Shown piece by piece: positions 1 through 64,000 of a DNA stretch of 64,000 bases. Made by a program: the position numbers and the translations under genes. This DNA comes from Candidatus Syntrophocurvum alkaliphilum (GTDB lineage: Bacteria > Bacillota > Syntrophomonadia > Syntrophomonadales > Syntrophomonadaceae): assembly GCF_009734445.1 (NCBI RefSeq), contig NZ_CP046457.1:372001-436000 (forward strand). The letters run 5' to 3'. Under the pieces are notes generated by a model. It was given only the letters and a program-made list of their open reading frames with translations, was not told where the DNA came from and searched no databases. Position 1 is the first letter of the stretch; each line of letters begins with the position of its first letter.

Positions 1-1515
1 GAGAGCCAAAAAGCCTTAATTGATGCAGTAATAGATATTAATAATAACAAAGAGGCTCACACATATCTTATAGACCTAGGACTTATTGATAGAGAAGATG
101 ATATAATAGTTCTTACTAGGGAAATACATAATAATGGGAAAAGCACAGCTAGGATAAACCGAAGAAGTGTTAATATTAAAACTTTAAAGGATTTATCATT
201 TTATTTAATCGATATGCACTTACAACACGATAACTTAAGAATCTTAAAACCTGAAAAATATCTTGAATTTGTTGATTCCTTTGCAGATAATAGTAATTTA
301 TTAAAAGAAATTAAACAAATATATCAAGAATTAAATACAAAGAAAAAAGAGTTAGCAAACCTAGTAGAAAGTGAAAAAGATAGATTACAAAAAATAGACT
401 TTTTAACATATCAAATAAATGAAATAGAAAATTTAAACTTAGAACCAAAAGAAGAAGAAGAACTAATCAAATTAAGAGATAGAATACAAAATAGTCAGCT
501 TCTATTAGAAAGTTCAGAAAAAATATTAAGTTTAATATATAGTGGAAACAATAACAATTCAGCCTATGATTTAATATCAGAAGGTGTTAATATATGTATG
601 AATCTTGAAAAAGAGCCTTTTTTCAAGGAATTAGCAAATGAAATGGAAGAAATCACCTACATTATACAGGATATGTCTACACGTATTGCTTCATTTAGAG
701 ATTCCCTAGATTTTGAACCTGATTCAATAGATCACATTGAAAATAGATTATATGAAATAAATAAGGTTAAAAGAAAATATGGGGAAGATATAAAAGGAGT
801 TTTATTACATTTGCAACAAGCAAAAGAAGAAAGGGAACAACTTTATAAAAGTAAGGAAACACAAGTTAATTTACAAGAAATAATAGAAAATTTAGAGGAT
901 AAATATAAAGAAATAGCACATAGTTTAACTCATAAAAGAAAAGAAGCGGCAGAAAATTTTGAAAAACAAGTATATAAAGAGCTCTATCAATTAAACATGC
1001 CTCATACTCAATTTAAGGTGGAAGTGATGCAAAAAGAATTTAGCTATACTGGTTGGGATGAAATTGAATTCCTTTTTTCAGCTAATCCTGGTGAAGCTTT
1101 GCAGCCAATATCTAGAGTAGCTTCGGGTGGAGAAATATCTAGATTCATTTTAGGATTGAAAAAAGCGGTAGCTGAATTTTATAATGTACCAACCTTAATT
1201 TTTGATGAGATTGATGTTGGCTTAGGTGGTGAAACGCTTAATATAATTGCGCAAAAATTAGCTGAATTTTCATCCACACATCAAGTCATATTAGTTACTC
1301 ATTCACCACAAATAGCAAGCTATTCAGATAATCATTATTTAATTCAAAAAGAAATTGTAAATAATACAACTAATACTACAGTTAAATTATTAAATGAAAA
1401 AGCAAAAGAATTAGAAATAAGCCGAATGTTAGGCGGAACAAAATCAAATACTACTTTAAAACACGCTCAAGAATTATTAAAAAAAGCAACAACTTTTAAA
1501 GAATCTCTCTTATAA
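1..1515 (+). CDS. recN: DNA repair protein RecN (5' end outside window)
   Basis: RecN is an SMC-like ATPase that acts at double-strand breaks. The reading frame is open from base 1 (it starts ESQKALIDAV), so the gene enters from the left and lacks its N-terminal Walker A region here. Visible parts are the RecN-type segment TREIHNNGKSTARINRRSVN (about residues 40-59 of the fragment), LIDMHLQHDN (the family's LVDIHGQH motif, with Leu for Gly), a long coiled coil, and the C-terminal ATPase lobe with signature VASGGEISRFILGLK and Walker B TLIFDEIDVGLGG followed by VTHSPQIAS. The first ATG inside (214) is not the start. In many Firmicutes recN lies just before spoIVB-spo0A, as here. Confidence 0.95.
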   Translation, partial: ESQKALIDAVIDINNNKEAHTYLIDLGLIDREDDIIVLTREIHNNGKSTARINRRSVNIKTLKDLSFYLIDMHLQHDNLRILKPEKYLEFVDSFADNSNLLKEIKQIYQELNTKKKELANLVESEKDRLQKIDFLTYQINEIENLNLEPKEEEELIKLRDRIQNSQLLLESSEKILSLIYSGNNNNSAYDLISEGVNICMNLEKEPFFKELANEMEEITYIIQDMSTRIASFRDSLDFEPDSIDHIENRLYEINKVKRKYGEDIKGVLLHLQQAKEEREQLYKSKETQVNLQEIIENLEDKYKEIAHSLTHKRKEAAENFEKQVYKELYQLNMPHTQFKVEVMQKEFSYTGWDEIEFLFSANPGEALQPISRVASGGEISRFILGLKKAVAEFYNVPTLIFDEIDVGLGGETLNIIAQKLAEFSSTHQVILVTHSPQIASYSDNHYLIQKEIVNNTTNTTVKLLNEKAKELEISRMLGGTKSNTTLKHAQELLKKATTFKESLL

Positions 1516-1534
1516 TTAGGGAGATTCTTTAATT
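1501..1534 (+). terminator. intrinsic terminator of recN
   Basis: Inverted repeat GAATCTC...GAGATTC followed by a short T-rich run. The recN stop codon lies in the loop, so the last codons form the 5' arm. Confidence 0.7.
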
Positions 1535-1622
1535 TATGTAAAAATCAACTCCCATAATTACGGTATATTCTCTTAATTTGAAGGGGAAAATAAAGCTAGT
1601 AATTATTTGGGAGTGACTAATA

Positions 1623-2957
1623 TTGAATAATAATAATAATAATATTCGTTCTGCTATAGGAATCTTACTAGCTTTTTTATTTTTATCTTTATGTTTTACA
1701 CCTCAAATGCAAACTCTTTTTACAATCCCTGGACATCAAAAATTGGTAGTGGGCGAAACTAGTTCAATTGACATTAGCCTGCCAAATACATTAGATGATA
1801 AATTGGAATTAGTAGTTGCTGGTTTACCATCAACTAGTGTTTTTGCAGCCCCCGAAGATCCTCCAGTAAAGGTTAACCGAAATGAATTTGGATATGAAAT
1901 AGTTGCATTAAGACCTGGTACTGTTGATGTTAAATTAAAATTATTAGGACATATTCCAATAAGATCAATAAAAGTAGAATCCGTACCAACTAGAAGAGTT
2001 GTTCCTGGTGGCCACTCTATAGGCGTAGCATTACAATCAAAAGGTATTATGGTTGTTGGTTATGCTCCTATTGATGAAAGAGATAAATTCTATCCAGCTA
2101 AGGATCAGGGAGTACAAATTGGAGATTTAATAATGGAAGTAAATGGTCAAAGCGTTTATACAGAAACTGATTTGGCTAAAATCATTGATAAAAGTTCAAA
2201 TAAAAAATTAACATTAAGTGTAAAGCGGAAAGATAAAATTATAGAAGTACCAATAGAACCAATATTCTGTTCCGAAACTCAAAGAAATAGAATAGGGTTA
2301 TTTGTAAGAGATGGTGTTGTAGGCGTGGGTACGCTTTCTTTTTGGGATCCACAAACTCACGGCTTTGCAGCTTTAGGCCATGTGATTATTGATGCAGATA
2401 CTAGGCAGGGTATTGATGTATTACAAGGTAAAATTATGAGTGCGTCAGTTCAAACAATTAAACCTGCTAGGCCTGGTAGACCTGGAGAAAAAATAGGTGT
2501 ATTTAATGAAGACGGACCAATAGAAGGTAATATTATAAAAAATTCTTATTTTGGTTTATATGGTACAACTGATAACGATGTTAAAAACTCTATTAGTGAA
2601 TATACTATGGAAGTTGGATATGCCCATCAAATAGAAGAAGGTAAAGCTGAAATATTAACAGTAGTTAATGGAGATGATATAGAGCGGTTTGAAATAGAGA
2701 TAGAAAGAGTTTATCCACAAAGACAAAATGGAAAGGGTATGATTATAAAGGTTACTGATCCAAGGCTTTTAAGTTTAACAGGTGGTATAGTTCAAGGTAT
2801 GAGTGGTAGTCCTATAATACAAAATTCAAGAATTGTAGGTGCTGTTACTCATGTATTTTTAAATGACCCTGAAAGAGGGTATGGTGTTTTTATGGACAAT
2901 ATGTTGTCAGAGATAGAAGATATTGGTCAAGCTGAACAAAAGATTTCGACAAATTGA
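1623..2957 (+). CDS. spoIVB: SpoIVB peptidase (sporulation signal protease)
   Basis: SpoIVB is a forespore-secreted serine protease that triggers pro-sigma-K processing at the SpoIVF complex. The 444-aa protein starts at TTG 1623 and has an Asn-rich N-terminus, one membrane/signal segment (about residues 11-30), a PDZ domain (about 155-200, with GVQIGDLIMEVNGQSVYTE) and the S55 peptidase domain. The catalytic histidine is probably in FAALGHVIIDADT and the catalytic serine in the motif GMSGSPI near the C-terminus. Its place just before spo0A matches Bacillus and clostridia. Upstream, GTATA at 1563 followed after 16 bases by GGGAAAATAA loosely resembles a sigma-F site; I treat that as weak. Confidence 0.95.
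   Translation: MNNNNNNIRSAIGILLAFLFLSLCFTPQMQTLFTIPGHQKLVVGETSSIDISLPNTLDDKLELVVAGLPSTSVFAAPEDPPVKVNRNEFGYEIVALRPGTVDVKLKLLGHIPIRSIKVESVPTRRVVPGGHSIGVALQSKGIMVVGYAPIDERDKFYPAKDQGVQIGDLIMEVNGQSVYTETDLAKIIDKSSNKKLTLSVKRKDKIIEVPIEPIFCSETQRNRIGLFVRDGVVGVGTLSFWDPQTHGFAALGHVIIDADTRQGIDVLQGKIMSASVQTIKPARPGRPGEKIGVFNEDGPIEGNIIKNSYFGLYGTTDNDVKNSISEYTMEVGYAHQIEEGKAEILTVVNGDDIERFEIEIERVYPQRQNGKGMIIKVTDPRLLSLTGGIVQGMSGSPIIQNSRIVGAVTHVFLNDPERGYGVFMDNMLSEIEDIGQAEQKISTN
2945..2951 (-). promoter_or_regulatory. Spo0A box (0A box), minus orientation
   Basis: TTCGACA is the exact reverse complement of the Spo0A core TGTCGAA. It lies at the end of spoIVB, about 240 bases before spo0A, where autoregulatory 0A boxes are known in B. 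subtilis. Binding is inferred. Confidence 0.5.
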
Positions 2958-3101
2958 TAAATTCTATTAAAACTGCTTAATACTATGTTATCCTTTAATT
3001 AGTAAGTAAAAATGGTATAATAAAATAAAAGAAAAACGACATTATAGTGTATCATCCTGACATAGTCTGCAATATATTGGGGTAATTTCAGTAAAAAAAA
3101 A

Positions 3102-3129
3102 GGAGGAAATAATTAGGCTACCGTCGAAT
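3102..3129 (+). promoter_or_regulatory. sigma-H-type promoter of spo0A
   Basis: GGAGGAAAT (3102-3110), 12 bases, then GTCGAAT (3123-3129) fits the sigma-H consensus RnAGGAwWW-N11/12-RnnGAAT at every defined position. The predicted start point lies roughly 50 bases before the spo0A ATG. The -10 element overlaps a near-0A-box (CGTCGAA), so Spo0A could also bind here. An earlier TATAAT-like stretch near 3016 may be a vegetative promoter. Confidence 0.65.
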
Positions 3130-3186
3130 CCGGTTAATTAATAACAGAAATAGTATTAAGAGAGGGAAGAGGGGGTCTAACCAAAT

Positions 3187-4002
3187 ATGTTTGATGAAAA
3201 CAATCAAATTAAAGTTCTAATAGCCGATGATAATAAGGAATTTTGCGGCATATTAAAAGATTATTTTACGAATGACTCAAGTTTCGATTTAGTAGAAGTT
3301 TGCAGTAATGGAATGGAGGTTTTAGATACATTAAGCAAGAGAGATGTTGAAGTTTTAATACTTGACCTTATAATGCCATATATGGATGGAATAGGAGTAC
3401 TAGAACAAATAAATGAGCTTGATATTGAAAAACCACCAAAAATTATTATATTAACTGCATTTGGTCAAGAAAATATTACACAAAAAGCTGTTCAATTAGG
3501 TGCAGATTATTATATACTAAAACCTTTTAATTTGCAGGTTTTAGGTGATAGAGTTAAACAGGTAGCTAGAGACATAAAACCAAAAACTTCTAAATCTTCT
3601 TCAACATCATCAGCAGATAATACAGTTCAACAAAACACACCAACACCAAAGAATTTAGAAGTTGAGGTTACAAAGGTTATTCACGAGATAGGTGTACCTG
3701 CTCATGTAAAAGGTTACCAATATTTAAGAGATGCGATAATGTTAGTAATAGAGGAAATAAACTATTTAGGTGCAGTAACAAAAGAACTTTATCCTACAAT
3801 AGCACAAAAATATGATACAACTCCTAGCAGAGTTGAAAGAGCAATTAGACATGCTATAGAGCTTGCTTGGGACAGGGGTGACCTTGAAAAGATAAATAAA
3901 TTTTTTGGTTATACTATAAGTGGTGAAAAAGGAAAACCTACAAATTCTGAATTTATAGCTATAATAGCTGATAAGCTAAGATTAGAAAATAAAGTTAGCT
4001 AA
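3187..4002 (+). CDS. spo0A: Spo0A, master regulator of sporulation
   Basis: Response regulator that, once phosphorylated by the phosphorelay or orphan kinases, starts sporulation. The 271-aa protein has a receiver domain (about 8-125) with acidic residues IADDN, the phospho-acceptor Asp in LILDLIMP, and the conserved Thr and Lys in ILTAFG and YILKPF. A Ser/Thr/Pro-rich linker (about 135-155) follows. The Spo0A_C DNA-binding domain covers about 155-265, with the recognition region [23 protein letters not shown] 3187 follows an AGAGGGGG-type ribosome site. It stands alone between a sigma-H-like promoter and a terminator. Confidence 0.98.
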
Positions 4003-4021
4003 AAATTAATAAACAATGAAG

Positions 4022-4063
4022 AAAATACCTCTTATTGGAATTTTTAATAAGGGGTATTTTTTA
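4022..4063 (+). terminator. terminator of spo0A
   Basis: Long hairpin (AATACCTCTTATT pairing with AATAAGGGGTATT, one G-T mismatch) ending in TTTTTT. Confidence 0.85.
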
Positions 4064-4198
4064 ATGTAGTATATTGTATCTATCCTATAGTATTAGGGTT
4101 ATTATAGAGTTTTAAATTCATACTACTATGTGTTATTATAAATTGAATTATAGAAATCATTAAATATGTTGTTTTAGTTAATTAATCGGGGTGTTCTA

Positions 4199-5320
4199 AT
4201 GTATGTTAAAGGTAAAGCTAGGTTAGATAAAAGAACCAAAAATATAGTTACAAGATTACGAAAAAACGAAATAGCTATTATCAGTCATGATGATATTGAT
4301 GAAGTAGCGGCTAATTCTTTAATAGATATAAGACCTTCAGCAATAGTAAACACAGAACCTTCTATTACTGGACGATATCCAGCTAAGGGTGTATATAAAA
4401 TTTTGAAAGCAGGAATCCCTGTTTTAGATGAGGTAGGGGAAGAAATTTTTGAGAATGTTAAAGAAGGCAATCACATTGAGATTAGGATGGATAAGGTATT
4501 TCTTGGATCTAATTGCATTGCCAAAGGGCAAGAATTAATATTAGATGATGTAGAAAAAAAATTAAAAATAGCAAGCGAAAATATAAAAGAAGAGTTAGAT
4601 AACTTTGTGGATAATACATTAGAGTATGCAAAAAAAGAAAAAGAAATATTGCTTGGTAATATTAATGTTCCATATTTGGAAACAAATATGTTAAATAGGC
4701 ATGTTTTAGTAATCGTTAGAGGAAGTAGTTATAAAGAAGATTTAAAAGCAATTAATTCTTATATAAAGGAAGAAGATCCTGCAATTATTGCTGTTGATGG
4801 TGGAGCAGATGCGGCTTTAGAATTTGGGATAAAGCCTGATGTAATAGTGGGGGATATGGATAGTGTTTCTGATGAAGCATTAAAAAGTGGAGCTGAACTA
4901 ATTGTACATGCTTACTCTGATGGTAATGCTCCTGGATTAGAACGTTTACAAGAATTGGGTGTAGATTCTAAAGTGTTTTCAATGCCTGGTACAAGTGAAG
5001 ATATGGCTATGATATTAGCTTGGGAACATGGAGCTAGTCTTATTGTTGCTGTAGGAACTCATTCTAATATGATAGATTTTTTAGAAAAAGGCAGAAAAGG
5101 TATGGCAAGCACTTTTCTTGTCAGATTAAAGGTTGGATCTATATTAGTTGATGCTCGTGGTGTTAGCCAATTATACAAACAGAGTTTACATACCAAGTAC
5201 CTTATACAGCTTTTAGTTGCTGCATTAATACCTATTGCAATAATTTTATGGATTTCACCTTCTACCCAACCTTTTTTCAGATTAATTGCTTTACAGATAA
5301 AACTTTTGTTTAATATATAA
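4199..5320 (+). CDS. steA: SteA-like protein (thiamine-pyrophosphokinase fold, membrane-anchored)
   Basis: The 373-aa protein has a beta-rich N-terminal region (about 1-120), a thiamine-pyrophosphokinase-like core (about 165-315) with AVDGGADAALEFGIKPDVIV and GDMDSVSDEAL, and a C-terminal transmembrane segment (about 335-355). This matches SteA, which with SteB takes part in cell division/envelope assembly in Corynebacterium. The TPK-like DGG and GDMDS motifs remain, but a thiamine role is not expected in this family. The next gene (29 bases on) is SteB-like, which supports the pair. A conserved place after spo0A suggests a role in the sporulation or division envelope; that is inference. Confidence 0.8.
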   Translation: MYVKGKARLDKRTKNIVTRLRKNEIAIISHDDIDEVAANSLIDIRPSAIVNTEPSITGRYPAKGVYKILKAGIPVLDEVGEEIFENVKEGNHIEIRMDKVFLGSNCIAKGQELILDDVEKKLKIASENIKEELDNFVDNTLEYAKKEKEILLGNINVPYLETNMLNRHVLVIVRGSSYKEDLKAINSYIKEEDPAIIAVDGGADAALEFGIKPDVIVGDMDSVSDEALKSGAELIVHAYSDGNAPGLERLQELGVDSKVFSMPGTSEDMAMILAWEHGASLIVAVGTHSNMIDFLEKGRKGMASTFLVRLKVGSILVDARGVSQLYKQSLHTKYLIQLLVAALIPIAIILWISPSTQPFFRLIALQIKLLFNI

Positions 5321-5349
5321 ATATTTTTAATATGGTGGTGTAGCAAATT

Positions 5350-6240
5350 ATGATTGATCTAAGATACCATATTGCTTCATTAATAGGCATATTTTTAGCT
5401 TTAGGTTTAGGTATTTTAATAGGTAGTACAATCGTAAGTGATGATTTAATGGTAGATCAACAGTCTAAAATAATAGATAGACTAGAAGAACAGTTTTATT
5501 TACTAAGAGAGCGTGAAAAAGAATTGATTGCAGAAAATGAAATAAATAATAATATGATAAATCATTATGAAGGATTCAGTAAAACAATATTACCTGCAAT
5601 AGTAAAAGAGCGATTAAGTGGAAAAGAGGTAGCAATAGTTGTTACTGGAGGAAAAGAAATACCAGCTGATATGCTTAATACTTTGAATACTGCTGGTGTA
5701 GAAATTGTTTCTGAAACAATAATTTTACCTAACATAAATATGAATGATACTAATATACGTAAGAATATTACTGAATACTATGAATTAAGTGGAATTAAAA
5801 CAGCAGATGAACTACAAACAATTATAGCAGATAATATAGCTAGGATAATTGCTAGTGATGAATCTTGTACCAAAGTTATGCAAACGAATAAATTAGCAAA
5901 ATTTACTGAAACAAATAATAGGCCGATAAATAATGTGATTGTTTTAGGTGGTGCGGATGAAAATAGTAATTTTTTCCCACAGTCTATTGATCAAACTATA
6001 ATAAATATCCTTATATCAAAAGGGGTTAATGTATATGGTGTAGAGAGTTCTTGTGCAGAATATAGTTATATTAACGAATATCAAAAGTTAAATATCAGTA
6101 CAATTGATAATATAGATTTAAGTATAGGACAAATATCACTTATATTAGCAATGGAAGGTAAACCAGGTCACTATGGTATTAAGTCTACTGCTGATAAATT
6201 CATGCCTACTCTACCAATAGATAATATTGGGGGTCAGTAA
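5350..6240 (+). CDS. steB: SteB-like / MctB-family (copper transporter-annotated) membrane protein
   Basis: The 296-aa protein begins with the family hallmark MIDLRYHIASLIGIFLALGL, a single N-terminal membrane helix (about 8-27), then a coiled coil (about 38-75) and an extracytoplasmic alpha/beta domain with several Gly-rich turns. Such proteins are often annotated as copper transporter MctB (DUF3186), but one membrane pass does not suit a transporter. The partnership with SteA in actinobacteria and the adjacent steA here favour a structural division or envelope role. It is followed after 2 bases by a glycosyltransferase gene, so the four genes from 4199 to 7738 look like one unit. Confidence 0.75.
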   Translation: MIDLRYHIASLIGIFLALGLGILIGSTIVSDDLMVDQQSKIIDRLEEQFYLLREREKELIAENEINNNMINHYEGFSKTILPAIVKERLSGKEVAIVVTGGKEIPADMLNTLNTAGVEIVSETIILPNINMNDTNIRKNITEYYELSGIKTADELQTIIADNIARIIASDESCTKVMQTNKLAKFTETNNRPINNVIVLGGADENSNFFPQSIDQTIINILISKGVNVYGVESSCAEYSYINEYQKLNISTIDNIDLSIGQISLILAMEGKPGHYGIKSTADKFMPTLPIDNIGGQ

Positions 6241-6242
6241 GG

Positions 6243-6920
6243 ATGAAAACTATAACTGTTGTAATACCAGCATATAATGAACAAGATAAAATAATAGATA
6301 CAATAAGAACAATTAAACAGATAAATTATATAAACAAAATAATTGTGGTTAATGATGGATCTACTGATAAGACATCAGAACTAGCTAAAAATGAAAATGT
6401 AGAAGTTATTGACTTATATCCCAATAGAGGCAAAGGAGGAGCATTAAATGCTGTAATGCCACTAATAGATTCTGATATTGTAGTATTTTTAGATGCGGAT
6501 TTAGGGAAAACAGCTTACGAAGCACATAAAATAATAGAACCAGTTAATAAGGGTATTGCTGATTTATGTATAGCAGCATTTCCACCTCCTACTAAAAAAG
6601 GTGGCTTTGGTCTTGTTAAAGGAACTGCTGCGTGGATTATAAAAAAGGTTGGAGATATTGAAGTAAAAGCACCATTAAGCGGGCAACGTGCTATGACTAT
6701 AGATGTATTTAATAGTGTAGTGCCATTTAATGAAGGATATGGTGTTGAGTTAGGTATGAGTATAAGAGCTCTTTTAAATGGATATAAATTAATAGAAGTC
6801 CCCACATTAATGAAACATAATGAGACTGGAAGAGATTTAAACGGTTTTAGGCATCGAGGAAGGCAATTTATTGATGTAATTAAAGTTATAAACCATGAAA
6901 TAAGGAGGAAAAGGCTGTGA
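6243..6920 (+). CDS. family 2 glycosyltransferase
   Basis: A 225-aa GT-A glycosyltransferase. It starts ITVVIPAYNEQDKI, has the nucleotide-binding Asp in VVNDGSTDKT and the DXD motif in VVFLDADLGK, and lacks a C-terminal membrane domain. A short protein of this kind resembles dolichol-phosphate-mannose or glucosyl-phosphoglycerate synthase folds; the acceptor cannot be read from sequence. It overlaps the next gene (MraY-like) by 4 bases, suggesting the two act on the same lipid-linked sugar. The GT2-MraY pair beside SteA/SteB hints at an envelope glycan made during division or sporulation. Confidence 0.8.
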   Translation: MKTITVVIPAYNEQDKIIDTIRTIKQINYINKIIVVNDGSTDKTSELAKNENVEVIDLYPNRGKGGALNAVMPLIDSDIVVFLDADLGKTAYEAHKIIEPVNKGIADLCIAAFPPPTKKGGFGLVKGTAAWIIKKVGDIEVKAPLSGQRAMTIDVFNSVVPFNEGYGVELGMSIRALLNGYKLIEVPTLMKHNETGRDLNGFRHRGRQFIDVIKVINHEIRRKRL

Positions 6921-7738
6921 ATTTTCCGCTTATAGTCATTTTGGCTATAGTGTTTGGAATAGTACTAGAAGCAGTTTTGCTTTATTTTTTTATAAATATG
7001 CTTAAAGATACAGGCTGTGTGCGTAAAAATTATAAGGGTAAAGATATACCTGTAAGCTTAGGTATAACCTTTCCGATAATTTTTGTGTTAGCCTTTTTTA
7101 TTTACGCTCTTTTAAATTGGTACAATGATTTGTACCATTTATTTATCTTTGCAGTAATGTCTATTTGTTTTTTAGGCTTTATAGACGATATGTTAGGTCA
7201 AAGGGATACATTAGGATTTAAAGGTCATTTTGGCTCGTTGTTTAGAGGCAAGCTTACTACAGGTGGTTTGAAAGCTTTAGGTGGTGGTATGATTGCTTTA
7301 TTTACAGCTTGGTTTATATCACCCACATTTATTGATCTTATAATAAATACTATAATAATTGCTTTATTTACTAACTTACTGAATTTATTTGACTTACGAC
7401 CTGGTAGAGCAGTTAAGGCTTTTATTTTTTTCTTTATTATTATAGCATTGACAACGGCTGGAAACATTGAATGGCTAATTATAGCTCCATTAATTGGAGC
7501 AGTACTTATGTATTTTAATACTGATTTAAAAGCACATGCAATGATGGGTGATTCTGGTTCAAATGTATTAGGTTTTTCTTTAGGCTTTATTGTAGCAACT
7601 GGTGCTATATTACAAGTAAAAATAATTTTTTTAGTCTTTTTAATTGCTATACATATATATACGGAAAAATATTCACTAACTAAAACAATAGAAAAATATT
7701 CTATACTAAGATCTATAGATAATATGGGGAGGGGATAG
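6917..7738 (+). CDS. MraY/WecA-family phospho-sugar transferase-like membrane protein
   Basis: A 273-aa polytopic membrane protein, GTG start, overlapping the GT2 gene by 4 bases. Several transmembrane helices are clear. It retains FIDDMLGQRDTLGFKGH (family DD motif and following loop), NLLNLFDLRPGRA (normally NxxNxxDGxDGL) and MMGDSGSNVLGFSLG (normally GDxGS). These put it in the polyprenyl-phosphate GlcNAc/MurNAc-1-P transferase superfamily. The protein is shorter than MraY (about 320 aa), and the LFDLRPGRA variant differs from the usual NLxDGxDGL, so the substrate may differ. Related genes lie close to spo0A in other spore formers, from memory. Confidence 0.75.
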   Translation: MNFPLIVILAIVFGIVLEAVLLYFFINMLKDTGCVRKNYKGKDIPVSLGITFPIIFVLAFFIYALLNWYNDLYHLFIFAVMSICFLGFIDDMLGQRDTLGFKGHFGSLFRGKLTTGGLKALGGGMIALFTAWFISPTFIDLIINTIIIALFTNLLNLFDLRPGRAVKAFIFFFIIIALTTAGNIEWLIIAPLIGAVLMYFNTDLKAHAMMGDSGSNVLGFSLGFIVATGAILQVKIIFLVFLIAIHIYTEKYSLTKTIEKYSILRSIDNMGRG

Positions 7739-7739
7739 T

Positions 7740-8861
7740 TTGCTAAACAAAGATAGGTTAATAAAAACTTTTTTAGACTTAGTACAAATAGACTCAGTTT
7801 CTGGTAATGAAGCACAAGTAAAAGAATATATAAAAAACATTTTTGAAAAATTAGATGCACAAGTAATTGAAGATAATGCTGGTGAATTAACAGGTGGTAA
7901 TTGTGGTAACTTACTAATTCGAATACCAGGCAATTTAGATTTATCACCACTATTATTCTGTGCTCATATGGATACAGTAGAGCCAGGCAATGGTATTAAA
8001 GCAGTAATAGAAAATGAAGTAATAAAAAGTAAAGGTGAAACTATTCTTGGTTCTGATGATAAAGCTGCAATAGCTGCTTTAATTGAAGCTGTATATACAT
8101 TAAAAGAAAACAATGTAAAACATCCTCCTTTGGAATACTTGTTAACTGTTAGTGAAGAACAAGGATTATTAGGGGTTAAGGTTTTCGACTTTAGTAATAT
8201 CAAGGCAAAAATTGGATATACTTTAGATGCTGCTGGTAGACCAGGAACAATAATAGTGCAATCACCTTGTCAAAATGAAATAGAATACACTGTTTATGGA
8301 AAGACAGCCCATGCAGGAATAGCTCCAGAGGAAGGGATTAATGCTATTAAACTGGCTTCTATGGCTCTAGCTAAGATGCCCTCAGGTCGCATAGACGATG
8401 AAACAACTACTAACTTAGGAATAATAGAAGGTGGAAGAGCACGAAATATTGTTGCAGACCATTGTAAAATAAAAGGTGAAGCTAGAAGTTTAAACAAGAA
8501 AAAGTTAGATGAAATAACTAATACCTTAGAAAAGACCTTTAAAGATGAGGTTACTAAATATGGTGGAAAAGCTGAAGTAGATGTAAAATATCTTTACTCA
8601 CCTGTATCACTAGATAAAGATGAAACTGTTGTTAAATTAGCAATAAAAGCTTTTCAACAAATCGGAATAGATTATAAGCTAGAAAGCACAGGTGGAGGAA
8701 GTGATGCAAGTATTATTAATGGCAATAATATTCGTTGTGCTAACCTAGGAATAGGCATGAATGCTGTTCATACTACAGATGAATATATAACAATTGAAGA
8801 TCTTATTAAAGATGCCCAAATGACAATCTCAATAATTAAAGAATCAGTGAACTATTTATAA
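7740..8861 (+). CDS. M20 family metallopeptidase (PepT-like)
   Basis: A 373-aa zinc-dependent aminoacylase/peptidase, TTG start after GGGGAGGGG. Metal ligands are visible in LLFCAHMDTVEPG (His, Asp), GSDDKAAIAAL (bridging Asp), TVSEEQGLLGV (catalytic/metal Glu) and near the C-terminus in GMNAVHTTDEYI (His). The dimerisation insert covers about 185-290 with TVYGKTAHAGIAPEEGINAI. Length and motifs match the PepT-like M20 group, which cleaves small peptides. It starts one base after the MraY-like stop, so it is probably co-transcribed, but a functional link is not evident. Confidence 0.9.
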   Translation: MLNKDRLIKTFLDLVQIDSVSGNEAQVKEYIKNIFEKLDAQVIEDNAGELTGGNCGNLLIRIPGNLDLSPLLFCAHMDTVEPGNGIKAVIENEVIKSKGETILGSDDKAAIAALIEAVYTLKENNVKHPPLEYLLTVSEEQGLLGVKVFDFSNIKAKIGYTLDAAGRPGTIIVQSPCQNEIEYTVYGKTAHAGIAPEEGINAIKLASMALAKMPSGRIDDETTTNLGIIEGGRARNIVADHCKIKGEARSLNKKKLDEITNTLEKTFKDEVTKYGGKAEVDVKYLYSPVSLDKDETVVKLAIKAFQQIGIDYKLESTGGGSDASIINGNNIRCANLGIGMNAVHTTDEYITIEDLIKDAQMTISIIKESVNYL

Positions 8862-8880
8862 AACTAAAGGGGTAACACTT

Positions 8881-9960
8881 ATGATAGAAATAAAAAGGGG
8901 TGTTTTGTTAAAAAAGCTCTTTGAAAGAGAAAACATAAAGGGTTTTCTTGTTAACATTAATGAAAAAACCGAAAAATGCATTGTTTATGAAAGCTTAGTA
9001 GGAAATTTAAATGAAGGTGATGAGGTGCTTTTAAATACAACAGCGGTATCTCTTAGGTTAGGTACCGGTGGATATCATTATGTAATAGCTAGTATAAATA
9101 TTAAAAACAAAGATTTCAGTCTAGGTGGACATCTTATGAAGTTGAGATATACTCCAATGCAGATAAAAGTCTTAAGCGTAGAAGAAGAAGAGAGTATACA
9201 TAGAGAAACTATGTTAAATGCAGATAGCCTTGAAAAAACCCCTGTTTTAGTAGGAACCCTTCATTCAATGTTAGCTCCTTTAGCAATTTACCTACATTCT
9301 TTAAATATTAAAACAGCTTTTGTAATGACAGACGGTGCTGCATTGCCTATTGATTTTAGTCAAACAGTGGATAGATTAAAAGAAGAAGGTATTATAACAG
9401 GATCTGTTACAACGGGTCACTCTTTTGGTGGTGACTTAGAAGCTGTTAATATATACTCAGGTATGCTAGCAGCTAAAAAAGTTTTAAATGCAGATGTAAT
9501 TATAGTTGCCATGGGACCTGGGATAGTAGGAACAGGAACAAAATGGGGATTTACTGGTGTAGAGCAGGGAGAAATACTTAATGCTGTTGAAACTCTTGAA
9601 GGTATACCTATAGCAGTACCGCGAATTAGCTTTGCAGATAAAAGAGAAAGACATCAAGGTATAAGTCATCATACATTAACAGTACTTGCTAGAGTATGTA
9701 AAGTTGAAACACTAGTTCCATTACCTGAGCTCGAAAAAGAAAAAAAAGATCATATACAACAACAAATAAAAAATCATAATTTAGAACATAAACATCAATT
9801 TTTTGAATACAACGGTAACAAAATAATTAATTTACTAAATGATTATGGATATAATGTAACTACTATGGGTAGAGGGATTAATGAAGACTTAGAGTTTTTC
9901 CTAACCTTAGGTGCAGCAGCACAAATTGCTGTAGATACTTTGAACAATTTTGAATTTTAA
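8881..9960 (+). CDS. DUF3866 family protein
   Basis: A 359-aa soluble protein with an N-terminal beta-rich domain (about 1-100, with VYESLVGNLNEGDEVLLNTT) and a larger Gly-rich alpha/beta domain (VGTLHSMLAPLAIYLHSLNI; TTGHSFGGDLEAVNIYSGML; VAMGPGIVGTGTKWGFTG; ISHHTLTVLARV). The pattern matches the uncharacterised DUF3866 family of Firmicutes and actinobacteria. No function is known to me. It is the last gene of the block that starts at steA; the M20 gene ends 19 bases before it. Confidence 0.75.
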   Translation: MIEIKRGVLLKKLFERENIKGFLVNINEKTEKCIVYESLVGNLNEGDEVLLNTTAVSLRLGTGGYHYVIASINIKNKDFSLGGHLMKLRYTPMQIKVLSVEEEESIHRETMLNADSLEKTPVLVGTLHSMLAPLAIYLHSLNIKTAFVMTDGAALPIDFSQTVDRLKEEGIITGSVTTGHSFGGDLEAVNIYSGMLAAKKVLNADVIIVAMGPGIVGTGTKWGFTGVEQGEILNAVETLEGIPIAVPRISFADKRERHQGISHHTLTVLARVCKVETLVPLPELEKEKKDHIQQQIKNHNLEHKHQFFEYNGNKIINLLNDYGYNVTTMGRGINEDLEFFLTLGAAAQIAVDTLNNFEF

Positions 9961-10090
9961 ATTTTTAATTCTTAATTAATGATGAAAAGCAAAGCTTTTC
10001 TATATATTTATCTAATATCAATAATTAAGGGAAACTTTGTTTCCCAACCTCAATTAAAAATTAAGAATTAAGAATTAAGAATTAAGAATT
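9961..10090 (+). repeat. AT-rich hairpin repeat, copy 1 (type 2)
   Basis: AT-rich ends (TTTTTAATTCTTAATTAAT and AATTAAAAATTAAGAATT, the latter extended by tandem AAGAATT units) flank two hairpins, GAAAAGCaaaGCTTTTC and GGGAAACttGTTTCCC. The reverse complement of this block reappears at 29709-29820. It directly follows the DUF3866 stop and joins the GATTC element at 10091. Confidence 0.75.
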
Positions 10091-10177
10091 GATTCTACTG
10101 TGGAAAGTAATATTTATGTAAACCTATTTATGTTTATTCATTATTTGCTTAGCAAAGAGGGTTTTTGAAGTAGAATC
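10091..10177 (+). repeat. short derivative of the GATTC element
   Basis: An 87-bp segment with imperfect terminal inverted repeats: GATTCTACTGTGGAAAGTAA on the left and TTTTTGAAGTAGAATC on the right. The ends resemble those of the 227-228 bp elements at 29482 and 48965, but the inner 21-bp inverted repeat is absent, as in an internally deleted mobile element. Confidence 0.55.
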
Positions 10178-10182
10178 AAGGT

Positions 10183-10308
10183 TTAATTTAGTTTATTATT
10201 AATGAACTCACGCAAAGTCATATTACTTGGGTAACTAGATAAAATATCTTTTAAATCCTTTATATTACCGGTAAAAACAAACCCATTATTTACTACCAAT
10301 AATTTCAT
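10183..10308 (-). CDS. small unassigned protein, 41 aa
   Basis: Small minus-strand reading frame with a strong ribosome site, GGAGGTGTTAATATG. The peptide starts MKLLVVNNGFVFTGNIKDLK, includes TLREFINN, and ends KLN. It is neither hydrophobic nor repetitive, and it has hydrophobic beta-like and amphipathic helix-like stretches, so it looks like a real small cytoplasmic protein. Its stop lies just beyond the repeat at 10091-10177. It is transcribed divergently from nudF (62 bases apart). I do not recognise a family. Confidence 0.6.
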   Translation of the reverse strand: MKLLVVNNGFVFTGNIKDLKDILSSYPSNMTLREFINNKLN

Positions 10309-10369
10309 ATTAACACCTCCATCCCAAGTTTATGCAGTGAAATAAAATAATATGCAGGAGGTTTATTAA

Positions 10370-10909
10370 GTGAGTCTAGAGGAAAAAACAATAAGTACTA
10401 AAGAAATATTTAATGGCAGAATTGTAAGTTTGCGAATTGATGAAGTATCTCTACCTGATGGCAATAAATCATATAGAGAAATAGTTGAACATCCTGGAGC
10501 CGTTGGAGTTGTTGCAATAGATGATGAAAATTGTATTTGGATGGTTAAACAATTTCGCAAGCCTGTAGAAAAAGAAATGCTAGAAATACCTGCAGGTAAA
10601 CTTGATGCAGGAGAGGACACTGTAGAATGTGCTAAACGAGAATTAGAAGAAGAAACGGGTCTAACTGCAAACAATTGGGATGAAATATTATATTATTATA
10701 CTACTCCTGGATTTAGCAGTGAAATATTATACTTATATATGGCTACCGAGTTAACCCAAGGTGAATATAATCCAGATAAAGATGAATTCCTTGAGGTATT
10801 AAAAATACCTTTGGAAGAAGCTTATAGTGCCATATTCGAAGGTAAAATTACAGATGGGAAAAGTATTATAGGTATTCAGTATGCTTACAAAAAGCTAGAG
10901 AGGGGATAA
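10370..10909 (+). CDS. nudF: ADP-ribose pyrophosphatase, NUDIX family
   Basis: A 179-aa NUDIX hydrolase that splits ADP-ribose to AMP and ribose-5-phosphate. The Nudix box is intact: GKLDAGEDTVECAKRELEEE followed by TGL. The upstream PAGKL and the strand NDE-CIWMVKQFRKPVE are typical of the NudF/YqkG group, and downstream TPGFSSEILYLYMA fits the substrate loop. The start is GTG 10370, seven bases after AGGAGG. The EndoQ-like gene follows after 2 bases, so the pair is translationally close. In B. subtilis yqkG also sits in the spo0A-xerD-deoB neighbourhood. Confidence 0.93.
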   Translation: MSLEEKTISTKEIFNGRIVSLRIDEVSLPDGNKSYREIVEHPGAVGVVAIDDENCIWMVKQFRKPVEKEMLEIPAGKLDAGEDTVECAKRELEEETGLTANNWDEILYYYTTPGFSSEILYLYMATELTQGEYNPDKDEFLEVLKIPLEEAYSAIFEGKITDGKSIIGIQYAYKKLERG

Positions 10910-10911
10910 TT

Positions 10912-12084
10912 TTGCGCAATGTTTACGCTGATCTTCACATTCATATTGGAAGATCAAAGGGGAGACCAGTAAAAATTACTGCTTCAAGAAACTTAGAAGT
11001 AAAACCACTTATTTATAATGATGCTCCTAGAAAAGGCTTAGATATGATTGGGGTTGTAGATGCGGGGAGCCCTCTTGTTTCACAAGAAATACAAGAAATG
11101 ATTAATAGTGGTGAATTAAATGAACACCCTCAAGGGGGTTTAAGAGCAAAGAATGGTGTATTATTAATTTTAGGCTGTGAAATAGAAACCAAAGAAGGGG
11201 TTCACTTAATTAGTTATTTACCATTTTTTAAAAATCTAATTGAATGGCAAAAATATATGCAAACTCGGGTTCGCAATTTAACTCTTTCTACTCAAAAAGC
11301 AAATATTACTTTTAAAGAATTAATAAATCTAGCCTTTATATGTGATGGGTTTGTATGTCCTGCACATGCTTTTACTCCTCACAAAGGAGTATATGGATTT
11401 TACACTGAAAATCTAACTAAAGAATTAGGCAAGGATATTAGTCAGATAAAAGCTCTTGAATTAGGCTTAAGTGCAGATACTAACATGGCTGATTTAATAA
11501 CAGAAACTAGAAATTTTACCTTTTTATCTAATTCAGATGCCCACTCTTCTATTAACGTAGGAAGAGAATACAATTTGCTTAGAATTCGTGATATGAATTT
11601 TAATGAACTAAGGCTTTGTTTAGAAAATATAGATGGAAGAAAAATCATAGCGAATTATGGTATTGACCCGCAAATGGGTAAATACAATAGGTCTTATTGC
11701 TCTTCATGTGAGAAGATTACAGAAGATGATGCTCCAGTTATTGTTTGTTCTTCATGTGGAAGTAGAGATATTATTATGGGAGTTTATGATAGAATTGTTC
11801 AAATTAAAGATAGAGACGAGTTGGTTCACCCTATAGGTAGACCTCCTTATTTATATAGAGTTCCATTAAAGGATATACCAGGTGTGGGGGCTAAAATGTA
11901 TGATAAGTTAATAAAATTCTTTTTTAATGAAATAGAAGTACTAGAAAAAGCTACTATAGAAGATATTGAAAAAATAGCAGGGGATAACATAGCCCAAATA
12001 ATAAGCAAGATGCGCATTAACCGCCTTGATATTACTCCTGGAGGTGGAGGTAAATATGGCAAAGTTAAAAAGAATAACTATTAG
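10912..12084 (+). CDS. EndoQ-like DNA endonuclease (PHP domain, Zn finger, HhH)
   Basis: A 390-aa protein, TTG start. The N-terminal PHP phosphoesterase domain has the metal-binding set YADLHIHIG, GCEIETKEGVHL, CPAHAFTP and SNSDAHS. A zinc-ribbon follows (about 263-285, CSSCEK...CSSCGS), and a helix-hairpin-helix segment (about 320-365, IPGVGAKMYDKLIKFFFNEI). This is the architecture of endonuclease Q, known from Thermococcales and a few bacilli, which nicks DNA 5' of uracil, hypoxanthine and AP sites. The activity is inferred from architecture. It overlaps the next gene by 29 bases. Confidence 0.75.
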   Translation: MRNVYADLHIHIGRSKGRPVKITASRNLEVKPLIYNDAPRKGLDMIGVVDAGSPLVSQEIQEMINSGELNEHPQGGLRAKNGVLLILGCEIETKEGVHLISYLPFFKNLIEWQKYMQTRVRNLTLSTQKANITFKELINLAFICDGFVCPAHAFTPHKGVYGFYTENLTKELGKDISQIKALELGLSADTNMADLITETRNFTFLSNSDAHSSINVGREYNLLRIRDMNFNELRLCLENIDGRKIIANYGIDPQMGKYNRSYCSSCEKITEDDAPVIVCSSCGSRDIIMGVYDRIVQIKDRDELVHPIGRPPYLYRVPLKDIPGVGAKMYDKLIKFFFNEIEVLEKATIEDIEKIAGDNIAQIISKMRINRLDITPGGGGKYGKVKKNNY

Positions 12085-12718
12085 CAATGATGCAAGTGGA
12101 GCTTATTATGCTGCACGGGAAAATATGTTAGTAATGATTGTAGATGTTATAGATATGTCTACTACTTTAGAAAGCGCACTAGATGGTCAAGCCTATGCTG
12201 TACTAGGGTCTAGTCCTGACTATACCAGAGCTCCAGTACAGGTTTCCCCTGAAAATATAGGCAAAGAAGCTGTTAGACTTTCCAAAGAAATAGGTGAAGA
12301 TATAATAATAATTGCTGAACCTAGGGTAGGTGATAAAAGCGATAGGCTTAAAAGATGTAAAAAGCTAATAACAGCAATAGAAAAAGAAAAAGGCAATATA
12401 AGTGATGTGTTGCCCAATATAGGTGCAGAGGTTGCCAAAATGACAGATTTTAAAGATAAAGTTGTAGTTGCAGTAACTGATACAGGTGGTGTAGCTTTCG
12501 ATGCTGCTTATTTGCAAAGAAAAAGAGTGATAACAGGTACAGTGGCACGTACTTTTAAGCAAAAAGGAGTACAACCTGCAGTGACTGCTGTAAATAGAGC
12601 TTTGTCTACAATAAATGAAGAGGATAATGGTGTAGCCATAATAGCTGCTAGTCGTAACTCCATGGAAGATGTATTAGCGGCCCAATTTATATATAACTTA
12701 CTACTAAAGGAGAATTAA
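12056..12718 (+). CDS. conserved protein of unknown function (ComB-like motif?)
   Basis: A 220-aa protein from ATG 12056, preceded by GGAGG and overlapping the EndoQ-like gene by 29 bases. A start at 12026 is possible but has no good ribosome site. It has alpha/beta character with the strands MLVMIVDVIDMSTTLESALDG, EDIIIIAEPRVG, VVVAVTDTGGVAFDAAYLQR (split across two elements) and GVAIIAASRNSMEDVLAAQF. The segment VDVIDMSTTLESALDG vaguely recalls the DVxRATTT motif of 2-phosphosulfolactate phosphatase ComB, but the rest is not clear enough. Tight coupling to the repair-type nuclease upstream and the pyrophosphatase downstream is the main clue. Confidence 0.7.
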   Translation: MAKLKRITISNDASGAYYAARENMLVMIVDVIDMSTTLESALDGQAYAVLGSSPDYTRAPVQVSPENIGKEAVRLSKEIGEDIIIIAEPRVGDKSDRLKRCKKLITAIEKEKGNISDVLPNIGAEVAKMTDFKDKVVVAVTDTGGVAFDAAYLQRKRVITGTVARTFKQKGVQPAVTAVNRALSTINEEDNGVAIIAASRNSMEDVLAAQFIYNLLLKEN

Positions 12719-12737
12719 GAGTATTGGAGGGTTCTAT

Positions 12738-14090
12738 CTGAAGCCAATATACGTAATAGGTCATAAAAATCCAGATACAGATTCAATAGCTGCAGCGATT
12801 AGCTATAAGGTCTATAAGCAAAGTATAGATGAAGGTTTTTATTTTGCGGCAGCAGCAGGTAAACCAAATGAAGAAACAAAATACATACTAGAATATCTAG
12901 GAATAGATGCACCAACATTAATTACTAATGTTGGCACAACAGTAGACGACCTAGTTGATACTAATGAATTAATTTATGTTACTACTGATATGACTTTAAT
13001 TGAGTTAGGTAACCTAATGAAGCGACATAATCTAAAAACTGTACCTGTTTTAGATGAGCACAAACGTTTTTTAGGATTAATTACCATTGGTGATGTTGCT
13101 ATGATTTATATGGATTCAGTAGGTAGTGGTAAAAGCATAGAAAAAGCTCCTGAAATATTAAAAAATACTTTAAACCAAAAAGTAGCTAATATAATGAAAA
13201 CTAGAGACTTAATTTTATTTGAGAAGCATGAAACGGTAGAAGAGGCTAAAAAACAAATGCTATCTACTCGTTTTAGAAATTATCCAGTTGTAAATGAAGA
13301 TAATCGTTTTATGGGAATGATTTCACGATATGATTTATTAAAAATGAATCGAAAAAAAGTTATTTTAGTTGATCATAATGAGAAAAAACAAGCAGTAGAT
13401 GGTATAGAAGAAGCAGAAATTATTGAAATTATAGATCACCACAGAGTAGGTGACTTGCAAACCATGTCACCAATACTTTTTAAAAACGAGCCAGTTGGAT
13501 CATGTTGTACACTAATTGCAGAAATGTTTTTGAAAGAGGATATATATATAAACTCAAGTATAGCTGGACTTATGCTATCAGGCATTATATCTGATACCAT
13601 GTTATTCAAATCACCAACAACTACTAATCGTGACACAGAGATAGCTAAAGTACTTGAAAAAGCCTCAGGATTAAATGCTACTGAATGGGGAAAACAAATC
13701 TTAGAAAAAACAAATAGAATTGATAAGCAATTAGATTTTGAAATAATAACTGAAGATTCCAAGGAATATAGTAGTAACAATATTTTATTTGCAATTTCAC
13801 AAGTAGAGACAATTGATAGAAGTAATTTAGATGAGCGAAAAGAGTCTTTAATAAAAACAATGGAAGATACATGTTATAAAAATAATTATGCCTTTATGAT
13901 TTTAATGGTTACAGATATATTCGAGGAAGGGACAGAGCTATTACTTGCTGGAGAAGAGAGTTCAATAGCAGAAGAAGCCTTTGGTCCAAAAACTAGTGAA
14001 GGCAAACTTTTTTTAAAGGGAGTTATGTCGAGAAAAAAACAAGTTGTACCAGTAATTTATGAGCTATTAAGAAAGCAAAGTATAATGTAA
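12738..14090 (+). CDS. ppaC: family II inorganic pyrophosphatase with CBS domains, apparent CTG start
   Basis: Mn-dependent DHH-family pyrophosphatase, PPi to two phosphates. The best-placed start is CTG 12738, seven bases after TGGAGG. It gives a 450-aa protein beginning KPIYVIGHKNPDTDSIAAA after Met, the N-terminal metal site of all family II enzymes. The first in-frame ATG (12990) would remove 84 residues, including that site. Two CBS domains follow (about 70-130 and 150-205), then the DHH motif IIDHHRVGD (about 230) and the DHHA2 domain with the substrate-binding SRKKQVVP near the end. No DRTGG domain fits between the CBS repeats. ATT codons at 12714 and 12723 are weaker alternatives. Confidence 0.85.
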   Translation: MKPIYVIGHKNPDTDSIAAAISYKVYKQSIDEGFYFAAAAGKPNEETKYILEYLGIDAPTLITNVGTTVDDLVDTNELIYVTTDMTLIELGNLMKRHNLKTVPVLDEHKRFLGLITIGDVAMIYMDSVGSGKSIEKAPEILKNTLNQKVANIMKTRDLILFEKHETVEEAKKQMLSTRFRNYPVVNEDNRFMGMISRYDLLKMNRKKVILVDHNEKKQAVDGIEEAEIIEIIDHHRVGDLQTMSPILFKNEPVGSCCTLIAEMFLKEDIYINSSIAGLMLSGIISDTMLFKSPTTTNRDTEIAKVLEKASGLNATEWGKQILEKTNRIDKQLDFEIITEDSKEYSSNNILFAISQVETIDRSNLDERKESLIKTMEDTCYKNNYAFMILMVTDIFEEGTELLLAGEESSIAEEAFGPKTSEGKLFLKGVMSRKKQVVPVIYELLRKQSIM

Positions 14091-14125
14091 AAAGTAAAAC
14101 ATAAAAATAATACACTAATTTTATT

Positions 14126-14164
14126 AATCGATCTAGATAAAAATCTAGGTCGATTTCTTTTTTG
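14126..14164 (+). terminator. terminator of the nudF-ppaC group
   Basis: AATCGATCTAGAT pairs with ATCTAGGTCGATT across AAAA (one G-T pair), followed by TCTTTTTT. Confidence 0.85.
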
Positions 14165-14234
14165 CATAATTATTTAATTGCTAAAATATTATTTTATACA
14201 GGTGATATTTATTAAGTAGTTTTAGGAGTATAAT

Positions 14235-14855
14235 ATGAGATTTAAATTAATGCTTAAAGATTATGTAAAAACTCATCTAAAAGATAATAAATGGCAGTAT
14301 TTATTAATTGGATCTGTCCTTTTATTAGGAATAATTATTGGAAATTTTAAAGTAGAAAGTTTAGAAGGTGGAGTAAAAGAATATTTAGTTAACTTAATAG
14401 ATAATTACCTTAAAGTGGGTTTAGCAGAACATTCAGGTTTTAATATATTACCTTCCGCTTTTATGAATCAAGCAAAAACCATTTTATTAATATGGTTTCT
14501 TGGTTTAACTGTTATTGGATTTCCATTAATACTTGCTGTAGTTTTTTTAAAAGGTTTTTCATTAGGATTTACTATCAGTTTTTTAATCCAAGAGAAAGCG
14601 GCAGCAGGTATCATAATAGCATTAGTTTCAATAGCTCCACAAAATATTATTTATATACCCATATTATTGGTTTGGGCAGTCATGGCTATAAATTTTTCTA
14701 TAAATATTGTTAAAGGTAAAGAGAACAATAAAGTTTCTTTTGGTGCAAGATTGATAACATATAGCATTTTGTTATTCATATTTTTAATACTAATATTTAT
14801 TGGTGCTTTTATAGAATCATATCTTTCTCCTTGGCTTTTAAGTCTTTTAATTTAG
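14235..14855 (+). CDS. spoIIM: stage II sporulation protein M
   Basis: Membrane component of the DMP (SpoIID-SpoIIM-SpoIIP) peptidoglycan-degrading machine needed for engulfment. The 206-aa protein has about five transmembrane helices, including SVLLLGIIIGNF, TILLIWFLGLTVIGFPLILA, FLKGFSLGFTISFLI and a C-terminal hydrophobic pair. The charged N-terminus and the internal APQNIIYIP stretch fit the family. It lies between a terminator and the small gene at 14869, in the same order relative to xerD and deoB as in B. subtilis. Confidence 0.9.
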   Translation: MRFKLMLKDYVKTHLKDNKWQYLLIGSVLLLGIIIGNFKVESLEGGVKEYLVNLIDNYLKVGLAEHSGFNILPSAFMNQAKTILLIWFLGLTVIGFPLILAVVFLKGFSLGFTISFLIQEKAAAGIIIALVSIAPQNIIYIPILLVWAVMAINFSINIVKGKENNKVSFGARLITYSILLFIFLILIFIGAFIESYLSPWLLSLLI

Positions 14856-14868
14856 GGGGTGAGAAATA

Positions 14869-15126
14869 ATGATAATAATAATCAAAAACATGAAAAAAAA
14901 AGTTTTATGGGTTTTAAGTGTTTTATTATTAATATTTGCGTTAACACTAACAATTCCAATTGTAGCTAATAAAAATTTTGAAAGATTACCTGTATTTACT
15001 GATTGGTTTGAGGATGAACAACCAACAGGAAACCCAATGAGGGTTGAAGAAACTGAATCTGAATCAAAATTTGAACATGCAATGGAACTTTTTGTTATTA
15101 AGCTTCAAGATTTTTATTATGAATAA
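14869..15126 (+). CDS. small membrane-anchored protein of unknown function, 85 aa
   Basis: An 85-aa protein preceded by GGGGGTGAG. It has a Lys-rich N-terminus, one hydrophobic segment (about 13-30, VLWVLSVLLLIFALTLTIPI) and an acidic extracytoplasmic tail. ATG 14869 suits the ribosome site; ATG 14890 is possible. Its 13-base distance from spoIIM suggests co-transcription, so a sporulation or envelope role is possible, but no family is recognised. Confidence 0.65.
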   Translation: MIIIIKNMKKKVLWVLSVLLLIFALTLTIPIVANKNFERLPVFTDWFEDEQPTGNPMRVEETESESKFEHAMELFVIKLQDFYYE

Positions 15127-15192
15127 ATTAATTATGCAGGAAATCACCTTTTTATTGTCAAAACAAAAAGAAAAGCTATTGGAGAACAAATT

Positions 15193-16089
15193 ATGGAAAA
15201 AACAATTTTATCATCTTTTATAGACTATTTAAATTATGAAAAAGGACTTTCGGTTAACACACAACAATCATACCAAAGAGATTTAGAAAAGTTTATCAAT
15301 TATTTAAAAAATAAATATGGTAAATATTTATTGTTTCAGGATGTTAACAGTAATCATGTTATGGAATTTTTAACCTATCAATTAAATGAGGGAGTAGCTC
15401 ACACTACTATAGCTAGAAACCTATCTACTATTAAAACGTTTTATAAGTTTTTATTATTGGAAAATTATATTACTGAAAATCCAGTAATAGATTTAAATGC
15501 TCCCAAAATACAACGAAAACTCCCGCAAATTTTATCAATAGAAGATGTGGACAAGCTATTAAATCAACCAAATGTTATGAAACCTTTAGGATTAAGGGAT
15601 AAGGCAATGCTCGAATTAATGTATGGAACAGGGGTAAGAGTCTCGGAGCTATTATCTATAAAAATAGATGATATAAACATGACTGCAGGATTTTTGCGTT
15701 GTTTAGGTAAAGGGAAAAAAGAGAGAATTGTTCCGGTTAATAGTACCTCTATAGAATGGATTAATAGGTATTTATCTAGATCAAGATCAACATTGGTAAA
15801 ATCACATTTAGAAAGAACACTTTTTGTAAATGCTAATGGTAGACCTTTAAGCAGACAAGGTTTTTTTAAAATATTAAATAATTATGCTTTAAAGTCAGAA
15901 ATTAATATAAACATAACTCCCCACACACTTAGACATTCATTTGCAACTCACTTACTAGAAAATGGTGCTGATTTAAGGGTGGTGCAAGAAATGCTAGGAC
16001 ATGCAGATATTTCAACAACACAAATATATACTCATCTTACTAAAACCAGGCTTAGAGAAGTATATCAACAATATCATCCGCGTGCATAA
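15193..16089 (+). CDS. xerD: site-specific tyrosine recombinase XerD
   Basis: Resolves chromosome dimers at dif with its partner XerC. The 298-aa protein has an N-terminal SAM-like DNA-binding domain (about 5-85: [20 protein letters not shown]) and the C-terminal catalytic domain. The catalytic residues are Arg in [13 protein letters not shown], Lys in [10 protein letters not shown], the HxxR of [20 protein letters not shown], His in [11 protein letters not shown] and Tyr in IYTHLTK. The length is usual. The place before deoB and pdp matches the Bacillus ripX(xerD)-deoB(drm)-pnp order. Confidence 0.95.
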
Positions 16090-16105
16090 AGGAGGAGGAA
16101 GCAAT

Positions 16106-17278
16106 TTGGCTACAAGAATAGTATTAATTATATTAGATAGTGTTGGCATAGGGGAAGTAGAGGATAGTCATCTGTATGGGGATGAAGGCAGTAATACATT
16201 AAAAAACACTGCCCAAGCAGTAGGTGGACTTTCATTACCTAATTTAGAGAATTTAGGTTTGGGAAATATTGAAGATGTTATGGGAGTAAATCCAAACTAT
16301 AATGCAATAGGGTCATATGGAAAAATGAAACCTAAATCTAGTGGTAAGGATACGACAACAGGTCATTGGGAACTGATGGATATTGTATTAGAAAAACCTT
16401 TCCCAACCTATCCGAATGGTTTTCCTAGTGAAATTATTGATAAATTTGAAAAAAGGATAAAAAGAAAAACATTAGGAAACGTAGTAGCATCAGGTACAGT
16501 AATAATAGAAGAACTAGGTGAAGAACATATCAAAACTGGATTTCCCATAGTATATACTTCTGCAGATAGTGTTTTTCAAATAGCTGCCCATGAAGAAATA
16601 ATACCCATTGAGCAACTATATTCAATGTGCCAAACAGCACGGGAAATTTTACAAGGAGAACATGGGGTAGGTAGGGTAATTGCTAGACCGTTTTTAGGAA
16701 GTCCTGGTAGTTTTTTTCGAACAGATAACAGACAAGATTATTCATTAAAACCTACTGAAAGTGTTTTAAATAAACTCAAAGAAGCAAATATAAAAGTTAT
16801 TGGGGTTGGAAAAATAGAAGATATTTTTGTAGGTAGGGGTATAGATCAATCATATCCTATAAAAAATAATGCTGATGGTATAGAAAAAATAATTGATTTA
16901 GTTAAAGCAAATACCAACAATGAACTTATATTTGCTAACTTAATTGATTTCGATCAATTATACGGTCATAGAAATGATCCTAAGGGATATGCCCAAGCGT
17001 TAGAGGAGTTTGATAAAAGTTTAGAAGATATACTAAACCGATTAAAGTCTGATGACATCCTAATAATAACAGCTGATCATGGATGTGACCCCACAACCCC
17101 TAGCACTGACCATTCTAGAGAATATGTACCTTTATTAATTTATGGCGAAAAATTAAAAGCAAATATTAATATAGGTACAAGAGATACCTTTGGAGACTTA
17201 GGTGTAACAATAGCAGATATATTTAATGTTAATTATAACAGCAATAACGGTAAGAGCTTCTACTCTTTAATTAAATAG
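16106..17278 (+). CDS. deoB: phosphopentomutase
   Basis: Interconverts ribose (or deoxyribose) 1- and 5-phosphate in nucleoside salvage. The 390-aa protein starts at TTG 16106, after AAGGAGGAGGA, not at the upstream ATG 16001, which lies inside xerD. Metal-site motifs of the alkaline-phosphatase superfamily are visible: [10 protein letters not shown] near the N-terminus, [12 protein letters not shown] (the phosphorylated Thr in the Mn site), [14 protein letters not shown], and [19 protein letters not shown]. It pairs functionally with the pdp gene 151 bases downstream. Confidence 0.95.
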
Positions 17279-17299
17279 TAAGATGAATAACATCTTGCG

Positions 17300-17405
17300 T
17301 ATATAAAGATAAGGAGCACTTGACAGAGCAAGGTAGTATTACCCGGTGAAAGCGGAGGGTCAGCGTTAATCCGCGTCTAAACTTCTCAACTAATTCATTT
17401 ATATA
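17300..17405 (+). ncRNA. candidate structured leader RNA before pdp
   Basis: Between deoB and pdp lies a GC-richer block than its AT-rich surroundings. TATATAAA (17300-17307) can pair with TTTATATA (17398-17405), extended inside by AGGAG with CTTCT. Within are hairpins CTTG/CAAG (17319-17332), GGTA/TACC (17332-17343) and GCGGA/TCCGC (17352-17374). ACCC (17341-17344) can also pair with the loop GGGT (17357-17360) as a pseudoknot. No T-run follows, so any control would probably act on translation; the pdp ribosome site starts just beyond. I cannot match it to purine, THF, ZTP, c-di-GMP or other classes I know. Confidence 0.5.
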
Positions 17406-17429
17406 GAGAAAGCAGGGGTGTTAAGTGGT

Positions 17430-18731
17430 ATGAGAATGTCAGATATTATAGAGAAAAAAAGAAATGGTGGACAACTTCAAACTAGTGAGATTGATTTTTT
17501 TATAAAAGGATATACAAATGATAAAATTCCCGATTATCAAGTTTCAGCATTATTAATGGTTATTTACTATCAGGGAATGAACAAACAGGAAGTAGCGGAT
17601 TTAACTAATGCCATGGTTGAATCAGGAGATACGATTGACTTAACACCTATAAAAGGTAAAAAAGTGGATAAGCATAGTACTGGAGGAGTTGGAGATAAAA
17701 CAAGTTTCATAGTTGCTCCATTAGTTGCTTATATGGGAATTCCAGTAGCTAAAATGTCGGGTAGAGGATTAGGTCATACTGGAGGTACAATTGATAAATT
17801 AGAATCTATTGAAGGATTTAATGCAGAACTAAACAGAGAACAGTTTTTACATAATGTAAATAAATATAAAATTGCTATTATAAGTCAATCAGGAAACTTA
17901 ACACCGGCTGATAAAAAACTATATGCATTAAGAGATGTGACTGCAACTGTTGACAGTATTCCATTAATTGCTAGCTCAATAATGAGTAAAAAAATAGCCT
18001 CTGGAGCAGATGCTATAGTATTAGATGTAAAAACCGGTTCAGGTGCATTTATGAAATCAATTGAAGAAGCGAAAGAATTAGCTAAAACTATGGTAGATAT
18101 AGGAAAATCACTTAATAAAAAAACGGTAGCTATTATAAGTGATATGAATCAGCCACTAGGATATGAAATTGGGAATGCTAATGAGGTGAAGGAGGCTATT
18201 GAAGTTCTTAAAGGAAAAAAAGTTGATGATTTAAGAAAAGTATCTTTAGCTATAGCATCACATATGACTATACTTGGTGGTATTTTTAAAGATTATAGCA
18301 CTGCCTATAAGGAGTTAGAAAAGGTATTAGATTCTGGCTTGGCATTAGAAACCTTTAAGAGCTTTATACAGGCTCAAGGAGGCAATCCTGATATAGTTGA
18401 CAACCCATCAAAATTACCACAATCTAAATATAAATATGAAATTAAATCACCTAAAAAAGGTTTTATAAGTGAAATAGAGGCTCAAACAATTGGGAGATCA
18501 GCAATGTTGCTTGGAGCAGGAAGAAAAACTAAAGATGAACCGATTGACCATTCAGCAGGAATAACTCTTACTAAGAAGATTGGAGATAAAGTTGATGCTG
18601 GTGAAATAATCGCACTTTTACAAAGCAATATTCAAGATGTACATGATAGTATAGAAATCTTATCAAAAGCAATAAATATTAGTGATAAGCCTGTTAAGGA
18701 AATATCAATGGTTTATGATATTATAGATTAA
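17430..18731 (+). CDS. pdp: pyrimidine-nucleoside phosphorylase
   Basis: Splits thymidine, uridine and deoxyuridine with phosphate to base and (deoxy)ribose-1-phosphate, feeding DeoB. The start MRMSDIIEKKRNGG at ATG 17430 matches the Bacillus enzyme's MRM-DII start; GTG 17418 lies within the ribosome site. Motifs include VDKHSTGGVGDKTSF (phosphate loop), KMSGRGLGHTGGTIDKLE, SQSGNLTPADKKLYALRD, SIPLIASSIMSKKIASGAD and DVKTGSGAFMK. The C-terminal domain has LLGAGRKTKD. The length of 433 aa is normal for the NP-II family. Confidence 0.95.
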   Translation: MRMSDIIEKKRNGGQLQTSEIDFFIKGYTNDKIPDYQVSALLMVIYYQGMNKQEVADLTNAMVESGDTIDLTPIKGKKVDKHSTGGVGDKTSFIVAPLVAYMGIPVAKMSGRGLGHTGGTIDKLESIEGFNAELNREQFLHNVNKYKIAIISQSGNLTPADKKLYALRDVTATVDSIPLIASSIMSKKIASGADAIVLDVKTGSGAFMKSIEEAKELAKTMVDIGKSLNKKTVAIISDMNQPLGYEIGNANEVKEAIEVLKGKKVDDLRKVSLAIASHMTILGGIFKDYSTAYKELEKVLDSGLALETFKSFIQAQGGNPDIVDNPSKLPQSKYKYEIKSPKKGFISEIEAQTIGRSAMLLGAGRKTKDEPIDHSAGITLTKKIGDKVDAGEIIALLQSNIQDVHDSIEILSKAINISDKPVKEISMVYDIID

Positions 18732-18880
18732 TTTATAAGGAGTTTAAACGTATAGAATTAGTACTTACTAACTAAAATATACTTTGGAGTTAAATTGTAT
18801 AATTTAAGACTATAATACATTTAAAGGGATAGGAAAAAGCATTAATAGTTTAAGGCAAAGGTGGCTTTGTAAAACGTAAA

Positions 18881-18909
18881 AACACCGGATAAAATCGGTG
18901 TTTTTTTAA
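18881..18909 (+). terminator. terminator of deoB-pdp unit
   Basis: AACACCGgaTaaaaTCGGTGTT followed by TTTTTTT, about 150 bases after pdp. The rest of 18732-19017 has no gene that I can support; the dacF ribosome site AGGAGG lies at its end. Confidence 0.85.
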
Positions 18910-19017
18910 AGGTAAATTTTTAATAGATTATAAATAGATTTCCAAACTTTTAGCATATAAACGACATTTTACAAATATAAATTTATTAAGAAAAGTATGA
19001 ATAACAGGAGGTAAAAA

Positions 19018-20166
19018 ATGAATAAAAGAAGGAACTTAGCTCTAATGGTGCTTTTAATATTTTTGTTTTCAATTTTGGCACCATCTGCATTAGTAGCTAA
19101 TGATAACCTTAATGTAGAGGCAGAGTCTTATATACTTATGGACGCCGATTCTGGAAAAGTACTTCTTGCAAAGAATGAACATCAAAAGTTAGCACCAGCA
19201 AGTATGACTAAGTTAATGACTTTAGTCTTAGCTTTAGAAGCAGTTGTTGAGGGAAAGGTTACCTTGCAAGAAAAAGTAGTTACAAGTGAAAATGCTTGGA
19301 GAATGGGTGGTTCACAAATATATCTTGAGCCAGGGGAAGAAATGACTTTTGAAGATATGGTAATAGCTATATCTGCGGGATCTGCTAATGATGCATGTGT
19401 TGCAGTTGCTGAACATTTAGAAGGTACACACCAAGACTTTGTGGATAAAATGAATGAACGTGCTAAAGATTTAGGAATGAAAAATACTCATTTTGTAAAT
19501 TCCTATGGACTTCCTGGCGATAACCATCTTACTACATCTTATGATATGGCTATTTTAGCTAGGTATGCTATAACAGTTCCTCGAATGTTATCATACACTT
19601 CAATAAAGGAGTATAACTTAAGACAGGGTGATTTTAAGTTATTTAATACCAACAAGCTTTTATGGTGGTATGATGGAGCAGATGGTTTTAAGACTGGTTG
19701 GACTAATGAGGCTAAATATTGTTTAGTATCAACGGCTAAACGAGATGGATTAAGGTTAATTGCAGTGGTTATGGCATCACCGGAGCCACGTGGTAACTTT
19801 AGAGACTCAATGCAATTATTTAACTATGGTTTTGCTAAATATTCATATAAAACATTTTTTTCAAAGGGTAGTATATGTGGTGTAGTTAACGTGGGTAAAG
19901 GATTAGAAGATAGAATTGAAGTAATTGCAGATCAAGATGTTGGATCTATATATCAAAAAGGTGAGGACGAAAAAATAACATATCAAAAGGATTTAATTGA
20001 TTATATTGATGCACCTGTTCGAGAGGGGCAAAAATTAGGAGAAATTTCGATTTTTAAAGATGGAAAACTACAAAAGAAAGTAGACCTCAATGCATATAAG
20101 AGTGTCGAAAGATCAGGTGTTATTAAGCAAATAATTAAAATGCTTGGCGAAACTTTTCTTTTATAA
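19018..20166 (+). CDS. dacF: D-alanyl-D-alanine carboxypeptidase (DacF-like)
   Basis: A penicillin-binding protein that trims D-Ala from stem peptides, shaping cortex cross-linking. The 382-aa protein has a signal peptide (about 1-27, cleavage near ALVA-ND), the S-x-x-K of SMTKLMTL, SxN within SAGSANDA, and KTG in DGFKTGWT. It also has the C-terminal PBP5-type beta domain and a closing amphipathic anchor (IKQIIKMLGETFLL). Location directly before spoIIAA is as in B. subtilis, where dacF is expressed in the forespore. A Spo0A box and a sigma-H promoter for spoIIA lie at and just after its 3' end. Confidence 0.95.
   Translation: MNKRRNLALMVLLIFLFSILAPSALVANDNLNVEAESYILMDADSGKVLLAKNEHQKLAPASMTKLMTLVLALEAVVEGKVTLQEKVVTSENAWRMGGSQIYLEPGEEMTFEDMVIAISAGSANDACVAVAEHLEGTHQDFVDKMNERAKDLGMKNTHFVNSYGLPGDNHLTTSYDMAILARYAITVPRMLSYTSIKEYNLRQGDFKLFNTNKLLWWYDGADGFKTGWTNEAKYCLVSTAKRDGLRLIAVVMASPEPRGNFRDSMQLFNYGFAKYSYKTFFSKGSICGVVNVGKGLEDRIEVIADQDVGSIYQKGEDEKITYQKDLIDYIDAPVREGQKLGEISIFKDGKLQKKVDLNAYKSVERSGVIKQIIKMLGETFLL
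20103..20109 (+). promoter_or_regulatory. Spo0A box before spoIIA
   Basis: TGTCGAA, an exact 0A-box core (followed by A), inside the dacF 3' end about 75 bases before the sigma-H -35 element. In B. subtilis spoIIA is activated by Spo0A~P from upstream boxes. Confidence 0.5.
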
Positions 20167-20179
20167 ATGGAATTTTGTG

Positions 20180-20207
20180 GAAGGAATTACCCCCTTTTTA
20201 GTAGAAC
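20180..20207 (+). promoter_or_regulatory. sigma-H-type promoter of the spoIIA operon
   Basis: GAAGGAATT (20180-20188), 12 bases, then GTAGAAC (20201-20207). This matches RnAGGAwWW-N12-RnnGAAT except for C at the last position. spoIIA of B. subtilis is also sigma-H and Spo0A dependent, and the same motif type precedes spo0A in this window. Confidence 0.6.
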
Positions 20208-20244
20208 CTTTAAATTCAAGGTTTTACAAGGAGGGGGCTTTTTC

Positions 20245-20580
20245 ATGGATGCAGTAGAATATAAACTTGTCAGAAATACTTTAGTTGTTAAAGTAAAAGG
20301 CGATTTAGATATGCTGATTGCAGAAAAATTGAGACAAGAAATAGATGAAAGGTTACAAGATGATAGGATAAAAAATTTGATTTTAAACTTAGAAAGTGTT
20401 CAATTTATTGATAGTTCAGGCCTAGGTGTAATTATAGGACGTTATAAGCAGGTTAAATCGAAAAATGGACGTATGTATATAATAGGAGCAAAAAAACCAG
20501 TTGAAAAAATTTTATTCTTTAGTGGTATTAATAAATTAGTGCCAATCTATAACAATGAACAAGATATAATGGATATATAA
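20245..20580 (+). CDS. spoIIAA: anti-sigma-F factor antagonist SpoIIAA
   Basis: STAS-domain protein that releases sigma-F from SpoIIAB when unphosphorylated. ATG 20245 follows AAGGAGGGGG; the reading frame is open further upstream, but nothing there looks like a start. The 111-aa protein MDAVEYKLVRNTLVVKVKGD has the phosphorylated Ser in FIDSSGLGVIIGRYK. It starts the spoIIAA-AB-AC operon, 35 bases before spoIIAB. Confidence 0.95.
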   Translation: MDAVEYKLVRNTLVVKVKGDLDMLIAEKLRQEIDERLQDDRIKNLILNLESVQFIDSSGLGVIIGRYKQVKSKNGRMYIIGAKKPVEKILFFSGINKLVPIYNNEQDIMDI

Positions 20581-20606
20581 AAGGAGGTGAATCCCAGCTA
20601 AAAGCT
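20581..20606 (+). promoter_or_regulatory. distant Shine-Dalgarno with hairpin spacer before spoIIAB
   Basis: AAGGAGGTGA (20581-20590) is a near-perfect ribosome site but ends 24 bases before the only usable start, ATG 20615. The gap holds a perfect hairpin, CCAGCT-AAA-AGCTGG (20594-20606 with flanks), which would bring the two close together. In-frame upstream codons reach a TGA at 20588, with no ATG, GTG or TTG between. Confidence 0.6.
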
Positions 20607-20614
20607 GGAGTTAT

Positions 20615-21061
20615 ATGAACGTAAAAAATTATGTTAATTTTGAAATATTAAGTCTACCAGAAAATGTATCTTTTGCTAGGTCTAGTGTAGGGGCATTTGT
20701 TTCTCAAATTGATTGCACATTAGAAGATGTAGATGAAATAAAATTAGTAGTTTCAGAAGCTGTCTCGAATAGCATTATTCATGGATATAATAATCAAAAA
20801 AATGGAAAAATATTCATTTCTGTAATTATTTATGATAATAGAACAGTTGAAATAATTATCGAAGATAATGGAATAGGAATTGAAGATATTGAAAAAGCAT
20901 TAGAGCCAGCATATTCTAGTGACCCTCAGCGCATGGGATTAGGCTTTACATTTATGCAATCATTTATGGATGATTTTGAAGTTCTTAGTAAGCCAAATGA
21001 AGGGACAAGTATTAGATTAAAGCGAAATTTCCTGGCTAAGGGTAAGGAAGCATATGCTTAA
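20615..21061 (+). CDS. spoIIAB: anti-sigma-F factor / serine kinase SpoIIAB
   Basis: A GHKL-fold kinase that binds sigma-F and phosphorylates SpoIIAA. The 148-aa protein has the N box KLVVSEAVSNSIIHGY, the G1 box IIEDNGIGIEDIEKAL and a G2-like RMGLGFTFMQSFMDD. The length is normal. The start is unusual: the ribosome site is separated by a hairpin (see that entry). It ends 13 bases before sigF. Confidence 0.96.
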   Translation: MNVKNYVNFEILSLPENVSFARSSVGAFVSQIDCTLEDVDEIKLVVSEAVSNSIIHGYNNQKNGKIFISVIIYDNRTVEIIIEDNGIGIEDIEKALEPAYSSDPQRMGLGFTFMQSFMDDFEVLSKPNEGTSIRLKRNFLAKGKEAYA

Positions 21062-21074
21062 AGGGAGTGGTTAA

Positions 21075-21806
21075 ATGTCTTCTATTTCTCCTTACCAGGA
21101 TAACGAAGCATTATTACTCAAAGCAAAAAATGGGGATCTAGATGCTCGTTCTAAAATATATGAAGCTAATTTAGGTTTAGTTTATATGGTTTTAGAGCGT
21201 TTTAAAAATACTAACTATGAATATGAAGATTTATTTCAAGTAGGATCTATAGGTCTGCTAAAAGCAATTGACAAATTTGATTTTAGTTATAATGTGAAGT
21301 TTTCAACTTATGCGGTTCCAATGATTATCGGAGAAATAAAAAAGTTTTTAAGAGATGATGGGATTGTTAAGGTTCAAAGAGGTGTTAAGGAAGTTTATAC
21401 AAAGGTTAGATGGGCACAGGAAAAACTTCGAGGCGAACTTGGCAGGGAGCCAAGTGTTAACGAAATTGCTGAATTTTTAAAAATTGATAAAGAAGAAATA
21501 ATACTAGCCTTAGAAGCATGTCAAGCACCAGCTTATATGCATGATGTAATACCTGGAGATGAAAAAGAGCAACTATCATTAATAGATAAACTTACTAATG
21601 ATGAAACAAATGTTGTAATGTTAGAAAAGATGGCATTACGTGAGGCTTTAAATAAATTAGACTCGCGTGAACAAGAAGTTATTCTTAGGCGATATTTTAA
21701 AGATGAAACTCAATCTGTAATTGCAAAAGACCTTGGTGTTTCACAGGTTCAAATCTCTCGTATTGAAAAAGCAGCATTGCATAAACTTAAAGATATTCTT
21801 GAATAA
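21075..21806 (+). CDS. sigF: RNA polymerase sigma-F factor
   Basis: First forespore-specific sigma factor (SpoIIAC). The 243-aa protein has region 2 (YEDLFQVGSIGLLKAIDKFD; FSTYAVPMIIGEIKKFLRDD), a region 3 segment (REPSVNEIAEFLKIDKEEI) and region 4 with the helix-turn-helix SVIAKDLGVSQVQISRIEKA. It is the third gene of the spoIIA operon; a dodecin gene follows 54 bases on, before the first terminator. Confidence 0.97.
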   Translation: MSSISPYQDNEALLLKAKNGDLDARSKIYEANLGLVYMVLERFKNTNYEYEDLFQVGSIGLLKAIDKFDFSYNVKFSTYAVPMIIGEIKKFLRDDGIVKVQRGVKEVYTKVRWAQEKLRGELGREPSVNEIAEFLKIDKEEIILALEACQAPAYMHDVIPGDEKEQLSLIDKLTNDETNVVMLEKMALREALNKLDSREQEVILRRYFKDETQSVIAKDLGVSQVQISRIEKAALHKLKDILE

Positions 21807-21860
21807 ATATTCTAGAAAACTATCACAATAGTATTAGATAATTTGAAAGGGGGATTAAAT

Positions 21861-22055
21861 TTGCAAATCAGAATTGAAGAATTTGTAGGTGAATCCAATA
21901 AAAGTTGGGATGATGCAGTTAAGCAGGCAGTAAAAGAAGCATCAAATACTATTAGCAACATTAGCGGTGTAGAAGTTTATAACTGGACAGCTGATTGTCA
22001 AGATAACAACATAATAGAATACAAAGCTAATGTTAAAATTGCTTACACAAAGTAA
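21861..22055 (+). CDS. dodecin family protein
   Basis: A 64-aa protein that should form a dodecameric shell; family members bind flavins. TTG 21861 follows AAAGGGGGATT at good spacing. The sequence has the dodecin pattern: FVGESNKSWDDAVKQAVKEA, then GVEVYNWTADCQ, then IIEYKANVKIAYTK. Trp in VYNWTAD is close to the flavin-stacking position of archaeal dodecins. It lies between sigF and a strong terminator, so it may be expressed with spoIIA; that link is inference. Confidence 0.85.
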   Translation: MQIRIEEFVGESNKSWDDAVKQAVKEASNTISNISGVEVYNWTADCQDNNIIEYKANVKIAYTK

Positions 22056-22066
22056 TTAATGATTAA

Positions 22067-22106
22067 AAACACCCTAGGCTATTTAATTTAGCCTAGGGTG
22101 TTTTGT
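22067..22106 (+). terminator. terminator of spoIIA-dodecin unit
   Basis: AAACACCCTAGGC pairs perfectly with GCCTAGGGTGTTT, followed by TTGTTTG. Confidence 0.85.
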
Positions 22107-22112
22107 TTGTGT

Positions 22113-22142
22113 GCATAAACTTGTTTATTAATGCCAATAATA
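22113..22142 (+). promoter_or_regulatory. sigma-G-like promoter of spoVAC
   Basis: GCATA (22113-22117), 18 bases, then AATAATA (22136-22142), against the sigma-G pattern GHATR-N18-CATWMTA (one mismatch). It lies right after the spoIIA terminator and some 20 bases before the spoVAC ATG, which leaves a very short leader. B. subtilis spoVA is sigma-G driven. Confidence 0.45.
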
Positions 22143-22162
22143 TGCTATTGAGGAGGAAAAAA

Positions 22163-22624
22163 ATGAATGATATTAATACTAGATTAAAAAAAATAGAAGT
22201 TCAGGAATATGAAGATTTAATAGAAAAAGTTAAACCTAAACCCCCAATTTTAAAGAACTTTGTTCAAGCTTTTATAATAGGTGGTTTAATTTGTATAATA
22301 GCACAGTTAATTTTAAATTTTTATCTTGGAAGTTTAACAAGACTAGAAGCTATATCAGCAATGTTTATTACAATGATTTTTTTAGGAGCCTTACTTACTA
22401 GCATTGGTAAATATAAGATGATTAGCAAAATTGGAGAAGCTGGAGCAATTATACCTATTACAGGTTTTGCAAATTTAACTGTAGCTTCAGCAATGGATTT
22501 TAAAAAAGATGGGTATATCTTAGGATTGGCTAGTAAAATGTTTGACTTAGTTGGACCTATATTTGTATATGGATTTGTCATTTCTGTATTAATAGGCTTA
22601 ATTAACTTTGTTTTCATAAGTTAA
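22163..22624 (+). CDS. spoVAC: stage V sporulation protein AC
   Basis: Integral membrane channel subunit of the SpoVA complex that moves Ca-dipicolinate into and out of the spore. ATG 22163 follows GAGGAGG and gives 153 aa; upstream ATGs lack a ribosome site. There are about four membrane segments, with FVQAFIIGGLICIIAQLILN, MFITMIFLGALLTSIGKY, the conserved GEAGAIIPITGFANLTVASA and a final VYGFVISVLIGLI. SpoVAE-like GG-I-C-GQ features are shared with the gene at 24001. Confidence 0.95.
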   Translation: MNDINTRLKKIEVQEYEDLIEKVKPKPPILKNFVQAFIIGGLICIIAQLILNFYLGSLTRLEAISAMFITMIFLGALLTSIGKYKMISKIGEAGAIIPITGFANLTVASAMDFKKDGYILGLASKMFDLVGPIFVYGFVISVLIGLINFVFIS

Positions 22625-22714
22625 ATAATTCACTTAAACTATAAAAAAATTTTTTGATGAAGTAATACATGTAGTGAATTGCAATTAGCTTTAGGAAAGG
22701 TTAGGAGCGTAAAG

Positions 22715-23743
22715 ATGGCTACAAACAAAAAAAGAGGATTGCAAACTGTTAGTTTTATAAATCCACCAGTAATATCATCATGGGCTTCAATTGTTGGTCC
22801 TAAAGAGGGAGAGGGTCCATGGGTAAACGATTTTGATTGGGTTTTAGAAAATATTAATTTTGGGGAAAATACTTTTGAAAAAGCAGAAAGCAAAATGATT
22901 AGGGAAGTAGTAAAATTAGCTCTTTCTAAAATAGAACTAAAACCAGTAGATGCTGAATTGCTTTTAGCGGGTGATTTATTAAACGGGTTACCTTCTTCTA
23001 ATTATGCAGCACGGGAGCTACAAGTTCCATTTTTCGGTTTATATGGTAGCAGTTCTACAATGGCTGAAGCAATAATTAATGGATCTATGCTTGTTGATGG
23101 AGGTTTTTATGAGCGCATCATTTCTGCTACAGGTAGTCATCACTACAGTGTTGAAAAACAATTTGGTCATTCAGCTGAACAAAGTAGAAAAACTCTCAGT
23201 ACTTCGCAATGGTTAACTACCGGAGCCGGTGCTGTAGTTTTAGAAAGTAGTGGAATTGGTCCTAGAATAACATGTGCAACAATTGGAAAAGTTGTAGATA
23301 TGGAACAATACGATATTAATGATCTTGGAAGTGCAATTTCACCAGCTGCAGCAGATACAATAAGAATGCATTTCTCTGATACTAACAGATCACCTAATTA
23401 TTATGACTTAATTTTAACTGGTGATCTGGGGAAATTTGGGACAGTATTAATAAAAGAATTCTTTATTAAATATGGCATAACTCCTGAACCTAATTTTAGT
23501 GATTGTGGAGTATTGATGTATAGAGATAAACAGGATATAGAAGCGGGGGGAACAGGATGTGGCTGCTCTGCTGCCATGTTTTGTGGACCAATAATGCGGA
23601 AAGTTTCTGGTGGAGAAATAAATAAACTTTTATTTGTTGGAACAGGAGCTTTAATAAGTAAAGAAGCATATATGCAAGGTGAGACTATACCGGGAATAGC
23701 TCATGCTATTGCTATTGAAAATGATCTTTTTACAACCGTTTAG
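22715..23743 (+). CDS. spoVAD: stage V sporulation protein AD
   Basis: Thiolase/KAS-fold SpoVA subunit that binds dipicolinic acid on the outer face of the inner spore membrane. ATG 22715 after TTAGGAGCG gives 342 aa (MATNKKRGLQTVSFINPPVI). Recognisable parts are GPKEGEGPWVNDFDWV, GLYGSSSTMAEAIINGSMLV, TSQWLTTGAGAVVLE, TGDLGKFGTVL and the GGTGCGCSAAMFCG turn. The stop lies at the edge of the repeat that separates it from the rest of the operon. Confidence 0.96.
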   Translation: MATNKKRGLQTVSFINPPVISSWASIVGPKEGEGPWVNDFDWVLENINFGENTFEKAESKMIREVVKLALSKIELKPVDAELLLAGDLLNGLPSSNYAARELQVPFFGLYGSSSTMAEAIINGSMLVDGGFYERIISATGSHHYSVEKQFGHSAEQSRKTLSTSQWLTTGAGAVVLESSGIGPRITCATIGKVVDMEQYDINDLGSAISPAAADTIRMHFSDTNRSPNYYDLILTGDLGKFGTVLIKEFFIKYGITPEPNFSDCGVLMYRDKQDIEAGGTGCGCSAAMFCGPIMRKVSGGEINKLLFVGTGALISKEAYMQGETIPGIAHAIAIENDLFTTV

Positions 23744-23953
23744 AAAAAAACAACAAAAAACTTAAGGCTGAGCTAACTTGTTTATCTAAGACCCGAATAG
23801 CAAGATGTGGTGAATAGATCACAGCAAAGCAATAAAAATTCATCTTAGAAAATAGGTGCTAAATCAAAATGGAAATAAAGCCCGATGAGTGGTTTGATAA
23901 ACATGTTAGCTCAGCCCATTCCATAGTTTGAATTTAGCTTTTGGCAGTGAAAC
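23738..23953 (+). repeat. GATTC-type inverted-repeat element, copy A (inside spoVA operon)
   Basis: A 216-bp copy of the dispersed element, same orientation as copies B and C. It keeps the inner inverted repeat (GGCTGAGCTAACTTGTTTAT at 23766 and its partner ending at about 23921) and the shared internal text CCCGAATAGCAAG and CCCGATGAGTGG. The right end CTTTTGGCAGTGAAAC matches; the left terminal repeat is degraded, and GTTTAG of the spoVAD stop lies in that place. No stop-and-start gene is inside. Confidence 0.8.
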
Positions 23954-24000
23954 AAAATTTACTTTTTTGTAAATATTAATCTTATAAAGGAGGCAAATGA

Positions 24001-24363
24001 TTGATAACAATACTAATGGCTTTTGTTATAGGTGGTCTACTATGTGGTTTAGGCCAGTTGATTATTGATTTTACTAAACATGATATAACTATTGTTCATG
24101 TATTAGTAGGATATGTAATAGTCGGTTCGATTTTAAGTGGAATTGGTGTTTACCAACATTTAGTGGATATTGCAGGAGCTGGTGCACTAATACCCATATC
24201 TGGATTTGGTCATTTGCTAACTCAAGGTGCAATTCAAGGGTCTAATAATCTAGGTTTAATCGGTGCATTTTCAGGTGGAGTTGAGGCGGTGGCAGCTATA
24301 ATAACTTCGGCTGTAGTGTTTGGATATATGTTTGCTGTTTTATTTGATTCTAGAGGTGATTAA
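24001..24363 (+). CDS. spoVAEB: stage V sporulation protein AE (AEb type)
   Basis: A 120-aa membrane subunit of the SpoVA channel. TTG 24001 lies seven bases after AAGGAGG; ATG 23997 is out of frame. It has the same pattern as SpoVAC: FVIGGLLCGLGQLIIDF, GYVIVGSILSGIGVY, AGALIPISGFGHLLTQGAIQG and a final helix AVVFGYMFAVLF. It follows the inserted repeat and precedes the AEa gene by 2 bases. Confidence 0.93.
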   Translation: MITILMAFVIGGLLCGLGQLIIDFTKHDITIVHVLVGYVIVGSILSGIGVYQHLVDIAGAGALIPISGFGHLLTQGAIQGSNNLGLIGAFSGGVEAVAAIITSAVVFGYMFAVLFDSRGD

Positions 24364-24365
24364 AT

Positions 24366-24938
24366 ATGGAAAATAAAACTAAGGTAATTATAGTTACAGA
24401 TGGTGATCATACTGCACAAGAAGCTGTTAAGCGAGCTGCTACTAATTTAAATTTATATCCTTTAATGATTACCGGAGGTAATCCAACAAATTTAAGTGGT
24501 GAACAAGTAGTTCGTTATATTCAAGATGCTCCATTTGACCCAGTAGTAATTATGACAGATGACAAAGGGAAAACTGGTATGGGAAAAGGTGAAAAAATTA
24601 TAGATACCCTCTTAGATTGTAATGATATAACAATATTAGGAGTTGTTGCAGTAGCTTCTAATACTAATGTTAGGGGAGTTGAGGTGGATTTATCAGTCAA
24701 TATTGAGGGTAAAATTGTAAATGGTCCAGTAGATAAAGATGGTTTTGAGGAAAAGTATAAACATAAGCGTTTAGAAGGAGATACTGTAGAAATTTTAAAA
24801 TACCATCCAGAGCTTTTAGTTATAGGTTGTGGTGATTTAGGAAAAATGTATGGCATGGATGAAGTAGATTATGGTGCTATGATTACAACAAAATGCTTCA
24901 AAGAAATTTTAGAAAGGAGCGGTACTATCATTGTTTAA
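24366..24938 (+). CDS. spoVAEA: stage V sporulation protein AE (AEa type)
   Basis: A 190-aa soluble SpoVA-operon protein. It starts KVIIVTDGDHTAQEAVKRAA and continues with GGNPTNLSGEQVV, VVIMTDDKGKTGMGKGEKII, VVAVASNTNVRGVEVDLSV and LLVIGCGDLGKMYGMD. This is the SpoVAEa pattern; its biochemical role is not settled. Overlap of 8 bases with spoVAF. Confidence 0.9.
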   Translation: MENKTKVIIVTDGDHTAQEAVKRAATNLNLYPLMITGGNPTNLSGEQVVRYIQDAPFDPVVIMTDDKGKTGMGKGEKIIDTLLDCNDITILGVVAVASNTNVRGVEVDLSVNIEGKIVNGPVDKDGFEEKYKHKRLEGDTVEILKYHPELLVIGCGDLGKMYGMDEVDYGAMITTKCFKEILERSGTIIV

Positions 24939-26406
24939 AAAAAACAGTGACCATATCTATTTATCAAATAATTATAATGATAACTTAGAGCTTTTTAGTA
25001 ATGAATTAGGAGCCGAGGATAACTTTGACGTTATTATTCGTGAATTAAAAGTTGCTGGTAGAAAAGGTGCATTAATTGGTATTGATGGACTTATAAAAGA
25101 TGAAGATTTATTGAGGATTATTCAATCTTTAAGTGCCTTTAAAAAAGAATCGCTTTTTTCTAATACTTATCAACAGCTACTTGAAAATATACCATATATA
25201 GAAATGGAAACTGAAAACCAGATTGATGAACTTTTATATGCCGTTTTATCTGGATCTGTTTTATTAATAATTGATGGATTAGAAGAAGCATTTGTTATAG
25301 ATGCAAGAACATATCCAGCTCGAGATCCTGATGAACCAGATATTGAAAGAGTAGTGAGAGGCTCTAGAGATGGATTTACAGAAACCTTAGTATATAATAC
25401 TGCTTTATTAAGAAGGAGAGTACGCGATCCCAAGCTTAGAATAGAATTAATAAATGTAGGGAAAAGGTCAAAATCTGATATTGCCATTTGTTATATAAAT
25501 GATATTGCAGATCAAGCTTTAATAGAAAAAGTAAAAGATCGTATTGAACAAATACAAATTGATGGTATACCTATGGCAGAAAAATCAGTTGAAGAACTTA
25601 TAGTTCCGGGTAATATATGGAATCCTTTTCCTAAAGTAAGGTATACTGAACGTCCTGATGTAGGAGCATTTCATCTTTTTGAGGGACATATTTTAATTAT
25701 GGTAGATACTTCCCCAAGTGTAATGATTGCTCCTGTTACATATTTTCATCATGTTCAGCATGCTGAAGAATATCGCCAAAATCCATCAGTTGGATTATAT
25801 ATACGCTGGATAAGATTTTTAGCTGTATTAGCTTCAGTGTTTGTAACACCTTTATGGTTGCTAATGGCATTAGCACCAGAGCTTCTTCCTGATTACTTAA
25901 GTTTCATAGGCCCAGAAGAAGTAGGTAATGTACCGATTTTTATTCAATTTCTTATAGCTGAATTAGCATTAGATTTATTAAGAATGTCAGCTATACATAC
26001 TCCGTCGCCATTAGCTACTGCACTAGGCATAATTGCTGCCATTCTCATAGGAGAGATAGCTATAGATATGGGCTTATTAGTGCCTGAAGTTATCCTCTAT
26101 ACTGCCATTGTTGCTGTAGGCAGTTACTGTACACCAAGCTATGAAATGGCAATGGCTAATAGATTAATGAGATTATTTATTCTAATAGGAACTGGTCTTT
26201 TCTTATTACCAGGATTTATTGTAACTACAATAATAGCTATAGGAGTATTATTGTTTACAAAATCCTTTAATGTGCCATATTTATGGCCATTAATACCATT
26301 TAACTATAGAGCTATTAAAAGTATTTTAGTACGCTCACCAGTCCCTGTTCAAAACCTAAGGCCAGAAATATTAAATACTAAAGATAAGAGTCGTCAACCG
26401 AAATAG
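24931..26406 (+). CDS. spoVAF: spore germination protein SpoVAF (GerA-A family)
   Basis: A 491-aa protein of the GerAA/SpoVAF family, which modulates germination. TTG 24931 overlaps spoVAEa by 8 bases. The soluble N-terminal domain spans about 1-280 (GSVLLIIDGLEEAFVIDART; PDEPDIERVVRGSRDGFTE; GHILIMVDTSPSVMIAPVTY). About five membrane helices follow, from WIRFLAVLASVFVTPLWLL to LIGTGLFLLPGFIVTTIIA. The C-terminal tail has the family FNYRAIKSILVRSPVPVQNLRP (across two pieces). Three activase-type genes start 10 bases downstream with no terminator between. Confidence 0.95.
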   Translation: MFKKNSDHIYLSNNYNDNLELFSNELGAEDNFDVIIRELKVAGRKGALIGIDGLIKDEDLLRIIQSLSAFKKESLFSNTYQQLLENIPYIEMETENQIDELLYAVLSGSVLLIIDGLEEAFVIDARTYPARDPDEPDIERVVRGSRDGFTETLVYNTALLRRRVRDPKLRIELINVGKRSKSDIAICYINDIADQALIEKVKDRIEQIQIDGIPMAEKSVEELIVPGNIWNPFPKVRYTERPDVGAFHLFEGHILIMVDTSPSVMIAPVTYFHHVQHAEEYRQNPSVGLYIRWIRFLAVLASVFVTPLWLLMALAPELLPDYLSFIGPEEVGNVPIFIQFLIAELALDLLRMSAIHTPSPLATALGIIAAILIGEIAIDMGLLVPEVILYTAIVAVGSYCTPSYEMAMANRLMRLFILIGTGLFLLPGFIVTTIIAIGVLLFTKSFNVPYLWPLIPFNYRAIKSILVRSPVPVQNLRPEILNTKDKSRQPK

Positions 26407-26416
26407 GAGGGTTATT

Positions 26417-27406
26417 ATGATCAAAGTAGGTATCCCAAGGGGTCTGTTCTATTTTTACTATTATCCTTTATGGAAAACATTTTTTGAAAACTTAGGGGCA
26501 GAAGTTGTAACATCTAGTGAAACAAACAATAAGATTGTTTCACAGGGAATAGATATAGCAGTTGATGAAACCTGTTTTCCTGTTAAGGTTTACTATGGTC
26601 ATGTAAATCAATTGTGTAATGAAAATATAGATTATATATTTATTCCTAGAATTGTAAGTGTTGAGCTCAGAAGCTATATATGTCCTAAGTTTATGGGGAT
26701 ACCAGATATGATTAGAGCCTCTTTTAACAACTTACCGTACGTAATAGATATAACTATAGATTTGAGTAGAAATAATAAGGAATTAAAAAAAGAAATAATA
26801 AAAGTAGGTCAACTATTTACATCTAATAAAAAAGCTATAAATAATGCTTATCAAAATGCAATAATAGAACAAAAACGCTTTAATCAAATAAGTAAAGAAG
26901 GTTATACATTAGATGAAGCTATTAAGTTATGGGAAGGTTTAAAAATTAAACTTAATACAAAAAATGATCTTAAAATAGGAGTTTTTGGACATGGTTATTC
27001 GATATATGACCAAGCTATAAGCATGAATATTATAAATAAGTTAAGAGAAATGGAATGTCAGGCTTACATACCTGAAATGTTAGATAAAAAAATAATTGAA
27101 AAAGAGGCATCGACACTTCCTAAAAGAGTTTTTTGGACTATTGGAAGAAAAATGGTAGGTGGTGCTTTACATATGGATAAGCGCACAGATATTGATGGTA
27201 TTATCTATGTTTCATGTTTTGGTTGTGGACCAGATTCTATAGTTGGTGAAGTAATAGAGCGTAAAGTTAAAAACAAGCCATTTATGCTAATAACTGTTGA
27301 CGAACATACGGGAGAAGCAGGCTTGGTTACTAGATTAGAAGCATTTTGTGATATGCTTCGAAGGAGGAAGAGTAATAATGAAAGTAACATTTCCGCACAT
27401 GGGTAA
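26417..27406 (+). CDS. acyl-CoA dehydratase activase-related protein (DUF2229-like, subunit 1)
   Basis: A 329-aa protein beginning MIKVGIPRGLFYFYYYPLWK. It resembles the DUF2229 part of large CoA-enzyme-activase proteins and the HgdA/B dehydratase fold. Conserved Cys occur in VDETCFPVKVYYGHV, SYICPKFMGIP and YVSCFGCGPDS, plausibly iron-sulfur ligands. FMLITVDEHTGEAGLVTRLE near the end is typical of the family. It starts 10 bases after spoVAF and overlaps the next gene by 29 bases. Substrate unknown. Confidence 0.75.
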   Translation: MIKVGIPRGLFYFYYYPLWKTFFENLGAEVVTSSETNNKIVSQGIDIAVDETCFPVKVYYGHVNQLCNENIDYIFIPRIVSVELRSYICPKFMGIPDMIRASFNNLPYVIDITIDLSRNNKELKKEIIKVGQLFTSNKKAINNAYQNAIIEQKRFNQISKEGYTLDEAIKLWEGLKIKLNTKNDLKIGVFGHGYSIYDQAISMNIINKLREMECQAYIPEMLDKKIIEKEASTLPKRVFWTIGRKMVGGALHMDKRTDIDGIIYVSCFGCGPDSIVGEVIERKVKNKPFMLITVDEHTGEAGLVTRLEAFCDMLRRRKSNNESNISAHG

Positions 27407-28496
27407 TTCATATATAGCCATAAAAGCCTTACTTAAAGGATTAAAACTAGAAGTAGTAGTACCTCCACCAATAAGCAATAAAACATATGAATTAGGAGTT
27501 AAAAACTCTCCTGAATTTGCATGTTTACCACTAAAATTAAATATGGGCAACTTCATAGAAGCTTTAGATCAAGGAGCTGATACAATTGTTATGGCTGGTG
27601 GATGGGGACCTTGTAGATTTGGGTATTATGCACAAGTTGAAAGGGATATATTAAGAGATTTAGGATATGATTTTGATATTTATATATTAGAATCCCCTGA
27701 TTCGAAGCTTACAGAATTAATACTTCAGTTAAAGGACTTAGGTCAAAATGTATCTTTGGCTGAGGCATTAAAAGCGTTAAGGTTTGCTTGGATTAAGTTA
27801 AAGGCTGTAGAGCAAATGGAAAAAAAATTAGAATACTATTTACCTAGAAGTTTAGATAAAGATAAAACGGAGAAAATATATGAAAAATCACTAAAAGATA
27901 TTGATGATGCTAATAATAAAAGGGAAATAAACCAAATTCTTAAATCAAGTATAAAACAGATAGAAAGCATTGAATGTACTAATGACAAAATTTTAAAAGT
28001 AGGATTGATAGGTGAGATATATACAATTCTTGAGCCAGCCTCAAATGTTAATATTGTAAAAACACTAGGGAGACTAGGTGTTGAAATTACTAGATCGACC
28101 TATTTAACTGACTGGATTAATGATCACATTTTAGGTGGCTATATTAAAAAGTCAAATCACAAAAATATAATAAAATGCGCTAAACCTTATGTAAATTATT
28201 GGGTTGGTGGTCATGGTAGAGAAACAATAGGTTATGCTGTTCATTTTGCTAAACAAAAATATGATGGACTTATTCAAATAGGTCCACTAACTTGTATGCC
28301 AGAGATAGTTGCACAGTCAATATTGGGTAAAGTTGGAGAAGAGAAAGAAATTCCACATATGACAATTTATTTTGATGAGCAATCAGGAAGCGCTGGGATA
28401 AACACAAGGTTAGAAGCATTTGTAGATATGATACAAAGAAATGATTCTTTTGTATTAAAGGAGGACGCAAAGAGTGAAATATTATCTTGGAGTTGA
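27378..28496 (+). CDS. acyl-CoA dehydratase activase-related protein (DUF2229-like, subunit 2)
   Basis: A 372-aa protein from ATG 27378 (MKVTFPHMGNSYIAIKALLK), which follows CGAAGGAGGAAG; the frame is open further upstream. It is paralogous in type to its neighbour. Cys-containing motifs are PEFACLPLKLNMGNFIEAL, AGGWGPCRFGYYAQ and QIGPLTCMPEIVAQSIL, and the end has FDEQSGSAGINTRLEAFVDM as in subunit 1 (DEHTGEAGLVTRLEAF). Overlaps of 29 bases upstream and 23 downstream tie the three genes together. It probably forms a heterodimer with subunit 1, like the two-subunit dehydratases. Confidence 0.75.
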   Translation: MKVTFPHMGNSYIAIKALLKGLKLEVVVPPPISNKTYELGVKNSPEFACLPLKLNMGNFIEALDQGADTIVMAGGWGPCRFGYYAQVERDILRDLGYDFDIYILESPDSKLTELILQLKDLGQNVSLAEALKALRFAWIKLKAVEQMEKKLEYYLPRSLDKDKTEKIYEKSLKDIDDANNKREINQILKSSIKQIESIECTNDKILKVGLIGEIYTILEPASNVNIVKTLGRLGVEITRSTYLTDWINDHILGGYIKKSNHKNIIKCAKPYVNYWVGGHGRETIGYAVHFAKQKYDGLIQIGPLTCMPEIVAQSILGKVGEEKEIPHMTIYFDEQSGSAGINTRLEAFVDMIQRNDSFVLKEDAKSEILSWS

Positions 28497-29466
28497 TATT
28501 GGCTCTGTAAGTAGTAACTTTGTTTTAATAGATGAAGATAACAAAATAAGAAAGAATATATATTTAAGAACACAGGGGAATCCAGTACGTGCTATTAAAG
28601 AAGGGTTTAACAAATTAAAGGAAAATACAGATGAGTTAAAAATAAAAGGTGTAGGAACGACAGGAAGCGGTAGAAACCTAGCTGCTGTCCTGTTGGGTGC
28701 TGATGTTGTTAAAAATGAAATAACAACACATTCAACAGCCGCATGTTATTTGTATCCTGATGTAAGGACTATTATTGAAATAGGTGGACAAGACTCCAAA
28801 ATTATAATACTTAAAAATGGTATTGTTAATGATTTTGCTATGAATACAGTTTGTGCCGCTGGCACTGGCTCATTTTTAGACCAACAGGCATCTAGATTGA
28901 GTATACCTATTGAAAACTTTGGAAGAAAAGCCGTAACCTCAAAGCAACCTGTTCGTATAGCTGGAAGATGTGGAGTTTTTGCAGAATCCGATATGATTCA
29001 TAAACAACAAATGGGTTACCCTATCAATGATATTATTATGGGACTAAGTGAAGCACTAGTTAGAAATTATTTAAATAATGTAGGCAAGGGTAAGAAGATA
29101 GAGGCTCCAATCGTTTTTCAGGGTGGAGTAGCCGCAAATAGTGGTATAAAAAAAGCATTTGAAAAAATATTAAAATTAGAAGTGAATGTACCAGAACATT
29201 TTGATGTAATGGGAGCAATCGGTTCAGCTATACTAGCTAAAGAAACTATAGCTAAAAATAAAATCAAAACAGCATTTAAAGGAGACTCCTTTATCTTAGA
29301 GGGAGATTTTAAAACTCTAAGCAAGGAATGTAAGGGATGTCCCAATATGTGTGAAGTAGTATGCATAAAGAGAAACAAAACTACTCTAGCTTACTGGGGA
29401 GATCGCTGCAAAAAATGGGAAACTTCCTTAACTAGAACTCCAAAGGTGAAGTTTAAAGTAGTGTAA
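28474..29466 (+). CDS. CoA-enzyme activase / ASKHA ATPase (HgdC-like) with Cys-rich C-terminus
   Basis: A 330-aa protein, GTG start. The ASKHA phosphate loop YYLGVDIGSVSSNFVLIDED, the adenosine-side VGTTGSGR and IEIGGQDSKI, and the two cysteines that hold the shared [4Fe-4S] cluster (NTVCAAGTGSF and AGRCGVFAESD) are all present. HgdC activators are about 260 aa; this one has about 50 extra residues with six Cys (ECKGCPNMCEVVCIKR, GDRCKKWE), possibly another cluster. ATP hydrolysis would drive low-potential electrons to subunits 1 and 2. Confidence 0.85.
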   Translation: MKYYLGVDIGSVSSNFVLIDEDNKIRKNIYLRTQGNPVRAIKEGFNKLKENTDELKIKGVGTTGSGRNLAAVLLGADVVKNEITTHSTAACYLYPDVRTIIEIGGQDSKIIILKNGIVNDFAMNTVCAAGTGSFLDQQASRLSIPIENFGRKAVTSKQPVRIAGRCGVFAESDMIHKQQMGYPINDIIMGLSEALVRNYLNNVGKGKKIEAPIVFQGGVAANSGIKKAFEKILKLEVNVPEHFDVMGAIGSAILAKETIAKNKIKTAFKGDSFILEGDFKTLSKECKGCPNMCEVVCIKRNKTTLAYWGDRCKKWETSLTRTPKVKFKVV

Positions 29467-29481
29467 TTAATTCTTAATTTT

Positions 29482-29708
29482 GATTCTGCTGCAAAAAGTA
29501 AATACAACAAACTTAAGGCTGAGCAAACATGTTTATCTAAGTCCCGAATAGCAAGGTGTGGTGCATAGATCACGGCTAAGTATAAATAAAAAATCATTTT
29601 AGATAATAAGTGCTAAGCTAAAATGAAGGTAAAGACCGATGAGTGGCGTGATAAACATGTTTGCTCAGCCGATTCCATACTCTAAGTTTAGCTTTTTGCA
29701 GTGGAATC
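29482..29708 (+). repeat. GATTC-type inverted-repeat element, copy B
   Basis: A 227-bp element. Terminal inverted repeats are GATTCTGCTGCAAAAAG and CTTTTTGCAGTGGAATC (two mismatches). The inner inverted repeat, GGCTGAGCAAACATGTTTAT plus one more base, is perfect. Further pairing is possible inside (CATTTTAG with CTAAAATG). Flanks AATTTT and AATTCT could be a 6-bp target duplication with one change. Nearly identical to copy C. Confidence 0.9.
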
Positions 29709-29820
29709 AATTCTAAATTCTTAATTTTTAATTATGGTTGGGAAACTAAACGTTTCCCTTTTTTTATTAAGGAAAGCTTTGCTTTCCTACATTAATTAAG
29801 AAATTAAAATTTAAAATTAT
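29709..29820 (-). repeat. AT-rich hairpin repeat, copy 2 (type 2)
   Basis: The reverse complement of the block at 9961-10090: AATTCTTAATTTTTAATT-like end, GGTTGGGAAAC...GTTTCCC hairpin, then GGAAAGCttt-GCTTTCC hairpin and AT-rich end. As at 10090, its AATTC side touches a GATTC-type end, so the two repeat types are joined in the same way at both sites. Confidence 0.75.
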
Positions 29821-29900
29821 TAGGGTTCTTGTTTATCATATTTTAGTGTGATAATATAAAATTCGTATTCAATTAAATAAGATGAGAGGAGAGATACTAG

Positions 29901-31262
29901 ATGAGCAGAGAAGAGCTCACCAAAATAATTCTTCCAGAGGAGAAACTGCCTAAGTATTGGTATAATGTACAGGCAGACATGCCAAATCCACTTGAACCAG
30001 GATTAAACCCTAAGACGAAAGAGCCTCTTACACCGGCAGATTTAGAACCTATTTTTGCTAAAGACTTAATCGAACAAGAGGTTTCAACAGAGCGGTATAT
30101 TGAAATTCCCGATGAAATTAGAGAACTTTATAAAAAATGGAGACCTGCGCCTTTATTTAGAGCACATGGACTAGAAAAAGCTTTAGATACTAATTGTCGT
30201 ATTTATTATAAATACGAAGGAGTAAGTCCTGTAGGTAGTCATAAACTAAATTCAGCATTAGCGCAGGTATATTATAATAAAAAACAAGGAATAAAAAGAA
30301 TAACTACAGAAACTGGTGCTGGCCAGTGGGGTACAGCGTTATCATTAGCATGTCAAATATTTGATGTTGAATGTATGGTATATATGGTAAAGGTTAGTTT
30401 TAACCAAAAACCTTATAGAAAATCGTTTATGCAAATGTATGGTGGAAAATGTGTGGCTAGTCCAAGTGAACTAACTGAAAGTGGACGATCTATTTTAGCT
30501 AATAATCCAGATTCTCCTGGCACTTTAGCAATAGCTATAAGTGAAGCAGTAGAGGATGCGGCTAGTAGAGAGGATACTAATTATTCACTTGGTAGTGTTT
30601 TGAACCATGTTTGTTTACACCAGACAATAATTGGTCAAGAAGTTAAATTGCAAATGGAAATGATAGATGAGTATCCAGATGTAGTAATTGGTGCAGTTGG
30701 TGGAGGTAGCAACTTTGCAGGAATAGCCTTTCCTTTTATTCCAGATAAACTAGCTGGAAAGAATGTACGCTTAGTTGGAGTTGAACCATCAGCTTGTCCC
30801 ACTTTAACTAAAGGAGTATTTGCTTATGATTATGGTGATGTAGTAGGTCATACTCCAATGTTAAAAATGTATACATTAGGTCATAATTACATACCTCCTG
30901 GTATTCATGCAGGTGGACTAAGGTATCATGGTCAATCACCGTTAATAAGTCAACTTTATTATGACGAACTTTTAGAAGCAGTAGCTGTAAGACAAAATGC
31001 AGTATTTGAAGCAGCAATGCTATTTTCTCAGACAGAGGGCATATTGCCTGCACCAGAATCATCTCATGCTATTCGTGCAACTATTGATGAAGCTTTAAGA
31101 GCACAAGAAGAAGGGGTGTCTAAGGCTATAGTGTTTAATGTAGGCGGTCATGGACACTTAGATTTATCTGCTTATGATAATTACTTAACTGGTAAAACAG
31201 AAGATGTTGAGTTTACTGATGAAATACTGCAAAAGAGCTTAGATTCTTTGCCAAAAGTATAA
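29901..31262 (+). CDS. trpB: TrpB2-type PLP enzyme (tryptophan synthase beta-like)
   Basis: A 453-aa fold-type II PLP enzyme. It is longer than TrpB1 (about 400 aa) and has the TrpB2 features: N-terminal [20 protein letters not shown], the PLP lysine in [25 protein letters not shown], the phosphate loop [13 protein letters not shown], and [14 protein letters not shown]. TrpB2 enzymes can join indole and serine without TrpA, and no trpA or other trp gene is near. AGAGGAGAG precedes ATG 29901. A role in indole salvage is likely but inferred. Confidence 0.9.
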
Positions 31263-31277
31263 ACTTCAAACTATTTT

Positions 31278-31311
31278 AACCCGGATATTATAAATTAATA
31301 TCCGGGTTTTG
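31278..31311 (+). terminator. terminator of trpB
   Basis: AACCCGGATATTA pairs with TAATATCCGGGTT, followed by TTGC. Confidence 0.8.
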
Positions 31312-31395
31312 CATTTTAATGGTGATTAAGTTATTATAATTTAAATTTGGTTAAAGATTAACGTTCATTAGTTATATATAAAAGGAGTACTAGAA

Positions 31396-32088
31396 GTGAC
31401 AGATCGCTTAAAGACAATTGCAAACATGATTACAGTAGGTTCTTCTGTAGCTGATATAGGTGCAGATCATGGATTTTTATCAATAAATCTTATAGAAAAT
31501 GGAATATCCTCTAAAGTAATAATTGGAGAAGTAAATGAAGGGCCTTATCAAAAGTCTTTATATAATGTGCAAAATAGCAAATTAGCTAATAAGATTGATA
31601 TAAGAAAAGGTGATGGATTACAGATTTTAAAACCTTTAGAAGTTGAAACTGTAGTTATTGCGGGTATGGGTGGGGATACAATAGTTGAAATACTAAATTA
31701 TGATATAGAAAAATCAAAAAGTTATAATGAATTCATATTTCAACCAATGACCAAAGCTAATGTATTACGTCAATTTCTAGCTTATAAAGGTTGGATAATA
31801 ATAGATGAAAAAATTATTAGAGAAACTGATGTTTTCTATACGATTATAAAAGTAAAACCAGAAAATATTCCTTATACATTAAATGATCTTGAATTACAAA
31901 TTGGACCATTGATATTAAAAGCTGATACTCAATTAAAAAAAGAATACATAGAGTTATTTAAAATTAAATATAAAAAAGTTTATGATAATTTACATAACTC
32001 AAATAGGCAAGATAGAGAATTACTAATTAATGAATATAGACAAAAATTTTTAATCTTGGAGGCGATTCTAAATGGTAGTAATGACTAA
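31396..32088 (+). CDS. trmK: tRNA (adenine(22)-N(1))-methyltransferase
   Basis: SAM-dependent enzyme that makes m1A22 in tRNA of Gram-positive bacteria. The 230-aa protein starts at GTG 31396 after AAGGAG. Motif I is VADIGADHGFLSINLIENG, the acidic residue of motif II is in VIIGEVNEGPY, and VVIAGMGGDTIVEIL and FIFQPMTKANVLRQFLA are family hallmarks. The C-terminal helical part follows. It overlaps the Nif3-like gene by 17 bases, the same pair order as in B. subtilis (yqfN-yqfO). Confidence 0.93.
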   Translation: MTDRLKTIANMITVGSSVADIGADHGFLSINLIENGISSKVIIGEVNEGPYQKSLYNVQNSKLANKIDIRKGDGLQILKPLEVETVVIAGMGGDTIVEILNYDIEKSKSYNEFIFQPMTKANVLRQFLAYKGWIIIDEKIIRETDVFYTIIKVKPENIPYTLNDLELQIGPLILKADTQLKKEYIELFKIKYKKVYDNLHNSNRQDRELLINEYRQKFLILEAILNGSND

Positions 32089-33187
32089 AAATATTATAAG
32101 CATATTAGAAAAACACTTTCCGCTTTACTTAGCAGAGGAATGGGATAATTCAGGATTACAGATAGGTTCTTTTAATCAAAATGTTAACAATATATTGATA
32201 GCTTTAGATATGGATAATACAACTCTAGAAAAAGCTATAACAGAACAAGCAGATATGATAATCACTCACCACCCTTTCTTTTTCAAAGGAATTAAATCAA
32301 TAAATGTTGAAAATACACAAGGCAAAATAATAAAAGAGCTTATTAATAGAAATATATCACTCTATACTGCCCATACAAACTTAGATTTAGCGGATCAAGG
32401 CTTAAATCAAGCTTTAGCTGAGCTTTTAGAACTAGAGGAGATAAAACCATTAAACAAAGCATATATTGAAAATTTATATAAATTAGTTGTATTTGTTCCT
32501 CAGACCCATATTAATAAAGTTAGAAAAGCTGTTAGTGAAGCAGGTGCCGGTCATATAGGTAATTATTCAGATTGTACTTTTCGTACTGCTGGTACGGGGA
32601 CGTTTTTACCTAGGGAAGGAACTAATCCATTTATAGGAGAAAAGGATAAACTTGAAGAAGTAAATGAATTTAAAATGGAAACAATATTACCTGAAAAACA
32701 CATTCGAAATGTTTTAGAAAATATGAACAAAGCGCATCCTTATGAAGAAGTTGCTTATGACTTATATCCTCTAAAAAATGAAGGTAAAATATATAGTCCA
32801 GGGCGTAAAGGAATATTAGCCAATGAAATAAAGCTAGAAGAGTTTGCAAATATGGTTAAAAACAAATTAAATGCCGACCATATAAGAATAATAGGTGATT
32901 TTGAAAAGGTTATTAAAAAAGTAGCAGTGGTAAGTGGTTCAGGAGCAAGTTTTATAAATATGGCTAAATCGCAGAGGGTAGATTTATTAGTTACATCTGA
33001 TGTCAAATACCATGAAGCTAAAAATGCTCAAGAAGCCGGCTTAGCAATAATTGATGCTGGTCACCAGTATACTGAGGATATTATGGTTAATTATTTAAAG
33101 GATTTACTAAGCAAAGAATTCTTAAAAAATATGTTTAATGTTAATATATCGACTTCTTTTTCAGCTAGGGTTTTTAAATATTTATAA
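32072..33187 (+). CDS. Nif3-like dinuclear metal center protein
   Basis: A 371-aa NIF3/YqfO protein of unknown activity. Metal ligands are in MIITHHPFFFKGIKS, LYTAHTNLDLADQGLN and, in the C-terminal half, VTSDVKYHEAKNAQ and IDAGHQYTED. A CutA/PII-like insert (about 130-230; LYKLVVFVPQTHINKVRKAV, then AHPYEEVAYDLYPL) divides the two halves, as in the Bacillus-type long form. AGGCG before ATG 32072. Adjacent to trmK by overlap. Confidence 0.9.
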   Translation: MVVMTKNIISILEKHFPLYLAEEWDNSGLQIGSFNQNVNNILIALDMDNTTLEKAITEQADMIITHHPFFFKGIKSINVENTQGKIIKELINRNISLYTAHTNLDLADQGLNQALAELLELEEIKPLNKAYIENLYKLVVFVPQTHINKVRKAVSEAGAGHIGNYSDCTFRTAGTGTFLPREGTNPFIGEKDKLEEVNEFKMETILPEKHIRNVLENMNKAHPYEEVAYDLYPLKNEGKIYSPGRKGILANEIKLEEFANMVKNKLNADHIRIIGDFEKVIKKVAVVSGSGASFINMAKSQRVDLLVTSDVKYHEAKNAQEAGLAIIDAGHQYTEDIMVNYLKDLLSKEFLKNMFNVNISTSFSARVFKYL

Positions 33188-33276
33188 TTGTATTCATTAG
33201 TATTTATAGCGTTTATAGGAAAAAACACCAAAAAGTTTTTTAGAAGCAATATATTAAAACATTTAAATCAAAAACT

Positions 33277-33297
33277 CCTAAATTTAGGCTTTTTTTA
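33277..33297 (+). terminator. possible terminator of trmK-nif3
   Basis: Short palindrome CCTAAATTTAGG followed by CTTTTTTT. Weak stem, but no better signal lies before the HU gene. Confidence 0.45.
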
Positions 33298-33453
33298 TAT
33301 GATATATGAATAATTCTTTAAAAATAATGGTAAAATGTAATTAAGTATAAAAATAATGCACAAATATTCCAAAAAAAATAGTTTCTTAGAAGGAATTGCT
33401 GTTTTTTTGAGGAATGTAGAATATGGTAATTAAATAAAAGGGAGGATTCTGGT

Positions 33454-33774
33454 GTGAACAAATCTGAGCTAGTTAAATCTTTAGCTGAAAAAGCAGAAAT
33501 TACCCAGAAGGATGCTACGAAAGCATTAGATGCAATGGTAGAAACTATCCAACAAGCTTTAGCCGATGGGGATAAGGTGCAAATTATTGGCTTTGGCAGT
33601 TTTGAGGTGCGTGACCGTAAGGAAAGAAAGGTCATTAGTCCAGCAACAGGTGAAGAAATCGTAGTGCCAGCAACTAAAGTACCTGCGTTTAAACCTGGGA
33701 AATCTCTTAAAGAAGCTGTTTCAGTTACAGAAGAAAAGAAAGCAGCTCCAAAAAGAAAAGCAAAGAAAAAATAA
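33454..33774 (+). CDS. hup: DNA-binding protein HU
   Basis: Histone-like dimer that bends DNA. The 106-aa protein starts at GTG 33454 (MNKSELVKSLAEKAEITQKD) after GGGAGGA. The DNA-binding arm sequence GFGSFEVRDRKERKVISPAT and the end VPAFKPGKSLKEAV are typical. The usual length is about 91 aa; here a basic tail (EEKKAAPKRKAKKK) adds about 15 residues, similar to the Lys-rich tails of some actinobacterial or clostridial HU proteins. Confidence 0.95.
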   Translation: MNKSELVKSLAEKAEITQKDATKALDAMVETIQQALADGDKVQIIGFGSFEVRDRKERKVISPATGEEIVVPATKVPAFKPGKSLKEAVSVTEEKKAAPKRKAKKK

Positions 33775-33790
33775 CATCTACTAAGATAGG

Positions 33791-33816
33791 AAAAGAGGTG
33801 TTTCAACACCTCTTTT
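33791..33816 (+). terminator. terminator of hup
   Basis: AAAAGAGGTGTttcAACACCTCTTTT, a nearly complete palindrome ending in Ts. The following stretch to 33921 shows no gene. Confidence 0.85.
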
Positions 33817-33921
33817 AGTAACCCTATAAAGTTAAATTTAAAATTAATAATGAGCTAGGTTAGTTTTAATAGACCTAGCTTCATAGTTTGTAATAAAACG
33901 TAACTGTGTATTATTGTTTAT

Positions 33922-33962
33922 AAAAAGAAAACCTATGCTAGCAAAAATAGCATAGGCTTTCT
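33922..33962 (-). terminator. terminator after RNase P RNA (minus; possibly both ways)
   Basis: CCTATGCTA pairs with TAGCATAGG; on the minus strand it is followed by TTTTCTTTTT just beyond the RNase P 3' end. The plus strand also has a T-rich tail. Confidence 0.7.
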
Positions 33963-33977
33963 TTTTAGTATTATATA

Positions 33978-34315
33978 GTAAGTAAATCTATAAGCGGAGT
34001 TCTGTATTAGATAGTCATCTATCTTGGATATCAGTTGCCTGATACCTCTAGCGACCTTACCCGGGAACGAAGCGGGCTACTTCATAGTTCCTCTATTTGG
34101 TCTTGCTCCAGGTGGGGTTTACCTAGCCAACTAGTCACCTAGTTGCTGGTGAGCTCTTACCTCACCGTTCCATCCTTACCTCACGTAAGTGAGGCGGTTT
34201 ATTTCTGTGGCACTTTCCTTAGGGTCGCCCCCACTGGATGTTATCCAGCACCTTGCCCTATGGAGCTCCGACTTTCCTCAGGTATTTAATACCCGCGACT
34301 ATCTGATTTACTTAC
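33978..34315 (-). ncRNA. rnpB: RNase P RNA (A type)
   Basis: On the minus strand the P1 arms GTAAGTAAATC and GATTTACTTAC bound the molecule. Conserved core pieces are GAGGAAAGTCGGAGCTCCAT, AGGGCAAGGTGCTGGATAAC, GGAAAGTGCCACAGAAATAA followed by ACCGCC, GGTAAGGATGGAACGGTGAG, GAGCAAGACCAAATAGAG and, at the 3' end, ACAGAACTCCGCTTATAG. The ACAGAAA...ACCGCC form fits type A, not the B type of Bacillus. About 338 nt. The rest of 33817-34567 holds only terminators and the promoter-side sequence of the next gene. Confidence 0.93.
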
Positions 34316-34567
34316 TTAATGTTATAATACTTAGAGATTTATTATAACTAATCATGTGCCAAATGTAAACTTGTAATAATTTGTAGTTGTTTTTTAAAAA
34401 GTTTTTTTACATGCAGGAATAAGATGATTTTTAGCGAATAGAGAATATTATAAGTTAATGTAACAATAACACGGAGTAAAGCTAATTATTAGCTATAAAT
34501 TTACTTGTATTAATTTATTTAAAGTAATACAATTATTAAAAGAAGCTTGAATAAGGGGGGTGAACAA

Positions 34568-34888
34568 GTGTTAACTATTTTTGGTGCAACTGGTGGCGGA
34601 TTACTATCAAATCCCTTAATTGTATTTTTGAGCGTTTTAGTTATAACTTATGTGTTTGTTAAATTTTGCAGCTGGGCTAAAAGCTTTGAATTATCTAGTA
34701 AGGTGAAACTTGCTATTTATATTTTAACAGGATTAGGTTTAGTAGGCTTTAACGTTATGTATTACCAAGGAAATGCTGCAATACAGGCAACCGGAGACTG
34801 GGGAGCAGCAACTACAGCATTATTAGTTACATTTGCATGGGTATTTGTATTTGCTTTTGCTCTTATGTCTGAAAAGAAAGCAGAATAG
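34568..34888 (+). CDS. small membrane protein of unknown function, 106 aa
   Basis: GTG 34568 follows AAGGGGGGTG; an in-frame TTG (34547) lies before that ribosome site. The protein begins MLTIFGATGGGLLSNPLIVF and has three hydrophobic segments (about 12-30, 47-62, 80-100), ending in the charged tail SEKKAE. Both ends contain Gly/Ala-rich turns. It has its own terminator, and the ASKHA gene follows on the same strand. I recognise no family. Confidence 0.7.
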   Translation: MLTIFGATGGGLLSNPLIVFLSVLVITYVFVKFCSWAKSFELSSKVKLAIYILTGLGLVGFNVMYYQGNAAIQATGDWGAATTALLVTFAWVFVFAFALMSEKKAE

Positions 34889-34910
34889 AATAGAATAAAT
34901 AATATTAAAA

Positions 34911-34937
34911 TAAGCGGGTTACCTCGCTTATTTTTTT
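34911..34937 (+). terminator. terminator after the small membrane protein
   Basis: TAAGCGggttacctCGCTTA followed by TTTTTTT. Confidence 0.75.
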
Positions 34938-35001
34938 GCGTAAATTTACATTTTAAGTTACTGTATAATAATATATACATTTAAAAGTAGTAGGTGACAA
35001 A

Positions 35002-36828
35002 ATGTCTGAGCAAGTAAAGTTAACAATTGTTTTTCCCGATGGTTCAGAGGAGAACTATTTTTCTGAAAAGGGAGATACTTTATGGAAAACTTTAGAGATA
35101 ATAGGTGTTGATACTGGCGGTATATGTGGTGGAACTGGTATTTGCGGTAAATGCAAAACAAAAGTTGAAGGTGCTGTTAGTCCTGTAAGCCAAGAAGAAA
35201 AACAGCATCTCCTACCTGATGAAATTAAAATGGGTGAAAGACTAGCTTGTTATTATAGGGTAGATAAACCATTAACAGTAGTATTAAATAAAAATGATAA
35301 TTTAGCCAAATCTAATTTGAAGCTTAAATTTTATAACGAAAAAAAAACCCACGAGAATAATATTAAAGTTAAAAAAATATTTATAAATGGTCTAGATGCA
35401 AATTCGCCAGTTACACTTCAAGAGCGTTTACTAGAGGGAGTTAACCCTTATTTTTTAATGTTAAATCCAGATAATTATAACGAATTAGTAAAATTAGACC
35501 GTGCTGGTAGGCCAACACTAGAGTTATATGCAGTAATTTTAGATGATAAGGTAATTCCTAATATATCAAAAGAAAAAGAAAATATTTATGGGTTAGCAAT
35601 TGATATAGGTAGTACTACAATAAGTGGTGCACTCATAAATTTAGAGAATGGCGAGTTAGTAGGGCTAAAAAATGTTACTAATATGCAAAGAGTATATGGA
35701 GAGGATATTCTTAGTCGAGTAGCTTACTCCACGATAGATCAAAGTAATAAAGATAGATTACAAAAGTTATTGATTAATAATATTAATTCTTTAATTGATA
35801 GCTTTCAAAAAAATGTTTGTGCACAAAACATTTATAAAGTTGTGGTGGTTGGGAATCCTGTAATGCTTCATTTTTTAAGTGGATTAGATGTAAGTGGTTT
35901 TGGTAGTTCACCTTTTGTTGGAGTTATTGCAGATGAATTTGTACTGAAAGCAAACTCCATAGGGCTAAATGTAAATGAAATGGCCAATATGATTTTATTA
36001 CCACAATTAGGGGGATTTGTAGGAGCTGATACAACTGCATGTATGCTTAATTTACCCTATAATTCTAATTCAAATTTTTTACTAATCGATATAGGAACTA
36101 ATGGAGAAATTGTTTTATGTAAAAATCGTGAATTATGGGCTACATCTGCAGCTGCTGGTCCTGCTTTTGAGGGTGGTTCTCTAAAATGTGGAACAAGAGC
36201 CATACAAGGTTCAATAGATAGAGTTTTTTTACAGGATAGAAAATTTAGGTTTAATGTAATAGGAAATACACTAGCAAAAGGCATATGTGGTTCAGGAGTA
36301 ATAGACTTGATAGCCTGTTTAAGACAAGTAGATTGTTTAGATGAAAATGGAGTTATTAAAAATAATATAAAAACATATTTTGATGTATTAGACGAAAATA
36401 ATTATAATGAAATAGTTATAATAAATGGTGAATCAACTTATAATGGATATCCAATAATATTTACTCAAGAGGATATAAGACAAGTACAATTAGCAAAAGC
36501 TGCAATAAGGTCAGCAGTCGAAGTGTTGATGACAGTTGCTAAACTTGATTATAAGGATTTAGACAATATTTATTTAGCTGGAGCATTTGGTAGCTTTATT
36601 GATCCTGAAAATGCTATTAAAATAGGCTTATTACCTAATGTAGCCAAAAATAAAATTAAAAACATAGGTAATGCAGCGTTAGACGGTGCAATTTTAGCTT
36701 TAATAAATAAGGGTATTAAGGAAAAGGCTAAGGACTTAAAAAATATAACTAAGATAATAGATTTAGCCAACACAGATAACTTTAATGATATTTATATAAA
36801 AAATATTGGTTTCACTGCGAAAAGCTAA
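35002..36828 (+). CDS. ferredoxin-ASKHA reductive activator-like protein (DUF4445/RACE type)
   Basis: A 608-aa protein with an N-terminal [2Fe-2S] ferredoxin domain (about 1-90; Cys in GGICGGTGICGKCKTKVEG and RLACYYRV), a linker, and a C-terminal ASKHA ATPase-like domain (about 195-590; GLAIDIGSTTISGALINLEN, VVVVGNPVMLHFL, GGFVGADTTACML, LLIDIGTNGEIVL, and IYLAGAFGSFIDPENAI). Such proteins reactivate corrinoid enzymes (RACE proteins of methyl-transfer systems). No corrinoid protein or methyltransferase is nearby, so its target here is unknown. The last codons, from GGTTTCACTGC, and the stop lie inside a repeat end. Confidence 0.88.
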   Translation: MSEQVKLTIVFPDGSEENYFSEKGDTLWKTLEIIGVDTGGICGGTGICGKCKTKVEGAVSPVSQEEKQHLLPDEIKMGERLACYYRVDKPLTVVLNKNDNLAKSNLKLKFYNEKKTHENNIKVKKIFINGLDANSPVTLQERLLEGVNPYFLMLNPDNYNELVKLDRAGRPTLELYAVILDDKVIPNISKEKENIYGLAIDIGSTTISGALINLENGELVGLKNVTNMQRVYGEDILSRVAYSTIDQSNKDRLQKLLINNINSLIDSFQKNVCAQNIYKVVVVGNPVMLHFLSGLDVSGFGSSPFVGVIADEFVLKANSIGLNVNEMANMILLPQLGGFVGADTTACMLNLPYNSNSNFLLIDIGTNGEIVLCKNRELWATSAAAGPAFEGGSLKCGTRAIQGSIDRVFLQDRKFRFNVIGNTLAKGICGSGVIDLIACLRQVDCLDENGVIKNNIKTYFDVLDENNYNEIVIINGESTYNGYPIIFTQEDIRQVQLAKAAIRSAVEVLMTVAKLDYKDLDNIYLAGAFGSFIDPENAIKIGLLPNVAKNKIKNIGNAALDGAILALINKGIKEKAKDLKNITKIIDLANTDNFNDIYIKNIGFTAKS

Positions 36829-36860
36829 ACTTAAACTTTGGAATTGGCTGAGCAAACATG
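36809..36860 (-). repeat. GATTC-type element, end fragment D (overlaps ASKHA 3' end)
   Basis: GTTTCACTGCGAAAAGCTAA and the following GGAATTGGCTGAGCAAACATG equal the reverse complement of the right end of copies B and C, up to the start of the inner inverted repeat. The rest of the element is missing. Confidence 0.75.
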
Positions 36861-36881
36861 CAAAGAATTTATTTTTTGCCT

Positions 36882-36916
36882 AAACTAAGTGTATTTAATT
36901 AAGCACTTAGTTTTTT
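36882..36916 (+). terminator. terminator of the ASKHA gene
   Basis: AAACTAAGTG and (G)CACTTAGTTT arms around an AT-rich loop, followed by TTT. Confidence 0.7.
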
Positions 36917-36978
36917 ATATTAATAGGGATATAATAGATTTTGTATATCAAGTCAAATTAAAAAGGGGGAAGCTATTT

Positions 36979-37743
36979 ATGTTAATTGATTATCATATAC
37001 ATGCAGTAGCTCATGGTGAATACGATTTTACTAGTGAGTGGATTAAACAATTTATGATACAGGCTACAAAAAAAAATATAAAAGAAATTGGATTTAGTGA
37101 ACATGATGAGTTTGTTAATAAAATAGACTTAAGTGTAGTTAATAATACGAAAGAAAAAATAAAAGATATAGATGTCAAACTTGGGCTTGAAGTTGATTAC
37201 ATACCTGATAGAGAAGAGTATATTAAACAGCTTACTATAAATAAGAATTATGATTATATAATAGGTTCATTGCATTTTATTAATGGTTGGGGATTTGACC
37301 ATCCAGATAACAAACATACATTTGATACTAAACCAATAGACAATATTTATGAAAATTATTTTGATCTATTAATTAGTTTGGTAGAATCTAACTTATTTGA
37401 TATAGTAGGACATTTGGATTTAATAAAAATTTGGGGGCATAGACCAAAAAATAAATCTGTTATTGATTATGTAATGCCAGTATTAACCAGAATTAAAAAA
37501 CAAGATTTAGTAATAGAGATTAATAGTGGGGGGCTTAGAAAACCTGTTAGTGAAATTTATCCATCAGCAGATATAGTCAATGCTATGTTTGAATCTAATA
37601 TAGGTATAACATTTGGCTCGGATGCACATCATCCGGACCAAGTTGGAGAGGGACTAAATAAAGCATATGACCTAGCTTTAAAAGCTGGTTATAGATATGG
37701 AGTTAACTTTAAGAATCGCAAAAAGGAGTTATTCTATATCTAA
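36979..37743 (+). CDS. hisK: histidinol-phosphatase-like PHP protein
   Basis: A 254-aa PHP-family phosphatase from ATG 36979 (MLIDYHIHAVAHGEYDFTSE), after AAAAGGGGGAAG; the open frame upstream has no ribosome site. Metal-binding motifs are DYHIHAVAHGEY, FSEHDEF, GLEVDYIPDREE, GSLHFINGWGFDHP, VGHLDLIKIWG, and GSDAHHPDQVG. This fits HisJ/HisK histidinol phosphatases (about 265 aa). No other his gene is near, so the true substrate could be another phosphate monoester. Confidence 0.85.
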   Translation: MLIDYHIHAVAHGEYDFTSEWIKQFMIQATKKNIKEIGFSEHDEFVNKIDLSVVNNTKEKIKDIDVKLGLEVDYIPDREEYIKQLTINKNYDYIIGSLHFINGWGFDHPDNKHTFDTKPIDNIYENYFDLLISLVESNLFDIVGHLDLIKIWGHRPKNKSVIDYVMPVLTRIKKQDLVIEINSGGLRKPVSEIYPSADIVNAMFESNIGITFGSDAHHPDQVGEGLNKAYDLALKAGYRYGVNFKNRKKELFYI

Positions 37744-37764
37744 TAAATGCAAGGGAGATAAGAG

Positions 37765-38778
37765 ATGAGTAGTATAGCAATACTCTTAATAAGCCTTGGT
37801 GTAATACTTATTGGTGCTGAGATATTTGTTAATGGTATAGAATGGTTGGGGAAGAAATTAAACCTTTCACAAGGAGCAGTAGGGAGTGTTTTGGCTGCTG
37901 TTGGTACAGCTCTTCCCGAGTCAATGATTCCTATTATTGCCTTTCTAACTTATGGGGAAGCTGGCCATGAAATTGGAACTGGAGCAATTATAGGTGCACC
38001 CTTAATGTTATCAACACTTGCTATGTTTGTTGCAGGTATAGCAGTTTACATTTTTAGGAATAGAAGATTTGCGGGTACAGATGTAGTAGGAGATTACTCA
38101 ACTATGAGTCGAGATTTAGGTTTTTTTATTTTTGTCTTTACTGTAGCAGTGCTAGCTGGTTTGATACCTCCCGAATTAAGAACATGGCAACTTATTATAG
38201 GTGGTTTTTTAGTAGTTTGTTATTTCTGGTATGTTTATATATTAGTAAGTGAGAAACGTAATCTTATGACAAATGAGAATGTTTCACCAATGTATTTTGC
38301 TAGAAAACAAGAATCACCTTCATTTAAAATTATTTTAATTCAAGTACTTGTAGCATTAACTTTTATTATATTAGGTGCTCATATGTTTGTTGGTGCAATT
38401 AAGGAAATTGCAGTTATTATAGGAGTACCAGCTTTTGTAATTGCAATAATTATTGCTCCTGTAGCTACAGAATTACCAGAAAAGTTTAATAGTTTAATTT
38501 GGATTTCACGAGAAAAGGATACATTAGCTTTAGGCAATTTAACCGGAGCTATGGTATTTCAAAGTTCTTTAATACCAGCAGTTGGTATTTTCTTAACTCC
38601 ATGGCAATTAGGTTTAGGTCCAATATTAGCAGCTCTTATAGCCTTAGTCTCTGGAATTGTACTATATTTCGAATTGCGTTTTAAGAGATATATAAGCTTA
38701 AAAATGTTACTAATATGTGGTATATTTTATGCAATATTTTTAATTGGTGTATTTACAGGATTAATAACATGGGGGTAA
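37765..38778 (+). CDS. Ca2+/cation antiporter (CaCA superfamily, YrbG-like)
   Basis: A 337-aa, about ten-helix exchanger made of two inverted repeats. The alpha motifs are GSVLAAVGTALPESMIPIIA (first half) and APVATELPEKFNSLIW (second half), with the key acidic residues in PES and PEK. Its length and lack of a large cytoplasmic loop put it with the prokaryotic Na+/Ca2+ or H+/Ca2+ type exchangers. 22 bases after hisK, 4 before ridA. Confidence 0.88.
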   Translation: MSSIAILLISLGVILIGAEIFVNGIEWLGKKLNLSQGAVGSVLAAVGTALPESMIPIIAFLTYGEAGHEIGTGAIIGAPLMLSTLAMFVAGIAVYIFRNRRFAGTDVVGDYSTMSRDLGFFIFVFTVAVLAGLIPPELRTWQLIIGGFLVVCYFWYVYILVSEKRNLMTNENVSPMYFARKQESPSFKIILIQVLVALTFIILGAHMFVGAIKEIAVIIGVPAFVIAIIIAPVATELPEKFNSLIWISREKDTLALGNLTGAMVFQSSLIPAVGIFLTPWQLGLGPILAALIALVSGIVLYFELRFKRYISLKMLLICGIFYAIFLIGVFTGLITWG

Positions 38779-38782
38779 GATT

Positions 38783-39238
38783 ATGAATGTTAATCAGAGA
38801 TTAATTGACTTAGAGATTGAAATACCGGAAATGAGTAAACCACTCGCAGATTATGTTCCAGCAGTTAAAACAGGAGAATATATATTTATTTCAGGTCAGT
38901 TGCCTATAGTAGATGGAGACCTAATTTATAGTGGTAAAATAGGTAAGAATTTATCTTTAGGTGAGGGCAAAGATGCAGCAAGAATAGCTTGTATAAACTG
39001 TTTAGCGGCTTTAAAAAGCAAGGTAAGTTTAGAGGACGTTGAACAAATAGTGAAAGTTACAGGTTATGTTCAATGTGGTGAAGATTTTATAGAACATCCT
39101 CAAGTAATAAATGGGGCGTCAGAATTGTTAGGGCAAATTTTTGGTGATAAAGGCACCCATTCACGTGCAGCCGTAGGAGTCAATAGTTTGCCCTTAAATG
39201 CACCTTGTGAGGTCGAAATGATTGTAAAAATAAAATAA
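38783..39238 (+). CDS. RidA/YjgF family protein
   Basis: A 151-aa enamine/imine deaminase-fold protein. It shows YVPAVKTGEYIFISGQLPIV, DAARIACINCLAALKS, VKVTGYVQCGEDF and GTHSRAAVGVNSLPLNAPCE followed by VEMIVKIK. The Arg in HSRAAVGV matches the substrate-binding position of RidA. Somewhat longer than the usual 125-130 aa, as in the YjgF group often annotated as endoribonuclease. Starts 4 bases after the exchanger. Confidence 0.88.
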   Translation: MNVNQRLIDLEIEIPEMSKPLADYVPAVKTGEYIFISGQLPIVDGDLIYSGKIGKNLSLGEGKDAARIACINCLAALKSKVSLEDVEQIVKVTGYVQCGEDFIEHPQVINGASELLGQIFGDKGTHSRAAVGVNSLPLNAPCEVEMIVKIK

Positions 39239-39243
39239 AAAAC

Positions 39244-39270
39244 AAAAAACCGGTATTACCGGTTTTTTTT
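39244..39270 (+). terminator. terminator of hisK-exchanger-ridA
   Basis: AAAACCGGTATTACCGGTTTT palindrome with a run of eight Ts. Confidence 0.88.
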
Positions 39271-39278
39271 ATTTGCAA

Positions 39279-39506
39279 TTAAGCTGTTGATTGTTTTTGC
39301 TTTTTATCATAAAGTGAATAAGCGACTTTCCATCGTTCTTCTTCTTTAGTTCGTTTTTTGTTTAAGTATTCTTGAAGCAATTTTCGTTTTTCACGAGCAT
39401 GTTTTTCAATTATTATAGTAGCAATATATATACAAACAAATATTGCACCTTTAATTACAAAATAGATGATTGTATAAAATAAAAAAAGTTGTTGTAATTC
39501 CGTCAT
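39279..39506 (-). CDS. small membrane protein with basic tail, 75 aa
   Basis: A 75-aa minus-strand protein preceded by GAAGGGGGG. One membrane helix (about 8-33, FLFYTIIYFVIKGAIFVCIY) is followed by a strongly charged Lys/Arg/Glu-rich cytoplasmic tail (IIEKHAREKRKLLQEYLNKK, then RTKEEERWK). Its function is unknown. It lies in a run of small minus-strand genes (39552, 39924) and converges with ridA. Confidence 0.7.
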   Translation of the reverse strand: MTELQQLFLFYTIIYFVIKGAIFVCIYIATIIIEKHAREKRKLLQEYLNKKRTKEEERWKVAYSLYDKKQKQSTA

Positions 39507-39551
39507 GTTCCAAGCCCCCCTTCAAATAATTAAAATACTCTAGGGGATATT

Positions 39552-39650
39552 TTAAGTATCTAAATATATTCTTTGAAAAATATATACATTACTTACAGTG
39601 GCACTTACTAAAGAAAGGCAAATAGCTATAGCAGCAACGATTCCAGCCAT
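39552..39650 (-). CDS. putative 32-aa membrane peptide
   Basis: Minus-strand frame with ribosome site GAAAGGGGG seven bases before ATG. The peptide MAGIVAAIAICLSLVSATVS is followed by NVYIFQRIYLDT, one hydrophobic helix with a short polar end. Good ribosome site, ordinary start and the hydrophobic pattern support a real small gene; no family known. The 45 bases between its stop and the next gene start show no terminator, so both may be on one transcript. Confidence 0.55.
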   Translation of the reverse strand: MAGIVAAIAICLSLVSATVSNVYIFQRIYLDT

Positions 39651-39821
39651 TTGTAAACCCCCTTTCACAACATAACAAAAAAATATCTTAACAACCTATT
39701 AGGTTAGTGACATAATAACATGTTATCATATCATATGCAATATTTATTGGGAACAGCTATACTAGTTTTTGTATCGAATACGAAAAATATTAAGCAATAT
39801 AGAAATAATTATAGACAAAAT

Positions 39822-39849
39822 AAAAAAACCTGGATTAAAATCCAGGTTT
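39822..39849 (-). terminator. terminator (minus) of the ribbon-helix-helix gene
   Basis: AAACCTGGATT/AATCCAGGTTT hairpin with T-rich tail on the minus strand (TTTTTTTATTTTG). Confidence 0.75.
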
Positions 39850-39923
39850 AAGCCGTTGTTATATAACTAAGCTAACTATGTTATATAACCAAAATATAAA
39901 TATATGTTTTTATTATAATACTA

Positions 39924-40112
39924 TTAGTCCGCTCCAGAATCATCTGAACTGATTTGATTTCCTTGATTTTCAAACTCAGTTCTCCATTCATCTAAGTATT
40001 TTTCAATAAGTTTTCTAACTAATCGTGATTTAGTTGTAGCTTGATCTGCACAAGCGAATCTGAGTTCGCGATCAATTTCTTCGGGAACAACAACTGAAAT
40101 ATACTTTAACAT
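39924..40112 (-). CDS. ribbon-helix-helix (CopG/Arc-like) DNA-binding protein
   Basis: A 62-aa protein, ATG after AAGGGAGGG. MLKYISVVVPEEIDRELRFA forms the beta strand and first helix; KSRLVRKLIEKYLDEW forms the second helix of a ribbon-helix-helix dimer. The acidic tail (NQGNQISSDDSGAD) is unusual. It resembles antitoxin or small autoregulators, but no toxin gene of normal form is adjacent; the 39552 peptide and 39279 protein lie downstream. Confidence 0.8.
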   Translation of the reverse strand: MLKYISVVVPEEIDRELRFACADQATTKSRLVRKLIEKYLDEWRTEFENQGNQISSDDSGAD

Positions 40113-40663
40113 GTATAGCCCTCCCTTCTTAATAAAAAAACCGCAACATTATATCTTAATAACATTGTATCCTTATTTTTTGATGTATACAATTAATAAG
40201 TTTTAATTGGTGCCATAAATAGATTGCTTGGCATAAAAGAAGGTGTGGTTATTCCTTTTTTGCAATTGTTATCACAATTACAATCAAAAAAATGGTGGAA
40301 AAAGCCGGAGTAAAGATGTTTGAAATAATTAACATTTATAATAATTTCTTTAAAAAATCTATTTTGTTTAAATAAGTATAAAAAATGCAAGAATGTCACA
40401 TATAAAAGAACAACTTGCGAAAAATTGAGCAAGGTGCCAACATGGCATCATAATAGGTACTTAAAACAATTTGAAGGGTTTACATTTAAATTATAAACAA
40501 TATTAGATAAGATACAAAGTAAATAAACATCATATGTTACATATTCTGAAACAAAGCTATTTAATTACCAGCAATGACATGGTACTCAAATATGCTTGTT
40601 ATATGTTAACATACATTTGAAAATTGGTTATATTTGATGGCTAATTTTTTTATGATAAATACT
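40113..40663. other. intergenic stretch without supported gene
   Basis: AT-rich. A minus-strand frame of 79 codons (40193-40432) starts at TTG with no ribosome site. No strong hairpin with T-run. The right part holds the repeat fragment at 40664 and the promoter region of the nuoE-like operon. Confidence 0.6.
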
Positions 40664-40716
40664 AGTTATGCTGTAAAAAGTATCTACAGAAAATTTCAGG
40701 CTGAGCTAACGGGCTT
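40664..40716 (+). repeat. GATTC-type element, left-end fragment E
   Basis: AGTTATGCTGTAAAAAGTAT, then CTACAGAAAATTTCAGGCTG and AGCTAAC resembles the left 50 bases of copies A-C, including the outer arm of the inner inverted repeat (with T as in copy A), then diverges. It sits about 40 bases before the nuoE-like start. Confidence 0.6.
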
Positions 40717-40754
40717 ATTTAAAATAAGATAGTAAAGTAAGAGGAGTGTTTATA

Positions 40755-41294
40755 ATGAATTGTAGTTGCGGGGAAGAAAGGAATAACATAGATACTGAAA
40801 AAATTGATTTATCCCTAATTGATACTATTATTAATCAGTATAAAGGAGATAAAGGTAATTTAATAACAGTTTTACAAAAAACGCAAGATATATATGGATA
40901 TTTACCAGTTTCTAGCTTGAACTATATTGCCAAAGGATTAGGAATTAAGCGTTCTAAAGTTTTTGGAGTTGCAACTTTTTATACTCAATTTAGACTGACC
41001 CCTATGGGGAAGTATGTTATATTACTATGCCAGGGAACTGCTTGTCATGTTAATGGGTCAGAACAAATAGAAACTGCTTTATGCCAAGAGCTTAAAATAA
41101 AAACCGAGGAAACAACAGAAGATGGTTTGTTTACACTTAGCAATGCAGCATGTTTAGGGTGTTGTAGCTTAGCACCAGTAATGATGATAAATGGTCAAGC
41201 TTATGGACCTTTAACGCCAGATAAAGCTGTAAGTGTTGTTAGAGAGATTTATGCAAAAGAAAAGGTTAGTACTGGGGAAGGTGAAAAATCATGA
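40755..41294 (+). CDS. NuoE-like [2Fe-2S] subunit (StnA-type)
   Basis: A 179-aa thioredoxin-like ferredoxin from ATG 40755, after AAGAGGAG; GTG 40746 is a less likely start. It has the helical N-terminal part NLITVLQKTQDIYGYLPVSS, GVATFYTQFRLTPMGKYVI, and the four Cys of the [2Fe-2S] cluster in LCQGTACHVNGS and NAACLGCCSLAPVMMING. It starts a three-gene operon and overlaps the next gene by 4 bases. In such complexes it passes electrons between the FMN subunit and partners. Confidence 0.92.
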   Translation: MNCSCGEERNNIDTEKIDLSLIDTIINQYKGDKGNLITVLQKTQDIYGYLPVSSLNYIAKGLGIKRSKVFGVATFYTQFRLTPMGKYVILLCQGTACHVNGSEQIETALCQELKIKTEETTEDGLFTLSNAACLGCCSLAPVMMINGQAYGPLTPDKAVSVVREIYAKEKVSTGEGEKS

Positions 41295-43051
41295 TTATAC
41301 GTGTAGGTATGGGAAGTTGTGGTATTGCTGCAGGTGCTAATAATGTTTGGAATGCTATAAGTGAGAAAATATCTTCAAATAACCTTAATATTACATTACA
41401 AAAAACTGGGTGTAATGGGATGTGCTTTAGGGAGCCATTAGTAGATGTTATTGTTCCTAAAGGAGATATATATACTTATGGGAATGTAGAATTGGAGAAA
41501 ATTGATGAGATTATTGATTCCCATATTTATGATGATAAACCTATAACTAATTATCTTATTTCATCAGAAGCAATAAAAAATTTTATAGATAAACAACAAA
41601 GGATAGCTCTTAGAAATACAGGAATTATTAATCCTGAAAAAATTGATGATTATATTCAGTATGGTGGTTATGATGCATTAAAAATGTGTTTAGAGGAATT
41701 AACACCTTCTGATATCATTGAAGAAATAAAAACATCTGGATTAAGAGGTAGAGGTGGAGCTGGTTTTCCTACTTGGTTTAAATGGGAATCTACTCGAAAT
41801 GAAAAAAGTGCTGAAAAATATATAGTTTGTAATGCAGATGAAGGTGATCCAGGTGCTTTTATGGATAGAAGTATTTTAGAAAGTGATCCCCATACACTTT
41901 TAGAAGGTATGGCTATTGCTGGATATGCTACTGGAGCAACTATTGGAATAATATATGTAAGGGCAGAATATCCACTAGCTATAGAAAGGCTAGAAACAGC
42001 TATTGAACAGGCAAGAGAAAAAGGGTTATTAGGCAAAATCATTTTTAATAAAGATTTTAATTTTGATATTTGGATAAAACAAGGTGCAGGTGCATTTGTT
42101 TGTGGAGAAGAAACTGCCCTTATTGCTTCTTTAGAAGGGGAAAGGGGAATGCCTAAGCTCAAACCTCCATTTCCATCACAAAAGGGCTATTGGAATCAAC
42201 CTACTTCAATTAACAATGTAGAAACTTTAGCTAATGTACCTTGGATTATTAACAATAGAGGTAGTTCATTTTCTGCAATGGGCACTGAAGATAGTAAAGG
42301 AACTAAAGTCTTTGCATTAGCTGGGAAAGTAAAGCATGGTGGACTTGTGGAAGTTCCAATGGGGATAAGCCTACGTGAAGTTATATTTACTGTTGGTGGT
42401 GGAATAAAAGGAAATAAAAAATTCAAGGCAGTACAACTAGGAGGACCATCTGGTGGATGTATACCATTAGATTTATTAGATATTCCGGTTGATTACGAAT
42501 CAATAAATAATACAGGAGCTATAATGGGCTCAGGTGGAATGATAGTAGTTGATGATTCTACTTGCATGGTAGATATAGCCAGATTCTTTTTAGATTTTAC
42601 CCAAAAAGAATCATGTGGAAAGTGTGTTCAATGCAGAATTGGAACTAAGCGAATGCTAGAAGTACTTGAACGCATTTCCGAAGGCGATGGAAAACAAGGG
42701 GATATAGAATTACTTGAGCATTTATCTAGTCAAATTAAAGAAGGTTCACTTTGTGGTTTAGGTCAAAGTGCACCCAACCCAGTTTTAACAACCATAAAAT
42801 ATTTCAGAGATGAATATGAAGCTCATATAAATGACCGAGTATGTCCTGCAAAGCATTGCAAAAGCCTTATCACATATAAAATTGACCAAGAAAAATGTAA
42901 GGGCTGCGGCTTATGCAAAAAGAAATGTCCTACCGACTGTATTATCGGGGAGAAAAAAGAAGTACATGTAATAGAACAAGAACATTGTATTAAATGTGGT
43001 TCATGTTTAACTGCTTGTCCTGATAAATTTGCAGCAGTAGAGATAGTTTAG
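41291..43051 (+). CDS. NuoF-like FMN/NAD(H) and Fe-S subunit (StnB-type)
   Basis: A 586-aa protein. The N-terminal thioredoxin-like [2Fe-2S] domain (about 1-90) has MGSCGIAAGANNVWN and TGCNGMCFREP. The FMN/NAD core covers about 120-420 (SGLRGRGGAGFPTWFKWEST; GAGAFVCGEETALIASLEGE), with the [4Fe-4S] site ESCGKCVQCRIGTKRMLE and SLCGLGQSAPNP. Two C-terminal [4Fe-4S] ferredoxin motifs are CKGCGLCKKKCPTDC and CIKCGSCLTACP. This is the HydB/NuoF architecture of bifurcating hydrogenases and related enzymes. There is no hydrogenase H-cluster gene here. Confidence 0.93.
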   Translation: MIIRVGMGSCGIAAGANNVWNAISEKISSNNLNITLQKTGCNGMCFREPLVDVIVPKGDIYTYGNVELEKIDEIIDSHIYDDKPITNYLISSEAIKNFIDKQQRIALRNTGIINPEKIDDYIQYGGYDALKMCLEELTPSDIIEEIKTSGLRGRGGAGFPTWFKWESTRNEKSAEKYIVCNADEGDPGAFMDRSILESDPHTLLEGMAIAGYATGATIGIIYVRAEYPLAIERLETAIEQAREKGLLGKIIFNKDFNFDIWIKQGAGAFVCGEETALIASLEGERGMPKLKPPFPSQKGYWNQPTSINNVETLANVPWIINNRGSSFSAMGTEDSKGTKVFALAGKVKHGGLVEVPMGISLREVIFTVGGGIKGNKKFKAVQLGGPSGGCIPLDLLDIPVDYESINNTGAIMGSGGMIVVDDSTCMVDIARFFLDFTQKESCGKCVQCRIGTKRMLEVLERISEGDGKQGDIELLEHLSSQIKEGSLCGLGQSAPNPVLTTIKYFRDEYEAHINDRVCPAKHCKSLITYKIDQEKCKGCGLCKKKCPTDCIIGEKKEVHVIEQEHCIKCGSCLTACPDKFAAVEIV

Positions 43052-43064
43052 GGAGGTTTAAGCT

Positions 43065-46000
43065 ATGATTAGATTAAATATAGATGGACTAGAAGTTAAG
43101 GGTTTTGCAGGTCAAACAATATTAGAAATAGCTAAAGAAAATGCTATAACCATTCCCACTCTTTGCCATGATGAAAGAGTGAAAACTTATGGAGCATGTG
43201 GGATATGTGTTGTTGAAATAGAAGGTAGTAATAAATTAATACGATCATGTGCTACTGAAGCTGAAGATGACATGATTATATATACAAACACAGATAGAAT
43301 CAAACAATCTCGAAAAACAACTTTAGAATTACTAATATCTGACCATACAGGCGATTGTCGTCCGCCTTGTTTAACGGCATGTCCTGCCAATACTGATTGC
43401 CAAGGTTATGTGGGTTTAATAGCTAATGGACAGCACAAAGAGGCGGTAGAGTTAGTAAAAGAAAAAATACCCTTACCTACAAGTATAGGCCTAGTTTGTC
43501 CACACCCATGTGAAGATGCTTGTAGAAGAAAGTTAGTAGAAGAACCTGTAGCTATCGCTGCACTTAAAGCATTTGTAGGTTATGAAAGTCTATACAGCCA
43601 AGATAATAATTTTTCTGAAGTGAAAGGTAATACTGGAAAAACTGTTGCAATAGTAGGTTCAGGTCCTGCTGGCTTAACTGCCGCATATTTTTTAGCTAAA
43701 GAGGGACACTCTGTAACAATTTATGAAGCAATGCCTAAACCAGGTGGTATGCTTAGATATGGAATACCAGAATATAGACTACCAAAGGAATTACTAGACA
43801 AAGAGATTAAAGTAATAGAGCAATTAGGTGTTACTATTATTACTGATACCAAGATAGGAACAGATATAACTCTTGACTATATAAAAGCTAATTGTGATGC
43901 CGTATTTTTGGCAATTGGAGCATGGGAGTCTTCTAAAATAGGTTGTACTGGTGAAGATAATGAGGGTGTACTTGGTGGAATTGATTTTTTAAGACAAGTA
44001 GCTATGAATACACCAGTTCATATTGGTAATAAAGTTGCAGTTGTTGGCGGTGGTAATACAGCTATGGATGCCGCCCGTACAGCAGTTCGACTAGGTGCAA
44101 ACGAGGTTTATGTTATGTATCGTCGTACACGAGCTGAAATGCCAGCAGAAGATATAGAAATAATAGAAGCGGAAGAAGAAGGGGTTATTTTTAAGTTCTT
44201 AGTTGCACCTGAAGAAATAATAGCAGAAGAAGGTGCAGTTAGTTCTATAAAAGTTCAAAAAATGGAACTAGGTGAACCAGATTCTTCAGGGAGAAGGCGT
44301 CCAGTACCTATTGAAGGTGAAGTTGAATTAATTGCAGTTGATACTGTAATTGCAGCTATAGGTCAAAAAGTAAATGCTAAAAATATTGACAATGTTGGCT
44401 TAAGCAAATGGGGTTCTATTGATATTGATGAATCTAACTTTATGACTAATATAGAAGGAGTATTTGCTGGTGGGGACGGTGTTACTGGTCCTGGAATAGC
44501 TATAGAAGCTATTGCTCAGGGTAAAGGTGCATTCGAAGCTATGAATGCATATTTAAATGGGCAAAAGTACAGTTTTAATAAACCATTTTTAGTTGAAAAA
44601 GAAATAACACAAGAGATGTTTAAGGACTATATAAAAGAAAAGAGAGTAGAACTAGATCACCTAAATCCTAATTACAGAAAAACAAACTTTAAACAGGTAA
44701 GTTCTATATTTACAGAGGATGAAGCAATTAAAGAAGCTAATAGATGTCTAGAATGTGGGTGTTTAGACTTTTTTGAATGCAAATTAATAGATTATGCTAA
44801 TGACTATAGTATTAATCCAGAAGTACTATATGGTGAAAAGCATAAATATTTAGAAATAAAAAAACACGACTATATTATTAGGGAAACAGATAAATGTATT
44901 CTTTGTGGGTTGTGTGTTCGTGTTTGTGATGAAGTAATGGGTATAGCGGCACTTGGACTCGTTCATAGAGGTTTTGATACCGTAGTACAACCAGAATTTG
45001 GTGTACCTCTTAATGAAACTGATTGTATTACCTGTGGGCAATGCATAAGTGTATGTCCTACTGGTGCATTAACGGAGAATAATATAGCAGCAAAAAATGT
45101 ACCACTAAAACTAGAACAAAATGAAACTACTTGTTCAGTGTGTACTATGGGTTGTACCCAAGAATTTCATTATAAAGGGGATACTATTTACAAAGTATTA
45201 CCATCTGCAAATGGATTACTATGTTTTAATGGACGATTTAAACCTCTAGATTTTTCTGAAAAACGAATTACCCAACCATTAATTCAAAGTAATGGAGAGT
45301 TTAGAGAAGTTTCTTGGAAAGAAGCTTATGATTATATAACTAAACAAACCCAAGTTATTAGAGGGAATAATAATCAAGATTCAGCTGCTATCTTTATTAG
45401 TCCACAATATACTTGTGAAGAAGCTGATGTAGTAAAAGCACTAGCAAATGATTGTTTGCAAACAAATTATTTAAGCAGTTTTAATCCTAGCTTTAATAAT
45501 AAGTTTATAAATATAGTAGACGATATTAATAATAATAATTTAGAAGACATGTTACAAACAGATGTAATATTAATGGTAGGAGAGTTTAAAAATAGTCCAA
45601 TAGCTCCTGTGAAAGCAAGAGAAGCGGCAAACAATGGGGCAAAAGTAATTGTTATTAGTGAAAATAGTACTTTAGCAGATGATTTAGCTAGTATTAGGAC
45701 TGATATATCACTAAGTACATCTCACCTGATACAAGAACTGTTATATGCTATAAATAATGAAGAGAACAATATTTCTAAAGTAGTAGAACAAATTGCACAG
45801 ATTTATACCAATGCACAAAATGCCATGATATTAGCAGATGGCAACGAAATTAACAGTGATTTAATTACTGCTTTATACGAAATAGCTAAAACTACTAATC
45901 ATATCAATAGACCACGTAATGGAATTTTATATATAAATTCAGGAGGTAATATTAAGGGTATTATAAAGGCTGGATTTAAACATGATTATTTTGAGTTAGT

Positions 46001-46295
46001 AGAAAAAATAAATATGAATGAAATAAAAATAGCTTTTATATTAGACCAAAATCCAATAAGTGATAAAGTAAATGTAAATATAAACAATTTAGACTTGTTA
46101 GTTGTTAGTGCGTCAACTTTCAATGAAACTGCCAAAAAAGCAGATGTAATACTTCCAAGCTCTTATCCTTTTGAAACAAAGGGGACATATATAGGAATAG
46201 GAGATAAAAAGCTACAACTAAACAAAATATATGAAACACCTACTGGTAAAGATAATACTAAAGTTATTAGAGAAATTTGTTTTAGCTTTTTGTAG
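43065..46295 (+). CDS. GltD-type NADPH flavoprotein fused to ferredoxin and MopB-like domains (StnC-type)
   Basis: A 1076-aa fusion. Domains in order: [2Fe-2S] ferredoxin (about 1-80; TLCHDERVKTYGACGICVVE), Cys-rich linkers (GDCRPPCLTACPANTDCQ; CPHPCEDACRR), FAD domain (about 187; AIVGSGPAGLTAAYFLAKEG), NADPH domain (about 325; AVVGGGNTAMDAARTAVRLG, then YRRTRAEMPA), FAD end (FAGGDGVTGPGIAIEAIAQG), further Fe-S motifs (CLECGC, CILCGLCVRVCDE, CITCGQCISVCP), then a molybdopterin-oxidoreductase-like part with CSVCTMGCTQEF. No catalytic Cys/Sec context is apparent in the last domain. This suits an NAD(H)/NADP(H)/ferredoxin transhydrogenase rather than a formate dehydrogenase. Confidence 0.85.
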   Translation: MIRLNIDGLEVKGFAGQTILEIAKENAITIPTLCHDERVKTYGACGICVVEIEGSNKLIRSCATEAEDDMIIYTNTDRIKQSRKTTLELLISDHTGDCRPPCLTACPANTDCQGYVGLIANGQHKEAVELVKEKIPLPTSIGLVCPHPCEDACRRKLVEEPVAIAALKAFVGYESLYSQDNNFSEVKGNTGKTVAIVGSGPAGLTAAYFLAKEGHSVTIYEAMPKPGGMLRYGIPEYRLPKELLDKEIKVIEQLGVTIITDTKIGTDITLDYIKANCDAVFLAIGAWESSKIGCTGEDNEGVLGGIDFLRQVAMNTPVHIGNKVAVVGGGNTAMDAARTAVRLGANEVYVMYRRTRAEMPAEDIEIIEAEEEGVIFKFLVAPEEIIAEEGAVSSIKVQKMELGEPDSSGRRRPVPIEGEVELIAVDTVIAAIGQKVNAKNIDNVGLSKWGSIDIDESNFMTNIEGVFAGGDGVTGPGIAIEAIAQGKGAFEAMNAYLNGQKYSFNKPFLVEKEITQEMFKDYIKEKRVELDHLNPNYRKTNFKQVSSIFTEDEAIKEANRCLECGCLDFFECKLIDYANDYSINPEVLYGEKHKYLEIKKHDYIIRETDKCILCGLCVRVCDEVMGIAALGLVHRGFDTVVQPEFGVPLNETDCITCGQCISVCPTGALTENNIAAKNVPLKLEQNETTCSVCTMGCTQEFHYKGDTIYKVLPSANGLLCFNGRFKPLDFSEKRITQPLIQSNGEFREVSWKEAYDYITKQTQVIRGNNNQDSAAIFISPQYTCEEADVVKALANDCLQTNYLSSFNPSFNNKFINIVDDINNNNLEDMLQTDVILMVGEFKNSPIAPVKAREAANNGAKVIVISENSTLADDLASIRTDISLSTSHLIQELLYAINNEENNISKVVEQIAQIYTNAQNAMILADGNEINSDLITALYEIAKTTNHINRPRNGILYINSGGNIKGIIKAGFKHDYFELVEKINMNEIKIAFILDQNPISDKVNVNINNLDLLVVSASTFNETAKKADVILPSSYPFETKGTYIGIGDKKLQLNKIYETPTGKDNTKVIREICFSFL

Positions 46296-46328
46296 CAAAT
46301 CAACTGACTGCTATTAATTATTTGATAA

Positions 46329-46356
46329 AAAGAAGCAAAAATGCTTCTTTTTTTTT
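46329..46356 (+). terminator. terminator of the flavoprotein operon
   Basis: AAAGAAGCaaaaatGCTTCTTT followed by a T run. Confidence 0.88.
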
Positions 46357-46477
46357 CTCAAATTCTATTTTAATAAAATAGAAATCTTTGAGAATCAATA
46401 CTATATTTTTAAGATAGTTATAAGTATTTATATGATATAATTATCATTATTTGTATATATAGATTAGGAGTGGTGTT

Positions 46478-47380
46478 ATGAAACAAATAACAGTTATTAT
46501 AATATTTATAGTATTAACTTTTGGTTTTATAGGTTGTTCTAATCAAGCATCTGAAATTGTAGCAAAAGTAAATGGAAATGAAATAACTAATGAGCAACAT
46601 GAAGCTAGATATCAATTTATTAAAAATAATTATGAAATCATGACCGGTACTATTATAAATGAGAGAAATGATAAGGAAATAGTAAATAGCTTAAAAGATA
46701 TGGCTTTAGAAGACTTAATTATGCAAAATTTATTAGAACAGAAAACAAGAAATTATGATTTACAAGTAACAGAAGAAGAAGTAGATAAAAGTTTGCAATA
46801 TATAAAAGATTCTAGAAATGCTACAAAAGAAAATGGATACCAAAAAATGCTAAGCAATTATAATTTGACAGAAGAAGACTTAAGAGAAGAATTAAGATTT
46901 GAAGAACTTTCAATGAAACTTTTTGATACTATAACTGCTGATGTGATCATTGAGGATAATGATGTTAAAGATTATTACGGCATAAAAATCTTTCATATTG
47001 TTGTAGATCAAGAGCAAGAAGCTAATATAATTTTGACTAAACTAAATGAAGGACAAGAATTTGCTGAACTTGCTAAAACTTATTCATTATGCCCTAGTAA
47101 GGAAGATGGTGGGGATTTAGGTTATGTTAATGAAAATTCCAACTTTGATGCGATTTTTAAAGAAGCTGCATTAAGTTTAAATACGAATGAGATTACTAGT
47201 GAACCTGTAAAAACTGATTTTGGTTATCACATTATTTTAGCTGGTAATATGGTGTCAACACTTGATGATCTTACTGAGGAGAAGGCTGCATATATTTTAA
47301 GAGATAAACAAGATCAATTATTTAATAAAGTTCTTATGGAGACGCGTGAAACTGCTGATATTATAGATTTTCGTCGATAA
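46478..47380 (+). CDS. prsA: PrsA/SurA-like peptidyl-prolyl isomerase lipoprotein
   Basis: A 300-aa extracytoplasmic foldase. The signal peptide has the lipobox FGFIGCSN (lipid Cys about 20). The SurA-N-like helical region (about 25-165) contains KVNGNEITNEQHEARYQFIK. The parvulin domain (about 168-260) has KIFHIVVDQEQEANIILTKL, AKTYSLCPSKEDGGDLGYVN and TDFGYHIILAGN. It stands alone between terminator and a 255-base gap that shows no gene. Confidence 0.9.
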   Translation: MKQITVIIIFIVLTFGFIGCSNQASEIVAKVNGNEITNEQHEARYQFIKNNYEIMTGTIINERNDKEIVNSLKDMALEDLIMQNLLEQKTRNYDLQVTEEEVDKSLQYIKDSRNATKENGYQKMLSNYNLTEEDLREELRFEELSMKLFDTITADVIIEDNDVKDYYGIKIFHIVVDQEQEANIILTKLNEGQEFAELAKTYSLCPSKEDGGDLGYVNENSNFDAIFKEAALSLNTNEITSEPVKTDFGYHIILAGNMVSTLDDLTEEKAAYILRDKQDQLFNKVLMETRETADIIDFRR

Positions 47381-47635
47381 TAAAAATTATTCAAGAGATT
47401 GACTAAAAGTTAAATTAAGATTACAGAAATTAGCAAGCAAATGTGTTCTCTATTCTACTCAATCATCGGCACTTTAGCTCGATATAATTTATTTAAGAAT
47501 ATTTTTTTTAGCACTAATCTAATAATATACCTTTTATTGAAGATATAAGGTGTTATTTAAAGTGCCAAAATATTTCAACATTATAAGTGTTGTGGCTATG
47601 CTAAAATTTTATTATTACTTAATGGGGGTGGAGTT

Positions 47636-48781
47636 TTGCAGTTTCGTAAATTGATTTTAGTATTTGTGCTTTTATTAGTATTTATTTTTATAAACGTAGG
47701 AACTGTTGCAAGTGCTTATAGTGTAGATAGTGATTTTACAGATGAATTATGGGAAAAAGCTCTAGTATTAGAGGTTAAAGACCTAGATTCTAGTGAACCT
47801 TCATCTGGTTATTTTAGTGAACAAACTGTAACAATAGAAATACTTTCTGGTGATTTTAAAGGGCAGGTATTACAAGCTCAAAATACATTATCAGGTAGTC
47901 CGGGTTGGGATATAGCAGTTACAGAGGGAGATAAGGTAATTGTTTACATTACTACCCATGAGGGTGAAATAGTAGAACTTAATATAGCTGATTATGCACG
48001 AGCAGATTATATTAATTACTTATTAATAGGTTTTATGGGTGTTTTGATTGTTGTAGGAGGTATAAAGGGTATTAAAGCTTTAGTTGCTTTAGGCTTTACT
48101 GCATTAGCAATTTATAAGTTTTTACTTCCTGCACTTCTTGCTGGTTATGCACCTTTGCCAATAACAATAGCAATCCTTACTGGAGTTACTATTGTTACAA
48201 TGACAATAATAGGGGGCTTAACAAAAAAGGCCTTTTCAGCCACCATTGGTACTATTGGAGGTGTAATATTTGCTGGTTTACTAGCTTATTTTATAGGAAC
48301 TTTAGCTAGCTTAACAGGTTTAGCTACTGAAGAAAGCAGAATGCTACTTTATGTAGACAATTTAAATATTGATATAAGAGGTTTGTTATTTTCAGGAATT
48401 ATTATAGGTGCTCTTGGTGCTACAATGGATGTGGCAATGTCTGTAGCGTCATCAGTTGATGAGATTAAGAAGGCTAACCCAAATCTTACTACTATAGATT
48501 TGATTAAAGCTGGTATGAATGTAGGTAGAGATATAATGGGAACTATGGTAAACACGCTAGTTTTAGCTTATGCTGGTGGTGCCTTACCCATGTTATTATT
48601 GTACATGACTTATGCAACACCGGGTGCTGTTATTTTTAATTCTGAATTTATTGCAACAGAGATACTAAGAGCAGTTGCCGGTAGTATAGGTTTAATTTTA
48701 TCAGTCCCCATAACGGCAGTTGTTTCAGGAATAATTTATGAACAGACTAGTGATCATAAAGGGATTGAATATAATTCTTAA
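47636..48781 (+). CDS. YibE/F-like multipass membrane protein
   Basis: A 381-aa protein, TTG start after GGGGGTGG. Signal/membrane segment about 8-25, extracytoplasmic beta domain (about 27-125; QTVTIEILSGDFKGQVLQAQ, EGDKVIVYI), then about eight helices with the YibE/F family text KGIKALVALGFTALAIYKFL, GALGATMDVAMSVASSVDEI and GRDIMGTMVNTLVLAYAGGA followed by LPMLLLYM. The function of YibE/F is not established. Confidence 0.85.
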   Translation: MQFRKLILVFVLLLVFIFINVGTVASAYSVDSDFTDELWEKALVLEVKDLDSSEPSSGYFSEQTVTIEILSGDFKGQVLQAQNTLSGSPGWDIAVTEGDKVIVYITTHEGEIVELNIADYARADYINYLLIGFMGVLIVVGGIKGIKALVALGFTALAIYKFLLPALLAGYAPLPITIAILTGVTIVTMTIIGGLTKKAFSATIGTIGGVIFAGLLAYFIGTLASLTGLATEESRMLLYVDNLNIDIRGLLFSGIIIGALGATMDVAMSVASSVDEIKKANPNLTTIDLIKAGMNVGRDIMGTMVNTLVLAYAGGALPMLLLYMTYATPGAVIFNSEFIATEILRAVAGSIGLILSVPITAVVSGIIYEQTSDHKGIEYNS

Positions 48782-48958
48782 CATAGTAGTATAAAAAATT
48801 GCTTATTTAACTGTGTAGTTTGAAAATAACTTACTATGCAAAAGAATTTTCCTCTGCACATTAATAGACTATGTTCAAATTTTCATAATTGGTTGTTGCT
48901 TATGTATGAAGAGCTTTAAATAAAGCTTTTTCAAGAAAATTCTATATTTTATAAATAA
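48782..48958. other. intergenic region left of repeat copy C
   Basis: AT-rich sequence with no supported gene. AAAGCTTT-type partial repeats only. Confidence 0.5.
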
Positions 48959-48964
48959 TAAGTT

Positions 48965-49192
48965 GATTCTGCTGCAAAAAGTAACTACAACAAACTTAAG
49001 GCTGAGCAAACATGTTTATCTAAGTCCTTAAGTAGCAAGGCGTGGTGCATAGATCACGGTTAAGTATAAATAAAAAAACATTTTAGATAATAAGTGCTAA
49101 GCTAAAATGAAGGTGAAGACCGATGAGTGGCGTGATAAACATGTTTGCTCAGCCGATTCCATACTCTAAGTTTAGCTTTTTGCAGTGGAATC
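48965..49192 (+). repeat. GATTC-type inverted-repeat element, copy C
   Basis: A 228-bp element, nearly identical to copy B. Terminal inverted repeats GATTCTGCTGCAAAAAG and CTTTTTGCAGTGGAATC; perfect 21-bp inner inverted repeat. It is flanked by TAAGTT on both sides (48959-48964 and 49193-49198), the clearest candidate target duplication in the window. No protein is encoded. Confidence 0.9.
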
Positions 49193-49284
49193 TAAGTTTA
49201 ATTAGCAAAAATTTATTATCCATTTTACTATATTAAGCAGAATTTATATTAACTTAGATGCAGCAATTATGAAAGGAAGATATA

Positions 49285-50589
49285 ATGGAAAACAACAAGA
49301 AACTAATGCAACTAATTAAAAAAATTTTTGATACAAAAATACTAAGTAGTCAATTACTTCTATTGGCTACAATTATAGCTTTAGTTTGGGCTAACACTAC
49401 ATATGCCAGTACTTATTTTGCTTTATGGCAAACAGAGGTATCATTTCAATTTGGTAATTTTGTTCTTACTGATACTTTAGGTCACTGGATTAATGATGGC
49501 CTAATGGTAATTTTCTTTTTTGTAATAGGTCTTGAGATTAAAAGAGAGATAATGATTGGTGAGCTTTCAACAGTTAAAAAAGCAGGCTTTCCAATAGCAG
49601 CAGCTATAGGAGGAATGGTAGTACCTGCATTAATATTTGTAGTATTAAACATAGGCACAGAAGGACTTAGAGGTTGGGGTATACCCATGGCAACAGATAT
49701 AGCTTTTGCCCTAGGTATTTTAATGGCTTTAGGCACAAGAATTCCTTTAGCTTTGAAAGTATTTCTCCTAGCTTTGGCAATTGTGGATGATATGGGAGCT
49801 ATTTTAGTTATAGCATTTTTCTATACAGAGCAAATAAGCATTAACAGTTTACTATTTTGCTCTGTTGTTTTATTTATGTCATTATTATTAAATCGTTTAC
49901 AAGTTAGAAAAACTTATCCATATGTAATATTGGGCATAATTTTGTGGCTAGCATTTTTGCAATCAGGAGTTCATGCTACCTTGGCAGGTGTTTTGTTAGC
50001 TTTTACAATCCCTGCAAAAGCTAGATTTAGTGTTAATGAGTTTAAGTGTGAGACGGAAAAAATAATTAATAACTTTAGTGATAAAGAATTCATAATAATG
50101 TGTGATGAATCGCAAACAAAAGCACTTCATAAACTTCAAAATACTGTAGATAATACTGAAGCTCCACTTCAAAGAATGGAACATATTCTCCATCCAATAG
50201 CAGTATTTTTCATTGTACCACTTTTTGCATTAGCAAATGCGGGTGTTACTTTTATAGGTGTAGAGGGAGTAACTATATTTAATAATATTTCACTGGGTAT
50301 AATATTAGGTTTATTCTTTGGTAAACAAATAGGTGTTACTCTATTTTCATGGATAGCAGTAAAACTTGGATGGGCTAACCTACCTTCTGATGTTACCTGG
50401 ACACAAGTTTGGGGAGTAAGTTGTCTAGCGGGTGTAGGGTTTACAATGTCTTTATTTATAACTAACCTAGCATATACAACTCCTTTATATTTAGAACAGG
50501 CAAAAATAGGGATACTAACTGGATCACTTATGTCAGCAATTCTAGGTATAGTCTTACTATTGATTAGAAGTAAGCATGATGACAAATAA
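49285..50589 (+). CDS. nhaA: Na+/H+ antiporter NhaA
   Basis: A 434-aa, twelve-helix antiporter that expels Na+ in exchange for H+. Family motifs are HWINDGLMVIFFFVIGLEIK (first helices), the paired ion-binding Asp residues in PMATDIAFALGILMALGTRI and LALAIVDDMGAILVIAFFY, and GKQIGVTLFSWIAVKLGWA plus VGFTMSLFITNLAY. A cytoplasmic loop of about 60 residues (about 245-305) is a usual feature of Gram-positive members. Transcribed alone, 92 bases after repeat copy C. Confidence 0.95.
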   Translation: MENNKKLMQLIKKIFDTKILSSQLLLLATIIALVWANTTYASTYFALWQTEVSFQFGNFVLTDTLGHWINDGLMVIFFFVIGLEIKREIMIGELSTVKKAGFPIAAAIGGMVVPALIFVVLNIGTEGLRGWGIPMATDIAFALGILMALGTRIPLALKVFLLALAIVDDMGAILVIAFFYTEQISINSLLFCSVVLFMSLLLNRLQVRKTYPYVILGIILWLAFLQSGVHATLAGVLLAFTIPAKARFSVNEFKCETEKIINNFSDKEFIIMCDESQTKALHKLQNTVDNTEAPLQRMEHILHPIAVFFIVPLFALANAGVTFIGVEGVTIFNNISLGIILGLFFGKQIGVTLFSWIAVKLGWANLPSDVTWTQVWGVSCLAGVGFTMSLFITNLAYTTPLYLEQAKIGILTGSLMSAILGIVLLLIRSKHDDK

Positions 50590-50606
50590 ATTAAAATGAA
50601 AATTAA

Positions 50607-50650
50607 AAAATTAAAAGCTTTTATAGATTAGAGAAGCTTTTAATTTTTTT
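50607..50650 (+). terminator. terminator of nhaA
   Basis: AATTAAAAGCTT/AAGCTTTTAATT stem followed by TTTTT. Confidence 0.82.
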
Positions 50651-50706
50651 GTTATGTGACTAAGATAAATAATGATTTCTATACTAACTATAGATTAAGT
50701 AAAAAC

Positions 50707-50761
50707 TTGTAAACTAGTCAAATAAAGATTATAATGTTTTTAATAGTGATTATTATTATCA
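50707..50761 (+). promoter_or_regulatory. promoter and Fur box of fur
   Basis: TTGTAA (50707-50712), 17 bases, TATAAT (50730-50735) form a strong vegetative promoter. TGATTATTATTATCA (50747-50761) matches the 15-base Fur core TGATAATNATTATCA except at one position and lies just after the predicted start point, so Fur would block its own transcription. Confidence 0.65.
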
Positions 50762-50779
50762 AGACTTTGGAGTGTTTAA

Positions 50780-51208
50780 ATGACTAAGGAAGATGTAATA
50801 AGCAAAAAATTGGAAAACAATAACTATAAATTAACTCAACAAAGAGCCACTGTGTTAGATGTAATGTATGAAAATAAAGGAAAACATTTAAGCGCAGAAG
50901 ATGTATTACTTAAATCAAAGCAAAAAATGCCTAATATCGGAATAGCCACTGTTTATAGAACACTAGAACGTTTAGCGAGTTTAGAGGTTGTATATAAAAC
51001 TATGTTTGATGAAGGAAAATATAGATATGAGTTGTGTGAGGATGAAAATCATCAACATCACCATATTATTTGCATGGACTGTGGAAATATCTCAGAGGTA
51101 GAAGAAGATTTATTAAACAATTTAGAATCTCATCTAGAAAAAAAAGGTTATAAAATAGTAGATCATGACTTAAAGTTTTATGGCTACTGCCCAGATTGCA
51201 ATAAGTAA
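50780..51208 (+). CDS. fur: Fur family metalloregulator
   Basis: A 142-aa repressor with a winged helix (about 15-80; LTQQRATVLDVMYENKGKHL, PNIGIATVYRTLERLASLEV) and a dimerisation/metal domain with HHIICMDCGNISEVEED and YCPDCNK (the two CxxC zinc ligands). The His cluster DENHQHHHI fits the metal-sensing site. Fur, PerR and Zur are hard to separate; the Fur-type box in front favours Fur. Confidence 0.9.
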   Translation: MTKEDVISKKLENNNYKLTQQRATVLDVMYENKGKHLSAEDVLLKSKQKMPNIGIATVYRTLERLASLEVVYKTMFDEGKYRYELCEDENHQHHHIICMDCGNISEVEEDLLNNLESHLEKKGYKIVDHDLKFYGYCPDCNK

Positions 51209-51289
51209 AAACAATTTTATATATAACCAAGAGGATGGGGGAACTACAAGAAGGTTAATTTTGTGGTAGGTGAAAATATATAATTAATT

Positions 51290-51307
51290 AAGAGTCAAAA
51301 GACTCTT
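51290..51307 (+). terminator. terminator of fur
   Basis: AAGAGTCaaaaGACTCTT followed by ATTTTG, 80 bases after the stop. Confidence 0.6.
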
Positions 51308-51470
51308 ATTTTGATGTATAAATATATTTATTATTTAATTACATAATAACATAATAATACCAACAAACAATTATACATATAAAACTACTACATATTAGTA
51401 GACTTTGTTAGACTTTAGTAATAGCTATGTGATAGAATTAATTCGTCTATCAATAGTGGAGGTGAAAATA

Positions 51471-52220
51471 ATGCTAAAGCTTGAAAATTTAAGTTTACAA
51501 TTAGTTGATGACAATGGAGACGATAAAGAAATTATTAAGGGTGTTAATATAGAATTTCAAAAAGGAAAAGTTTATGCAATTACAGGTCCTAACGGAGGAG
51601 GGAAAACCTCCTTAGCTAAATTGATAATGGGAATTTATAAGCAAAATAATGGAAAGATCTACTTAGATGGTAATGATATCAGTAATTTAAACGTAAGTGA
51701 AAGAGCAGATTTAGGCATTGCTTATGCATTTCAACAACCACCTAGATTTAAAGGTTTAGGTATTCAAGATATTTTAAAAATAGCCTCACCTAATATTGAT
51801 ACCGTACAAACCAGAATTCGGCTTAGAGATGTAGGTTTATGCCCAGAAGAGTTCCTGGAAAGAGACTTGGGGGCTGGTTTAAGTGGTGGAGAAATAAAAA
51901 GAATTGAGATAGCACAGATACTTGCAAGAGATGCTAAAATTAGTATATTTGATGAACCTGAAGCAGGTGTAGACTTATGGACTATTAGAAAGTTAATAGA
52001 GATTATTGTAAATGAATATAAAGGAAATCCCGAGAAAACAGCAATAATCATTACTCATAACCAAAACGTATTACCAATTTGTGATGAAATAATAGTTGTA
52101 GATGAAGGTATAATAAAAGGAAAAGGTAACTCTGAAGAAATTTGGCCACTAATTAAAGATGATATTGAATGTAAGATGATAGAACAGTGTCGAGGAGAAA
52201 TGATACATGAAATTAAATAA
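51471..52220 (+). CDS. SufC-like ABC ATPase of a minimal Suf system (SmsC)
   Basis: A 249-aa ATPase for Fe-S cluster assembly. ATG 51471 follows GTGGAGGTG; the frame is open further 5' without a ribosome site. Walker A is GPNGGGKTS, the signature LSGGEIKRIEIAQILARDAK, Walker B ISIFDEPEAGVD, and the H-loop IIITHNQNV. It overlaps the SufB/D-like gene by 14 bases. There is no SufS, SufU or SufD gene, as in the two-gene SMS (minimal SUF) systems of anaerobes and archaea. Confidence 0.88.
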   Translation: MLKLENLSLQLVDDNGDDKEIIKGVNIEFQKGKVYAITGPNGGGKTSLAKLIMGIYKQNNGKIYLDGNDISNLNVSERADLGIAYAFQQPPRFKGLGIQDILKIASPNIDTVQTRIRLRDVGLCPEEFLERDLGAGLSGGEIKRIEIAQILARDAKISIFDEPEAGVDLWTIRKLIEIIVNEYKGNPEKTAIIITHNQNVLPICDEIIVVDEGIIKGKGNSEEIWPLIKDDIECKMIEQCRGEMIHEIK

Positions 52221-53130
52221 TATTGAAACAAACTTACTAGATGCTATAGCTAATATAAAAGACATTCCAGAAGGTGCTTTAAACATAAGAAAAGACGGAC
52301 AAGCCCTTGCTAGAAGTTCATCATCAAATATATCAATAACATCTATGTCGGATAAACCCGGCATGGTTGTAGAGGTGAAATCAGATACAGTAAACGAATC
52401 TGTTCATGTACCAGTTATACTTACTCAACCTGGTTTTCAAGATAAAGTATATAATACATTTATTATAGGAGAAAGAGCAGATGTTAACATAATTGCTGGT
52501 TGTGGTATACATAATCCTAGTCATATGTCATCTAGACATGATGGCATTCATGAAATAATAGTAAAAAAAGATGCCAAAATGAGATATGTGGAAAAGCACT
52601 ATGGTGAAGGTAATGAAAAAGGTAAAAATGTATTAAATCCAACTACAGTTATTACTTTAGAAGAAGGTGCATTTGCCGAGTTAGAAATGGTACAAATTCA
52701 AGGAGTTGATGATACAGTAAGGTCAACAAAAGCTTACGTAAAAGCTAATGCCAGTTTAAAAATAGTTGAAAGACTACTTACTGATGGAACTCAATCTGCT
52801 GAATCAACTATTAATATTTATATTGATGGAAAAAATGGTTCAGCACAAATTATATCAAGGTCGGTTGCTCAAGATGATTCTTATCAAGGTTTTCATGCTT
52901 CACTAATAGGAAAAACTGAGTGTTTAGGACATGTAGAATGCGATGCTATAATAATGGATAATGCAAAAATAAAAGCTGTACCTGAGTTATGGGCAGAAAA
53001 TTCAAATGCAGTTTTAACCCATGAAGCAGCAATTGGAAAAATAGCAGGTGAACAGTTAATTAAGTTAATGTCTCTAGGTTTAACTGAACAAGAGGCAATT
53101 GATACTATAATAAATAGTTTTCTTAAATAA
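52207..53130 (+). CDS. SufB/SufD-like scaffold protein of a minimal Suf system (SmsB)
   Basis: A 307-aa beta-helix protein, shorter than SufB (about 465 aa). The core has VNIIAGCGIHNPSHMSSRHD, GIHEIIVKKDAKMRYVEKHY, VITLEEGAFAELEMVQIQGV and the SufB/D C-terminal block AVLTHEAAIGKIAGEQLIKL followed by MSLGLTEQEAIDTII. It is the membrane-free partner of the ATPase upstream. Cysteines (GCGIHN; TECLGHVECDA) may be cluster ligands. Confidence 0.88.
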   Translation: MKLNNIETNLLDAIANIKDIPEGALNIRKDGQALARSSSSNISITSMSDKPGMVVEVKSDTVNESVHVPVILTQPGFQDKVYNTFIIGERADVNIIAGCGIHNPSHMSSRHDGIHEIIVKKDAKMRYVEKHYGEGNEKGKNVLNPTTVITLEEGAFAELEMVQIQGVDDTVRSTKAYVKANASLKIVERLLTDGTQSAESTINIYIDGKNGSAQIISRSVAQDDSYQGFHASLIGKTECLGHVECDAIIMDNAKIKAVPELWAENSNAVLTHEAAIGKIAGEQLIKLMSLGLTEQEAIDTIINSFLK

Positions 53131-53151
53131 TTATAAGCAAGGTGTAGGTGG

Positions 53152-54054
53152 ATGAATTTAAATCTTTTTAAAACTTATGTAAAAGTTGTTGAAGTTCAAA
53201 ACTTATCAAAAACAGCAGAAGAACTTTCGATTTCGCAGCCTGCAATTACCAAACAAATACAGGCATTAGAAGAGATATATGGTTCTTTATTGTTGGAAAG
53301 GTCGGGAAGAAGGTTAAAAACCACAGAAGCTGGTGAAACACTATATCATTATGCTAGAGAAATAATTAAACTAATAGAAAAAACAGAACTAGCAATGGAA
53401 GATGTTGCTGAAAGCAGGAAAGGTACTTTGTTTTTAGGAGCTAGTACAATACCTGGTCAATATATCTTGCCTCAATTTATAAAAAAATTTAAGGATCAAC
53501 ATCCTAATACTAGTTTAGCTATGGACATTGCAGATACAGAACAAGTTTTTGCTAAAGTTGCAGAACGTGAGCTAGATATAGGAGTAGTAGGAGGTTATAT
53601 TAATAATCGCAAAGTAGATGGCTTTAAATGGATTGAAGATGAATTAGTAGTTATTGTTCCTAATAATCATTATCTAAACCAATTCAAAGAGGTTTCGATT
53701 AAAGATTTGTTAAATGAAAAATGGATATTTCGTGAAAAAGGTTCTGGTACTAGAAAGGCTATTGAGGAATCACTATCAAAATTTGCGATTAAAAAAGATA
53801 ATTTACAAATACTTATGGAAGCTGGGAGCACAGAGGCTGTACTCGCAATGGTGGAATCAGAAATGGGGATTTCAATAATTTCTAAGTGGGCAATAAACAA
53901 AAAAGAGTCTCACAGTAAAATTAAAAGCATAAAACTTACAGAGCCTCAATTTAAAAGATTTTTTTATGTTATATATCCCAAACAAAAAAGCCGACGAAAA
54001 TCAGTTGCTAACTTTATTGAATTTATTAAAAAACATAAAGTAAAAAAGGCTTAG
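53152..54054 (+). CDS. LysR family transcription regulator (CysB/CysL-like)
   Basis: A 300-aa LysR regulator: winged helix (about 1-60; LSKTAEELSISQPAITKQIQ) and periplasmic-binding-protein-like effector domain (about 90-295; GTLFLGASTIPGQYILPQFI, ELDIGVVGG, EKGSGTRKAIEESL). GSGTRKAIE is typical of the sulfur- and selenium-related CysL/YeiE branch. It begins 21 bases after smsB, so it may be co-transcribed with smsCB or control sulfur supply; inferred. Confidence 0.88.
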   Translation: MNLNLFKTYVKVVEVQNLSKTAEELSISQPAITKQIQALEEIYGSLLLERSGRRLKTTEAGETLYHYAREIIKLIEKTELAMEDVAESRKGTLFLGASTIPGQYILPQFIKKFKDQHPNTSLAMDIADTEQVFAKVAERELDIGVVGGYINNRKVDGFKWIEDELVVIVPNNHYLNQFKEVSIKDLLNEKWIFREKGSGTRKAIEESLSKFAIKKDNLQILMEAGSTEAVLAMVESEMGISIISKWAINKKESHSKIKSIKLTEPQFKRFFYVIYPKQKSRRKSVANFIEFIKKHKVKKA

Positions 54055-54075
54055 TTTGCTACTAAGCTTTTTTTT
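54046..54075 (+). terminator. terminator of smsCB-lysR
   Basis: GGCTTAGTttgctACTAAGCTTTTTTTT; the 5' arm includes the lysR stop. Confidence 0.82.
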
Positions 54076-54183
54076 ATTTATTAAAAAAAATTAGCAATAA
54101 TAGTTTTTTTTAATAAATTATTTGTATATAATTAATCTGTTATTTAAAAATAATAATTAATGATGTCTGGGGGTGCAATTAAT

Positions 54184-54642
54184 ATGTTACCTTTACCCAA
54201 AAAGTATTTTATTACTGCAGCGGCTGCAGAGGGAGAAACTGAACTTACGGCATTTGACGGAGCATTACTCAAAGCTAGGGTTGGAAACACTAATTTACTT
54301 AGAGTAAGTAGTATCCTTCCTCCAGGATGTGAATATGAACCTGATTTAGTGGTTCCTCCGGGATCGTTACTTCCTGTTGCATATGGGGAGATTACAAGCA
54401 GTACCAAAGATGAAATAATTTCTGCTGCAGTTGCTGTCGGAATTAAGCATGGAAGTTTTGGTGTAATTATGGAGTTTTCAGGTAGATGCAGTAAAGAAGA
54501 ATCAGAAAAAGAAGTCACTAAAATGGTGGAAGAAGCCTTCAAAATCAGAGAAATGGAATTAGACGAAATAAAAATTGCTTCAGTTGAACATAAAGTTAAA
54601 AACATTGCCTGTGCATTTGCAGCAGTTCCACTATGGTATTAA
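54184..54642 (+). CDS. pdaD: pyruvoyl-dependent arginine decarboxylase
   Basis: Makes agmatine from arginine. ATG 54184 follows GGGGGTG; ATG 54160 is before it. 152 aa (MLPLPKKYFITAAAAEGETE). The self-cleavage site is the Ser-Ser of VSSILPPG, which creates the pyruvoyl group. Further family text: DLVVPPGSLLPVAYGEITS, SFGVIMEFSGRCSKEESEKE, and the end ACAFAAVPLWY. First gene of the polyamine operon. Confidence 0.93.
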   Translation: MLPLPKKYFITAAAAEGETELTAFDGALLKARVGNTNLLRVSSILPPGCEYEPDLVVPPGSLLPVAYGEITSSTKDEIISAAVAVGIKHGSFGVIMEFSGRCSKEESEKEVTKMVEEAFKIREMELDEIKIASVEHKVKNIACAFAAVPLWY

Positions 54643-54661
54643 TTAAAAGGAGGACTAAAAG

Positions 54662-55483
54662 ATGGATTTGTGGGTAACTGAGTATCAAACCCCTTCATTA
54701 GGTTTCTCCTGTAAAATTAGTGAAACTTTAAGGGTTGAACAAACAAAATATCAACATTTAGCAGTAGTTAATACAGATCAATTTGGTAAAATGCTATTAT
54801 TAGATGGCATGATACAAACAACTGAAGTAGATGAATTTGTTTATCATGAAATGATAACAATGGTTGCTATTAATTCCCATCCTAATCCTAAAAATGTATT
54901 AATAATTGGTGGAGGGGATGGAGGTACATTAAGAGAGGTTGTTCATCATCCTTTAGTTGAAAATGGAACATTAGTTGAAATAGATGATCGAGTAATACAA
55001 GCTTCAAAAGATTTTTTTCCACAACTAAGTTTATCTTTTAATAATCCAAAAGCTAATGTTATTGTTGATGATGGAATAAAATTTGTAAAACAGCATAAGG
55101 ATAAATTTGATGTTGTTATTATAGATTCTACTGAACCAGTTGGTCCTGCTATTCAACTTTTTTCAAAAGAATTTTATACAGATGTTTATAATTGCTTAAA
55201 AGCAGATGGTATAATAATTGCACAAAGTGAATCACCATTTTTTAATAAAGACGTTATTAAAATGGCTTATTCAGGTATTAATAATGTCTTTAATACAACC
55301 AAACTATACTTAGCGAGTATTCCAACTTATCCAAGTGGTTTATGGTCATTTACTATTGGATCTAAAAAACATGATCCTGAAAAAGTTGTGTTTTCTGGTG
55401 ATTTAGACTTAAAATACTACACGTCAGCTATACATCAAGCTGCATTTATGCTACCTAATTTTGTTAAAAATATTATTACTTAA
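54662..55483 (+). CDS. speE: spermidine synthase
   Basis: Transfers aminopropyl from decarboxylated SAM to putrescine. 273 aa. Substrate site LLLDGMIQTTEVDEFVYHEM, SAM-type loop VLIIGGGDGGTLREVVHHPL, the acidic VEIDDRVIQASKDFF, and the catalytic region VVIIDSTEPVGPAIQLFSKE (Asp of DSTEPVGP). Length normal. No speD is in the window, so the donor must come from a gene elsewhere, or the enzyme uses another donor. Confidence 0.95.
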   Translation: MDLWVTEYQTPSLGFSCKISETLRVEQTKYQHLAVVNTDQFGKMLLLDGMIQTTEVDEFVYHEMITMVAINSHPNPKNVLIIGGGDGGTLREVVHHPLVENGTLVEIDDRVIQASKDFFPQLSLSFNNPKANVIVDDGIKFVKQHKDKFDVVIIDSTEPVGPAIQLFSKEFYTDVYNCLKADGIIIAQSESPFFNKDVIKMAYSGINNVFNTTKLYLASIPTYPSGLWSFTIGSKKHDPEKVVFSGDLDLKYYTSAIHQAAFMLPNFVKNIIT

Positions 55484-55493
55484 GAGTGGTTAT

Positions 55494-56354
55494 ATGAATA
55501 AAATTATAAATTTAATAGAACAAAAAGCTCTTTTTTTAGGGGCAAGCAAAGAATTTGAAAAATGTGAAAAAGTTATCGTAGGTTTACCTATGGATGCTAC
55601 AACTAGCTTTAGGCCCGGTACTAGGTTGGCTCCTTACAGAGTTAGAGAGGTATCAGAAGGTATTGAAGAATATAGTGTATACTTAGATAAATCTCTAGAA
55701 GAAATTAATTACTACGATGTAGGAGATTTAATTATACCTTTTGGTAATATTGCTGAATCATTAAACAGAATGGAACTAGTTACAGAGGAATTACTTAATT
55801 TAGGTAAAAAAGTTTATGCTATTGGTGGAGAACATCTTGTAACACTAGCACTTATTAAAGCTTATACACAATTTTATAATAATCTTGTGGTTATACAATT
55901 TGATGCTCATGCTGATTTGCGAGAAGATTACCTGGGGGAAAGTATGTCCCATGCTACAGTTATGCGAAAAATAGTTGATTTAATACCAGAAAAAAACTTA
56001 TACCAGTTAGGAATTCGATCTGGAACTAAAGAAGAATTTGAATATGCTAGGGAAAATACTAATTTATACTTAGATACTCTACCTAACGTGGATGAACTTA
56101 AGGCAAAGATAGGGAATAAGCCTGTATATATAACTGTTGATATTGATTTTTTAGATCCTGCTTTTGCTCCAGGTACTGGTACTCCAGAAGCGGCAGGATT
56201 TACTTCACGAGAACTTTTACAAATATTACGCGATCTAAATTGTTTAAATATAGTAGGTTTTGATTTAGTTGAAATTTCACCACCATTCGAAAAAGGTGAT
56301 AATACCTCAATATTAGGTGCAAAAATATTAAGGGAGGCATTACTAGCTTATTAA
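55494..56354 (+). CDS. speB: agmatinase (ureohydrolase family)
   Basis: Turns agmatine into putrescine and urea. ATG 55494 comes after AAGAGTGG and 10 bases after speE; the ATG at 55461 lies in speE. 286 aa. Mn ligands are in GGEHLVTLAL (His), VVIQFDAHADLRED, and TVDIDFLDPAFAPGTGTPEA (Asp pair); EISPPFEKGDNTS ends the motif set. The pdaD, speE, speB order means the operon covers arginine to spermidine except SpeD. Confidence 0.94.
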   Translation: MNKIINLIEQKALFLGASKEFEKCEKVIVGLPMDATTSFRPGTRLAPYRVREVSEGIEEYSVYLDKSLEEINYYDVGDLIIPFGNIAESLNRMELVTEELLNLGKKVYAIGGEHLVTLALIKAYTQFYNNLVVIQFDAHADLREDYLGESMSHATVMRKIVDLIPEKNLYQLGIRSGTKEEFEYARENTNLYLDTLPNVDELKAKIGNKPVYITVDIDFLDPAFAPGTGTPEAAGFTSRELLQILRDLNCLNIVGFDLVEISPPFEKGDNTSILGAKILREALLAY

Positions 56355-56393
56355 AAACGAATTAAATGTTAAACACATAGAAATAACAGGAGT

Positions 56394-56432
56394 AAAGATA
56401 GTAAGGATTGAATAATCCATACTATCTTTTTT
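56394..56432 (+). terminator. terminator of pdaD-speE-speB
   Basis: AAAGATAGTA pairs with TACTATCTTT, with an inner GGATT/AATCC hairpin, followed by TTT. Confidence 0.85.
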
Positions 56433-56472
56433 AATTGCAGCTTTTTGCCTTGGAAATACAATTAGTTATTAT

Positions 56473-56901
56473 CTAATAACTAATTAAACTATAAGGGTAT
56501 AATAATATTCTATTATCTGAAATTTTTTTATATTTAACATAATCAGATAATGAAGAAAAAACATTTTCATAATATTCTAAACTAGCATCAACATCTGTGT
56601 CTGGGATTATTTCTGCAATCCATACCGAAACCTCCATCCAGTTTAAAAGCTTTAGTTCTTCTAATCCATCTTCTAGGAAAGATATTTCTGATATAGGTAT
56701 TGAGAAAGGTCCATCTGCTTTGCTTTTAATATGACTTTCTAGTAATGCAATAAACTCTTGAAGTTTACTTTCTTTTTCTTCATTAATTACATATTGAAAT
56801 AGAATATCATATAAATTTTGAGCAAGTCTAATAGATGTAACTGTAGGTAAAGCTAAATGAGTTTCCTTTCTAATAAATTTAATGCCAAAGTTTTCTACCA
56901 A
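56473..56901 (-). CDS. protein of unknown function, 142 aa
   Basis: Minus-strand gene, probable TTG start at 56901 after AAGAGGAGTG (about 10 bases). Soluble, mostly helical and acidic (EEKESKLQEFIALLESHIKS; LEELKLLNWMEVSVWIAEII; YYENVFSSLSDYVKYKKI). No motif or membrane segment is recognised. It converges with the polyamine operon and has no partner gene on its strand. Confidence 0.65.
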   Translation of the reverse strand: MVENFGIKFIRKETHLALPTVTSIRLAQNLYDILFQYVINEEKESKLQEFIALLESHIKSKADGPFSIPISEISFLEDGLEELKLLNWMEVSVWIAEIIPDTDVDASLEYYENVFSSLSDYVKYKKISDNRILLYPYSLISY

Positions 56902-57340
56902 GGCTAATCACTCCTCTTAAAAAAGTTATTATTTAAGCATATATGATTAGAATTTTATAGACAAGCTTCTTATGGTTAATATAGAAATAATTTTAATTTT
57001 TTTACCCTAGAAAAAGCAAGTCCTAGTGTAAAGGTCCTTAACAAAAATGTTGTTTTGTAAATTACATTTAATAACTACAAAAACTTAAGGATGCAGTAAA
57101 ATTATTTAAATAATTTAGTTTATTTATGTAGCTTTAACTTTATTTTAATTATTTAGAAGAAATTAAGACTATTTTGGAGATTATTTACTATGAGCAACTT
57201 ATTAAGGTTCAAAATTGGATTTAAAGGTTAATATTGCTTTTAAATCTTTTTGTGTTCCTTTTAAAATTAAAGCTATAATTAAGATTATAATTAAGATTAT
57301 AATTAAATAGCCTCCTATGATGTCTATAATAACATTCTTT
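56902..57340. other. intergenic region before the c-di-AMP riboswitch
   Basis: AT-rich, no supported gene. It includes TTAAGATTATAA-like short tandem units (57277-57305) and presumably the promoter of the betaine operon. A minus-strand frame here runs through the riboswitch and is rejected. Confidence 0.5.
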
Positions 57341-57446
57341 ATGCTTAATCCTAGTATAGGAACGGGGGATCCAAATTTTTTGGGGTGAATCCAAATATTG
57401 GTAGGGCTCCCTAGCCCGAACCCGACAGCTAACCTCGTAAGCAATT
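57341..57446 (+). ncRNA. c-di-AMP riboswitch (ydaO/yuaA class)
   Basis: The text follows the ydaO aptamer closely: ATGCTTAATCCTA, GGAACGGGGGATCC, TTTTTGGGGTGAATCC, GGTAGGGCTCCCTAGCCCG, AACCCGACAGCTAACCTCGT and TAAGCAATT. The ends ATGCTTA and TAAGCA(A)T form P1. The class turns genes off when c-di-AMP is bound. A possible expression platform is TTAAGGGGGA (57446) pairing with TCCCCACTTAA (57536), followed by a T-rich stretch at 57568. The regulated operon is the betaine transporter downstream. Confidence 0.88.
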
Positions 57447-57644
57447 AAGGGGGAATGGATTAATAGAGTTTTTTATATGCATTTCAAATATTACATATAA
57501 TGCCTATTTTGAAGGATAGTACAAACATCCTAAATCCCCACTTAAAGTAACCTCAAAATATAACATTTTTTTTATAATTTTTAAAAAAATTATATGCTAT
57601 ATGGGCATGCTATATAGTATCAATATTTGTTAAGGATGATGATA

Positions 57645-58841
57645 ATGGATAAAATTATAGTTAATAATTTAACAAAAGTTTATGGCAATAATCCAGAAAA
57701 AGCTTTGAAACTCGTAGATAAAGGTGTAGATAGTGAGGAAATAAAAAAACAAACAAAACAAGTAGTTGGTGCAAGAGATATTAATATATCTGTAGCCCCT
57801 GGCGAGTGTTTTGTGATAATGGGACTTTCGGGTAGCGGAAAATCAACTCTAATAAGATGTATAAATTGTATTATAAGGCCAACAGCAGGAGATATTATTA
57901 TTGATGGTGATGATATTACCAAGGTTGATTCCAAGAAACTAACTGAAATACGTAGGACGAAAATGTCCATGGTATTTCAAAGATTTGCATTATTGCCTCA
58001 TCGAACAATATTGGATAACGTTGTTTATGGACTTGAAGTTCAGGATGCTCCAAAAGATGAAAGAATTAAACAAGCATTAAGATCAATTGAAATGGTAGGA
58101 TTAAAAGGATGGGAAGATTATTATCCACATAATCTAAGTGGTGGTATGCAACAAAGAGTTGGTATAGCTCGAGCATTAGCCACAGATCCTGATATTTTGT
58201 TAATGGACGAGCCTTTCAGTGCACTTGATCCATTAATTAGACAAGAAATGCAGGATGAATTAATAGAAATTCAAAAAAAATTACAAAAAACAATAGTATT
58301 TATAACGCATGATTTAGATGAAGCTCTAAAACTTGGTGATCGTATAGCTTTAATGAAAGATGGAAAAATTGTGCAAATGGGTCTTCCCGAAGATATATTA
58401 CTTTCACCGGCAACTGAATATGTTGCTAGATTCGTTGAAAATGTTAATCGTTCTAAAGCATTAAATGCTTCATCTGTAATGGTTAAACCTCGTAGTGTGA
58501 TTGGATCAAAAGATGGCCCTAGAACGGCATTGCGAGTAATGGAGAAAAACGGAATATCATCTGTTTTTGTTACCGATCGCAAAGGAAAATTAGAAGGTTT
58601 TATTACAGCAGACGCAGCTTATGAAGCTGCTGAACAGGGAGCTAAAACCCTTGATTCATTTATTGAAAAGGATGTCCCTGTTACAGACTTGGAAACTCCT
58701 TTATCCGAATTACTAGACGTTTTAGCACATACTAAAATACCTGTGGCAGTAGTGGATGAAGAAAAAAATTTAAAAGGAATCTTAGTAAGAGGTTCGGTAA
58801 TAGCTGGAATAGCTGGTGAAAGGAGTGATGAAGATGAGTAG
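57645..58841 (+). CDS. proV: glycine betaine/proline ABC transporter ATPase (ProV/OpuAA)
   Basis: A 398-aa ATPase from ATG 57645 (MDKIIVNNLTKVYGNNPEKA). Walker A GLSGSGKSTLIRCIN, signature LSGGMQQRVGIARALATDPD, Walker B ILLMDEPFSALDPLIRQE, H-loop VFITHDLDEAL. The C-terminal CBS pair (about 275-395; NGISSVFVTDRKGKLEGFIT, KIPVAVVDEEKNLKGILV) is the ionic-strength sensor of this family. Leader: c-di-AMP riboswitch. It overlaps proW by 8 bases. Confidence 0.95.
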   Translation: MDKIIVNNLTKVYGNNPEKALKLVDKGVDSEEIKKQTKQVVGARDINISVAPGECFVIMGLSGSGKSTLIRCINCIIRPTAGDIIIDGDDITKVDSKKLTEIRRTKMSMVFQRFALLPHRTILDNVVYGLEVQDAPKDERIKQALRSIEMVGLKGWEDYYPHNLSGGMQQRVGIARALATDPDILLMDEPFSALDPLIRQEMQDELIEIQKKLQKTIVFITHDLDEALKLGDRIALMKDGKIVQMGLPEDILLSPATEYVARFVENVNRSKALNASSVMVKPRSVIGSKDGPRTALRVMEKNGISSVFVTDRKGKLEGFITADAAYEAAEQGAKTLDSFIEKDVPVTDLETPLSELLDVLAHTKIPVAVVDEEKNLKGILVRGSVIAGIAGERSDEDE

Positions 58842-59700
58842 AGGTTGGTGGGAAACATTTCAAACAGAAGGAATACCTAGAGTACCAGTAGGTGATTGGA
58901 TAGATGATGGTATTAACTATCTTCAAACAGAATTCGGTACAGCTTTTGATGCTATAGCTGATGGACTAGAATTTATTTTATTATATTTACAACATGGTTT
59001 ATCAGCTATACCACCGATATTGTTTATAATTATTTTTGTACTTATTGCTTGGTATATTGTGGATAAGAAGGTAGCATTGTTTACTGCTTTAGGTCTATAT
59101 TTAATTTATAATATGGGACTTTGGGGTCCGACTATGCAAACTCTAGCAATGGTCGGAACAGCAGTACTTTTATGTATTATTATTGGTGTACCACTGGGAA
59201 TATTGGCAGCAAAAAATCAAACTGCTGAACGTATAATCACACCCATACTTGATTTTATGCAGACATTACCAGCTTTTGTATATCTTTTACCTGCTATATT
59301 CTTTTTTGGACTTGGTGTTGTACCTGCGGTTATAGCTACTCTTATATTTGCTATGCCACCAATAATAAGATTAACTAAATTAGGAATACAACAGGTGCCA
59401 GAAGAACTTAGAGAGTTAGGTAAATCGTTTGGGTCAACATTTTCTCAGATGTTGATTAAAATAGAACTACCGCTGGCAAGGTCAACAATAATGGCCGGAA
59501 TAAATCAATGTATTATGCTATCGTTGTCAATGGTTGTTATAGCTAGTATGATAGGAGCCAGAGGCTTAGGAGGGGAGGTATGGCGAGGAATACAGAGATT
59601 AGACATAGGAACAGGGTTTGAAGCTGGGTTAGCAATTGTTATTGTTGCCATAATTTTAGACAGAATAACTCAAAACTTAGGAAATTCTCAAGAAGAATAA
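58834..59700 (+). CDS. proW: glycine betaine/proline ABC transporter permease (ProW/OpuAB)
   Basis: A 288-aa membrane subunit from ATG 58834, preceded by AAAGGAGTG. A Trp-rich N-terminal tail is followed by about seven helices. The EAA-like loop facing the ATPase is QQVPEELRELGKSFGSTFSQ, then MLIKIELPLARSTIMAGINQ, as in OpuAB/ProW. ASMIGARGLGGEVWRGIQRL is the family C-terminal hallmark. Confidence 0.95.
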   Translation: MSRGWWETFQTEGIPRVPVGDWIDDGINYLQTEFGTAFDAIADGLEFILLYLQHGLSAIPPILFIIIFVLIAWYIVDKKVALFTALGLYLIYNMGLWGPTMQTLAMVGTAVLLCIIIGVPLGILAAKNQTAERIITPILDFMQTLPAFVYLLPAIFFFGLGVVPAVIATLIFAMPPIIRLTKLGIQQVPEELRELGKSFGSTFSQMLIKIELPLARSTIMAGINQCIMLSLSMVVIASMIGARGLGGEVWRGIQRLDIGTGFEAGLAIVIVAIILDRITQNLGNSQEE

Positions 59701-59717
59701 AGGAGGAATGTTAAATT

Positions 59718-60608
59718 ATGATGTTAAAAAAACAAAGTAAATTATTAGCTTTAATAGCCTTAATAATGTTTGCAACTGTAAGTGTTATGGGGTGTGGACC
59801 TGCCGATGATCCGGATGTACCAGATGTGCAAGATGTAACACTTTTATATGTTGAGTGGGATTGTGCAAATGCTACAACTCATATAATGGCTCATATTTTA
59901 GAAAATGAAATAGGTGGATACAATGTTGAGACAATGCCGCTAGCAGCTAGTGCTATGTATACAGGTCTAGCAACTGGTGATGGAGATGCAATGGTAACAG
60001 CTTGGTTACCAGTAACTCATGCTGAATATATGGATCAATATGGTGATCAAATCGAAGACCTTGGACCAGCGATGGAAGGTGCTGTACTAGGCTTAGTAGC
60101 TCCTGAGTATGCAGAGTTTAACTCTATTGAAGAATTACCTGACTATGTTGATGAACTAAATGGTGAAATTGTTGGTATAGATCCTGGTGCTGGAGTAATG
60201 GGTCTAACAGAAGATTTAATAGTTGAATATGGATTAGATGAAGCAGGCTTTGAATTAGTTGAAGGTAGTGATGCTACTATGACAGCTGCATTAGATCGTG
60301 CTATCTCCAATGAAGAACCTGTTGTAGTTACAGGATGGGCACCACACTGGAAGTTTGGTTCATATGACTTAAAAATCTTAGAAGATCCAAAGCTTATATT
60401 AGGTGAAGAAGAAACAATTAACAACCTTGTTAGACAAGGATTACAAGAAGATTTACCAGAAGTATATGAATTATTAAGTAATCATTATTGGACTCCAGAT
60501 GATTTAGGAGATGCTATGGTAATGGTTGAGGAAATGGGTGATACCCAAGCAGCTGCAGAACAATGGGTAGCTGAAAATCAAGACTTAGTAAACCAGTGGT
60601 TACCATAA
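59718..60608 (+). CDS. proX: glycine betaine binding lipoprotein, ProX-like half order
   Basis: A 296-aa lipoprotein with lipobox SVMGCGP (Cys about 26). The first half (about 38-145) has LLYVEWDCANATTHIMAHIL, TGLATGDGDAMVTAWLP and SIEEL; the second (about 150-296) has EIVGIDPGAGVMGLTEDL, VVTGWAPHWKFGSYDLKILE and the ending AAAEQWVAENQDLVNQWLP. The Trp residues in VEW, TAW and TGW match the aromatic betaine cage of OpuAC, though OpuAC itself has the halves reversed. The 17-base gap to proW completes the operon. Confidence 0.92.
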   Translation: MMLKKQSKLLALIALIMFATVSVMGCGPADDPDVPDVQDVTLLYVEWDCANATTHIMAHILENEIGGYNVETMPLAASAMYTGLATGDGDAMVTAWLPVTHAEYMDQYGDQIEDLGPAMEGAVLGLVAPEYAEFNSIEELPDYVDELNGEIVGIDPGAGVMGLTEDLIVEYGLDEAGFELVEGSDATMTAALDRAISNEEPVVVTGWAPHWKFGSYDLKILEDPKLILGEEETINNLVRQGLQEDLPEVYELLSNHYWTPDDLGDAMVMVEEMGDTQAAAEQWVAENQDLVNQWLP

Positions 60609-60632
60609 GTTTGCAAATATAATAATATTTAT

Positions 60633-60663
60633 AAAACCCTACCACTATGAGGTAGGGTTTTTA
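60633..60663 (+). terminator. terminator of proVWX operon
   Basis: AAAACCCTACC actatga GGTAGGGTTTTT. Confidence 0.88.
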
Positions 60664-60922
60664 TTTAATTGTAAGTTGAAATTAATTAGTTTATTTTACT
60701 ATATTTTGCGTGTGTGTTCAGTTAGGGTATATTTTTATTAAGTGATTATTTTATATGTTATACATTCAATTAAATTTCTACGACAAATTATTTAGTTTAT
60801 TTCTATTACCCTCTGTATTAAATATTATTACTATACAAAAATTTATGTTTGTTATAGTGTTATAACTTATATAAGTATGTAAAAAAGAGGATTTCTAAAA
60901 AAATAAAGAGGGAGGGTTTCTA
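60664..60922. other. intergenic region with likely promoter of the second binding protein
   Basis: AT-rich, no gene supported. GTTATAGTGTTATAAC (60852-60867) is a near palindrome near the expected promoter and could be an operator. AGAGGGAGG before ATG 60923 is the ribosome site. Confidence 0.45.
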
Positions 60923-61846
60923 ATGAAATATGGAAAGCAAGGTAAATTATTTATATTATTTGCCTTAATAATATTTGTCAATTTAATTATTATAGGATGT
61001 GGACCATCAGATGATCCAGAATCAGTTGGAGAGGTTAGTGTAGTAGATCTATTTAATGGACAAATAATTGGCATAGATCCTGGTGCTGGAGTTATGGATA
61101 TGGCTGAAACTGCACTTGATAAGTATGGTTTAACAGATGCTGGTTATGAACTAGTTGAGGGTAGTGATGCTACAATGGCAGCCGAATTAGATCGTGCTAT
61201 AACTAATAATGAATGGGTAGTAGTAACAGGTTGGGCACCACACTGGAAATTTGGTAAATATGATTTGAAAATATTAGATGATCCATTAGGAGTATTTGGT
61301 GAAGAAGAAACTATAAACAATATAGTTAGATTAGGTTTACAAGATGATATGCCAGAAGTATATGAACTCTTAGATAACCATTTTTGGACAGGTGAAGACT
61401 TAAGCGCGGCTATGGCAATTGCTGAAGAAAGTGAATCAGCAGAAGCAGCTGCAGCTCAGTGGATATCTGAAAATCAAGTATTAGTAGAGACATGGTTACC
61501 TATAAACTTTGATGCTGAAGCAAATGCCGGTCAAGAGGTAACATTGCTTTATGTTGAGTGGGCATGTGCTAGTGCTACAACACATATTATAGCTGATATT
61601 CTAGAAAATATAATGGGATATAGTGTGGAAATAATGCCAGTATCTGCAAGTGCTATGTACACTGGATTAGCAACTGGTGTTGGTGATGCAATGGTTGCAG
61701 CTTGGTTACCATCAACACATAGTGATTATATGAAGCAATATAATTATCAAGTAGAAGATCTTGGTCCATCTATGGAAGGTGCAGTTCTAGGGTTAGTAGT
61801 TCCGGAATATGTAAAAATAGATTCAATTGAAGAGATGATTAACTAA
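60923..61846 (+). CDS. glycine betaine binding lipoprotein, OpuAC-like (halves swapped)
   Basis: A 307-aa lipoprotein (lipobox IIIGCGP). It is clearly related to its neighbour at 59718, but the order of the two halves is reversed: first IIGIDPGAGVMDMAETAL to AAAAQWISENQVLVETWLP (about 48-192), then a short linker and EVTLLYVEWACASATTHII to GLVVPEYVKIDSIEEMIN. B. subtilis OpuAC has this order. All three cage Trp are kept. It lies beyond the operon terminator with its own promoter and no permease. Confidence 0.92.
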   Translation: MKYGKQGKLFILFALIIFVNLIIIGCGPSDDPESVGEVSVVDLFNGQIIGIDPGAGVMDMAETALDKYGLTDAGYELVEGSDATMAAELDRAITNNEWVVVTGWAPHWKFGKYDLKILDDPLGVFGEEETINNIVRLGLQDDMPEVYELLDNHFWTGEDLSAAMAIAEESESAEAAAAQWISENQVLVETWLPINFDAEANAGQEVTLLYVEWACASATTHIIADILENIMGYSVEIMPVSASAMYTGLATGVGDAMVAAWLPSTHSDYMKQYNYQVEDLGPSMEGAVLGLVVPEYVKIDSIEEMIN

Positions 61847-61860
61847 ATAAATAAAAAATT

Positions 61861-61889
61861 AAAAAACACCCATTAGGGGGTGTTTTTTA
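61861..61889. terminator. bidirectional terminator between opuAC-like gene and trpS
   Basis: AAAAAACACCC attaggg GGGTGTTTTTT; T-runs on both strands serve the converging genes. Confidence 0.85.
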
Positions 61890-61894
61890 ATTTT

Positions 61895-62896
61895 TTATTT
61901 ATTAAAATAATTTATTCCTAGAGCATCTTTAACTTCCAGAATTGTTTCTTTTGCAACATTACTTGCTTTTTTAGTACCTTCCATTAAAATATCTTTTACT
62001 AATTGTGGATTATTTTCATATTTTATTCGTCTTTCGCGCATTGGTTCAATTAATTCATCAATTCTATTAGTTAGGTTTTTCTTACAAGCTACACAGCCAA
62101 TTGCACCACCACGGCAATCTTTTTCAATTTGTTCAATACCCTCATTATTGAATACTTTACTATAAGCATAAACTGTACACACATCAGGATTTCCTGGATC
62201 AGTTTTTCTTATCCTACCTGGGTCTGTAACTGCTTTTCGTACTTTAGTTGAAATATCCTTGGAATGATCAGAAAGGTATATACAGTTATTTAAGCTTTTA
62301 CTCATTTTTGCCTTTGCATCTAACCCCATTAGTCGTGGAACTTCACCAATTAAAGCTTCTGGTTCAATAAGTACAGGACTATAAAGATCATTAAAACGCC
62401 TAACAATTTTACGGGTTAATTCAATATGAGGGATTTGATCTTCTCCTACTGGTACAAGGTTTGCTTTAAATATAGCTATATCAGCTGCTTGATTAACTGG
62501 ATAACCTAAAAAACCATAAGTAATATCTTTAATTCCATGTTGTTGTGCCTCGCTTTTTATAGTGGGATTATGGCGTAGAACATTAACTGACGTATACATA
62601 GAAAAATACATAGTTAGTTCATGAATTTCAGGGATTAAACTTTGTATAACTATAGTTGATATTTCTGGGTCAATCCCAGCAGCTAGATAATCAGTAGCAA
62701 TGTTAAGGACATCGCTTTGCAGGTATTCTGGTCTTTCATAATGAGTAGTTAATGCTTGTACATCTGCTATTAATATATAGCTATCATAATCATATTGAAG
62801 TTTTACCCTATTTGCTAGACTGCCTACATAATGACCGAGATGAAGGTTGCCTGTGGGTCTATCGCCGGTTAATATTCTTTTTTTATTTTCTGACAT
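61895..62896 (-). CDS. trpS: tryptophanyl-tRNA synthetase
   Basis: A 333-aa class Ic synthetase. HIGH-type motif GDRPTGNLHLGHYVGSL, the Trp site with YILIADVQALTTHYERPE, KMSKS in KAKMSKSLNNCIYL. The sequence SNKKRILTGDRPTGN at the start agrees with ATG 62896, preceded by GGGAGGAAG. The upstream T-box leader has a UGG specifier, confirming tryptophan. A CxxC-like pair (CRGGAIGCVACKKN) adds a possible zinc site seen in some members. Confidence 0.96.
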   Translation of the reverse strand: MSENKKRILTGDRPTGNLHLGHYVGSLANRVKLQYDYDSYILIADVQALTTHYERPEYLQSDVLNIATDYLAAGIDPEISTIVIQSLIPEIHELTMYFSMYTSVNVLRHNPTIKSEAQQHGIKDITYGFLGYPVNQAADIAIFKANLVPVGEDQIPHIELTRKIVRRFNDLYSPVLIEPEALIGEVPRLMGLDAKAKMSKSLNNCIYLSDHSKDISTKVRKAVTDPGRIRKTDPGNPDVCTVYAYSKVFNNEGIEQIEKDCRGGAIGCVACKKNLTNRIDELIEPMRERRIKYENNPQLVKDILMEGTKKASNVAKETILEVKDALGINYFNK

Positions 62897-62934
62897 AGAG
62901 CTTCCTCCCTTAAGTTATAATTTTCTATAACAAA

Positions 62935-63165
62935 AACCTCCGCCCTAGAAGGGACGGAGGTTATATCCGCGGTACCACCCTTTTTGACCTAATAGGTCCT
63001 CTTAAAAAGAATTTTATTCCTTATCTTATAACGGAGATTAGCCGGCTTAGCTTACTTGGTTCAGCAGCGACTCTAGAGTCCATTCGGTAATAGATTAATA
63101 TCGGTTCTCAGCTTAATCCGACTCTCTGTTATTAGTTCCGCTTACCTACTATTCTCTATCATTGT
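62935..63165 (-). promoter_or_regulatory. T-box leader of trpS (specifier UGG)
   Basis: On the minus strand: stem I with AGAGAGTCGG, specifier region GAATGGACTCT (UGG, Trp, at 63080-63082), and the T-box core AAAAAGGGTGGTACCGCGG, then the terminator hairpin AACCTCCGTCCC/GGGCGGAGGTT with T-run. Uncharged tRNA-Trp would pair with UGGU and prevent termination. A TATAAT -10 (minus) lies at 63179-63184. Confidence 0.92.
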
Positions 63166-63340
63166 CTTTTAATATTTTATTATAAGAAAGAATAGCACTA
63201 ATAAAGGGTATTTTCAAGTACAAAGTAATTTGAATAGAAGTTATTTTGACGAAGTATGTTTACAAAACAAATAATTTTATATATATTTTTATTAAGTTAA
63301 TTTTATCACAAACTAAAAATATAAAAAGGAGCAATTTTAA

Positions 63341-63763
63341 ATGAGCACTTTATTTAATTATTTATCTTTTACTATACGGGTTGCAGTTAAAAAGATTGAT
63401 AAGCAATTAAACTATAAGCTAGAAAAGCATGGAATTAGTATTCCCCAATCTTTTATTTTGTATTGTTTACAGGTAGAAGATGGTCTGACTCTAAAAGAAA
63501 TAGGTAATAGAGCATTAATTGATAGTTCTACTATGACAGTATTAATTGATAAACTTGAAAAAAGTAATTTAGTTGAAAGAAAGCTTGATTCACAGGATAG
63601 AAGAGCAATAAGAGTTTATATTACTGAAGAAGGAGAGAAATTAGCAGAAACAATATCTGATATTGCAATAGAATTTAACTCGTTATTATATGATGTTTTG
63701 GGAGAAGGTAATCAAAAAGAATTTATACATGGTATTAACAATATTATTAATAAATTAGATTAG
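63341..63763 (+). CDS. MarR family transcription regulator
   Basis: A 140-aa winged-helix regulator: helix 1-2 (LSFTIRVAVKKIDKQLNYKL), recognition region LTLKEIGNRALIDSSTMTVL, wing KLDSQDRRAIRVYITEEGEK, and a C-terminal dimer helix. ATG 63341 after AAAGGAG. Divergent from trpS; its target is not evident from the window. Confidence 0.9.
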   Translation: MSTLFNYLSFTIRVAVKKIDKQLNYKLEKHGISIPQSFILYCLQVEDGLTLKEIGNRALIDSSTMTVLIDKLEKSNLVERKLDSQDRRAIRVYITEEGEKLAETISDIAIEFNSLLYDVLGEGNQKEFIHGINNIINKLD

Positions 63764-63842
63764 TATAAGATTAATTGAATCATAAAAACGTATTTTTTAT
63801 CAAGTTGCTCCTTTTGTTTATATACTCAAAAATGTAGTATTA

Positions 63843-64000
63843 TCAAGTTTTGTTGCAGTGAAACCATTTTATAAACAATAAATAAAAATAAATGAACATT
63901 ATTGATGCTGTAATTATCCCAGAGTCGTTAAATATAACTGCTAATACTGAAGCTAATATGATTCCTTCAAGCCCTTTGTAAATAAAAGGGCTTGTTTTTT
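63843..64000 (-). CDS. C-terminal part of a polytopic membrane protein (5' end beyond window)
   Basis: The minus-strand frame is open from base 64000 to a TGA at 63843-63845. The end reads KGLEGIILASVLAVIFNDSG, then IITASIMFIYFYLLF and a tail KWFHCNKT. NDSG followed by a small-residue helix is reminiscent of C-termini of uncharacterised clostridial membrane proteins. The palindrome CAAGCCCTTT/AAAGGGCTTG lies within the coding part. The stop codon is next to a GGTTTCACTGC repeat-end-like motif. Confidence 0.5.
   Translation of the reverse strand, partial: KTSPFIYKGLEGIILASVLAVIFNDSGIITASIMFIYFYLLFIKWFHCNKT

Follow-up and report, generated by a model that had tools for sequence, protein, structure and literature searches.

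Two neighbouring genes at the opu locus of Candidatus Syntrophocurvum alkaliphilum encode betaine-binding lipoproteins, P1 and P2, that carry the same two halves in opposite order. Did this circular permutation arise in place, or do the two genes descend from proteins that were already distinct? Betaine-binding proteins are already known to include circular permutants (CPSARST; 2b4l, 1r9l and 1sw1; PMC2395249). The proteins in that report are less than 24% identical, whereas P1 and P2 are about 70% identical and adjacent. The window, a 64,000-nucleotide stretch of the genome to which all coordinates refer, holds an OpuA-type betaine transporter operon in which a c-di-AMP riboswitch, opuAA, opuAB and P1 follow in order. 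We define the A half as positions 2–113 and the B half as positions 114–257 of the Pfam OpuAC profile (PF04069).

57332–57458, + strand: c-di-AMP riboswitch (ydaO/yuaA leader) of the opuA operon, Rfam RF00379
57645–58841, + strand: opuAA, ABC ATPase with two C-terminal CBS domains, PF00005 and PF00571
58834–59700, + strand: opuAB, permease, PF00528 (E 1e-26)
59718–60608, + strand: P1, canonical-order (A-B) betaine-binding lipoprotein, PF04069 in a single stretch; signal peptide 59718–59792, lipid Cys 59793, A half 59835–60137, 8-residue linker 60138–60161, B half 60162–60605
60633–60661, + strand: predicted intrinsic terminator in the P1/P2 gap, 11-bp stem and T tail
60923–61846, + strand: P2, permuted-order (B-A) betaine-binding lipoprotein, PF04069 in two swapped stretches; signal peptide 60923–60997, lipid Cys 60998, B half 61058–61501, 12-residue linker 61502–61537, A half 61538–61837, then Ile-Asn and the stop
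61852–61897, both strands: predicted bidirectional terminator in the P2/trpS gap, 20-pair stem
61895–62896, − strand: trpS, the conserved downstream neighbour, by which this locus can be recognised in sister genera

A covariance model places the riboswitch upstream of opuAA at 107 bits (gathering cut-off 38; E 2.6e-25), and opuAA matches PF00005 (E 6e-34) and, in two stretches, PF00571. The operon thus unites a CBS-domain ATPase, a permease and a binding protein, the composition of opuA, and the arrangement of opuA followed by trpS is kept in several genera of the bacterial family. A T-box leader lies upstream of trpS (62947–63171, minus strand, 133.7 bits). As the first-pass annotation had stated, P2 is outside the riboswitch operon. 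It lies beyond the predicted terminator behind P1, and the RF00379 scan found no c-di-AMP riboswitch upstream of it. The scanned stretch has 4 terminator-like sites, where shuffled sequence would give 0.5, and candidate promoters for P2 were no commoner than in shuffles. Judged from this predicted layout, P2 is probably transcribed separately and, we infer, separately regulated.

Open reading frames with lipoprotein signal peptides are present for both proteins; P1 reads signal peptide-A-B and P2 signal peptide-B-A. PF04069 matches P1 once, with profile positions 2–257 in order (213.6 bits), whereas in P2 positions 114–257 come first and 2–110 second (204.8 bits; gathering cut-off 21.2). Identity is 74% between the A halves and 67% between the B halves. 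At the DNA level, blastn finds three homologous blocks, with similarity far above chance: 87 bp of signal-peptide sequence at 76% identity (E 1e-13), 305 bp of the A half at 77% (E 3e-66) and 456 bp of the B half at 75% (E 3e-85). P2 is colinear end to end with OpuAC of Bacillus subtilis (2b4l; E 1.5e-56), and P1 matches OpuAC of Lactococcus lactis end to end. Each predicted structure fits the solved protein of its own order with a TM score of about 0.9 (P1, pLDDT 94 and TM 0.85/0.90 to 3l6h, the L. lactis OpuAC; P2, pLDDT 93 and TM 0.90/0.94 to 2b4l), and the alignment of the P2 model with the L. lactis protein spans one half only. Because profile order, end-to-end matches and predicted structures agree, we regard the swap of two highly similar halves, already read in this way from the sequence, as real. 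The accompanying idea that the signal peptide and lipobox were regrown in front of the new N-terminus has to be abandoned. The two signal peptides are homologous: in addition to the shared 87-bp block, the best match of the P2 signal peptide is that of P1 (score 95; runner-up 61).

The ligand cage survives in both orders. Its residues are W47, W96, W207 and H101 in P1 and W213, W261, W104 and H266 in P2, and the three cage tryptophans and the carboxylate-binding histidine are invariant or nearly so in both alignments; the three-tryptophan betaine cage is described in PMC2861598. The lipid anchor sits on different lobes, at the start of the A half in P1 and of the B half in P2. The probable ligand of both proteins is glycine betaine or proline betaine, which both probably deliver to the single OpuAA-OpuAB transporter, in keeping with the earlier suggestion of two binding proteins for one permease.

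P2 resembles B. subtilis OpuAC in its B-A order, end-to-end alignment, fold, tryptophan cage and histidine, but it belongs to another permutation lineage, a common clade being rejected, and the two are 36% identical. P1 is like the OpuAC domain of L. lactis OpuA (3l6g/3l6h) in A-B order, fold and tryptophan cage, and the OpuAA of the window shares tandem CBS domains with L. lactis OpuA. However, the L. lactis OpuAC is fused to the permease, whereas P1 is a separate lipoprotein, and the L. lactis protein is not the closest relative of P1.

That relative is P2. We cut halves from 146 distinct OpuAC units, drawn from the genome of the window, its family and order, its phylum and the Bacillales, and from two solved proteins; trees took 36 to 103 of these, and the half trees used 100 columns for one half and about 147 for the other. 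In each of three samplings P1 and P2 were sisters, with 98–100% bootstrap and 94–96% SH-aLRT support in the A tree, 99–100% and 97–98% in the B tree, and 100% and 99% in the combined tree. Raw pairwise scores also pair them. A 3-residue insertion in the B half is common to both; the other aligned rows are shown without it, except for one with a shorter insertion. The first-pass annotation had taken the two proteins to be mutually closest and the permutation to be local, and the half and concatenated trees agree with it on both counts.

We consider it quite likely that P2 arose in this lineage when an opuAC gene was duplicated in tandem, fused and trimmed, with the cage kept and one transporter served. 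The P1 gene would have been duplicated in tandem after the lineage left the other sampled genera. The duplicate would have retained its signal peptide and lost its first A half, its C-terminal tail would have been joined to the A half in the copy that followed, and the end of P2 would have been set at the linker after this newly joined half. Fold and ligand cage would have stayed unchanged, the sole alterations being the half order and which lobe bears the anchor. Relatives carry tandem canonical opuAC copies in the same place: G001 has two and G051 has three. Past its lipobox, P2 begins with a segment similar to the canonical inter-half linker, and it ends two residues past the motif that opens that linker. 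In several lineages, the linkers of permuted proteins look like the canonical C-terminal tail followed by the segment that precedes A. Such termini and linkers are what duplication, fusion and trimming would be expected to leave behind.

The anatomy and the tandems of relatives fit the earlier proposal of tandem duplication with loss of outer halves, but its intermediate and its traces were not found. No fused A-B-A-B protein was seen among the sampled loci, and searches of the DNA between and behind P1 and P2 for relics of a missing half, A or B, gave only weak matches at chance level. Five comparisons at the DNA level (the P1 stop region or pre-A segment against the P2 linker; the P1 linker against the P2 ends) yielded no convincing junction scar relative to dinucleotide shuffles (best 197/3000). 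With neither scar nor intermediate, we infer the steps in the origin of P2, including the order of duplication, fusion and trimming.

Other histories account for parts of this evidence. A solved representative of each order matches its counterpart end to end, as it would if P1 and P2 were unrelated acquisitions of L. lactis-type and B. subtilis-type proteins. This reading is scarcely credible in view of every half tree and of AU tests against independent origins (p 5e-104 and 1.5e-32), the second value being that for grouping P2 with the B. subtilis protein; placing P1 with its L. lactis counterpart was likewise rejected, and it was a grouping of this kind that the first-pass annotation had named as evidence against itself. 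The position of P2 beyond the operon terminator, with no promoter above chance, might suggest a decaying or non-binding leftover of duplication. We think this very unlikely, because the lipobox and cage are intact, the predicted fold is complete and confident, and dN/dS is about 0.25 at a dS of 0.82 (dN 0.20); P1 and P2 evolve by purifying selection. In a reversed history, P1 would have been rebuilt from a permuted P2-like gene, making the canonical order of the window secondary. The trees, being unrooted, do not show which way the order changed, and the combined data do not reject a single group made up of P1, P2 and the permuted clade from the same bacterial family (p 0.216). This history is nevertheless highly improbable: the 8-residue P1 linker, PDYVDELN, is of canonical length and kind (NDYKDKFK, NDYKHKFD, AEYKDKFK), and P1 occupies the canonical slot directly behind opuAB.

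The main rival to a local origin is an older permutation. Eight genomes of the same family have permuted proteins without an adjoining canonical sister, and the slot between opuAB and trpS holds a permuted gene in genus g22, a canonical gene in g8, g9, g18 and g23, and both orders in the window. As the same slot carries either order across genera, one old permutation with differential loss has to be considered. The family ancestor would have had canonical and permuted genes in tandem, most lineages would have lost one, and the window would have kept both, after which ancient gene conversion would have homogenised its signal peptides, A halves and B halves. Besides the slot, the grouping of P1, P2 and the permuted clade that was not rejected speaks for this, as does the P2 linker WLPINFDA, which is nearer to WLPEGYDA of the permuted clade than to the canonical tails WLPExYK. 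We do not take the common linker residues xYDA to prove that the permutation is shared, because permuted linkers in several lineages have the tail-like composition described above. Conversion over all three blocks seems unlikely to us. It would have to span three separate tracts, and blastn found no near-identical DNA tract between P1 and P2. Private residues common to P1 and P2 number 17, against 1 common to P2 and the permuted clade. Joining P2 to that clade (g22, g3 and g16) is rejected by the combined data (AU p 0.0026) and by the A half (p 0.029), although not by the B half alone (p 0.088). In the permease tree, the permuted genera lie within a clade (97/98 support) from which the permease of the window is excluded (AU p 0.004), so an old permutation would need many losses; the trpS tree gave no resolution.

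The age of the pair also bears on a local duplication. At fourfold-degenerate sites, P1 and P2 agree at 43 of 75 positions against 29.6 expected at saturation (z 3.2), whereas most between-genus comparisons of opuAA and opuAB are near saturation (z −0.8 to 2.6). This suggests that the pair probably arose after the sister genera had split off, yet, given its dS, is not recent; the sample includes one genome of the genus of the window, and a scan of genome contigs gave 6 loci, none from its own group.

Among related bacteria, this protein appears to have been circularly permuted many times over. With 103 proteins, the combined tree needs 17 switches of half order, 15 of them forced by supported branches, in an unrooted tree in which the direction of single switches is unreadable and half recombination between coexisting genes could inflate the count. 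Single halves need 16 switches each, of which 7 (A) and 13 (B) are forced, and a single clade of all permuted proteins is rejected (AU p 1.3e-4). With about 15 supported switches in the gene family, the window is one fairly young case among recurrent events. It seems reasonably probable that OpuAC-type permutation recurs in Bacillota, every time at one and the same pair of boundaries and supplied by tandem duplicates formed at opuA, and that the window is a comparatively young instance. The side-by-side arrangement is not new, contrary to the first-pass annotation: canonical-then-permuted tandems occur in three Bacillaceae genomes (Oceanobacillus salinisoli, locus L113; G525; G608), with the gene order behind opuAA-opuAB in L113 the same as in the window. 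There, however, the two genes fall into different clades, and P1/P2 is the only sampled tandem in which sister proteins have both orders.

The survey also brought to light other arrangements of these domains. One locus (L051, G051:C14) has a single opuAA-opuAB pair with three canonical opuAC genes behind it, and in three others (L100, L103 and L104, in G126, G385 and G424) the permease is fused to two consecutive permuted OpuAC domains, TMD-B-A-B-A. Two genomes of one family (L045, L046, L047 and the G113 loci) have unusually high numbers of OpuAC matches, 13 and 20, in both orders, including a 645-residue open reading frame that ends in a permuted unit. The genome of the window also encodes an OsmF/ProX-type binding protein with halves swapped relative to OsmF (4wep), in an ABC operon present in two tandem copies whose binding proteins are 93% identical (L050:4133-5101 and L050:8072-9052; G000:C1 about 1352100-1357050, minus strand). 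G220, G244 and G230 have permuted relatives of it, while canonical order prevails among the rest.

A permuted ligand-binding lipoprotein of the ABC-transporter type is known in Tp0684/MglB-2, which binds glucose and still does so after permutation (PMC4990184); it is of another fold class and was reported as one permuted subclass, not as recurrent switching. In the open literature, with most subscription papers outside the scope, we found no account of recurrent switching in the OpuAC family or of an adjoining sister pair. Known examples of natural circular permutation come mostly from proteins of ancient divergence. Since P1 and P2 are sisters with swapped halves, the window offers a natural ‘before and after’ of the process. 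An adjacent pair that is about 70% identical and differs in order would allow tests of how such a rearrangement arises, of its effects on folding and ligand exchange, and of whether an anchor on the other lobe alters delivery to the transporter. Within the OpuAC family, the order of the halves is no marker of ancestry.
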